35,393 nucleotides of DNA from Alphaproteobacteria bacterium (GTDB lineage Bacteria > Pseudomonadota > Alphaproteobacteria > Sphingomonadales > Sphingomonadaceae), in NCBI GenBank assembly GCA_030431435.1, contig JAUIJI010000014.1, forward strand, positions 1-35,393, given 5' to 3'. Below, piece after piece: positions 1-35,393 of the stretch; position 1 is the first letter of the stretch, and the number at the start of each line of letters is the position of its first letter. The position numbers and the translations under genes were made by a program. Under the pieces are notes generated by a model that saw nothing but the letters and a program-made list of their open reading frames with translations, made no database searches and was not told the DNA's origin.

Positions 1-379
1 TCAGGTCGGTGACCAGAACGGCACCGAAAAGGACATAGACGGGCTTGAACGCGTCACCGAGATACCGTTCGACGAAATCAAGGCGACCTTGCGCGGCGCT
101 CGCATCGTAATCTGCCATGGCGGCACCGGATCGATGATCACCGCGCTGCAAAATGGCTGCGCCACCATCGTCATTCCGCGCCTGTTCGAGCTTGGCGAGC
201 ATTACGACAACCACCAGCTGGAAATTGCCGAGAGCTTTGCCGAACGCGGGCTGGTGTTCCTCGCCCATGATGCCGAAAGCCTGCGCAAGGCGCTGGCTGC
301 TGCGAGGCAATCCACGCCCCGCGCGGTCACCACCGATTACGGCCCGATGATCGACCACCTGCGCAAACTGATCAGCTGA
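1..379 (+). CDS. Glycosyltransferase, GT28 C-terminal type (partial, 5' end outside window)
   Basis: The open frame enters at base 2 and stops with TGA at 377-379, leaving about 125 C-terminal residues. The key stretch CHGGTGSMITAL followed by PRLFELGEHYDNHQ is the nucleotide-sugar-binding signature of the GT28 C-terminal fold (MurG, Alg13 and PssE relatives), in which the GGTG loop contacts the diphosphate of the UDP-sugar. The short spacing to the stop fits a PssE/Alg13-like subunit, or the C-terminal half of a longer enzyme; the missing start prevents a choice. It lies 88 bases upstream of gmd and fcl on the same strand, so a role in assembling a surface polysaccharide is a reasonable inference. 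The acceptor cannot be read from sequence. Confidence 0.8.
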   Translation, partial: QVGDQNGTEKDIDGLERVTEIPFDEIKATLRGARIVICHGGTGSMITALQNGCATIVIPRLFELGEHYDNHQLEIAESFAERGLVFLAHDAESLRKALAAARQSTPRAVTTDYGPMIDHLRKLIS

Positions 380-467
380 GCGAATCGCATGTGCGCAAGC
401 GCGCTGCTGCAGTTTACATCCCGCGCGGCTGGTTTAAGGCCGCACAAGGCTGAAATTCGAGTATCCG

Positions 468-1544
468 ATGGCAAAAAGCGCAAACACCAAGACCGCCCTC
501 ATCACTGGCGTCACCGGGCAGGACGGGGCCTATCTGGCTCATCTGCTGCTGGAAAAGGGCTATGAGGTTCACGGCATCAAGCGCCGTTCCTCCAGCTTTA
601 ACACCGGCCGGATCGAGGACATCTACCAGGATCCGCATGTCGATAACCGCCGCTTCCACCTGCATTATGGCGACCTGACCGATTCGACCAACCTGATCCG
701 CATCATGCAGGAAGTGCAGCCGGTCGAAATCTACAACCTCGCCGCGCAAAGCCACGTTGCGGTCAGCTTCGAAACCCCCGAATACACCGCCAATGCCGAT
801 GCCATCGGCGCGCTGCGCCTGCTCGAGGCCATCCGCATCCTGGGGATGGAAAAGACCGCACGCTTCTACCAGGCGTCGACCTCCGAGCTCTACGGCCTGG
901 TGCAGGAAGTGCCGCAAAGCGAGACCACGCCCTTCTACCCGCGCAGTCCCTATGCAGCGGCCAAGCTCTATGCCTACTGGATCACGGTGAACTACCGCGA
1001 AGCCTATGGCATCCATGCCTCGAACGGCATCCTGTTCAACCACGAGAGCCCACTGCGCGGCGAGACCTTCGTCACCCGCAAGATCACCCGCGCCGCTGCC
1101 GCCATTTCGATGGGCCGTCAGGAGAAGCTCTACCTCGGCAATCTCGATGCCCAGCGCGACTGGGGCCACGCCCGCGAATATGTGCGCGGCATGTGGATGA
1201 TGATGCAGCAGGACGAGCCTGACGATTACGTTCTGGCCACCGGCGAGACCACCACGGTTCGCGATTTCGTGCGCTGGGCCTTCGAGGATGCGGGCATCCC
1301 GGTCGAGTTCCGCGGCGAAGGCGTCGACGAGAAGGGCTATGCGGCAAGCGATGGCCGGGTGCTGGTGGAAGTAGACCCGCGTTATTTCCGCCCGACCGAA
1401 GTCGAACTGCTCATCGGCGATCCCACCAAGGCGCATGAAAAGCTGGGCTGGAAGCACGAGACATCGGTGCGCGAACTGGCGCGCGAAATGGTCGAGGCGG
1501 ACATGGTGGTGATGCGCAACGAACCCATCGCCGGTTTCGACTGA
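468..1544 (+). CDS. gmd: GDP-mannose 4,6-dehydratase
   Basis: Converts GDP-mannose to GDP-4-keto-6-deoxymannose, the first committed step to GDP-L-fucose and related 6-deoxyhexoses, in the cytoplasm. The 358-residue protein is an extended short-chain dehydrogenase: the N-terminal NADP loop [12 protein letters not shown], the family signature [12 protein letters not shown], the STSELYG block with the catalytic Thr/Ser-Glu region, [15 protein letters not shown] carrying the YxxxK pair, and [13 protein letters not shown]. Length is close to the E. coli enzyme (about 373). Its TGA shares one base with the ATG of the next gene, so the two are almost certainly cotranslated. No strong Shine-Dalgarno sequence is visible before the ATG. 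Confidence 0.97.
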
Positions 1545-2476
1545 TGGCTTACGAGCTTGCGGGAAAGCGCATCTATGTCGCCGGCCACAAGGGCATGGTC
1601 GGCTCGGCCATCGTCCGCCGTCTGGCCAGCGAGGGTTGCGAAATCCTGACAGCAGACAGGTCTGTGGACCTGCGCGATCAGGCGGTGGTGCGCGCATGGT
1701 TTGCCGCCAACACCCCTGAAGCGGTGATCGTGGCGGCGGCCAAGGTCGGCGGCATCCTTGCCAATGACAGCTATCCGGCGGACTTCCTCTACGACAATTT
1801 GATGATCGAGGCGAATGTCATCGAGGCTGCTTTTCGCGAAGGCGCGGAGAAGCTGCTGTTCCTCGGCTCCTCCTGCATCTACCCCAAGCTTGCCCCGCAG
1901 CCGATCCCCGAAGACGCGCTGCTCACCGGCCCGCTCGAGCCGACCAACGAGTGGTACGCGATTGCCAAGATCGCCGGGATCAAGCTGTGCCAGGCCTATC
2001 GCCGCCAGCACGGTGCCGATTTCATCAGCGCCATGCCCACCAATCTCTATGGTCCGGGCGACAATTTTGACCTTGCCAACAGCCATGTGCTGCCCGCGCT
2101 TATCCGCAAGGCGCATGAGGCGAAGCTGTCAGGCGCCGCTTCGATCGAAATCTGGGGCACGGGCACGCCGCGCCGCGAATTCCTGCATGTCGATGACCTT
2201 GCCGATGGCTGTGTCTTCCTGCTCAAGACCTATTCGGATGAGGGGCACGTCAACATTGGGTCAGGCACCGATCTGCCGATCATCGAACTGGCGCAGATGG
2301 TGTGCAATGTCGTCGGCTTTACCGGCAGCATCACCAGGGACGAAAGCAAGCCGGACGGCACGCCGCGCAAGCTGATGAGCGGGGAGAAGATCGCCGCCAT
2401 GGGCTGGCAGCCGCAGATCGGTCTGGAGGAAGGCATCGCCGATGCCTATCGCGCCTTCATGGCGCAGCACGGCTGA
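1544..2476 (+). CDS. fcl: GDP-L-fucose synthase (epimerase/reductase)
   Basis: Carries out the 3,5-epimerisation and 4-reduction of GDP-4-keto-6-deoxymannose to GDP-L-fucose using NADPH. The 310-residue protein has the nucleotide loop VAGHKGMVGSAI, the AAKVGGILAND block typical of the family, the GSSCIYP segment with the catalytic Ser/Cys, and NEWYAIAKIAG holding the Tyr and Lys of YxxxK. It follows gmd with a one-base TGATG overlap, forming a two-gene GDP-fucose cassette. It converges on the sugar transferase, with one base between the two stop codons and no hairpin terminator between them. The alternative name wcaG refers to the same family. Confidence 0.96.
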   Translation: MAYELAGKRIYVAGHKGMVGSAIVRRLASEGCEILTADRSVDLRDQAVVRAWFAANTPEAVIVAAAKVGGILANDSYPADFLYDNLMIEANVIEAAFREGAEKLLFLGSSCIYPKLAPQPIPEDALLTGPLEPTNEWYAIAKIAGIKLCQAYRRQHGADFISAMPTNLYGPGDNFDLANSHVLPALIRKAHEAKLSGAASIEIWGTGTPRREFLHVDDLADGCVFLLKTYSDEGHVNIGSGTDLPIIELAQMVCNVVGFTGSITRDESKPDGTPRKLMSGEKIAAMGWQPQIGLEEGIADAYRAFMAQHG

Positions 2477-2477
2477 A

Positions 2478-3935
2478 TCAGAAGGCCCGGTCGTGCACCA
2501 GCACGCGCAGTGTGGAGAGGATGATCTTCACATCGCCAAGCAGGCTCCACTGACGGATATATTCCAGATCGGACTGAAGCCGGTCGACAAGGTCACGTTC
2601 CGTATCCGTCGCGCCGCGATAGCCGCGCACCTGTGCAAGGCCCGTGATGCCCGGGCGAAGGCAATGGCGCTGCCAGTATTTGCGATCGACCTGCCAGAAC
2701 ATCTTGTGGCCCGCCCTTGATCCCAGTGCATGGGGTCTCGGCCCGACAATACTCATATCGCCCTTCAGCACATTGATCAGCTGGGGCAGCTCATCGAGGC
2801 TGGTGCGGCGCATGAAGCTGCCGATGCGGGTTATCCGATCATCGTCCCTGGAGGCTGACCGAATACCATCTGCGTCCTGCTGCTCCTCACGCATCGAGCG
2901 GAACTTGTAGATATCGAAGAACTGGTTCCCGCGGCCCATGCGGCGCTGCCTGAAGAACACCGATCCGCGGTCTTCAAGCTTGATCAGGAGAGCGCAAAGG
3001 AGGAGCACCGGGGCCAGTATCACCAGCGCAAGGCCGGACATCACGATGTCGAACAGGCGCTTGGAAAGCCGCGCGCGAATGCCCAGCTGGCCGGCAGACA
3101 CCACGAGTGCGGTAACATCCGCATCATCGTGCCGCACGATCGCCATCGCCCCCAGTTCATGCGCGAAATCGCTGATCACTTCGCCATGGATGCCCGAACC
3201 CTTGAGCACCTCGGCCCAGGCGAGGCGCTGTTCCGCCCCGCAACTGACGATCACCATGTCCATGTTGCGCAAGTATTTGGACAAGCGATCGAGAGCGGCG
3301 GGGTTCTCGATATCGGGATCGAGCCCATGCTCTTCGGCATTGATACGATAGAGGTTGGGAATGCGCACTTCCGGCCCACCGGCCTGGATCAACAGGCGGT
3401 TGGTAGCACTTGGCCCCCAGTGGGCCCGGATGAAGCGCGAAACGCCAAATCGCAGGAATGTCACCAGCATGGCAGTGGCGCAAATCGCACTGACGAATAC
3501 CACGCGCGACATATCCGCGTTGGACTTGGCGAAGAAGGCGAACAGGTTGAGCAAGAGTGCCGAGATCACCAGCGCCTTGATCGCCCGCCAGCCGGACGAG
3601 CGCCAGTTGGTCAACCCGTCACGGCTGTATGTCCCGCCATAGAACGCCATCGTCTGGTAAAGGGGCAAGAGCAGGTAGGCCACCAGCATGGATTCATGGT
3701 CAAGGTCTGTTGGCGGATACAGGAAGGTGGCCAGCGCGAAGGTGCCAAGGAGCAATATCGCGTCAACGATAACCAGGCCGATGTAGAGCTGCAGCCGCCG
3801 GCTTTCGAGGGACATCGCCAGCCCCTGGCTGGGCGCCCTCGGGAACCTGCGGACCAGCTCCACATCCAGCGGATCGACCGGTCCGCCATGGAGGTCGCTT
3901 TCTTCGATTCTGGATCGTGCGCCGGAAAGGTCCAT
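2478..3935 (-). CDS. Polyprenyl-phosphate sugar-1-phosphate transferase (WcaJ/ExoY family)
   Basis: Loads the first sugar phosphate of an exopolysaccharide repeat onto undecaprenyl phosphate at the inner membrane. The 485-residue protein has a soluble N-terminal tail, four to five membrane segments between about residues 50 and 165, a Rossmann-like CoA-binding linker, and the C-terminal bacterial sugar transferase domain from about 291: SKRLFDIVMSGLALVILAPV (re-entrant helix), FRQRRMGRGNQFFDIYKFRSM around 328-348, TSLDELPQLINVLKGDMS and IVGPRPHA near 397. Start choice: ATG at 3935; an internal Met41 is possible but leaves no better ribosome site. The convergent gmd-fcl pair suggests a fucose-containing polymer, but the donor sugar (usually glucose or galactose) cannot be told from sequence. 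Confidence 0.9.
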   Translation of the reverse strand: MDLSGARSRIEESDLHGGPVDPLDVELVRRFPRAPSQGLAMSLESRRLQLYIGLVIVDAILLLGTFALATFLYPPTDLDHESMLVAYLLLPLYQTMAFYGGTYSRDGLTNWRSSGWRAIKALVISALLLNLFAFFAKSNADMSRVVFVSAICATAMLVTFLRFGVSRFIRAHWGPSATNRLLIQAGGPEVRIPNLYRINAEEHGLDPDIENPAALDRLSKYLRNMDMVIVSCGAEQRLAWAEVLKGSGIHGEVISDFAHELGAMAIVRHDDADVTALVVSAGQLGIRARLSKRLFDIVMSGLALVILAPVLLLCALLIKLEDRGSVFFRQRRMGRGNQFFDIYKFRSMREEQQDADGIRSASRDDDRITRIGSFMRRTSLDELPQLINVLKGDMSIVGPRPHALGSRAGHKMFWQVDRKYWQRHCLRPGITGLAQVRGYRGATDTERDLVDRLQSDLEYIRQWSLLGDVKIILSTLRVLVHDRAF

Positions 3936-3972
3936 TGTCCTGCCGGTTTCCCCAATGGTTAAGCTCAGATCG

Positions 3973-3999
3973 CGTATTTCTACGTATAACGTTGATACG
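3973..3999 (-). promoter_or_regulatory. Nested inverted repeats upstream of the sugar transferase
   Basis: A core ACGT-ATA-ACGT inverted repeat (3982-3992) lies inside a wider CGTAT-N17-ATACG repeat (3973-3999), about 40 bases upstream of the sugar transferase start. On the minus strand the core contains TTATAC, which could serve as a -10. The symmetry suggests a dimeric regulator site, but no regulator gene is adjacent and the match could be chance. Confidence 0.3.
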
Positions 4000-4077
4000 C
4001 GCGCTTAGCCAGCCGATTTCGCAAGCGCAGTAAAGCGGCGATTTCGCCTGTGTTTCTCTTTGGGAAACTGTGAGGAT

Positions 4078-5112
4078 TCAGCCGCGACGAGCAGCAAACC
4101 GGGTGATCTGCGCCAATGACTGGGCCAGGACCAGTTCGGCTATCTGGCTGTTGGACATCAGGTCCTGATGCAGCTCGGCGAGTCGCGGGACAAGCCGTTC
4201 CAGCTTGTGCGCGGGCCATTTGCGCAGCTGTTCCATCAGGTCGCGCTTGTCGCGGAAGAACACGCGCTGCCTGTCCAGCAGTTGGCCGATATCGGTTCCC
4301 GGCTCCAGCTTGGCGGCAAGGCCCGCGAGCTGCGCAGCCCGGCGCTCCAGCGCCAGCGCCACGGCAACCGGGTTGAGGCCAACCTCGCGCATCCGCGCCA
4401 GTTCCTGCGGCAGTTTGCGCACTTCGCCCGAGAGCACGACATTGACCAGCGGCATGAAGCCATCCTCTTCCGTCTTCGCGCCGATGGCGTCATGCGCTTC
4501 GATGTCCGCCGTCTTGGGCGATTGCGGCGAGGCATCGAGGTAGAGCGCCAGCTTCTCCACCTCGGACCGGGCGAGGCGGATATCCATGTTCGCCCCGCGC
4601 GCGATGCGCTCCGCGAGGTCGCCGCCCAGCCGCAGGCCGGCACTGTCTGCCAGAGTGCGCACGTCGGCTGTGAGCGAGCGCAGGTCCGGCGGGTAGAAGA
4701 CCGCCACCAGCGCGTCGTCCCGCTTGATCAGCAGCTTCGCGGTCCGGGATTTGTCGGTTGCGGAGGTGGCGACGATAAAGATCGGGCAGGCGCCCTTGGT
4801 CTCGCCCATGTCGGCCATGGCGAGGAAGGCTTTCACCGCATCATGCGCTTCCTCTCCCGAAACACGGGCGAGGATATGCCGCGTGCCGCCAAAGAGCGAG
4901 GTCGAGCGCGCTTCATCGACCAGCCGGACGGGATCGTTCTTCAGGTCGGAGCCGGACAGTTCCACCCGCTCGCCCGCATCGGGCAGCATGGCGATGGCCT
5001 TGGCGGCGGCGGCAGAGGCGCCCGCCTCATCCTGCCCGCAGAGGAACAGGATCGTGCACTTGCCAAGCGCACGCTGCGCTATTGTCTGGAAGTCCCGCTG
5101 GGTCGCTTTCAC
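4078..5112 (-). CDS. holA: DNA polymerase III subunit delta
   Basis: The delta subunit of the clamp loader opens the beta sliding clamp during chromosome replication. The 344-residue protein fits the family in length and layout: an N-terminal degenerate AAA+ domain (FLCGQDEAGASAAAAKAI, followed by a strand and SGSDLKNDP), the DEARSTSLFGG segment corresponding to the beta-interacting helix, and a C-terminal helical collar with ERRAAQLA and LLDRQRVFFRDKRDL. As is usual for delta, no functional Walker motif is seen. The start is GTG at 5112, which overlaps the lptE TGA as GTGA; this four-base coupling supports the choice. lptE and holA are commonly adjacent in alphaproteobacteria. Confidence 0.9.
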   Translation of the reverse strand: MKATQRDFQTIAQRALGKCTILFLCGQDEAGASAAAAKAIAMLPDAGERVELSGSDLKNDPVRLVDEARSTSLFGGTRHILARVSGEEAHDAVKAFLAMADMGETKGACPIFIVATSATDKSRTAKLLIKRDDALVAVFYPPDLRSLTADVRTLADSAGLRLGGDLAERIARGANMDIRLARSEVEKLALYLDASPQSPKTADIEAHDAIGAKTEEDGFMPLVNVVLSGEVRKLPQELARMREVGLNPVAVALALERRAAQLAGLAAKLEPGTDIGQLLDRQRVFFRDKRDLMEQLRKWPAHKLERLVPRLAELHQDLMSNSQIAELVLAQSLAQITRFAARRG

Positions 5113-5609
5113 GAGGGAGAATTCAGCGCCAGCGTCAGGCGCGAAACGATACGGTCGGCCACCTGCTCCGCCAGGTTTTCCAGCGCCCGCTGTTCGGCAG
5201 CGATGGTGGCGTATTCGGAGGAGACAACGTCAATCCCGGCGTCCGAACCGGCAGTGGCATCGACAAGGATCACCCCGCTATCCAGATCCACCAGCTGGTA
5301 TCGCGCACGCAGGGTGCGGCGTTCGCGGCCAATGGTATCGTCGGTCAGCAGGCCGAGGCCTTCGAGCTGGTCGTCAAGCAGCACATCGAGCCGGTAGCGC
5401 GGGGTCACGTCAACGCCAGCCTGCGCCAGCCGATCATTCAGCGCATTGCGCACCAGCCAGCCTTCGCGCCCCTCTATCGAAGAGACTTCGACCGCGGCGA
5501 GGCGCTGCGCCACCACGCCCTGTGCGCCGCCGGCATAGATCGGACGCATCCCGCAAGCCGAAAGCGCGGCGAGCAGGCCCAGGGCCACGGCAAGGCGCGC
5601 CTGCGTCAT
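5109..5609 (-). CDS. lptE: LPS-assembly lipoprotein LptE
   Basis: LptE plugs the LptD barrel that inserts lipopolysaccharide into the outer membrane. The 166-residue precursor starts with a lipoprotein signal peptide whose lipobox LSAC puts the acylated Cys at position 19; the mature part begins CGMRPIYAGG, the hallmark of alphaproteobacterial LptE (CGFxPLY-like). The rest alternates strands and helices, with RRTLRARYQLVDLDSG as the conserved beta-sheet segment. The open frame runs much further upstream, but the true start is ATG at 5609, which shares one base with the leuS TGA. It is the third gene of the DUF3576-leuS-lptE-holA run. Confidence 0.88.
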   Translation of the reverse strand: MTQARLAVALGLLAALSACGMRPIYAGGAQGVVAQRLAAVEVSSIEGREGWLVRNALNDRLAQAGVDVTPRYRLDVLLDDQLEGLGLLTDDTIGRERRTLRARYQLVDLDSGVILVDATAGSDAGIDVVSSEYATIAAEQRALENLAEQVADRIVSRLTLALNSPS

Positions 5610-8137
5610 CACGTGACGATGTTCACCAGCCTGTCGGGCACCACGATCACTTTCCTCACCTCTGCTCCATCGATCGAACGCTGGACCTTCTCGGAGCCGA
5701 GTGCAAGCGCCTCCAGCTCCTCTTTCGGCAGGCCCTTGGCCACGGTGAGCGTATCGCGCAACTTGCCCTTCACCTGCACGGCGATGGTCACCTCGTCTTC
5801 CACCAGCATGGCGGGATCGACTTCGGGCCATGCCGCTTCTGCCACCAGCGATCCGCCTTCCAATGCTTCCCAGCCTTCTTCGGCCAGATGCGGCATCATC
5901 GGCGAGACGAGCAGCAGCAGCGTGCGGATTGCCTCGTTGCGGCTGGCAGAGGGCTGCGCCTTTTCGACTGCCGAGGTCAGCTCGTAAATGCGCGCCACCG
6001 CCTTGTTGAAGGCAAGCGCCTCGATATCCTCGGACACTGCAGCAACCGTCTGGTGCATCTTGCGCGCGAGAGCCTTGTCCTCTCCCGATGCCGAACCATC
6101 GAACTGGCCGAACAGGCGCCACAGACGCTGCACGAAGCGGCCGCAGCCTTCGATGCCTGCTTCGGACCAGGGCAGGTCGCGTTCGGGCGGGCTGTCGGAC
6201 AGCATGAACCAGCGCACCGCATCGGCGCCATAGTCACGAATGATGTCCTCGGGATCGACGACGTTCTTCTTCGACTTGGACATCTTGATGACCTTGCCGA
6301 TCTCGACCGGCTGGCCATCTGCCTTCAACACAGCGCCATCGCTGGATCGCTCGACCTCGGCTGGCGAATACCACACCTCGCGCCCGTCGATCTTGCGGCC
6401 ATAGGTCTCATGCGTGACCATGCCTTGCGTGAACAGCGAGGCGAAAGGCTCCTTGACATCGACCAACCCACAGTGAGCCAGCGCCCGCGTCCAGAAGCGG
6501 GCGTAGAGCAGGTGCAGGATCGCGTGCTCGATGCCGCCGATATACTGCTCCACCGGCAGCCATTGCGCGACTTCCGCCGCATCGAACGGCTTGTCACCCG
6601 GCTGGCTGGCAAAGCGTAGGAAATACCAGCTGGAATTGACGAATGTATCGAGCGTGTCGGTCTCGCGCTCCGCCTTGCCGCCGCATTTCGGGCAGTCGAC
6701 ATGCTTCCACGTGGGGTGGCGGACCAGCGGGTTGCCGGGGATGGAGAAATCCACGTCCTCCGGCAAGGTCACGGGCAACTGGTCTTTCGGCACGGGCACA
6801 ACGCCGCAGGCATCGCAATGGATGAACGGAATGGGCGTGCCCCAGTATCGCTGGCGCGAAACGCCCCAGTCGCGCAGGCGCCACACGGTCTTGCCCTCGC
6901 CTGATCCGGCGGCCTCGATGCGGCTAATCACCTCGGCCTTGGCGTCATCCACGCTCATGCCATCGAGGAAATCGGAGTGCACCAGCACGCCGTCCCCTGT
7001 TTCGGCCTCGCGCAGCGGCACTTCGGCCTCGCCGGGATTGGCGGCAATCACGCGGATGATCGGCAAGCTGTATTTGGTCGCAAAATCGAAGTCGCGCTGG
7101 TCGTGTCCCGGCACCGCCATGATCGCGCCGGTGCCGTAATCCATCAGCACGAAATTGGCGATGAAGACCGGCAGGTCAGCGCCAGTGAAAGGATGCTTCG
7201 CGGTAACGCCGGTGTCGAAGCCGAGCTTCTCTGCCGTCTCCAGCTCGGCTGCCGTGGTGCCACCCTTCTTGCATTCCGCGATAAAGGCCTGCGCATCCGG
7301 GTTGGTTTCGGCCACACCGGCAGCCAGCGGATGATCAGCGGCAACGGCCACGAAACTGGCCCCGAAGATCGTATCCGGCCGGGTGGTATAGACTTCGAGT
7401 TGCTGCCCGTTGGAAAGGGTGAAGGCAAACTGCAGGCCGGTGCTCTTGCCGATCCAGTTTTCCTGCATCAGGCGGACCTTTTCCGGCCAGCCATCGAGAG
7501 TGTCCAGCCCATCGAGCAGGTCCTGCGCAAACTCGGTGATCTTGAGGAACCACTGGTTGAGCTTGCGCTTCTCGACCAGCGCGCCCGAACGCCAGCCGCG
7601 CCCGTCCACCACCTGCTCGTTCGCCAGCACCGTCTGGTCCACCGGATCCCAGTTCACTGCGCTTTCGCGGCGATAGACCAAGCCGTTGTTGTACATGTCG
7701 ATGAAAAGCGCCTGCTCCTTCCCGTAATATTCGGGATCGCAGGTCGCCAGCTCACGGCTCCAGTCGAGCGCGAAGCCCAGCTGCTTGAGCTGGCCCTTCA
7801 TCGTGGCGATGTTTTCATAGGTCCAGCCTGCCGGATGGACGCCCTTTTCCATCGCCGCGTTTTCCGCCGGCATGCCGAAGGCGTCCCAGCCCATCGGATG
7901 GAGCACTTCGTACCCGCGCATTGTCTTGTAGCGCGCCAGCACGTCACCCATGGTGTAGTTGCGCACGTGCCCGATATGGATGCGGCCCGAGGGGTACGGG
8001 AACATCTCCAGCACATAGCTCTTGGGCTTGTCGCTGGTGCTGTCTGCCTCGAAACAGCGCGCCTTCTCCCAGGCCTGCTGCCAACGGCTATCGGCCTGCC
8101 CGGCATCGAACCGGACATCGAATCGCGAATCACTCAT
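5609..8137 (-). CDS. leuS: Leucyl-tRNA synthetase
   Basis: Charges tRNA-Leu with leucine in the cytoplasm. The 842-residue class I synthetase has HIGH at 54-57 within [14 protein letters not shown], a Thr-rich CP1 editing domain around residues 220-420 ([12 protein letters not shown], then the [12 protein letters not shown] block), a zinc-type insertion with CDAC and CPKC pairs, the [12 protein letters not shown] segment, and KMSKS at 618-622. It ends in the usual anticodon-binding and C-terminal domains. Length is typical (about 840-880). It starts at ATG 8137, 26 bases after the DUF3576 stop. No leucine-rich leader peptide was found upstream, in contrast to thrS in this window. Confidence 0.97.
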
Positions 8138-8163
8138 GGAATTGGTCCCGTGCGGAGTGCGGA

Positions 8164-8652
8164 TCAGCTGATGGCGGAACGGCGCAGGTCGCGTGCCTTG
8201 GTGAGAATGATGTTCTCAAGCCGCTGCACGGTGGAAGCCTGCACCGGTGCTTCGATCCAGACGTTGTTCTGCAAAACCTGGCGGCTGGCAGCGACGCGCA
8301 GCGCATCTGCGCGCAGGTCCTGATCGAGGATCGAGACCGAGACCTTCACCCGCTCACCCGGAGTTTCGGGATTGGCGTACCAGTCCGTCACGATCACGCC
8401 GCCGGCGCTGTCTGCCTGCGTCAGCGGCATGAAGGACAGCGTCTCGAGGCTGGCGCGCCAGAGATAGGAGTTTACGCCAATATTGGTGATCTGCGCCGCG
8501 GCAAGGTCTGCCTGCGGACGCTCATCGCCGCCACCGCAAGCCGAAACGCCCAGTGCCAGCGTACCCAGCAGCAATCCCCGCACCGGGCCCCGCCCGATGC
8601 GCGAAAGAGAAGTCTTGCCGGTGGAAACCATGCGGATCTTGGAAAATGCCAT
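8164..8652 (-). CDS. DUF3576 domain lipoprotein
   Basis: A predicted outer-membrane or periplasmic lipoprotein of unknown function, found next to leuS in many alphaproteobacteria. The conserved block [17 protein letters not shown] followed by GGVIVTDWY is the DUF3576 signature. Starting at ATG 8652 gives 162 residues with a signal peptide and lipobox VSAC (Cys39). An in-frame ATG at 8670 exists, but an AGGA stands six bases before 8652, so the shorter form is preferred. It heads the leuS-lptE-holA operon; shared transcription with lptE hints at envelope work, but no biochemical role can be read here. Confidence 0.85.
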
Positions 8653-8702
8653 TATCGGTCCTGTGTTCATTCTGGGCGGTACACTAAGGCACCCGAAGCG
8701 CC

Positions 8703-8730
8703 TCTATAACCCGCCTGTGCCTCGCGGCAA
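8703..8730 (-). promoter_or_regulatory. Candidate promoter of the DUF3576-leuS-lptE-holA operon
   Basis: On the minus strand TTGCCG (8730-8725) and TATAGA (8708-8703) are separated by 16 bases, close to the sigma-70 consensus. This would place the transcript start near 8696, about 45 bases ahead of the preferred DUF3576 start. Confidence 0.4.
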
Positions 8731-8985
8731 GGTGGTGCGGTTGCTCACCCACTACTGCACGTCGTGGCAGTGAATGCGTGCTGAACCTGTGACCACACCT
8801 GTGGATGCCGCGCAACACATTGCAAAAACAGCCATCTGCTCAACCGTCGCTCTGGCAAATTCGATACTGCAGGTCTAATGTCCCGAGTCGGAGGAGTTGA
8901 AGGGAGTCCTGAGTCGATCAGCGATCGTTCAGGATTGTCGATGCATCTTCCGGCTGGTTTGGGCACGGATGAAAGCGTTCTTTAC
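8731..8985. other. Divergent intergenic region
   Basis: Between the DUF3576 lipoprotein (-) and the exported protein (+) the whole gap is 333 bases (8653-8985). Apart from the minus-strand promoter and the cluster of GANTC sites listed separately, no gene, tRNA or hairpin is seen. No confident sigma-70 promoter for the plus-strand gene could be assigned. Confidence 0.6.
8885..8915. promoter_or_regulatory. Cluster of three GANTC (CcrM-type) sites
   Basis: GAGTC occurs at 8885-8889, 8904-8908 and 8911-8915, three GANTC sites within 31 bases, 70-100 bases upstream of the exported-protein start. In alphaproteobacteria this motif is methylated by CcrM and read by GcrA, so methylation-dependent transcription is possible. 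That link is inference. Confidence 0.4.
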
Positions 8986-9741
8986 GTGAGCACGAAGGCA
9001 CATAGCACGAAGAAGGGCCGTCTGGCCGCAGGCATTGCCTGCGCGTCGCTGGTTCTTGCCGTGCCGACTGCCAGCCTTGCCGTGAACCTGATCGAGAACG
9101 GCTCTGCAGCCTCTGCACTGGACAGCTTCGCCACGTTCACACCCGCAGCCGCTGATCCGCGCATGATGGAACTGGTGGAGGCGCGCAAGGGCGAGGCCCG
9201 CATGATGCGCTTCACACCCGCTGGCGCCAAGGGCGTGCAGGATCGCTCGGTCACCGTGGCCGTGCGCGTTGATGATGAGGCAGCGCAGGCCATCTCGGTA
9301 CGCAATGCCATTGCCACTGCGCGCGAGCCTGCCGCCGTTGCCGAACCGCGCATCGCCGCCACCCGCTACAATCTTGGCTTGGCTCGCGGTTATCGCAGCT
9401 TTGCCGAAGCGCCTGCTGCGCTCTCGCAGTCGCTCAGCACCGCGGCGATCCCGGACCTCAGGGAATTCGAACCTTCACCCGGCGTTCGCGAAGAGCCGAG
9501 CCGCTTTGCCGCACGCATCGCGCTGGATGAAGAGAAGCCCGCAGCAGCCGCCGCACCGCAATCGCTCGATTCGCTGGGTGACCAGTCGCTCGATGTTGTC
9601 GGCAGCTATCGCCTGACCAACAATCTCGATGTGACCGCCGGTGTCCGCTACCAGCAGGACCGTGATCGCAGGCATGCCCTGCCCAATCTCGAGCAGCAGG
9701 ACAGCCAGGCCGTCTATATCGGCACACAGTTCCGCTTCTGA
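8986..9741 (+). CDS. Conserved exported protein with C-terminal beta-hairpin, function unknown
   Basis: A 251-residue protein with a Sec signal peptide (KGRLAAGIACASLVLAVPTA, cleavage probably after SLA), a polar Ala-rich low-complexity middle, and a C-terminal pair of amphipathic strands (SYRLTNNLDVTAGVRY, then QDSQAVYIGTQFRF) ending in Phe. The terminal Phe and alternating pattern resemble an outer-membrane beta-signal, but only one hairpin is present, too little for a barrel. Start choice: GTG at 8986, which gives a clean signal peptide; the frame extends upstream to 8878 without one. From memory similar proteins occur in sphingomonads, without a known role. It is closed by a strong terminator. 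Confidence 0.7.
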   Translation: MSTKAHSTKKGRLAAGIACASLVLAVPTASLAVNLIENGSAASALDSFATFTPAAADPRMMELVEARKGEARMMRFTPAGAKGVQDRSVTVAVRVDDEAAQAISVRNAIATAREPAAVAEPRIAATRYNLGLARGYRSFAEAPAALSQSLSTAAIPDLREFEPSPGVREEPSRFAARIALDEEKPAAAAAPQSLDSLGDQSLDVVGSYRLTNNLDVTAGVRYQQDRDRRHALPNLEQQDSQAVYIGTQFRF

Positions 9742-9767
9742 TCTGTTCTGGCAGTCAGGCTCCAAGC

Positions 9768-9794
9768 AAACCTCGCTTCGGCGGGGTTTTTCTT
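9768..9794 (+). terminator. Rho-independent terminator
   Basis: AAACCTCGC, loop TTCG, GCGGGGTTT forms a nine-pair stem (one G-U) closed by a stable UUCG tetraloop and followed by a T tract. It ends the exported-protein transcript and separates it from phbB. Confidence 0.9.
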
Positions 9795-9862
9795 TGCCCG
9801 CTGTCATACGCGTGCCTTATGCTCGGTCAATCGCCCGGGCTTTGATTCGAAAGGGACAGGAT

Positions 9863-10585
9863 ATGGCACGCGTCGCAATTGTTACTGGTGGTACACGAGG
9901 CATTGGCAGGGCGATCTGCGAATCGCTGCAGAAGGACGGGTTCACAGTCGTCGCCAACTATGCCGGCAATGAAGAGAAGGCCCGCGCCTTCACTGACGAG
10001 ACCGGCATCCCCGCTTACAAGTGGAACGTCGGCGATCACGAGGAGTGTCTCGCCGGTTGCGCCAAGGTGGCCGAGGAAGTTGGCCCTATCGATGTGGTGG
10101 TCAATAACGCCGGTATCACGCGTGACGGCACGCTGATGAAGATGAGCTACGATGACTGGACCGATGTCCTGCGCATCAACCTCGGCGGCTGTTTCAACAT
10201 GGCCAAGGCCACCTTCCCGCATATGCGCGACCAGAAGTGGGGCCGCATCATCAACATCGGCTCCATCAACGGCCAGGCGGGGCAATATGGCCAGGTCAAC
10301 TATGCTGCTGCCAAGAGCGGCATACACGGTTTCACCAAGGCGCTGGCACAGGAAGGCGCGCGTGCAGGTATTACCGTGAACGCGATCGCGCCGGGCTATA
10401 TCGATACCGACATGGTTGCTGCCGTGCCGGAGAACGTGCTGGAAAAGATCGTCGCCCGCATCCCGGTGGGCCGCCTTGGCCATGCCGAGGAAATCGCCCG
10501 CGGCGTCAGCTTCCTTGCTTCGGAGGACGGCGGCTTCGTCACCGGTTCGACGCTGTCGATCAACGGCGGCCAGCACATGTATTGA
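9863..10585 (+). CDS. phbB: Acetoacetyl-CoA reductase
   Basis: NADPH-dependent reduction of acetoacetyl-CoA to (R)-3-hydroxybutyryl-CoA, the monomer step of polyhydroxybutyrate synthesis. The 240-residue protein is a classical short-chain dehydrogenase: TGGTRGIG at 8-15, NNAG at 81-84, Ser134, Tyr147 and Lys151 as the catalytic set, PGYIDTDM at 177-184, and the closing SINGGQHMY typical of PhbB. The close relative FabG cannot be fully excluded, but the GDHEECLAGC segment and the tail favour PhbB. The open frame extends upstream, but ATG 9863 has an AGGGACAGG site directly before it. No polymer synthase gene is in the window. Confidence 0.9.
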   Translation: MARVAIVTGGTRGIGRAICESLQKDGFTVVANYAGNEEKARAFTDETGIPAYKWNVGDHEECLAGCAKVAEEVGPIDVVVNNAGITRDGTLMKMSYDDWTDVLRINLGGCFNMAKATFPHMRDQKWGRIINIGSINGQAGQYGQVNYAAAKSGIHGFTKALAQEGARAGITVNAIAPGYIDTDMVAAVPENVLEKIVARIPVGRLGHAEEIARGVSFLASEDGGFVTGSTLSINGGQHMY

Positions 10586-10732
10586 TGCCTTGGCTGCGCC
10601 TCGGTTTATCCGGGGTTGCACCGGTGGAGCCCCACCCACATCCGGGTTTCAGATGCGAGCTGGCGTTTGTGTCGGAAGACCGGCTTTGCAGTGTTGTTTC
10701 TTGAACCGGATTGCAGCAATCGTAAGCGAAGC

Positions 10733-10984
10733 ATGAGCGACATCTACCATCCGCCGCGCAAGCATTCGGTCGAAATTGCCGGACACAAGACCTCGATCAG
10801 TCTCGAGCCGCTGTTCTGGGACATGCTCAATGCGCGCGCACAGGAAGAAGGCGTGCCTTTGAACGCGCTGATCGCGCGCATCGATGCCGAGCGGATCCTC
10901 GCTGACACTCCGCCGGGCCTGGCCAGCGCGATCCGCGTGTGGCTGGTGGCGCAAATGATTGATTGGAATGAGACGGACGCGTGA
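10733..10984 (+). CDS. Ribbon-helix-helix domain protein
   Basis: An 83-residue basic protein whose N-terminal half, HSVEIAGHKTSISLEPLFWD followed by an amphipathic helix and PLNALIARID, matches the RHH_4 type of ribbon-helix-helix DNA-binding proteins: one strand for the major groove and two helices for dimerisation. The ATG at 10733 was chosen because the preceding in-frame sequence is not protein-like. It may act as a small repressor; its target is unknown. It stands alone between phbB and galU and has no toxin partner beside it, so a toxin-antitoxin role is not supported. Confidence 0.75.
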   Translation: MSDIYHPPRKHSVEIAGHKTSISLEPLFWDMLNARAQEEGVPLNALIARIDAERILADTPPGLASAIRVWLVAQMIDWNETDA

Positions 10985-11028
10985 CAATGGGCATTGCCCG
11001 CCTCCTGCGTTCTGCCTAGACCTTGGTC

Positions 11029-11910
11029 ATGAGCGACACAAAACCGATCCGCAAAGCCGTGTTCCCCGTTGCCGGGCTCGGCACCCGCTTCCTTCCCGCG
11101 ACCAAGGCCATTCCCAAGGAATTGCTACCGATCGTCGATCGTCCGCTGATCCAGTATGCGGTGGACGAGGCGCGCGAGGCAGGGATCGAGCAGATGATCT
11201 TCGTCACCGGCCGCGGCAAGACTGCCATTGTCGAACATTTCGACGTCGCTTACGAGCTTGAAACCACCATGTCAGAGCGCGGCAAGTCGCTCGGCGTGCT
11301 TGAACCCACCCGCGCTACGCCGGGCGATATCATCACCGTGCGCCAGCAAGTGCCGATGGGTCTTGGCCATGCGATCTGGTGCGCCCGCGCCATCGTGGGG
11401 GACGAGCCCTTTGCCATCATGCTGCCGGACGAGCTGATGGTCGGCGCACCGGGCCATGGCTGCATGAAGCAGATGGTCGACGCCTATAATGAAGTCGGCG
11501 GCAACCTCATCTCGGTGCTCGAAGTGCCGGAGGACGAAGTCTCCAGCTATGGCGTGATCGATCCTGGCGCGGAGAGCGGCGCGCTGACCGAGGTGAAAGG
11601 CCTGGTGGAAAAGCCGCCGGTCGATCAGGCCCCGTCCAACAAGATCATCTCCGGACGTTACATCCTGCAGCCCGAAGTGATGCGTACGCTGGAAACGCAG
11701 GGCAAGGGTGCGGGCGGCGAGATCCAGCTGACAGACGCCATGGCCCGGATGATCGGCAAGCAGCCGTTCCACGCCGTCACCTTTGACGGGCGCCGCTTCG
11801 ATTGCGGGAGCAAGACCGGATTTGTCGAGGCCACGCTGGCACTTGCCCTTGAACGCGAGGACATGGGCAGCGAGGTTCGCGCCATTGCCGAAAGGCTGCT
11901 GCAGGGCTGA
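11029..11910 (+). CDS. galU: UTP-glucose-1-phosphate uridylyltransferase
   Basis: Makes UDP-glucose from UTP and glucose 1-phosphate, feeding exopolysaccharide, lipopolysaccharide and osmolyte synthesis. The 293-residue protein has the nucleotidyltransferase loop GLGTRFLPATKAIPKE at 16-31, LLPIVDRPLIQYAVDEA, LGHAIWCAR, the metal-binding LPDE block, VEKPP, and RFDCGSKTGFVEA near the C-terminus, all standard for bacterial GalU. Start choice: ATG 11029 rather than the TTG two codons earlier. UDP-glucose supply fits the sugar transferase and fucose genes at the start of the window, although the operons are separate. Confidence 0.96.
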   Translation: MSDTKPIRKAVFPVAGLGTRFLPATKAIPKELLPIVDRPLIQYAVDEAREAGIEQMIFVTGRGKTAIVEHFDVAYELETTMSERGKSLGVLEPTRATPGDIITVRQQVPMGLGHAIWCARAIVGDEPFAIMLPDELMVGAPGHGCMKQMVDAYNEVGGNLISVLEVPEDEVSSYGVIDPGAESGALTEVKGLVEKPPVDQAPSNKIISGRYILQPEVMRTLETQGKGAGGEIQLTDAMARMIGKQPFHAVTFDGRRFDCGSKTGFVEATLALALEREDMGSEVRAIAERLLQG

Positions 11911-11940
11911 TTGCCCGCCGCAACGCCAAACGCAGATACG

Positions 11941-11971
11941 AAAAAACCGGCAGTCACCCTGCCGGTTTTTT
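11941..11971. terminator. Bidirectional terminator between galU and the M23 peptidase
   Basis: AAAAAACCGGCAG, loop TCACC, CTGCCGGTTTTTT gives a perfect 13-pair stem flanked by A and T runs, so it works on both strands for the two converging genes. Confidence 0.95.
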
Positions 11972-11993
11972 CATGTCCGCTATCGAAGCGGGC

Positions 11994-12680
11994 TTATTCT
12001 TCGGGGCCGCCCTGTGCGCCGGTGCCTTCGTCAAGCGAGGCATATTGCGGCGTCATGTAGGGGATGGGGTCCACGGCTTCGCCATCCACGCGCACTTCAT
12101 AGTGCAGGTGCGGACCAGTGGAACGGCCGGTGGAACCGATATAGCCGATCAGGTCACCCTTGCGCACAGTGTCACCGGCGGAAACCGTATAGGACGAAAG
12201 GTGGGCATAGCGCGTTTGCAGCTCACCGCCGTGCTCGATCTGGACGTAGTTGCCATAGGATCCGAAATACTGCGCGCGGCCAACGCGGCCATCTGCGGTG
12301 GCGTAGACCGGCGTACCGCGCGGTGCGGCCAGGTCAACGCCGTTGTGCTGGCGGCGCTGGCGCAGGATCGGGTGGTTGCGCATGCCGTATCCGCTGGTCA
12401 GCTGCACACCTTCAACCGGCATCCGCGACGGCACCGAAACAGAGGAACGCGGAGCAGCAGCAATTTCACCATTCGCGGTGATGCGACCGCCATCATCAAG
12501 TGCTTCCCAGCTGGCGAACAGTTCGCCGAATTCCTCGTCAGCCATACCCGATGCGACTTCTGCATCATCGACAACGCTGGTGATCTGGGTGGAAGCAGCG
12601 CCTGCAGCATCCTTGGCAAGCGCGGGATTGGCCCCGAGGGCAAGTGCGGCGGCGACACCGATAGCAAACTTGGTGATCAT
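11994..12680 (-). CDS. M23 family metallopeptidase (LytM type), exported
   Basis: A probable periplasmic peptidoglycan endopeptidase or LytM-type amidase activator. The 228-residue precursor has a signal peptide (MITKFAIGVAAALALGANPA, cleavage after ALA) and a C-terminal M23 domain from about residue 90. Zinc ligands are His112 and Asp116 in HNGVD and His193 in HLHYE; His160 in YAHLS is the second active-site histidine. All four are present, so a catalytic enzyme is likely. No LysM or coiled-coil region is seen; the part between signal and domain is short. Start: ATG 12680 behind AGGGATCGC; the upstream in-frame ATG would spoil the signal peptide. Confidence 0.9.
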   Translation of the reverse strand: MITKFAIGVAAALALGANPALAKDAAGAASTQITSVVDDAEVASGMADEEFGELFASWEALDDGGRITANGEIAAAPRSSVSVPSRMPVEGVQLTSGYGMRNHPILRQRRQHNGVDLAAPRGTPVYATADGRVGRAQYFGSYGNYVQIEHGGELQTRYAHLSSYTVSAGDTVRKGDLIGYIGSTGRSTGPHLHYEVRVDGEAVDPIPYMTPQYASLDEGTGAQGGPEE

Positions 12681-12700
12681 GCGATCCCTTTGTCTTTTCC

Positions 12701-12716
12701 GGCGCAAATCCGCGCC
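12701..12716. repeat. Small inverted repeat before the M23 gene
   Basis: GGCGC-N6-GCGCC lies about 20 bases upstream of the peptidase ATG, with a T run on the plus strand side. On the peptidase transcript it would form a short 5' UTR hairpin next to the ribosome site; read on the plus strand it resembles a weak terminator for antisense transcription. Confidence 0.35.
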
Positions 12717-12834
12717 TTTTTCGTTTCTCGCCGGACCCCAATACGCTCCTGAATGGAGCCTCCCGTCCGAATTGCGACTTTTTCGGAACCATGTCCGGTT
12801 TAGTCGATTACATGGCTACGGGCACAAAGGTTAA

Positions 12835-13623
12835 TTAGGCAAGCGCCTCATACGCGTCGCGCGACAGACCGGCTGCAAGACGCGCCGAGTCGTTGAATGG
12901 TGGCTTCAAACTCCCCCTGAAGTGCCTCCTGACCAGCATTTTCCAGCAGTTTTCCGGGCTTTTGCCGCGTTTGCGGCAGATTTCGTCAAAATGGGTTGAT
13001 CCGGCGCGCACGTGGCGGATTTCGTCGTCAAGGATTCGTTTGAGGATTTTTGCGCCGCCCTCATCGCCCTGCGCGCGCACCCTTTCGAGCGTTGCAGGCG
13101 TCACGTCCAGTCCCCTCGCCTCCAGAACCATCGGAACCACGGCCAGGCGTGCGGCGACGTCGCCTGCGGTATCCTGCGCCGCGCTCCACAGCCCGTCATG
13201 CGCGGGCAGATCGGTGTAACGCGCGCCCATCTGGCCCAATTTCCGCTCGATCAGCGCGAAATGCATCGCTTCGTCTGCGGCGACGGATAGGAAGTCGGCA
13301 ATAAACGCCTCGCCCATCTCGCCGCCAAACCGCCCGACAATATCGAGCGCGAGGTCAATGGCGACGAATTCGATATGCGCCAGAGAATGCCACAGCGCGA
13401 TCCGGTTGCGTTCCGATCCGCCGCGCCCGCGCTTGGGCATCTGGCCGGGATGGCGCAGTTCGAGGCGTTCCGGCCATGCCGGCCTGTCGGGCATGTCAGT
13501 GTTGAATGTGGACGGCAGCACGCCCTTGCGCCAATCACGCACCAGCTTTCGTGTCGCCATCACCTTGTCGCGTGGTTCCGGCGTCAGCAGGGCATCGCGA
13601 ATCGCGGTCGACAGATCGGCCAT
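12835..13623 (-). CDS. DUF455 ferritin-like protein
   Basis: A 262-residue helical protein of the DUF455 family, related to ferritin-like diiron proteins and to MiaE-type hydroxylases; its reaction is unknown. Carboxylate-histidine motifs typical of a four-helix diiron site are seen in order: AHIEFVAIDLALD, AADEAMHFALIE (ExxH), the Glu of VLEARGLDVTP, and DDEIRHVRAGSTHF (ExxH). These suggest it binds a dinuclear metal. It is the last gene of the run starting with vapB, 15 bases after bcp. Linkage to a peroxiredoxin could mean a role in oxidant handling, but that is only a guess from position. Confidence 0.85.
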   Translation of the reverse strand: MADLSTAIRDALLTPEPRDKVMATRKLVRDWRKGVLPSTFNTDMPDRPAWPERLELRHPGQMPKRGRGGSERNRIALWHSLAHIEFVAIDLALDIVGRFGGEMGEAFIADFLSVAADEAMHFALIERKLGQMGARYTDLPAHDGLWSAAQDTAGDVAARLAVVPMVLEARGLDVTPATLERVRAQGDEGGAKILKRILDDEIRHVRAGSTHFDEICRKRGKSPENCWKMLVRRHFRGSLKPPFNDSARLAAGLSRDAYEALA

Positions 13624-13638
13624 CGGCTTGCCCGGCCC

Positions 13639-14112
13639 TCAGAGGGCCTTTGCCGCTTCCAACACCTCGGCCGCGTGCCCCTTGACCTTCACCTTGCGCC
13701 AGACCTGCGCGATCTTTCCTTCCGCATCGACGAGGAAGGTAGAGCGCTCCATGCCCATGTAGGTGCGGCCATACATCGATTTTTCCACCCAGATGCCCAG
13801 CGCATCGGCCAGGCCATCTTCTTCCGGATCGGTGGCGAGCGGAGCCTTGAGGTCGTGCTTGGCAATGAAGTTCTGGTGCTTCTTCGCCGAATCCTTGCTG
13901 ATCCCCAGCAGGCTGGTGCCAGCCGCTTCGAATTCGCCCGCCAGCGCGGAGAAATCGATGTTCTCGGTGGTGCAACCCGGTGTGTTGTCCTTGGGATAGA
14001 AGAACAGCACCAGCTTGCCGCCCTTGAAATCGGACGGTTTCACGCGGCCGCCATCGGGCGTTTCCATGGCTACGTCGGGAACCATATCTCCAACATCGGG
14101 GCGGGTGCTCAT
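13639..14112 (-). CDS. bcp: Peroxiredoxin, Bcp/PrxQ type (single Cys)
   Basis: Reduces hydrogen peroxide and organic hydroperoxides using thiol donors. The 157-residue protein has the thioredoxin-like fold with FYPKDNTPGCTTE, placing the peroxidatic Cys at 47. Many Bcp proteins carry a resolving Cys five residues later; here that position is not Cys and no other Cys exists in the protein, so it must work as a 1-Cys enzyme with an external thiol. SMYGRTYMGMERSTF is the conserved C-terminal block. ATG 14112 shares one base with the glnE TGA, so translation is coupled. Confidence 0.93.
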   Translation of the reverse strand: MSTRPDVGDMVPDVAMETPDGGRVKPSDFKGGKLVLFFYPKDNTPGCTTENIDFSALAGEFEAAGTSLLGISKDSAKKHQNFIAKHDLKAPLATDPEEDGLADALGIWVEKSMYGRTYMGMERSTFLVDAEGKIAQVWRKVKVKGHAAEVLEAAKAL

Positions 14113-16769
14113 CAGTCTGTCTCCAGTTTCTCGTCAAAATGGCGCTGCCATTGTGCGGCGACTGCCGCGCGCGATTGCGCCAGCTGTTCCAGCAATGCGT
14201 CGATATCGCTTTGGCCACATGCCCGTGCCAGCGCAATACGGGCGCCGGGCGGTGGTAGCTCCCCGTCGGGGGCGAGCAGACGGGCAGCGATCAATAGCCG
14301 GGCCAGGTTGGAAAAATGCACGGTGAAATCATCCGGCAGGAAACCTGCTTCGGCCAGCTCACCGATCGCGCGCTCGATCTGCGGGGTGAAGGCGATGTTC
14401 TCGCGCAATTGCAGGAAATGGACGAGGAACTCGCAATCCACCAGCCCGCCGCGCATCAGCTTCACATCGAGCGGGCCCTTGGGCGCTTTGTGCTTGGCCA
14501 TCTCCTCGCGCATCTTGAGCACGTCAGCCTTGAGCGTTTCCGGATTGCGCGGTGTGGCGAGCACGTCGCAAATCAGCTGCTGCAATTTTTCGCGCGCCTT
14601 GGGCGAGCCGTAGATCGGCCGTGCGCGGCACAGCGCCATATGCTCCCACGTCCAGGCGGCCTCGCGCTGGTACTGCGCGAAGCTGTCCACGCTCACGGCG
14701 AGGGGGCCCTGGTTGCCTTGCGGGCGCAGGCGCGTGTCGATCTCGTATAGCGCACCCTCGGCGGTGGGCACGCTCATCGCTGCAGTGACGCGGGTGGCGA
14801 GGCGGTTGAAATAGAGCGATGTGGTGAGCGGGCGCTGGCCGTCGGATTCAGAGCCGATCGCGCCGTCGAAGAGATAGACCACGTCTAGATCGGACGCATG
14901 GGTGAGCGCGCCGCCGCCCAGACGCCCGAGGCCGAGGACCAGCAATTCGCCGCCTTCGATGCGGCCATGCTTGCTCTCGAATTCCTCGAGGGCAGCGTTG
15001 GCAGCGACCTCCAGCGCCGCTTCTGCCACCCGGCACGAACCTTCGGCAATATCGAGCGGATCCTGCCGGCCTTCGACCAGTTGCACGCCAAGCGCGAACC
15101 GCTCGTCGCCCACCACCTGCCGGATATGATCGAGGCGGGTCTCGTACATGTCGTCCTCGCACGCTGCCATGCGCGCGGCGAGGGTCGCGACATCCTCGGG
15201 CAGGTCGAAGGCCGAGGAATCGATCAGCGCATCGAGCAAGTCCGCCCGCCGCGCGAGCGCGTCAGCCAGCGGCGGGGCGAGCGTAAGGATGCGCAGCACC
15301 TGTCCCAACAGGCCGGGGCGCTGCTCGAAAAGGCGAAAGAGGTTAATGGCCGTTGGCAAACGTGCCAGAAGAGTTTCCCATCTTGCAGTGGCGCGGTCAG
15401 GATCGCTGGCATTGGACAGTGCTTCGCACAGGTCGGGCGCAATGGCATCGAAGGCGAGCTGCGCCTCATTTCCCCTCAGCGCGCGGATCGTCTCCTTCCA
15501 GTGCCGCGCCTTTTCGAGAAACTCTTCAGGCATGGGAGGCGCTTCACCTGCAGCGGAAACGCTTGACGATGTCTCATCATCACCCAGCAGGCTGTCGTAA
15601 CGCTCGGCCACCGCGCCGCAGATATCCTGCAATTCGGCCAGCAGCGCAGCGCCATCGGCCAATCCGTCGAGCCGGGCCACATTGTCCAGCGCCTCGGGTT
15701 TCAGCGGCAAGGTGTGCGTCTGCTGGTCATTGACCATTTGCAGCCGGTGTTCGACCTGCCGCAGCCGGTCGTAAGCCTCGCCCAGTACGCGGGCGTCTTC
15801 CGCATCGACAATGCCCTCCGCTGCCAGCGCATCGAGCGCAGCACGCGTGCCCTTCTGGCGCAGCGAAGGCAGGCGCCCACCGTAAATGAGCTGGTGCGTC
15901 TGGGCGAAGAATTCGACTTCGCGGATGCCGCCGCGGCCTTTCTTCACATCGAAGCCGGGCGCAGGCACAGGCGGTCCGGAAAAGGCCTGCCGGATACGCG
16001 AGGTGAGGCGCCGGATTTCCTCGATCGCGGTGAAATCAAGGTTCCTGCGCCAGATAAACGGCCGCAACTGCTCGAGAAATGCCTCTCCCGCCCTGATATC
16101 GCCTCCGGCTGCGCGGGCCCGGATATAGGCAGCCCGTTCCCACGCCAGCGCCGAGGATTCGTAATGGCTCATCGCTGCGGAAAAGCTGATCGCCAGCGGG
16201 CTGACTTCCGATGCCGGACGCAGGCGCAGGTCCACGCGGAAGACATAGCCATCGCCCGTCTGGTGAGAGAGAAGTTCGACCAGCTGCCGGGCATAGCGTT
16301 GCGCTGCTTCCCCCGGCTCGTCCCGCTCGCGGCGCGGCAGGGTTTCGGGATCGAACAGCAGGATCGGGTCGATATCCGAACTGTAGTTGAGCTCGCCCGC
16401 ACCCTGCTTGCCCAGCGCGATGGCCGCCATGCCCGCAGGCTGCGCATCCGGCACACGCCGGGTGATGACATGCGCAATGGCCTTGTCGAGCGCCCTGTCC
16501 GCGCAGGCCGAAAGCTCACCCGTCACTTTCAGCAGTGGATAGTGTCCTGCGAGATCGCCGATGCCGAGCCCCAGCGCCAGCGCCACCCGTTCACGCCGCA
16601 ATTGCACGCCCAGCTCGTCATGTCCGGTCGCCAGCGCCGCCTCCAGCGCAGCATCCGCTTGTCCCTTGGCCAGCATGTCGGCCAGATCGGGAAAGCGCTG
16701 CATTGCAAGTGCAAGAAACGGCGAGTGATTGCGCGCACGTTCAAGGGCGTGTGTCCAGTCGGCTGTCAT
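14112..16769 (-). CDS. glnE: Bifunctional glutamine synthetase adenylyltransferase/deadenylylase
   Basis: Adds or removes AMP on glutamine synthetase under control of PII, matching ammonia assimilation to nitrogen status. From ATG 16769 the protein is 885 residues, slightly shorter than the E. coli enzyme (about 946). Both nucleotidyltransferase domains are present: the N-terminal deadenylylase with ALGKQGAGELNYSSDID (Asp pair at 132/134) and the C-terminal adenylylase with LGLGRLGGGALTHASDLD (Asp pair at 627/629), plus KKGRGGIREVEFF and MRGGLVDCEFLVHFLQL. The ATG overlaps the vapC TGA as ATGA. An in-frame start 20 codons earlier inside vapC is possible but poorly supported. Confidence 0.94.
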   Translation of the reverse strand: MTADWTHALERARNHSPFLALAMQRFPDLADMLAKGQADAALEAALATGHDELGVQLRRERVALALGLGIGDLAGHYPLLKVTGELSACADRALDKAIAHVITRRVPDAQPAGMAAIALGKQGAGELNYSSDIDPILLFDPETLPRRERDEPGEAAQRYARQLVELLSHQTGDGYVFRVDLRLRPASEVSPLAISFSAAMSHYESSALAWERAAYIRARAAGGDIRAGEAFLEQLRPFIWRRNLDFTAIEEIRRLTSRIRQAFSGPPVPAPGFDVKKGRGGIREVEFFAQTHQLIYGGRLPSLRQKGTRAALDALAAEGIVDAEDARVLGEAYDRLRQVEHRLQMVNDQQTHTLPLKPEALDNVARLDGLADGAALLAELQDICGAVAERYDSLLGDDETSSSVSAAGEAPPMPEEFLEKARHWKETIRALRGNEAQLAFDAIAPDLCEALSNASDPDRATARWETLLARLPTAINLFRLFEQRPGLLGQVLRILTLAPPLADALARRADLLDALIDSSAFDLPEDVATLAARMAACEDDMYETRLDHIRQVVGDERFALGVQLVEGRQDPLDIAEGSCRVAEAALEVAANAALEEFESKHGRIEGGELLVLGLGRLGGGALTHASDLDVVYLFDGAIGSESDGQRPLTTSLYFNRLATRVTAAMSVPTAEGALYEIDTRLRPQGNQGPLAVSVDSFAQYQREAAWTWEHMALCRARPIYGSPKAREKLQQLICDVLATPRNPETLKADVLKMREEMAKHKAPKGPLDVKLMRGGLVDCEFLVHFLQLRENIAFTPQIERAIGELAEAGFLPDDFTVHFSNLARLLIAARLLAPDGELPPPGARIALARACGQSDIDALLEQLAQSRAAVAAQWQRHFDEKLETD

Positions 16770-17128
16770 TCGCTGTAGGCCAATGAGAGTTTTGTCGCCT
16801 GTGCCAGAAGACGTTTGTCGCGCGTCCACAGTTTCGAACCTGAATTGTGACAGGATGCGATCAAATGGGCATCAACCCATCCGATTCCAGCGCCAGCGAG
16901 CTCATGTTCGTACGCGAAATCAAGGACACCGTCACTATCGAGGCACTCTGCCTGAGGCAGCAGAAAGAGCATCTGACGAAGCTTCATCGGGTCGGGAGAG
17001 TTCCCCAGCAAGAGCTCCCCCGAAACGAAGGGATGCTGGACGACCTCCGACCTTGCGAGAAGCGCGACAAGTTTCGTTTCAATGCACCTGAAGTGATCGA
17101 CCCAGACAGAGGTATCAACGAGGATCAC
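16766..17128 (-). CDS. vapC: VapC-type PIN-domain ribonuclease toxin
   Basis: A 120-residue PIN-domain protein, predicted to cut RNA (tRNA or rRNA in studied VapCs) when freed from its antitoxin. The acidic set is complete: Asp5 in ILVDTSVWVDH, Glu39 in GELLL, Asp86 in GWVDAHLIA and Asp104 in TRDKRLL, so it should be active. Start: GTG 17128, which overlaps the antitoxin TGA as GTGA; the frame continues upstream but only as antisense-like sequence. Its own TGA overlaps the glnE ATG, so the toxin sits inside a housekeeping operon, which is unusual. Confidence 0.88.
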   Translation of the reverse strand: MILVDTSVWVDHFRCIETKLVALLARSEVVQHPFVSGELLLGNSPDPMKLRQMLFLLPQAECLDSDGVLDFAYEHELAGAGIGWVDAHLIASCHNSGSKLWTRDKRLLAQATKLSLAYSE

Positions 17129-17571
17129 GCCGGCCGACGCCTGTCCGCAACGGAAAAGTCCGGCATTGTCCCGCCAAGGCCGCTCAGGAAATCTGCCGCG
17201 TGGCGTTGAATCAAGGCTTCGGCGGCCGCACGCTCCAATGCTGCCTGATCGGTAATTCCCGTCATCGCCGAGGCGCGCTTCCACAGGTCGTTCATCGCCA
17301 GTGAAGATGACTTTCGCCCCGCCCGCCTCTGGCGTTCAAATCGGACGAGCCCGTTCTGCTGGTCAATGTCCCGGGTTTCCCACCCGGCATTGATCCAGCC
17401 TCTGGCCTGGCTATGGTTCCCGCGATATTGATTGGCCCACCATGCACGATGTTCATGCGCGCTGCGGGGAAGCCGGAAACCGAGAATCTCTTCGATCTCA
17501 GAGAAAGTTGCATCCCAGGAGTCGACCTGCAATTCGCTCAAATGTTCTGCCAGAGGTTCATATTTACCCAT
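17125..17571 (-). CDS. vapB: Antitoxin: DUF7662-like N-terminal domain fused to VapB
   Basis: A 148-residue protein, about twice the length of a normal VapB. Residues 1-80 (MGKYEPLAEHL, FSEIEEILGFRLP, HRAWWAN, HSQARGWINAGW) match the small domain I know as DUF7662, normally a stand-alone protein. Residues 86-148 align with VapB: a ribbon strand near RKSSSLAM, helices NDLWKRASAMTGI and DQAALERAAAEALIQR, then GGTMPDF, the segment that usually neutralises the PIN active site. The order antitoxin before toxin and the four-base overlap support the pair. An AGGAG stands seven bases before the ATG. Whether the extra domain binds DNA, protein or a ligand is unknown. Confidence 0.8.
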   Translation of the reverse strand: MGKYEPLAEHLSELQVDSWDATFSEIEEILGFRLPRSAHEHRAWWANQYRGNHSQARGWINAGWETRDIDQQNGLVRFERQRRAGRKSSSLAMNDLWKRASAMTGITDQAALERAAAEALIQRHAADFLSGLGGTMPDFSVADRRRPA

Positions 17572-17587
17572 TTCGCATCTCCTGTTG

Positions 17588-17603
17588 ATACTATATTGAG
17601 TAT
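17588..17603. promoter_or_regulatory. Candidate VapBC autoregulatory operator
   Basis: An inverted repeat ATACT-N6-AGTAT overlaps the putative -10 of the vapB promoter. Position and size match operators bound by ribbon-helix-helix antitoxins that repress their own transcription. The local AT richness differs from the GC-rich surroundings. Confidence 0.5.
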
Positions 17604-17619
17604 ATTCGAACTATGTCAA
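17590..17619 (-). promoter_or_regulatory. Candidate vapB promoter
   Basis: On the minus strand a perfect TTGACA (17619-17614) and TATAGT (17595-17590) are 18 bases apart, the best sigma-70 match seen in the window. The start would fall near 17583, leaving a very short leader with the AGGAG close to the 5' end. The -35 overlaps the first codons of the divergent agmatine deiminase gene. Confidence 0.6.
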
Positions 17620-18608
17620 GGTACTATGTCATGCCCGCCGAATGGGCCGAGCAGGAATGGATCTGGATCGGCTTTCCCGCTGCGGCGGATTTGTGGGAGG
17701 ATGACCTTGCGCCTGCGCAGGAGCAGGTAGCAGCCTTCGCCAATGCGATTGCCGAAACCGGCCAGCAGGTGCGGCTGGTTGTGCGTGACGAGGAAAGCGA
17801 GGCGGCGGCGCGGGCGCTGGCGCATCCCTCAATCATCTTCGAGCGACACCCCTATGGCGATATCTGGCTGCGCGACACCGGTCCGCTGGTGCTGCTCGAC
17901 AGCGCAGGCAATCGCGCGGCGCAGCGTTTCGGCTTCAACGGCTGGGGCGGCAAGTATTTGCTCGAGGGTGACCAGGAAACCGGGGCTTCGATGGTCGCGG
18001 CAGGCCAGCTGGAGGATCGCGGCAAGGCCGACTGGGTGCTGGAAGGCGGCGCGGTGGACAGCGACGGCACGGGCCTCGTCGTGACCACAGAACAATGCCT
18101 GCTCAACGCCAACCGCAACCCCCAACTGTCCCGCGCGGAGATCGAGGAACGACTTGCCCGCGACCTCGGCTTTACCCGCATCCTGTGGCTTGAGGATGGC
18201 TTGCTCGGCGATCACACCGATGGCCATGTCGACAATCTCGCGCGCTTCGTTGCGCCGAACACGATCGCCATTCCCAAGGCCGTGCTCCCCGGCGATCCCA
18301 ATGCCGCAACCTATGACGATGCCGCAAAGCGCGCCGCGGCATTCGGGCTGGACGTTGCGCGCATCCCTTCACCCGGCCTGATGGGTGAGGGCGATGATGT
18401 GGAACCTGCCAGCTACATGAATTTCGTGATCGCCAACGATGTGGTGGTGGTGCCGGTCTATGGCTCGGAGCAGGACGATGCCGCAGTCGCCGCCATCGGC
18501 GCGCTGTTCCCCACCCGCAAGGCGGTGGGCCTGATGGCGGATGCCGTGCTGACCGGCGGGGGCAGCTTCCACTGTTGCAGCCAGCACGTCCCCGCAGCAA
18601 GGAATTAA
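17613..18608 (+). CDS. aguA: Agmatine deiminase
   Basis: Hydrolyses agmatine to N-carbamoylputrescine and ammonia, on the arginine-decarboxylase route to putrescine. The 331-residue protein belongs to the guanidino-modifying pentein fold: DIWLRDTGP at 83-91 (substrate-binding Asp), GWGGKY, EGGAVDSDG, the HTDGHVDN block with the catalytic His205, and GGGSFHCCSQHVP with the nucleophile Cys321. A bacterial peptidyl-arginine deiminase-like label is the same family. Start: ATG 17613, with Met7 (17631) an alternative because many homologues begin near MPAEW. It diverges from vapB with only 41 bases between, so the promoters overlap. No second polyamine gene is nearby. Confidence 0.93.
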   Translation: MSRYYVMPAEWAEQEWIWIGFPAAADLWEDDLAPAQEQVAAFANAIAETGQQVRLVVRDEESEAAARALAHPSIIFERHPYGDIWLRDTGPLVLLDSAGNRAAQRFGFNGWGGKYLLEGDQETGASMVAAGQLEDRGKADWVLEGGAVDSDGTGLVVTTEQCLLNANRNPQLSRAEIEERLARDLGFTRILWLEDGLLGDHTDGHVDNLARFVAPNTIAIPKAVLPGDPNAATYDDAAKRAAAFGLDVARIPSPGLMGEGDDVEPASYMNFVIANDVVVVPVYGSEQDDAAVAAIGALFPTRKAVGLMADAVLTGGGSFHCCSQHVPAARN

Positions 18609-18644
18609 CTTTTCGTTAGGAACTTGCGGCGCACAATGCGCGAC

Positions 18645-18767
18645 ATGAGCAAGGCCATCGCCCTTACCCGCCAGATTTCATTCGATTCGGTCGAAGCCGC
18701 GCGCTTCGCCATCGTTTCGCTGTGCGGTTGCAGCCTGATCGCTGCCGGCGCGGTCCTGCCTTTCTGA
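18645..18767 (+). CDS. Possible small ORF (40 residues), membrane-like
   Basis: ATG 18645 to TGA 18767 encodes 40 residues with a polar N-terminal half (KAIALTRQISFDSVEAARF) and a hydrophobic C-terminal segment ending in AAGAVLPF. Third codon positions are mostly G or C, as in real genes of this genome, and the ORF fills the aguA-thrS gap. An in-frame ATG lies three codons upstream (18636). No clear ribosome site is present and no family is recognised. Confidence 0.45.
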   Translation: MSKAIALTRQISFDSVEAARFAIVSLCGCSLIAAGAVLPF

Positions 18768-18802
18768 TCCAGACCAGTCAGCAATCCCGCGCCTTCGGCT
18801 AG

Positions 18803-20803
18803 CTAGCCCTTCAGGTCTGGCGCCGTCGTTGTATCCTTCAACAGCGCCACCGCTTCATCGAGCGACAGGAATTGCTGCTGCTTTTCTCCCAGCGTGCGCA
18901 GCGCAACGGTGCCTTCCTCCGCCTCGCGCTTGCCGAGCACGAGGATGTAGGGAACCTTGGCGTGGCTGTGTTCGCGCACCTTGTAGTTGATCGACTCGTT
19001 GCGGAAATCGGTCTCCACGCGGATGCCGAGCGCGGCCAGCTTTGCTTCCACTTCCTTGGCATAGGGATCAGCATCGGAAACGATGGTAGCGACCACAGCC
19101 TGCACCGGCGCAAGCCATGCGGGCACTCGGCCAGCGAAGTGCTCGATCAGAATACCGATGAAGCGCTCGTATGAACCGAAGATCGCACGGTGGAGCATGA
19201 CAGGGCGGTGCTTTTCGCCATCCTCGCCGACATAGGTTGCATCGAGGCGTTCGGGCAGGACACGGTCGGACTGGATCGTGCCCACCTGCCAGGTGCGACC
19301 GATGGCGTCAGTCAGGTGCCATTCGAGCTTGGGGGCATAGAAAGCGCCTTCGCCGGGCAGTTCTTCCCAACCGGATTCCTCGGTCGCCATGCCGGCGTCT
19401 TTCACCGCCTGGCGCAGCTCTTCCTCGGCCTTGTCCCAGTCCGCGTCAGAGCCAAACCGCTGTTCAGGGCGCAGGGCGAGCTTGATCTCGTAAGTGAAGC
19501 CGAAGTCCTTGTAGACCCGGTCCGCCAGTTCGCAGAAGGCGCGCACTTCGGCCACGATCTGGTCCTCGCGGCAGAAGATATGCGCATCGTCCTGCGTGAA
19601 CTGGCGCACGCGCATCAGGCCGTGCAGCGCGCCATGCGGTTCGTTGCGGTGGCAGCAGCCGTTTTCATAAAGGCGCAGCGGCAAGTCGCGATACGACGTG
19701 ATCCCCTGCTTGAATACCTGCACGTGCGCCGGACAGTTCATCGGCTTCAGCGCCATCCAGTCCGCATCATTGGACACGATGGGCCCGTCATCCTCGGTGT
19801 TGGGCACTTCATCCGGGATGACGAACATGTTCTCGCGATACTTGCCCCAGTGGCCCGATTTCTCCCACTGGCGCGCATCCATCACCTGCGGCGTCTTGAT
19901 TTCCTGATAGCCCGCGCCGTCGATCGCGCGGCGCATATAGGCCTCCAGCTCGCGCCAGATCTTGTAGCCGTTGGGATGCCAGAAGACAGAGCCATGCGCC
20001 TCTTCCTGCAGGTGGAACAGATCCATCTCGCGGCCAAGCTTGCGGTGGTCGCGCTTGGCGGCCTCTTCCAGCCGCATGAGGTGCTCGTTGAGCTGCTTCT
20101 TGTTGAGCCAGCCGGTGCCGTAAATGCGCGTGAGCTGCGCATTCCTCTGGTCACCGCGCCAATAGGCCCCGGCGACGCGCATCAGCTTGAAGGCTTGCGG
20201 GTCAAGCTTGCCGGTGGAAGGCAGGTGCGGGCCGCGGCACATGTCGAGCCAGTCATCGCCTGACCAGTAAACCGTCAGCTCCTCGCCTTCGGGAAGTTCC
20301 TTTGCCCATTCAGCCTTGAAGGTTTCGCCATCCTTTTCCCACTTGGCGATCAGGTCCGCCCGGCTCCACGCCTCGCGCCGCAAAGGCTTGTCGGCCTTGA
20401 TGATCTCGCGCATCTTTTCCTCGATGGCAGGCAAATCATCCATGCCGAAAGGCTCGCGATTGGCAGGGGCCATCACGTCATAATAAAAGCCGTCGTCCGT
20501 GGCGGGACCGAAGGTGATCTGCGTGCCCGGCCACAAGGCCTGCACCGCTTCAGCGAGTACATGGGCATAATCGTGCCGCGCCAGCTCCAAGGCCTCTGCC
20601 TCATCCTTCGCCGTGACCAGCGCCAGCTCGGCATCGCCATCGAAAGGGCGGGTAAGATCGCGCAACTCGCCATCCACGCGCGCGGCAAGTGCCGCCTTGG
20701 CAAGGCCGGGGCCGATCGCAGCCGCGACATCGGCTGGCGTGGAGCCTTCGGGCATTTCGCGCACCGAACCATCGGGAAGGCTGATCTTCAACAACTCGCT
20801 CAT
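18803..20803 (-). CDS. thrS: Threonyl-tRNA synthetase
   Basis: Charges tRNA-Thr and edits mischarged serine. The 666-residue class II enzyme shows all expected parts: an N-terminal TGS domain ([20 protein letters not shown]), the second additional editing domain with the [10 protein letters not shown] motif (HxxxH) and the Cys of DMCRGPHL, motif 1 around the helix after [10 protein letters not shown], motif 2 with the zinc ligand Cys357 in MNCPAH and [15 protein letters not shown], motif 3 with [15 protein letters not shown], and an anticodon-binding domain at the end. Start ATG 20803 is preceded by a purine-rich GAGAGCGAG. Its leader carries a threonine-rich ORF and alternative hairpins, so expression is probably tuned by threonyl-tRNA supply. 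Confidence 0.97.
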
Positions 20804-20865
20804 CGAAACTCGCTCTCAAATTCACTTGGACGCGCCATGGCATAGTGCAGCGCGCACGCAAAGGG

Positions 20866-20964
20866 GCGGCGTCAGTCTGTCAGGCAGTTTCGGATGGAGG
20901 ACGCCGCACCACCCGAAACCGGGTGGCGTCAGTCGCGTATCAGGCCACGACCAACCGCCCCCGG
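20866..20964 (-). promoter_or_regulatory. Putative thrS attenuator (alternative RNA structures)
   Basis: Four segments in transcript order: 1, CCGGGGGCG (20964-20956, inside the leader ORF); 2, GACTGACGCCACCCGG (20934-20919); 3, CGGGTGGTGCGGCGTC (20915-20900); 4, GACGCCGC (20873-20866). Segment 2 pairs with 1 (nine pairs, one bulged A) or with 3 (GACGCC with GGCGTC, or CCACCCG with CGGGTGG); segment 3 pairs with 4 (eight pairs). Segments 2 and 4 share GACTGACGCC as a direct repeat, so they compete for 3. A ribosome stalled on Thr codons would cover 1 and favour 2:3; one reaching the stop at 20940 would reach towards 2 and favour 3:4. Only three U residues follow 3:4, so it may be a weak or Rho-aided terminator. 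Confidence 0.75.
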
Positions 20965-21011
20965 CAAGGCGGGGTGGTAGTGGTTGTGGTGGTAGCGCGC
21001 TTCTGCGTCAT
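20940..21011 (-). CDS. thrS leader peptide (threonine-rich)
   Basis: A 23-residue ORF: ATG 21011, MTQKRA, then seven consecutive Thr codons (20993-20973: ACC ACC ACA ACC ACT ACC ACC), Pro-Pro-Cys, and a basic/hydrophobic end before TGA 20942-20940. Counting Thr2, eight of 23 residues are Thr. Placed 137 bases before thrS on the same strand and overlapping the first attenuator segment, it has the form of a regulatory leader peptide whose translation senses charged tRNA-Thr. A run of seven Thr codons here by chance is very unlikely. Confidence 0.82.
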   Translation of the reverse strand: MTQKRATTTTTTTPPCRGRLVVA

Positions 21012-21106
21012 GATGTCAGCATATAGTGTGCCATTCTTCACAAGTCACTAACCACGTCATAAGCCCCTCTTGGCGCTGCGCGTCTCAAGGCCCATGTTGT
21101 CCGGCA
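21012..21106. other. Divergent promoter region thrS leader / hydrolase
   Basis: The full thrS-hydrolase gap (20804-21106) is 303 bases; the thrS side is filled by leader and attenuator. In the rest, minus-strand TATATG (21025-21020) is a possible -10 only eight bases before the leader ATG, which would make the leader mRNA nearly leaderless. No convincing -35 was found, nor a clear plus-strand promoter for the hydrolase. Confidence 0.35.
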
Positions 21107-21844
21107 ATGGAAGAGATCGAAACACAGTTAACCGATGTTGGCGGCCGCCGCATCGCCTATCGGCATACTCCCGGCAGCGGCCCCGCCATCGTGTTCCTGC
21201 CGGGCTACATGTCCGACATGGCAGGCGGAAAGGCCACTGCCATTTTCGGCTGGTGCATGGCGGCAGGCCGCGAATGCCTGTTGCTTGATTATTCAGGCTG
21301 CGGCGAAAGCGACGGGGAGTTTGCCGATGGTACACTTACCCGCTGGTGCGAAGAAGTGGTCGCGCTCGTGCATGACAAGATCGGCAGTGACCGGGTGGTG
21401 ATCACCGGTTCATCGATGGGCGGCTGGCTGATGCTGCTGGTGGCGCAGCAGATTTCCAAACCCGTCGCAGGCCTTGTGGGCATCGCCTCCGCGCCGGATT
21501 TCACCGACTGGGGCTATTCCGATGAACAGAAAGCCTCGCTCGCTGCTGGCAAGACGATCTATGAAGAGAGCGACTACGGCTATGATCCGATGCCCACCCA
21601 CGCAGGCTTCTGGGCAGACGGGCAAGCGCAGTTGCAGCTGACAAGCGAAATCGCGCTCGATTGCCCGGTGCGGCTTCTGCACGGGCAGGAGGATGCGGAC
21701 GTGCCTTGTGACACCTCGCTGCGCCTCGCTGCTGCCTTGCGTTCAGAAGATGTGCAGGTGACGCTGGTCAAGGGCGGGGACCACCGCCTTTCGCGCGACG
21801 GGGATATTTCCCTGCTGTTGCGAACGGTGGCCTCGCTCCACTAG
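21107..21844 (+). CDS. Alpha/beta hydrolase
   Basis: A 245-residue serine hydrolase of the alpha/beta fold, substrate unknown. Visible parts are the oxyanion-side strand VFLPGYMSDM, DYSGCGESDG, the nucleophile elbow GSSMGGW (Ser in the centre), the acid in LLHGQEDADVP and the catalytic His in KGGDHRLSRDGD. The short cap and the GYMSDMAG segment resemble the carboxylesterase/palmitoyl-thioesterase-like ABHD10 group. Start ATG 21107; the frame extends to 21026 but would run through the thrS promoter region. First gene of a three-gene operon, 17 bases before the TPR gene. Confidence 0.85.
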   Translation: MEEIETQLTDVGGRRIAYRHTPGSGPAIVFLPGYMSDMAGGKATAIFGWCMAAGRECLLLDYSGCGESDGEFADGTLTRWCEEVVALVHDKIGSDRVVITGSSMGGWLMLLVAQQISKPVAGLVGIASAPDFTDWGYSDEQKASLAAGKTIYEESDYGYDPMPTHAGFWADGQAQLQLTSEIALDCPVRLLHGQEDADVPCDTSLRLAAALRSEDVQVTLVKGGDHRLSRDGDISLLLRTVASLH

Positions 21845-21861
21845 ACGGACTTTCACCAGAC

Positions 21862-22641
21862 ATGCCTGCATTTCTCGCCGCCTTGCTCATCCTTGCACAA
21901 GCCGCCGCGCCGCTGGCTCCCGCCACGCTGGAGCAGGACCGGCTGACTGCCTGCATGGACGAGGCGCGCAGCGATCCGGGCCAAGCGATCATCACCGCGA
22001 ACGAATGGCTCGAAGGCCTTTCTGGCGCAGCCACCGCCTATCCGCAGCAATGCCTCGGCTTTGCTTACATGGGCCTGCTCCGCTGGAATGCGGCGCGGCA
22101 GGCTTTTGTCGAAGCGCGCAATGCGCGGCCCATCGATGACCGGCTGGAACGCGCGCGTCTGGGTGCCATGGCCGGAAACGCCGCCATTGCCGCCGAGGAT
22201 TTCGTGCTCGCCCTGCCGCTGCTGCAAGCCGCGCAAACCGATGCGGGAGAGGCGGGTAACAACCGGCTCGCCGCGACCATTGCCACCGACATCGCCCGGG
22301 CACAGGTGAGCATGGGCGATCCATCAGAAGCCGCCGATGCGCTGGAACAGGCGCGCCAGCTTGACCCGCAGAGCGGCGAGATCTGGTTGCTGTCAGCCAC
22401 GCTCGCCCGCCGGATGGACGATTTGCCCAGCGCGCAAAGCTGGATCGAAACCGCGGCAAGGCTTGACCCGCGCAATCTTTCCATCGGCGTCGAAGCAGGG
22501 GTGATTGCCGCGCTTGGCGGAAATTACGATGCCGCACGCAGCAGCTGGCTCTCGGTGATCGACACGGCGAGCGATTCTCCGCAAGCCGATGCCGCGCGGA
22601 CCTACCTTGCCCAGATCGAAGAAGGGGTGCCAGACAGATGA
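21862..22641 (+). CDS. Exported tetratricopeptide-repeat protein
   Basis: A 259-residue protein with a short signal peptide (MPAFLAALLILAQAAA) and helical pairs across the rest that fit TPRs, clearest at AADALEQARQLDPQSGEIWL and SAQSWIETAARLDPRNLSIG, each ending in the LDP turn. Probably a periplasmic scaffold; no catalytic motif. Its TGA overlaps the next gene's ATG as ATGA, so translation is coupled to a cytoplasmic flavoenzyme, with no obvious functional logic. Function unknown. Confidence 0.78.
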   Translation: MPAFLAALLILAQAAAPLAPATLEQDRLTACMDEARSDPGQAIITANEWLEGLSGAATAYPQQCLGFAYMGLLRWNAARQAFVEARNARPIDDRLERARLGAMAGNAAIAAEDFVLALPLLQAAQTDAGEAGNNRLAATIATDIARAQVSMGDPSEAADALEQARQLDPQSGEIWLLSATLARRMDDLPSAQSWIETAARLDPRNLSIGVEAGVIAALGGNYDAARSSWLSVIDTASDSPQADAARTYLAQIEEGVPDR

Positions 22642-23621
22642 TCCCGCTCAGTGTCCTCGACCTCGTACCCATTCGCGAGGGAAGCGATGTATCCGGTGCG
22701 CTGGCTGAAGCGGGCGCGCTGGCAAAGGTTGCCGAAGAGGCGGGATACAAGCGTTTCTGGGTGGCAGAACACCACGCCAGCCCCGGCATTGCCGGCGGCG
22801 CGACATCGGTGGTGATTTCCCACATCGGCCATTGCACCTCGACCATCCGCATCGGTTCGGGCGGCATCATGCTGCCCAACCACAACCCATTTGTGATCGC
22901 TGAACAGTTCGGCGCGCTGGATGGCTTGTTCCCCGGCCGCGTGGATTTGGGCCTGGGCCGCGCGCCCGGAGCAGCGCCGATCCTGGGGCAGGCGCTGCGC
23001 AAGGATTTGTCGCGGGCGGCAGAGTATTTCCCGCAAGACGTGGTCGAACTGCGCGCCCTGTTCACCGGCGATATCGAGCTGCCGATCACCGCCACGCCGG
23101 GGCTGGGCGCCAAGGTGGAGATGTGGATGCTCGGCTCCAGCCTGTTCGGCGCGCAGCTCGCCGCAAGGCTGGGCATGCCCTATGCCTTCGCCAGCCATTT
23201 TGCGCCCGACCATCTCGACGCTGCGCTGTCCACCTATCGCGAGCAGTTCCGGCCGTCCGATTACCTCGACAAGCCGCATGTCATGGCGGCGATGACGGTG
23301 ATCTGCGCAGACAGCGATGCCGAGGCAGAGCTGCTCGCCTCCTCGCAGGACCAGTCCTTCGTGCGCTTGCGCAGCGGCGATCCGGGCAAGCTTCCGCCGC
23401 CGGTACCCGGCTATCGCGAGAGCCTCGACATGTCGGCGCAGGGGATGCTGCAACGCATGGATGTGGCCCGCGCGGTCGGCTCGCCGGAGACGGTCAGGGC
23501 GAAGATCGCCAGCTTCGTCGAACGCACGCAGGCAGACGAAATCATCGTTTCTGGCGCGACATTCGATCCGCTGGCGCGGCAGGAATCGCTGCGCCTGACC
23601 ATGTCGACCCTTGGTAGGTAA
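22638..23621 (+). CDS. LLM-class flavin-dependent oxidoreductase
   Basis: A 327-residue luciferase-like protein, probably using FMNH2 or F420-like cofactor in the cytoplasm. The hallmark blocks are SVLDLVPIREG, FWVAEHH, GSGGIMLPNHNPFVIAEQFG and FPGRVDLGLGRAPG, followed by the MLGSS segment and a TIM-barrel-like C-terminus; these place it in the MsnO8/YhbW-like subgroup rather than true bacterial luciferase. Substrate unknown. Third gene of the hydrolase-TPR-LLM operon, joined by a four-base overlap. 137 bases separate it from gdh. Confidence 0.88.
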   Translation: MIPLSVLDLVPIREGSDVSGALAEAGALAKVAEEAGYKRFWVAEHHASPGIAGGATSVVISHIGHCTSTIRIGSGGIMLPNHNPFVIAEQFGALDGLFPGRVDLGLGRAPGAAPILGQALRKDLSRAAEYFPQDVVELRALFTGDIELPITATPGLGAKVEMWMLGSSLFGAQLAARLGMPYAFASHFAPDHLDAALSTYREQFRPSDYLDKPHVMAAMTVICADSDAEAELLASSQDQSFVRLRSGDPGKLPPPVPGYRESLDMSAQGMLQRMDVARAVGSPETVRAKIASFVERTQADEIIVSGATFDPLARQESLRLTMSTLGR

Positions 23622-23720
23622 AATAGTTTCACCCATTACCAGTTTTCGGGTGCCATCTGCGTGCTGACAAGCTAGGGGTTGCAACCGGGAGTCGCCGGAA
23701 CACCCGGCGGCGTCATGGAT

Positions 23721-23742
23721 TTGACCTGTAGACCCAGGTCAA
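23721..23742. promoter_or_regulatory. Perfect inverted repeat in front of gdh
   Basis: TTGACCTG-N6-CAGGTCAA, eight pairs on each side, ends directly on the AAGGGAGAGG ribosome site of gdh, 16 bases before the ATG. It can be a dimeric regulator site or a 5' UTR hairpin that affects ribosome access. Confidence 0.55.
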
Positions 23743-23758
23743 GGGAGAGGTCCGCACG

Positions 23759-26700
23759 ATGGCGAAAGCCAAAGCCGCTTCAGCAAAGCAATCCGCCAAA
23801 TCGCATATCGCCATCATCAAGGACCGCATCGCCGCCTCGATCCTGCCGGGTGAGACGGGGCTGGAGGGCAAGGCGCTGGAAGATGCGGCGGCTTACCTGC
23901 TCGAAGCCGCGCAACACCGCGATGACGGCAAGCCTTCGATCCTGATCAGCGCCACGACCGACGGCAAGCGGATCACCCGCATCGCCGTGGTCAATCGCGA
24001 TGTGCCCTTCTTGGTCGATTCAATCTCGCGGGCGATTGCCGCGCAGGGGCTGACCGTGGACTTGCTGGTCCATCCGGTGCTGCCCGTCCGCCGCGATGCC
24101 AATTGGGACCTGGCTGACCTGCCCGTAGGCGAAGGATCGGGCGAGAAGCGCGAGAGCTTCATCTATATCGAGACCGACCGCGTGGACGCGAAACAACGCC
24201 GCGCGCTGGAAGCCGAACTGGTGCTGGCGATTGCCGATGTGCGCGCCGCCGTGGCCGACTGGCCCAAGATGCGCGACTTGATATCCGCCGATGCCGATCG
24301 GCTGTCCGATGCAGAAGGCGCGGCACTGCTGCGCTGGCTGGGCGGCGGCAAGATGACCCAGCTGGGCCATGTCACCCGCCACCGTGACGGCAAGCAGTCC
24401 GATCTTCTCGGAATATGCCGCAAGAGCGCGGGCGACATCCTCGCCGATGCCACCTGGGACCGCGCCTTTGCGTGGTTCGACGGGAAGGACGGCACGCCCG
24501 GTCGCGCACCGCTGGTGATCAAGGCCAACCGCCTCAGCCTGGTCCATCGCCGCGTGCCGCTGGACCTGTTCATCGTGCCGCTGTTCGAGGATGGGCGCGT
24601 CGCCGTCTTGTCGGCCCATGTCGGAATCTGGACCAGCGCGGCGCTGTCTGCCGCCCCCGCACAGGTGCCTGTGCTGCGCCAGCAACTTGCATCGATCATG
24701 GACCGGCTTGGTTTTTCGCCCGACAGCCACGATCACAAGGCGCTTGAACATGCGCTTTCCGTGCTGCCGCATGATCTCATCATCAGTTTCTCGGAAGAGG
24801 ACAGCATGCGCGTCGCCACCAGCCTGATGGCGCTGGTGGACCGTCCGCGCCCCTGCGTCACCACCGTGGCCGCGCCGCTGGAACGCCATGTCTTCGCTTT
24901 TGTCTGGCTGCCGCGCGACATGCTCTCCACCACCGTCCGGCTGCAGATCCAGGAACTGCTGGAGGAAGGCACCGGAACGCGCACGCTCGACTGGAGCCTG
25001 ATGGTCGAGGGCGGCAACCTCGCGCTGCTGCGCTATGTCCTTGATTCGCGGGACGGCAACAGCCCGAAGGCCGATGCGAAAGCGCTCGACGCGCGCTTGC
25101 AGGATTTACTGCGCGGCTGGACCGACGCGGTCGAATCCGCCCTTGCCGAAACCGAGGAACCCGCGCGCGCCGCAGCGCTGGCGATACGCCATGCGAACAG
25201 CTTTCCGCAGGCCTATCGCTCGGCCTATGGCCCCGCAGAAGCGGCGCGCGATATCGAGCGCCTGCGGCATCTTGTCCCCGACGAGGACCACCCGGCCCGC
25301 CGCGATGTGCGCCTCTATTACAACAAGACCGACGATCCCCAGACGCTGCGACTGAAGATCTACCAGGCGGGCGGATCACTGCCCTTGTCGGATGCCGTGC
25401 CGGCACTGGAAAACTTCGGCTTCCGCGTGCTGTCCGAAGTGCCCACCGAACTGGGCGGCGAGGACACAGGCACGATCCACGATTTCCTGCTGCGCATGCC
25501 GGTGGGTGAGGACAGCGCCCCGCTGATCGAGCGCGCCACCGCGATCGAGGATGCCATCTGCCTCGTGCTCAACCAGCGCGGCGAAGACGATGTCTTCAAC
25601 CGACTCGTCATCGGCACCGCGCTTTCCGCGCAGGAGGCTGAATGGCTGCGCGCCTTCTATCGCTATCTCAGGCAAGCCAACATCGCCTTCACCATCTATT
25701 CGGTGGTCGATGCGCTGGCCGCGGCGCCCGATGTCACGCGCGCGTTGATAAAGCTGTTCCGCGTCTCGCATGATCCCGCTTTCAAGGGAGACCGGGCCAA
25801 GGCAAGCGAGGAGGCAGAGGATGCGATCCGTTCCGGTCTCGCATCGGTCAACGCCATCAATGATGACCGTATCCTGCGGCTCTACTGGCAAACCATCAGC
25901 GCGGTGTTGCGGACCAATGTGTTTGCGCCCGCGGCGAAGGAAGCGCTCGCCTTCAAGATCGATTCCTCGCTCGTACCCGGCTTGCCCAAGCCCGTGCCAT
26001 GGCGCGAGGTGTTCGTCTATTCGCGGCGGGTCGAGGGCATCCACCTGCGCGCCGGCCCGGTGGCGCGCGGCGGCATCCGCTGGTCGGACCGGCGCGACGA
26101 TTTCCGCACAGAGGTGCTCGGCCTGATGAAGGCCCAGCGGGTGAAGAATGCGGTGATCGTGCCGACCGGCGCGAAAGGCGGCTTCTACCCCAAGCAATTG
26201 CCCAGCCCCGCGCTCGACCGTGACGCGTGGTTCAACGAAGGGCGCGAGAGCTACAAGGTCTATATCCGCAGCCTGCTGTCGATCACCGACAATATCGTCG
26301 ATGACAAGGTCGTCCACCCTGAAGGCGTCGTGATCCATGACGGCGAGGACCCCTATTTCGTGGTCGCCGCGGACAAGGGCACGGCGAGTTTTTCGGACAC
26401 CGCCAATGCGCTGGCCATGGAACGCGATTTCTGGCTCGGCGACGCCTTCGCCAGCGGCGGCTCCAACGGCTATGACCACAAGGGCATGGGCATCACCGCG
26501 CGTGGTGCGTGGATTTCTGTCCAGCGCCACTTCCTGGAAATGGGCGTGGACGTGCAGAAGGAACCGGTGCGCGTTGTCGGCTGCGGCGACATGTCGGGCG
26601 ACGTGTTTGGCAACGGCATGCTGCTGTCGAAAGCGATCAAGCTGGTCGCTGCATTCGACCACCGGCACATCTTCATCGATCCAGACCCTGATCCTGCCGC

Positions 26701-28459
26701 CAGCTGGAGGGAGAGGAAACGCCTGTTCGACAAGCCGCGCTCAAGCTGGGAAGACTACAATGCCGAGCTGATTTCCAAGGGCGGCGGCGTGTTCCCGCGC
26801 AGCCAGAAACGCATCCCCTTGTCCAGGGCGGCGCAAAAGGCGCTGGGCATCGAGGCAAGCGAACTCGACCCAGAAAGCCTGATCTCCGCCATCCTGAAGA
26901 GCCCCGCCGACCTGATCTGGTTCGGCGGAATCGGCACCTACATCAAGGCCGTAGCGCAGACCAACCCGCAGGTGGGCGATCCCGCCAATGACGGACTGCG
27001 GGTAAACGCCTCCGAAGTGCGCGCGAAGGTAATCGGCGAAGGCGCCAATCTGGGTGTGACGCAAGCCGGTCGCATCGAATTTGCCATGAACGGCGGGCGC
27101 ATAAACACCGATTTCATCGACAATTCGGCGGGCGTCGATTGTTCGGACAATGAAGTGAACATCAAGATCGCCCTCACTGCCGTGCGCAAGGCCGGGCGGC
27201 TGTCCGAAGCAAAGCGCAACGCATTGCTGGTCGACATGACAGACGAGGTTGCCGAACTGGTATTGGAGGACAACCGCCTGCAGGCGCTCGCGCTGTCGAT
27301 CGCCGAAGCCGGGGGGGCGCCGTCCATGGGCGCGCAAATCCGCCTGATCGAACTGCTCGAGGAAATGGGAGAGCTCGACCGCAGGACAGAAGGCCTGCCG
27401 CCGAGCGAGGCGCTCAAGCGTCGTGCGGCCGAAGGCCAGGGCCTCACCCGCCCTGAACTTGCCGTCCTGCTTTCGAGCAGCAAGCTGGTGCTGCAGGACG
27501 CGATCGAGGACAGCCCGCTTGCAGATGATCCCTGCGCCGATGCGCTGGTGCTGGGCGACTTCCCGCCACAATTGCAGGAGAAATACCGCAAGGCCCTGCT
27601 CGACCACCGCCTGCGCAACGAGATCGTCGGTACCGTGGTCGCCAACCGCATGGTCAACCGCATGGGCCTGGTCCATCCCTTCGAGCTGGCGGAAGAGGAA
27701 GGCGTCGGCCTGGACCGGATCGGCTGTGCCTTCGTTTCGGCCTGCAACCTGCTGGATATGGATGCCCTGTGGGACGAGATCGACGCGGCAAAGCTGCCGG
27801 AAGAAGCCCGCCTTATGCTGTTCAACAAGGCCGCCACGGCGCTGCGCAGCCACATGGCCGATCTGCTGCGCGCAGGAGGGTGCGGCGAATCGCCTTCCCA
27901 TTTGCAACGGGCCATCGCCCCGCTGGTTGCCGAGCTGGGTGACGATTCGGAAAAGAAGCTTGCCGACGAGGCACGCAATCACGTTGGCGCCATCAAGTCC
28001 GAGCTGGTGGCCGCAGGTGCTCCCGATGCGCTGGCCCGCAAGGTGTGTCGCCTCTACGCAATGGATGGCGCGATCGGCCTTGCCCTGCTCGCGCGCGACA
28101 GCAAGGTCGCGCTTTCCGAACTGGTGAAGAGCTTTGTCGAACTGGGCGCGATGCTGGGCCTCGACTGGGCGCAGGCGCAGGCTTCGGTGATGACCCCGTC
28201 CGACCCCTGGGAACGCCTGCTCGTGTCAGGCCTTGCCCGCGATTTCCAGCAGATGCGGCTCGACTTCCTGCGCGGGCTTGCCGCAGGATCGCGGGCGAAA
28301 TCGGGTATTGCAGAGCGCGTATCCGATTGGGCGGAGAGCAACCAGGGGGGCATCGGGCATTTCCGCGCCGTCGTTTCAAGGGCCCAGGCCAGCAGCCCCG
28401 TTGCCGCTGCCGCGCTCGCGCAAATTGCCAGCCAGGCGCGCAACCTGCTGCAGGCGTAA
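23759..28459 (+). CDS. gdhB: NAD-specific glutamate dehydrogenase, large (180 kDa) type
   Basis: Oxidises glutamate to 2-oxoglutarate and ammonia with NAD, a catabolic role. The 1566 residues match the GDH-180 class (about 1550-1650). The N-terminal half holds ACT-like regulatory domains (HRRVPLDLFIVPLFEDG region); the catalytic core has GGIRWSDRRDDFRTEV, PTGAKGGF with Lys806, VVAADKGTASFSD, and the nucleotide-binding GCGDMSGDVFGNGML near 941-955, then FDHRHIFIDPDPD; a helical C-terminal domain follows. Start ATG 23759 has a strong AAGGGAGAGG site. glnE in the same window controls the opposing ammonia-assimilation step, though the genes are far apart. A run of seven G at 27311-27317 leaves the frame intact. 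Confidence 0.96.
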   Translation: MAKAKAASAKQSAKSHIAIIKDRIAASILPGETGLEGKALEDAAAYLLEAAQHRDDGKPSILISATTDGKRITRIAVVNRDVPFLVDSISRAIAAQGLTVDLLVHPVLPVRRDANWDLADLPVGEGSGEKRESFIYIETDRVDAKQRRALEAELVLAIADVRAAVADWPKMRDLISADADRLSDAEGAALLRWLGGGKMTQLGHVTRHRDGKQSDLLGICRKSAGDILADATWDRAFAWFDGKDGTPGRAPLVIKANRLSLVHRRVPLDLFIVPLFEDGRVAVLSAHVGIWTSAALSAAPAQVPVLRQQLASIMDRLGFSPDSHDHKALEHALSVLPHDLIISFSEEDSMRVATSLMALVDRPRPCVTTVAAPLERHVFAFVWLPRDMLSTTVRLQIQELLEEGTGTRTLDWSLMVEGGNLALLRYVLDSRDGNSPKADAKALDARLQDLLRGWTDAVESALAETEEPARAAALAIRHANSFPQAYRSAYGPAEAARDIERLRHLVPDEDHPARRDVRLYYNKTDDPQTLRLKIYQAGGSLPLSDAVPALENFGFRVLSEVPTELGGEDTGTIHDFLLRMPVGEDSAPLIERATAIEDAICLVLNQRGEDDVFNRLVIGTALSAQEAEWLRAFYRYLRQANIAFTIYSVVDALAAAPDVTRALIKLFRVSHDPAFKGDRAKASEEAEDAIRSGLASVNAINDDRILRLYWQTISAVLRTNVFAPAAKEALAFKIDSSLVPGLPKPVPWREVFVYSRRVEGIHLRAGPVARGGIRWSDRRDDFRTEVLGLMKAQRVKNAVIVPTGAKGGFYPKQLPSPALDRDAWFNEGRESYKVYIRSLLSITDNIVDDKVVHPEGVVIHDGEDPYFVVAADKGTASFSDTANALAMERDFWLGDAFASGGSNGYDHKGMGITARGAWISVQRHFLEMGVDVQKEPVRVVGCGDMSGDVFGNGMLLSKAIKLVAAFDHRHIFIDPDPDPAASWRERKRLFDKPRSSWEDYNAELISKGGGVFPRSQKRIPLSRAAQKALGIEASELDPESLISAILKSPADLIWFGGIGTYIKAVAQTNPQVGDPANDGLRVNASEVRAKVIGEGANLGVTQAGRIEFAMNGGRINTDFIDNSAGVDCSDNEVNIKIALTAVRKAGRLSEAKRNALLVDMTDEVAELVLEDNRLQALALSIAEAGGAPSMGAQIRLIELLEEMGELDRRTEGLPPSEALKRRAAEGQGLTRPELAVLLSSSKLVLQDAIEDSPLADDPCADALVLGDFPPQLQEKYRKALLDHRLRNEIVGTVVANRMVNRMGLVHPFELAEEEGVGLDRIGCAFVSACNLLDMDALWDEIDAAKLPEEARLMLFNKAATALRSHMADLLRAGGCGESPSHLQRAIAPLVAELGDDSEKKLADEARNHVGAIKSELVAAGAPDALARKVCRLYAMDGAIGLALLARDSKVALSELVKSFVELGAMLGLDWAQAQASVMTPSDPWERLLVSGLARDFQQMRLDFLRGLAAGSRAKSGIAERVSDWAESNQGGIGHFRAVVSRAQASSPVAAAALAQIASQARNLLQA

Positions 28460-28510
28460 CTGACCGCTCGCCGCTTGACCTCGCGCCCGATAACGGCAAA
28501 CCCCGTGCTC

Positions 28511-29737
28511 ATGGAGAGTGGAGACGTCTTGATCGTCGGCACCGGGCATGGCGGCACGCAAGCCGCAATCGCCCTGCGCCAGAACGGGTTTGAAGGCTCG
28601 ATCCTGCTGGTCGGGCGTGACAGTTCCCCCCCGCATGAACGCCCCCCGTTGTCAAAGGACTACCTTTCCGGAGAGAAGAGCGAGGACCGGCTGCTGGCCC
28701 GGCCCGAGAGCTTCTGGGCAGAGAAGAATATCGACCTGCTGCTGGCCACGGTGGTCACGCGGATCGATCCGCTGGCGAAGGAAGTGACGCTCGCCGGCTT
28801 TGGCGCTGTGCGATACGGAACGCTGATCTGGGCTGCCGGCGGCGATGCGCGGCGGCTCGATTGTCCCGGTGCGCATCTCAACGGCATCCACGCCATCCGC
28901 CATCAGCGCGATCTTGACGGGGTGAAGGATGACCTAAAGGGCGGAGCGAAACGCATCGTCGTAGTCGGCGGCGGCTATGTCGGCCTCGAAGCGGCAGCGG
29001 CTCTGGTCGAAATGGATTGCAAGGTGACGCTGGTGGAAGCGCAGGACCGGGTGCTCGCCAATGTCGCAGGCGAGGAGCTGTCCCGTTTCTTCGAAGCCGA
29101 ACACCAGCGGCGCGGTGTCGATTTCCGCCTCGAAACCGAGGTTGAAAGCGTAATTGGCGATGGTGACCACGTGCTCGCGGTCAAGCTCACCAATGGCGAG
29201 GAAGTGCCGTGTGACATGGTCGTGGTGGGCATCGGTATCGTGCCTGCCGTGGGCGCGCTGATCGCAGCAGGGGCTGCCGGGGCCGATGGTGTCGACGTTG
29301 ACGAATATTGCCGCACCAGCCTTGACGATGTCTATGCCGTGGGAGACTGCGCAGCCCACGCCAACCCCTATGCCGATGGTGCCGTTATCCGCCTGGAAAC
29401 GGTGCAGAACGCCAATGACATGGCAACCACAGCCGCCAAGGCGATCTGCGGGCAAGGCGATCCTTACAATGCCATGCCATGGTTCTGGTCCAACCAGTAT
29501 GACATCCGCCTGCAGTCTGCAGGGTTGAGCATGGGCCACGACCAGACTGTTTTGCGCGGCGATCCGGCGTCGCGCAGCTTTTCCGTCGTCTACCTCAAGG
29601 ATGGCAAGGTCATCGCGGTCGATGCGATCAACCGTACGAAGGATTATGCGCAGGGCCAGAAGCTGATCAAGGAACGGCGCGAGGTCGATCCGGACAAGCT
29701 CGCCGATACCGAGATCCCGCTGAAGGAAATGCGTTAG
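28511..29737 (+). CDS. NAD(P)H:ferredoxin reductase-like FAD oxidoreductase
   Basis: A 408-residue flavoprotein of the rhodocoxin/putidaredoxin-reductase type, passing electrons from NAD(P)H to a [2Fe-2S] ferredoxin, usually for a P450 or dioxygenase. FAD loop GTGHGG at 10-15, HERPPLSKDYLSG at 42-54 (family signature), NAD loop GGGYVG at 153-158, VYAVGDCA for FAD, ETVQNAND, and a C-terminal reductase domain with FWSNQYDIRLQSAG. Start: ATG 28511; upstream in-frame TTG and GTG starts add residues before the first strand. No ferredoxin or P450 gene is nearby, so the partner is unknown. Confidence 0.9.
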   Translation: MESGDVLIVGTGHGGTQAAIALRQNGFEGSILLVGRDSSPPHERPPLSKDYLSGEKSEDRLLARPESFWAEKNIDLLLATVVTRIDPLAKEVTLAGFGAVRYGTLIWAAGGDARRLDCPGAHLNGIHAIRHQRDLDGVKDDLKGGAKRIVVVGGGYVGLEAAAALVEMDCKVTLVEAQDRVLANVAGEELSRFFEAEHQRRGVDFRLETEVESVIGDGDHVLAVKLTNGEEVPCDMVVVGIGIVPAVGALIAAGAAGADGVDVDEYCRTSLDDVYAVGDCAAHANPYADGAVIRLETVQNANDMATTAAKAICGQGDPYNAMPWFWSNQYDIRLQSAGLSMGHDQTVLRGDPASRSFSVVYLKDGKVIAVDAINRTKDYAQGQKLIKERREVDPDKLADTEIPLKEMR

Positions 29738-29771
29738 GCCGCCACTTCCGCCAGGTGCTGAAGCGATAAAA

Positions 29772-29785
29772 TAACCGGTCGGTTA
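29772..29785. promoter_or_regulatory. Palindrome TAACCGGTCGGTTA, candidate TetR-family operator
   Basis: A six-base perfect inverted repeat around GT, 51 bases upstream of the ABC exporter start. The ACCGGTCGGT core resembles operators of TetR-family repressors. No TetR gene lies in the window. Confidence 0.5.
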
Positions 29786-29835
29786 ACCATAGTCGCATCT
29801 GTTCGTGTTCACGCTTGGGCTTTATCGCAGGGCGC

Positions 29836-30795
29836 ATGGACAATGCGACAGGCAAGCAGCAGGAACCCGCGATCATGGCACGCGGGCTGGTGAAGCGGTT
29901 TGACGAGACGCTGGCGGTCGATGGCGTGGACATCACCGCGCGCAGGGGTTCGATCACCGGAATCCTTGGCCCCAATGGCGCGGGCAAGACCACGACATTG
30001 CGCATGTTGCTGGGGATCATCGACCCGGACGAGGGAAACCGCAGCGTGCTGGGGCATGCGGACCCCAAGGACGTTGCTCGGCTGATCGGTTACCTGCCTG
30101 AAGAGCGCGGCCTTTACCCTGCAATGAAGGCGATCGAGGCAATTGCCTTCATGGGCGCGCTGCGTGGCCTGCCCCTGGCCGAAGGCCGCCGCCGCGGGCG
30201 CGAGCTGCTCGAACAATACGGGCTGGAACACGCGGCGGAGCGGCAGATCCGCAAGCTTTCCAAGGGCATGGCGCAGATCGTCCAGCTGCTCGGCACGCTG
30301 GTGCATGAGCCGCAACTGGTCGTATTCGACGAGCCCTTCTCAGGCCTTGACGCGATAAACCAGGGCAAGCTCGAAGTGCTGATCCGCAGCCTTGCCGACA
30401 GGGGCGTGACGGTGATCTTCTCCACCCACGTCATCGCCCATGCCGAGCGGCTGTGCGAAAGCATCGCCATCATCGCAGGCGGCAAGGTGCCCTTTGCCGG
30501 GCGCGTGGACGAGGCGCGCGACCGCATTCCGGCGCAGGTCCGCCTCGAAACCAGCGACAGTGACGGGCCCTGGCGCGCGGCCCTTCCCGAAGCCACCCGC
30601 CGCGTGGGCCAGTTCTGGTATTTCCCGCTGCCCGAAACGGGGATCGAGCCCCTGCTGCGCGCGCTGATTGACGGTGAAGCGGGTATCCAGTCGCTCAGTA
30701 TCGAACGCGCGGGCCTGCATGATGCCTTCGTCGCGATTGCCGGCGAGGCGGCTGCCGCAGACATGGTCACCACTCCCGAACGGGAGGACGCGTGA
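29836..30795 (+). CDS. ABC exporter ATP-binding protein (NatA-like)
   Basis: The 319-residue ATPase half of an ABC-2 type exporter. Walker A GPNGAGKTT at 45-53, signature LSKGM at 141-145 (the LSKGM form seen in NatA-type exporters), Walker B LVVFDEP at 161-167, D-loop SGLD, and switch His198 in STHV. A C-terminal extension after about 230 is typical of the DUF4162 tail of this subgroup. Start ATG 29836 behind CGCAGGGCGC. TGATG overlap with the permease gene shows one transcription and translation unit. Substrate unknown; sodium and drug export are both known in the family. Confidence 0.92.
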   Translation: MDNATGKQQEPAIMARGLVKRFDETLAVDGVDITARRGSITGILGPNGAGKTTTLRMLLGIIDPDEGNRSVLGHADPKDVARLIGYLPEERGLYPAMKAIEAIAFMGALRGLPLAEGRRRGRELLEQYGLEHAAERQIRKLSKGMAQIVQLLGTLVHEPQLVVFDEPFSGLDAINQGKLEVLIRSLADRGVTVIFSTHVIAHAERLCESIAIIAGGKVPFAGRVDEARDRIPAQVRLETSDSDGPWRAALPEATRRVGQFWYFPLPETGIEPLLRALIDGEAGIQSLSIERAGLHDAFVAIAGEAAAADMVTTPEREDA

Positions 30796-32045
30796 TGGAC
30801 GCAATCAGCAAACAAGCGGGCCGCCTGTCGTTGTGGCAAGCCGCCTTCGTCGTGGCCCGGCGCGATTTTCTTGCCATCCTGTTCAGCCGCGCTTTCATCT
30901 TCTTCCTGCTTGGCCCGCTCTTTCCCATCGTGGTCGGTGCGCTGGCGGGCGGGATCGGCGCGCAGGTGCAGAGCGAGGCGCTCTCTGCCGATGTAGGCAT
31001 CGCCATGCCCGCCGAGGATCTCGACGCCATGATGCAGGCCCGCGATGAGCTTGCCGCGAGGATCGGCCCGGCCATTCCCCCCTTCGTGGAACTGGAGCGG
31101 CTGGAGGAGGGCGAGGCGTTCGATCCCGTCGCCGTGCTCGAAGGGCGCGAAGGGCGCCTCGCCGCCGTGGTCACCGGCACGCTGGAAGAACCGCACCTGA
31201 CCGCGCCGGAAGCCAATATCGGGCGCTGGAGCGGCACCATCTCCATGATCGCCGCCACCGCTACCCGCAGCGAAGCGACGAGTTACCCGACCGTTGAGAG
31301 CACCACAGTGGCCACCAGTGGCGCGCGCGAGAACCGCGGGCGCTACCAGACCGCGCAAAGCGGCATGGTGCTGCTGTTCCTGCTCATCATGCTGCTGGCA
31401 GGCATGGTGCTGTCCAATCTGGTGGAGGAGAAGGGCAACAAGATCATCGAGATCCTGGCCGCGGCCATCCCGATGGACGCGGTCTTCATGGGCAAGCTCT
31501 TTGCCATGCTGGCCATTTCCGCCATCGGCATAGCGGTGTGGGGCGCGGCGGGAGCGACGATCCTGACGCTGGGCGGCAGGTCGCTGTCGGAATTCGCCAA
31601 TCCGGGCGTGGGCTGGCCCCTGTTCTTCACCTTCGGGGCGATCTACTTCGCCATGGGCTACCTGCTTTTGGGATCGATCTTCCTTACCATCGGTTCCATG
31701 GCTGCAACGGTGCGCGAAGTGCAGACGCTGAACATGCCCGTTACCATGGCGCAGGTGCTGGTGTTCTTTTTTGCCAGCCTTGCCGTAACCATGACGGGTA
31801 CATGGATCGAATTTGCAGCGATGGCCTTTCCACTGAGCTCGCCCTTCGCCATGCTGGCAAGGGCGGCGGTGGACGAGGCGATCTGGCCGCACCTCGTGGC
31901 CCTGGCCTGGCAGGCGCTGTGCGTGGCGGTGTTCATCCGCGTGGGATCGACACTGTTCCGCAAGAAGGTGCTGAAATCCGGGCCGCAAGGCGCGAGCACG
32001 AAAAAGAGAAGGCTGTTCAGCTTCGCTTCGGGGAAGAACAGCTAG
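30795..32045 (+). CDS. ABC-2 type exporter permease (NatB-like)
   Basis: A 416-residue membrane protein with one N-terminal helix (IFFLLGPLFPIVVGALAGGI), a periplasmic domain of about 150 residues, and five to six helices in the C-terminal half starting at GMVLLFLLIMLLAGMVLSNL, followed by the cytoplasmic coupling segment EEKGNKIIEIL, the best-conserved motif of NatB/ABC2_membrane_3 permeases. The tail is Lys/Arg-rich (KKRRLF). It pairs with the ATPase just upstream. msrB follows 13 bases later and may share the transcript. Confidence 0.9.
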   Translation: MDAISKQAGRLSLWQAAFVVARRDFLAILFSRAFIFFLLGPLFPIVVGALAGGIGAQVQSEALSADVGIAMPAEDLDAMMQARDELAARIGPAIPPFVELERLEEGEAFDPVAVLEGREGRLAAVVTGTLEEPHLTAPEANIGRWSGTISMIAATATRSEATSYPTVESTTVATSGARENRGRYQTAQSGMVLLFLLIMLLAGMVLSNLVEEKGNKIIEILAAAIPMDAVFMGKLFAMLAISAIGIAVWGAAGATILTLGGRSLSEFANPGVGWPLFFTFGAIYFAMGYLLLGSIFLTIGSMAATVREVQTLNMPVTMAQVLVFFFASLAVTMTGTWIEFAAMAFPLSSPFAMLARAAVDEAIWPHLVALAWQALCVAVFIRVGSTLFRKKVLKSGPQGASTKKRRLFSFASGKNS

Positions 32046-32058
32046 GAAGAGAGCTGTT

Positions 32059-32556
32059 ATGACTGAAAAGCAGATCAACCGCCGCAAGGCTCTTGGCTGG
32101 CTCGCCATCGGCGTGGCCATGCCTGCCGTCACTGCCTGCGGGTCGCCCGCCAGCGCGCAAGGCAATTTCCGCGTCAACTATTCCGAGGATGAATGGCGCC
32201 GCCGCCTGACCGCCGCCGAGTTCCGCATCCTGCGCGAAGAAGGCACCGAGCGCGCCTTCACCTCACCTTTGAATGACGAGAAGCGTGACGGCACCTTCGT
32301 CTGCGCGGGCTGCGGCAACGAGCTTTATTCTTCAGACACGAAATATGACAGCCGCACAGGCTGGCCCAGCTTCTGGCGCGCGATAGACAGCGGTGCAGTT
32401 GGCTATTCGACGGACTACAAGCTCGGCTATCCGCGCCGCGAGGTGCATTGCGCCGATTGCGGCGGGCATTTGGGCCATGTCTTCGATGACGGGCCGCCGC
32501 CCACCGGCAAGCGCCACTGCATCAACGGCATTGCGCTGGATTTCCGCCCCGCCTGA
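32059..32556 (+). CDS. msrB: Peptide-methionine (R)-S-oxide reductase, exported lipoprotein form
   Basis: Reduces methionine-R-sulfoxide in proteins. In the 165-residue precursor the catalytic Cys154 lies in RHCINGIALDF and the structural zinc is held by Cys82/Cys85 (CAGC) and Cys131/Cys134 (CADC); GWPSFW is the substrate pocket. The N-terminus has a twin-arginine-like NRRKALGWLAIG, followed by a lipobox VTAC (Cys27), so it is probably a Tat-exported lipoprotein repairing periplasmic or outer-membrane proteins; most MsrBs are cytoplasmic. It follows the ABC permease by 13 bases. Confidence 0.92.
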   Translation: MTEKQINRRKALGWLAIGVAMPAVTACGSPASAQGNFRVNYSEDEWRRRLTAAEFRILREEGTERAFTSPLNDEKRDGTFVCAGCGNELYSSDTKYDSRTGWPSFWRAIDSGAVGYSTDYKLGYPRREVHCADCGGHLGHVFDDGPPPTGKRHCINGIALDFRPA

Positions 32557-32565
32557 TACGCAGCC

Positions 32566-34323
32566 TCAGCGCGGGCGATAGACCCGCAACGCGCCCTCGG
32601 TGAAACCCTCGACCGGCTCCAGCCAGTCCGGCACGTCGCCTGAGAGCAGGCTGTCCGCCAGGTTGCCTTCAGCCACGCTCTGATAGAGCACAAGATCGTC
32701 CTTCAGCGCGCAAGTGGCGAGATAGTCCGCATTGTTCCGCATGACGATTTCGCGCGCTTCGCCGGGTGCGGCAATGAAGGCCCGGATCACCTCGCCCATG
32801 GCCCGGTCATTGCGGTGATAGCTGGCCGCCAGGATGGTGTGATCGCTCCTGAGCAGAACCTCCGGCCCCATGTCGAGCGTGGTGAACACCAGCCCCGGTT
32901 CCAGCGCAGCAAGGCGCGAAACGTCGCATTCGGGCATTTCGCCTGTCGTCGCGGCGATGTTGGCAGCCGCTGCATCGCCTGCGCTCTGCGAGGGGCTGAA
33001 CTTGCCCGCCACGGCGCTGACAATCGCTGGCGTCACCAGCGCAAGACAGGCCAGCGTCGCGGCAATACGGGCCAGCGAGCCTTCGAGCGCTCGCGCGCGC
33101 GGCATGTAATGCTGCAGCAGCACGGCGGCAAAGGGCAGCGCCAGCAATTGCGCAAAGATCGTCGCCCGCATCACCAGCAGCGAATAGAGGCAAGCGAGCA
33201 GGCCGATCAGCGCCACGACATCTGCCGCGCGGATACGGACGTCACCTGCGATTTCGGGCATATGCTTGCGCGCAGTCCACCAGCCGAAACCGAGTACCGC
33301 CAGCACCCACACTTGCGTGACAGCGGTGGAGAGCTTCTGCTGCCAGATCGGCAGGCCTTCGTTGATGGAGGAATACCAGTACTGGTGCACCAGCGGGTCC
33401 AGCTGCGCCATCGGATTGGTCGCGCAAGTGCCGAGGCTCCACAAGGCAAGCGGAACGCAGACCACCGGCAGCGCGAACAGCGCGGCGAGGCGGCCATTGG
33501 GGTTGGCCTGTGCAGGCAGCAAGGGGATTACCATCGCGACAACGGCAGCTCCGGCAAAGGCGAGCATGTGGCCGGGGGCGAGGATGTCGCAAAAGGGCAG
33601 CGCGAACTCGCTCGCCGGGCGCGTCGCGTAAGAGAAGGCAGGCGCGAAGATGGCAAGGCCAGCGAGCATGAACTTCAGCCGCTGGTCGCCCTCGCGCCAG
33701 TAAAGCAGGCCAAATGTACCAGCCACGGCAGCGATCAGCGGCAGGGCTTCCAGTGAAATCGCGATCCACGCCGCGCAGAGCACGCCGGCAATTGCAGCGG
33801 CCACATTCGAACGGCGCAGCAGCAGCGCCACCGCCCACAGGCCCAGCACAACCTGCGGCCCGTGATGGTCGATCCGCATCGGCATGAACTGCGTCACCAC
33901 CAGCGGATAGAATGTCAGCGTGGCAAGCCCTGCCAGCATGGCGAAGGGATGCAGGCCCATGCGCTGCATGATCGCGCGCAAGGCAAACAGCGCAGCGAGA
34001 AGCCACAGCAGCGGGACCAGCGCCATCGCCCACTTCTCGCCCAGCAGCATGAAGCCCAAAGCAAGCGGGATATCGACCAGCCGTGACCAGTGCATGCTGG
34101 CGCCCGTTGGCGGGTCTACGCGATATTGCGTGACATCGAACCAGGCCTGCCCAGCCAGCATATCGCGCACTTCAAGCATGCGCATGATGTCATCCGGGCC
34201 AACCGGCTCCATCCCGCGGATTGCCATTCCTGCCAGCGCCATCAGCACAGCGAGGCCCCACACGGCGAGCGTGCCCACAGGCTTCGCACAGAAGCCGGCC
34301 CAGCGAGATGCGGTTTCGGTCAT
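32566..34323 (-). CDS. GT-C-like multipass membrane protein, putative glycosyltransferase
   Basis: A 585-residue protein with about 11-13 membrane segments and a soluble C-terminal domain of about 150 residues. The first external loop has GPDDIMRMLEVRDMLAGQAW (Asp44-Asp45) followed by SMHWSRLVD; a second loop has RIDHHGPQ at 150-157. Acidic pairs in the first loop mark GT-C enzymes that use polyprenyl-phosphate sugars (STT3/PglB, ArnT relatives), and the loop wording is closest to STT3-like proteins. It is 12 bases after gtrA, which supports a glycan-transfer role on the periplasmic side. Acceptor and sugar unknown. Confidence 0.7.
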   Translation of the reverse strand: MTETASRWAGFCAKPVGTLAVWGLAVLMALAGMAIRGMEPVGPDDIMRMLEVRDMLAGQAWFDVTQYRVDPPTGASMHWSRLVDIPLALGFMLLGEKWAMALVPLLWLLAALFALRAIMQRMGLHPFAMLAGLATLTFYPLVVTQFMPMRIDHHGPQVVLGLWAVALLLRRSNVAAAIAGVLCAAWIAISLEALPLIAAVAGTFGLLYWREGDQRLKFMLAGLAIFAPAFSYATRPASEFALPFCDILAPGHMLAFAGAAVVAMVIPLLPAQANPNGRLAALFALPVVCVPLALWSLGTCATNPMAQLDPLVHQYWYSSINEGLPIWQQKLSTAVTQVWVLAVLGFGWWTARKHMPEIAGDVRIRAADVVALIGLLACLYSLLVMRATIFAQLLALPFAAVLLQHYMPRARALEGSLARIAATLACLALVTPAIVSAVAGKFSPSQSAGDAAAANIAATTGEMPECDVSRLAALEPGLVFTTLDMGPEVLLRSDHTILAASYHRNDRAMGEVIRAFIAAPGEAREIVMRNNADYLATCALKDDLVLYQSVAEGNLADSLLSGDVPDWLEPVEGFTEGALRVYRPR

Positions 34324-34335
34324 GCAGTGCTTGTC

Positions 34336-34785
34336 CTAGCGGAAGACGACCTTGCTGCGCAGCAGCCAGGTGGCAGCAAAGCTGACGACAATCGCCACCA
34401 GCTTGGCAATGCGCGGATCGATACCGCCGATCTCGCCCGCCCAGACAATCGCTGTCGTGAGCGCAAGGCCAACCAGCGCAGAGACCACGAACAGAGCCTT
34501 CTGCCTTGTGCGCTGGGCGCCGCGTTCGGCCACATTGCCGACGAAGACTGCGCGGCTCGACATCAGCCAGTGCGCCACGATCCCGGCGCTATAGGAAACC
34601 GCGCTCGCGCCCGGTGCCCACATGCCTGCAGACAGCAGCGCAAGGAACAGCCCCATATCCACCGCCAGCGCGCCGACGCTCGCCAGCACATAGCGGATGA
34701 AGCGGATATCCCGCAGGCGAAGGAGGAGTTCGGACAATGCCCGTACCCTCGCCTCAGGCAGCCCGGCGGTCGTCATTCTTGCCAT
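34336..34785 (-). CDS. GtrA family membrane protein
   Basis: A 149-residue protein with four helices (RFIRYVLASVGALAVDMGLF, the ASAVSYSAGIVAHW segment, ALFVVSALVGLALTTAIVW, KLVAIVVSFAATWLL) and the R-K-VF ending typical of GtrA, believed to help move polyprenyl-phosphate sugars across the inner membrane. The start ATG 34785 lies 32 bases inside the preceding gene, an overlap larger than usual; Met4 would shorten it slightly. Position between a FAD oxidoreductase and a GT-C protein supports a surface glycosylation cluster. Confidence 0.85.
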   Translation of the reverse strand: MARMTTAGLPEARVRALSELLLRLRDIRFIRYVLASVGALAVDMGLFLALLSAGMWAPGASAVSYSAGIVAHWLMSSRAVFVGNVAERGAQRTRQKALFVVSALVGLALTTAIVWAGEIGGIDPRIAKLVAIVVSFAATWLLRSKVVFR

Positions 34786-35393
34786 CCCCGGCAGAAATGC
34801 GTCCCGGCACGTCGCGGACGGAGTTGAGAGCAGCGGCCTGGTCCTCGCTCAGCTTTTCGCGTGCGGGCAGGGCCTTCTCATCGCCCTCATCGCCAGCCTC
34901 GTGATATTCTGCGTCCTCGTTGACGCACCATGTGTCATACTTGCGCACGCCGGCGAGGATGTTCTCCACCGTCAGCATGGAGGTCATCATCGCATGGTCC
35001 TGGTTGTTGTAACGGTGCATGCCGTTGCGGCCGACAAGATGCAGCGTGGGGAATTTCTCCTCCAGCTCCTTGCGCATGGCATCGACATTGGCGGCATAAT
35101 CCTCGTCATAGACGGGATAGGCCTTTTCCTGCCGCACCACCGCGCCGCCGATCACCTTCTCGGGAGCGACAAGGCCGAGGATCGCCATTTCCTTCTTGGC
35201 GAGTTCGACCAGTTCCGCATCGGAGGATGACCACAATCCATCCCCTTCGAAGCAGAAATATTCCAGCCCCACGCAGGCGACATTCTCGTCCGGAACCATT
35301 TCGGGCGACCAGCTGCGGAAGTTCTGCACGCGGCCGACCTGCACCTTTTCGTCGTGAATGTAGATCCAGTTATCGGGGAACAGGTCTTCCGAC
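34754..35393 (-). CDS. FAD-dependent oxidoreductase, COG1232-like (partial, 5' end outside window)
   Basis: About 212 C-terminal residues are present, entering the window edge in frame (SEDLFPDNWIYIHDEKVQVG). Blocks RVQNFRSWSPEMVPD, LGLEYFCFEGDGLW and GRNGMHRYNNQDHAM match the end of flavoproteins related to protoporphyrinogen oxidase and UDP-galactopyranose mutase that occur in polysaccharide clusters; YNNQDHAM is the FAD-contacting end. A charged tail of about 50 residues follows, rich in Glu, Asp and Lys. Substrate unknown; the neighbours gtrA and GT-C suggest a sugar-nucleotide or lipid-sugar substrate. Confidence 0.75.
   Translation of the reverse strand, partial: SEDLFPDNWIYIHDEKVQVGRVQNFRSWSPEMVPDENVACVGLEYFCFEGDGLWSSSDAELVELAKKEMAILGLVAPEKVIGGAVVRQEKAYPVYDEDYAANVDAMRKELEEKFPTLHLVGRNGMHRYNNQDHAMMTSMLTVENILAGVRKYDTWCVNEDAEYHEAGDEGDEKALPAREKLSEDQAAALNSVRDVPGRISAGDGKNDDRRAA

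Follow-up and report, generated by a model that had tools for sequence, protein, structure and literature searches.

In the contig of a sphingomonad bacterium analysed here (35,393 nucleotides in full, hereafter the window), the threonyl-tRNA synthetase gene thrS is preceded by a short open reading frame with seven consecutive threonine codons and by a downstream RNA region with alternative helices, and we consider it highly probable that this element is a ribosome-sensed attenuator of thrS. Ribosome-mediated control of thrS had already been proposed in a preliminary description of this DNA; that proposal is well supported by a cognate-codon ORF conserved among relatives, selection for threonine, covarying helices that exclude one another, and a switch predicted for ribosome stalling on the Thr run. 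The likeness drawn there to attenuators of the thrL, hisL and trpL type does not extend to the downstream part of the element, where a U-run is almost never found and an additional crossing helix is present.

Threonine-rich leader ORF upstream of thrS

The locus comprises the following features:
18803–20803, minus strand: thrS, encoding threonyl-tRNA synthetase of 666 aa (TIGR00418, E = 1.2e-191, exceeding the cut-off)
20940–21011, minus strand: leader ORF MTQKRATTTTTTTPPCRGRLVVA, with homologues at 59 of 80 named loci and a Thr-rich frame beside 110 of 110 fetched model matches
20973–20993, minus strand: seven consecutive Thr codons, the putative sensor (ACC ACC ACA ACC ACT ACC ACC), unique in the genome

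The leader frame runs from the ATG at 21011 to the stop at 20940 and contains 23 codons plus the stop. Its length, its seven consecutive Thr codons and its location on the thrS strand agree with the preliminary description, the gap to thrS being 136 nt instead of the 137 bases given there. An in-frame GTG at 21041, upstream of the ATG, would make the leader 33 aa long; the start in relatives corresponds to the ATG at 21011, with M at this position in 45 of 59 leaders. The closest named thrS loci belong to an unclassified alphaproteobacterial MAG (95%) and to Alteraurantiacibacter aquimixticola (92%), the leader peptide of the latter being identical in a genome of the same genus; the window therefore probably derives from Alteraurantiacibacter or a close relative. 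Downstream of thrS, on the opposite strand, lies a gene for a Porphyromonas-type peptidyl-arginine deiminase family protein (PF04371, 17613–18608, plus strand, E = 3.8e-99). Across both strands of the 2,903,816-base genome, (ACN)7 occurs only once, at the thrS leader, compared with 12 matches of the reversed-pattern control.

The leader peptides of relatives usually have the form M-x4-T(4-8)-xxx-RGR-xVA and a length of 23 aa, with Thr runs reaching nine residues. For the analysis of codons we used 112 non-redundant leaders, a set that may include the spurious sequence L069 here and in the helix, promoter and fold counts given below. Their stop codons are TGA in 62, TAA in 26 and TAG in 24 leaders. 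Among the 448 codons at four core positions, 425 encode threonine, with A at the first position in 433 and C at the second in 434, whereas the third position is divided among C (294), T (112), G (33) and A (9). In the set of 59 leaders, the entropy at the first two positions of the last four Thr codons does not exceed 0.29 bits, and that of third positions is 1.1–1.7 bits at codons -14 to -12 and 0.21 bits at the last Thr codon, the letters of which also precede the folded part of the RNA. Threonine is thus kept while third positions vary, and judging from these codon positions the selection acting on the leader appears to be for threonine.

We further examined the distribution of the leader. 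The preliminary description had named the absence of a Thr-rich ORF from related thrS leaders as evidence against its reading; such an ORF was found at 59 of 80 named sphingomonad thrS loci collected by a thrS scan, which by title belong mostly to Erythrobacteraceae, Novosphingobium and Croceicoccus, with some Sphingomonas and Stakelama. In reaching this count, two spurious leaders (L069 and L070) were dropped and two (L043 and L047) added by hand, which gave 58 named loci besides the window, and one further named locus (L034) was then added. No leader was detected at the other 21 of the 80 loci, and it is therefore dispensable in the family, although two of these loci (L007 and L067) have just 353 and 334 nt of upstream sequence and may still possess a distant leader.

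We used 38 leaders to build a covariance model (R1) that starts at the last Thr codon and was given only two of the helices described below, 3:4 and 6:7. It matched 137 of 397 family genomes, once in each, representing 36 of 96 genera. In a sample of 240 genomes from across the class it matched two, both members of the sphingomonad family. These counts are lower bounds, with stricter filters in use and low scores for diverged Sphingomonas forms, for example L047, L072 and L034 (E from 0.0004 to 0.1). The loci of 110 of the 137 matches were fetched, including that of the window and those of some species that had also supplied training sequences. All 110 contain thrS, and in 109 a Thr-rich frame was recognized by rule, among them L255, where a start codon is missing from the expected position; the frame of L301, with three Thr, failed the rule. 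Combining the 59 named and 110 fetched loci gives leaders at 169 of 190, with L055, L069 and L070 treated as spurious and L009 and L301 added. A search of the window and 99 of 302 loci matched 99 of these 100 sources, L034 being the one unmatched. Among the best 30 family loci, one of them unreadable, the leader was visible by eye in about 14. At the class level, a run of four ACN codons is absent upstream of thrS in all 20 recognized thrS genes among the best 30 loci; ten loci were unreadable by script, and L136 has only 219 nt of upstream sequence.

Alternative helices downstream of the threonine run

The RNA following the Thr run contains several complementary segments, listed below. A shorter alignment (A2) of 38 of the 59 leaders was used for counting paired cells; leaders with insertions or diverged spacing are among the 21 that it omits.
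20959–20974, minus strand: hairpin 1:1' (CCCCG/CGGGG), directly after the Thr run, with 88.9% of cells paired on A2
20946–20959, minus strand: segment 2, in the codons for RGRLV, pairing with segment 3
20920–20937, minus strand: segment 3, of which 20920–20928 pairs with segment 4, and 20925–20929 and 20932–20937 pair with segment 2
20907–20919, minus strand: segment 4 and the loop of hairpin 3:4, of which 20907–20915 pairs with segment 3 and 20909–20919 with segment 5
20900–20905, minus strand: segment 6 (GGCGTC), the partner of segment 7
20887–20897, minus strand: segment 5 (CCATCCGAAAC), with 11 pairs to segment 4 in the window
20868–20873, minus strand: segment 7 (GACGCC), the partner of segment 6, helix 6:7 crossing helix 4:5 (pseudoknot)

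Helices 2:3, 3:4 and 4:5 are mutually exclusive through shared segments, 3:4 and 4:5 because segments 3 and 5 both pair with segment 4, and helices 4:5 and 6:7 cross because segment 6 is situated between segments 4 and 5. The pseudoknot loops in 102 leaders have median lengths of 1 nt for L2 (seven outliers exceed 10 nt) and 14 nt for L3 (interquartile range 13–15), and L1 was measured poorly, the script having over-extended the helices; the L2 and L3 lengths fit a candidate H-type pseudoknot.

On A2, the fraction of paired cells is 94.6% for helices 3:4 and 6:7 together, 86.8% for helix 4:5 and 82.0% for helix 2:3, with 39, 18 and 23 double-change cells, respectively, and in each case none of 500 shuffles reached the same fraction. 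The number of additional pair types for 3:4 and 6:7 does not rise above shuffles (449/500), and one pair of helix 4:5, at columns 71–89, is unpaired in 36 of 38 rows; the former result counts against attenuation. For hairpin 1:1', covariation is not beyond chance, with 153 of 500 shuffles as high on A2 and a permutation z of 2.3. A permutation test comparing pairing within and between sequences of the 112 leaders gave z of 14.6 for 3:4, 11.4 for 4:5 and 9.0 for 6:7 (0/5000 each), compared with 3.8, 2.6 and 0.5 in the respective parallel-pairing controls, and only 1.8 for 2:3 (183/5000), shuffles and permutations alike leaving the relatedness among leaders in place.

Mutual information was calculated from the 94 rows of the R1 alignment, which leans to the modelled helices 3:4 and 6:7, with 4:5 and 2:3 lying outside the model. 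The five strongest pairs all fall within 6:7, 3:4 and 4:5, with z of 23.6 (pair 73–106, the strongest) and 14.4 in 6:7, 14.0 in 3:4 and 11.6 in 4:5 (pair 58–88), and pair 18–50 of helix 2:3 reaches 6.2. Against this stand some high-scoring pairs outside the helices (4–8, z 8.1; 76–118, z 7.4). Taken on these alignments, helices 3:4, 4:5 and 6:7 covary, and 2:3 does so least securely. The loop of hairpin 3:4 varies (GTTT, GCTT, GGTT and others) and changes together with segment 5, and in the diverged Sphingomonas leader L034 the order of segments 3, 4 and 5 is kept, by eye, in different letters.

RNAalifold applied to the first alignment (A1) recovered helices 2:3, 3:4 and 6:7 with 13 pairs but no pair of 4:5, which we put down to misalignment. 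The fold of the whole leader of the window has a z of -1.68 relative to shuffles, 11 of 200 being as good, which counts against the attenuator reading; such a slight gain may be as expected of alternative folds. No Rfam family, the T-box included, matched the window at gathering scores or the region 20700–21150 up to E = 5.

We then folded the transcript of 105 leaders, truncated after segment 5, with a ribosome placed either over the Thr run or at the stop codon, using Vienna calculations, which ignore pseudoknots and kinetics. The mean probability of helix 4:5 is 0.69 with the ribosome stalled, 0.18 with the ribosome at the stop codon and 0.23 without a ribosome, and the respective values for helix 3:4 are 0.22, 0.57 and 0.49. 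Stalling raises 4:5 in 97 of the 105 leaders and the stop position raises 3:4 in 78; the 27 leaders in which 3:4 is not higher at the stop than upon stalling count against the switch. In the window, the probability of 4:5 drops from 0.999 to 0.07 between the two positions, and that of 3:4 at the stop is just 0.04. Stalling, as opposed to completion of the leader, is thus predicted to shift the fold from 3:4 to 4:5.

Proposed mechanism and alternative explanations

Upstream of the leader ORF and close to thrS we identified the following candidate promoter elements:
21043–21048, minus strand: -35-like hexamer GTGACT of promoter P1, the window reading GTGACT-N17-TATATG
21020–21025, minus strand: -10-like hexamer TATATG of P1, ending 8 nt before the leader ATG in the window
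20835–20863, minus strand: thrS-proximal element CTTTGC-N17-CCATGG, conserved in leader-positive genomes and possibly a second promoter

Among 111 non-redundant leaders, 65 have a TGA[CA] motif beginning 34 or 35 nt ahead of the ATG, 85 have their best -10-like hexamer ending 6 or 7 nt ahead of it, and the fitted P1 spacer is 17 in 89; limited to 6–7 nt before the ATG, the fit took another register in the window. A strict sigma-70 scan of 20700–21200 found no promoter. The spacing between the -10 hexamer and the ATG points to a transcript start at or near the AUG, and the leader is probably a leaderless mRNA with its transcription start site at the AUG or a few nucleotides from it. The CCATGG part of the thrS-proximal element occurs as one of nine variant strings in 91 of 112 leaders, with a possible extra hairpin around it (z 2.8, 11/5000, compared with 1.0 in the control), and a loose match to CTT...(TGTGCCA or GGCATA) is present at 6 of 21 leader-negative loci. 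The mean score of P1-type promoters within 75 nt of thrS is 4.89 at leader-negative loci (3.14 in shuffled sequences) and 2.70, no better than in shuffled sequences (3.12), at leader-positive ones (Mann-Whitney P = 4e-4, 22 vs 58 loci), the 22 loci including L009, which has a leader, and the matrix having been derived from these same leader promoters. Nine of the 22 (L007, L020, L046, L051, L055, L060, L063, L064 and L073) have a -10 hexamer that ends 6–8 nt upstream of the thrS ATG, suggesting that the thrS mRNA may itself be leaderless at these leader-negative loci.

The proposed mechanism is as follows. Transcription from P1 would begin at or beside the start codon of the threonine leader ORF. 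Under a shortage of charged tRNA-Thr, the leading ribosome would stall in the Thr run and leave segment 2 free to pair with segment 3; segment 4, barred from segment 3, would then form helix 4:5, crossing 6:7 as a pseudoknot, and this would be the ON state. With charged tRNA-Thr in good supply, the ribosome would proceed to the stop codon and cover segment 2, hairpin 3:4 would form, segment 5 would stay free and thrS would be lowered. Helix 4:5 is assigned to the ON form because starvation has to raise thrS. Translation of the ORF, the transcription start site, the direction of the response and the OFF step are the parts of this model that we infer.

The gene order bears on the level of control. 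In at least 17 loci (five named and twelve fetched), another ORF separates the leader stop from thrS, which lies 632–664 nt downstream. In 14 of the 17, this ORF encodes a protein of about 165 aa that begins with MRYY or MRYF, or does so behind an upstream start, another frame having been printed by the script for the other three. One inserted protein shows weak likeness to the Pfam Rv2179c-like 3'-5' exoribonuclease, at an E of 6.5e-4 that falls below the cut-off. Such an exoribonuclease-like ORF separates the leader from thrS in L029, L033, L035, L036, L244 and L261, and in L277 a short stub of it (the first codons) is left, with the leader stop 224 nt from thrS, suggesting that a deletion brought the leader next to thrS. 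In the near loci, 121 to 174 nt separate the leader stop from thrS. The element has the same form at these varied distances to the following start codon, and this favours an action on transcription.

Action of the same sensor and helices on translation is, in our estimation, unlikely. Formation of 3:4 would here leave segment 5 free to pair with the thrS start region and block initiation, and 4:5 would release the thrS start. In the window, CGAAACT can form seven perfect pairs with AGTTTCG just before the thrS ATG, as also in L002, and spans of up to 15 nt with mismatches are found in L015 and L019, but many leaders offer just 4–5 pairs. A permutation test of segment 5 against positions -6 to +9 of thrS gave z of 5.2 for 47 leaders (0/1000, with relatedness uncontrolled and 8 of the 59 leaders omitted) and 3.9 for 112 leaders; the parallel-pairing control reached 2.7 over the same positions, so that most of the signal is taken by the control and may reflect relatedness, and this pairing was rejected as a candidate. 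At loci with the inserted gene, segment 7 lies, by eye, near the ribosome-binding site of that gene, as action on translation might have it, whereas the variation of the stop-to-thrS distance in near loci speaks against such action.

The near-absence of U-tracts counts against transcriptional attenuation, the reading we prefer. The best 8-nt stretch after hairpin 3:4 contains at most four T in all 112 leaders and five in none; five T in 8 nt follow helix 4:5 in 4 of 106 leaders and segment 7 in 1 of 102, and a terminator scan gave no match inside the leader of the window. The helices thus almost never carry a U-tract, and the element is not a textbook intrinsic-terminator attenuator. It is quite improbable that hairpin 3:4 acts as a classical intrinsic terminator without a good U-tract: it is GC-rich, has at least seven pairs in 95 of 112 leaders, occupies the position of a classical terminator and competes with 2:3, but the T counts and the missing terminator match at this very hairpin speak against termination there, and the covarying helices 4:5 and 6:7 would be left without explanation. 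A comparison with ilvB leaders from the genus of the window points in the same direction. By eye, most of 12 combine a GC-rich hairpin with a T-rich tail behind it, e.g., TCTTTT (L155 is an exception), and U-tract terminators therefore seem to be used in this sphingomonad clade. These ilvB upstream regions (L148–L159) show no obvious branched-chain leader ORF by eye and represent another attenuator candidate; no attenuator was seen by eye in 13 trpE upstream regions of the genus. In two Sphingomonas loci, L047 and L072, CTTTT is found about four bases after helix 4:5, where termination with the opposite logic is possible.

Because the helices almost never carry a U-tract, Rho-dependent termination would be the most likely OFF step of a ribosome-sensed attenuator, a ranking that is a guess drawn mainly from absence. 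Rho has likewise been proposed for actinobacterial cys leaders without terminators by their discoverers (PMC1262725). The Thr run has a C content of 0.50 and a G content of 0.13. As a tentative extension, the element might constitute a new clade-specific class of amino-acid attenuators, in which a ribosome stalled on a leaderless Thr-run ORF picks the pseudoknot (4:5 with 6:7) over hairpin 3:4, Rho-dependent termination controls thrS or the inserted exoribonuclease-like gene together with thrS, and the C-rich Thr codons double as a Rho loading site that is masked by the stalled ribosome.

Two other explanations dispense with a sensing ribosome. E. coli ThrRS autoregulates through binding its own leader, and a structured RNA conserved at thrS could likewise be a protein-binding site, for ThrRS or another protein, with the Thr ORF being incidental. 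We regard this as very improbable, given that selection keeps the Thr codons while third positions drift, and that the hairpin loop is variable, changing in step with segment 5 instead of retaining an anticodon-like triplet. That the leader is a functionless low-complexity ACC repeat arisen by chance upstream of thrS, as its repetitive look alone might suggest, has a practically negligible probability and is refuted by conservation in 36 of 96 genera, codon-level selection and covariation.

Relation to known leaders and significance

Attenuators of the thrL, hisL and trpL type end in a hairpin with a U-run. A short cognate-codon ORF followed by competing helices is common to ribosome-mediated attenuators (trpL, hisL, thrL, pheST, leuS, trpS2 and hisS) and to the sphingomonad element, which differs from them in its thrS target, a Thr run of up to nine codons, a predicted leaderless ORF, the presence of a fifth segment and a crossing helix, and the lack of a U-tract terminator. 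At the E. coli thrS operator, ThrRS binds a tRNA-like RNA, and no Thr-codon leader is known there; this system shares with the sphingomonad element the gene and the control through a 5' leader, and differs from it by relying on protein–RNA binding. The operator is mentioned in PMC2965389, as is a hisS leader in bacilli. PMC1262725 describes the hairpin and U-run at the end of the trp attenuator, attenuators of synthetase genes (pheST, and leuS and trpS2 in Streptomyces) and the predominance of T-boxes among synthetases in Firmicutes.

Three systems come closer in particular respects. In Caulobacter, another alphaproteobacterium, a translated short ORF precedes the synthetase gene trpS (PMC4117421), comparable to the putatively translated leader ORF of thrS, although the gene is a different one. 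The actinobacterial LEU element upstream of leuA resembles the thrS element in its cognate-codon ORF, in a conserved pseudoknot opposed to an alternative hairpin and in having no clear terminator (PMC1262725). It belongs to another gene and another phylum, the Leu codons and the Shine-Dalgarno box together form its base stem, and its authors doubt that leader translation drives the control. The trpL leader ORF of the alphaproteobacterium Sinorhizobium meliloti is carried by a transcript that starts at the ATG, like the predicted leaderless ORF of thrS, but it controls trpE(G), and its attenuator ends in a terminator that releases an sRNA (PMC7298713). No description of a Thr-codon leader of thrS was found among the literature matches listed, which comprised titles and the starts of abstracts and covered few subscription journals, and its novelty is provisional.

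The thrS leader would extend control by cognate-codon leaders to threonyl-tRNA synthetase in an alphaproteobacterial family, and it combines strong covariation for alternative folds, the pseudoknot included, with the lack of a U-tract terminator. The way in which leader-peptide elements without terminators act thereby becomes directly testable. In sphingomonads, the element is a candidate sensor for threonine charging or for the inhibition of ThrRS.
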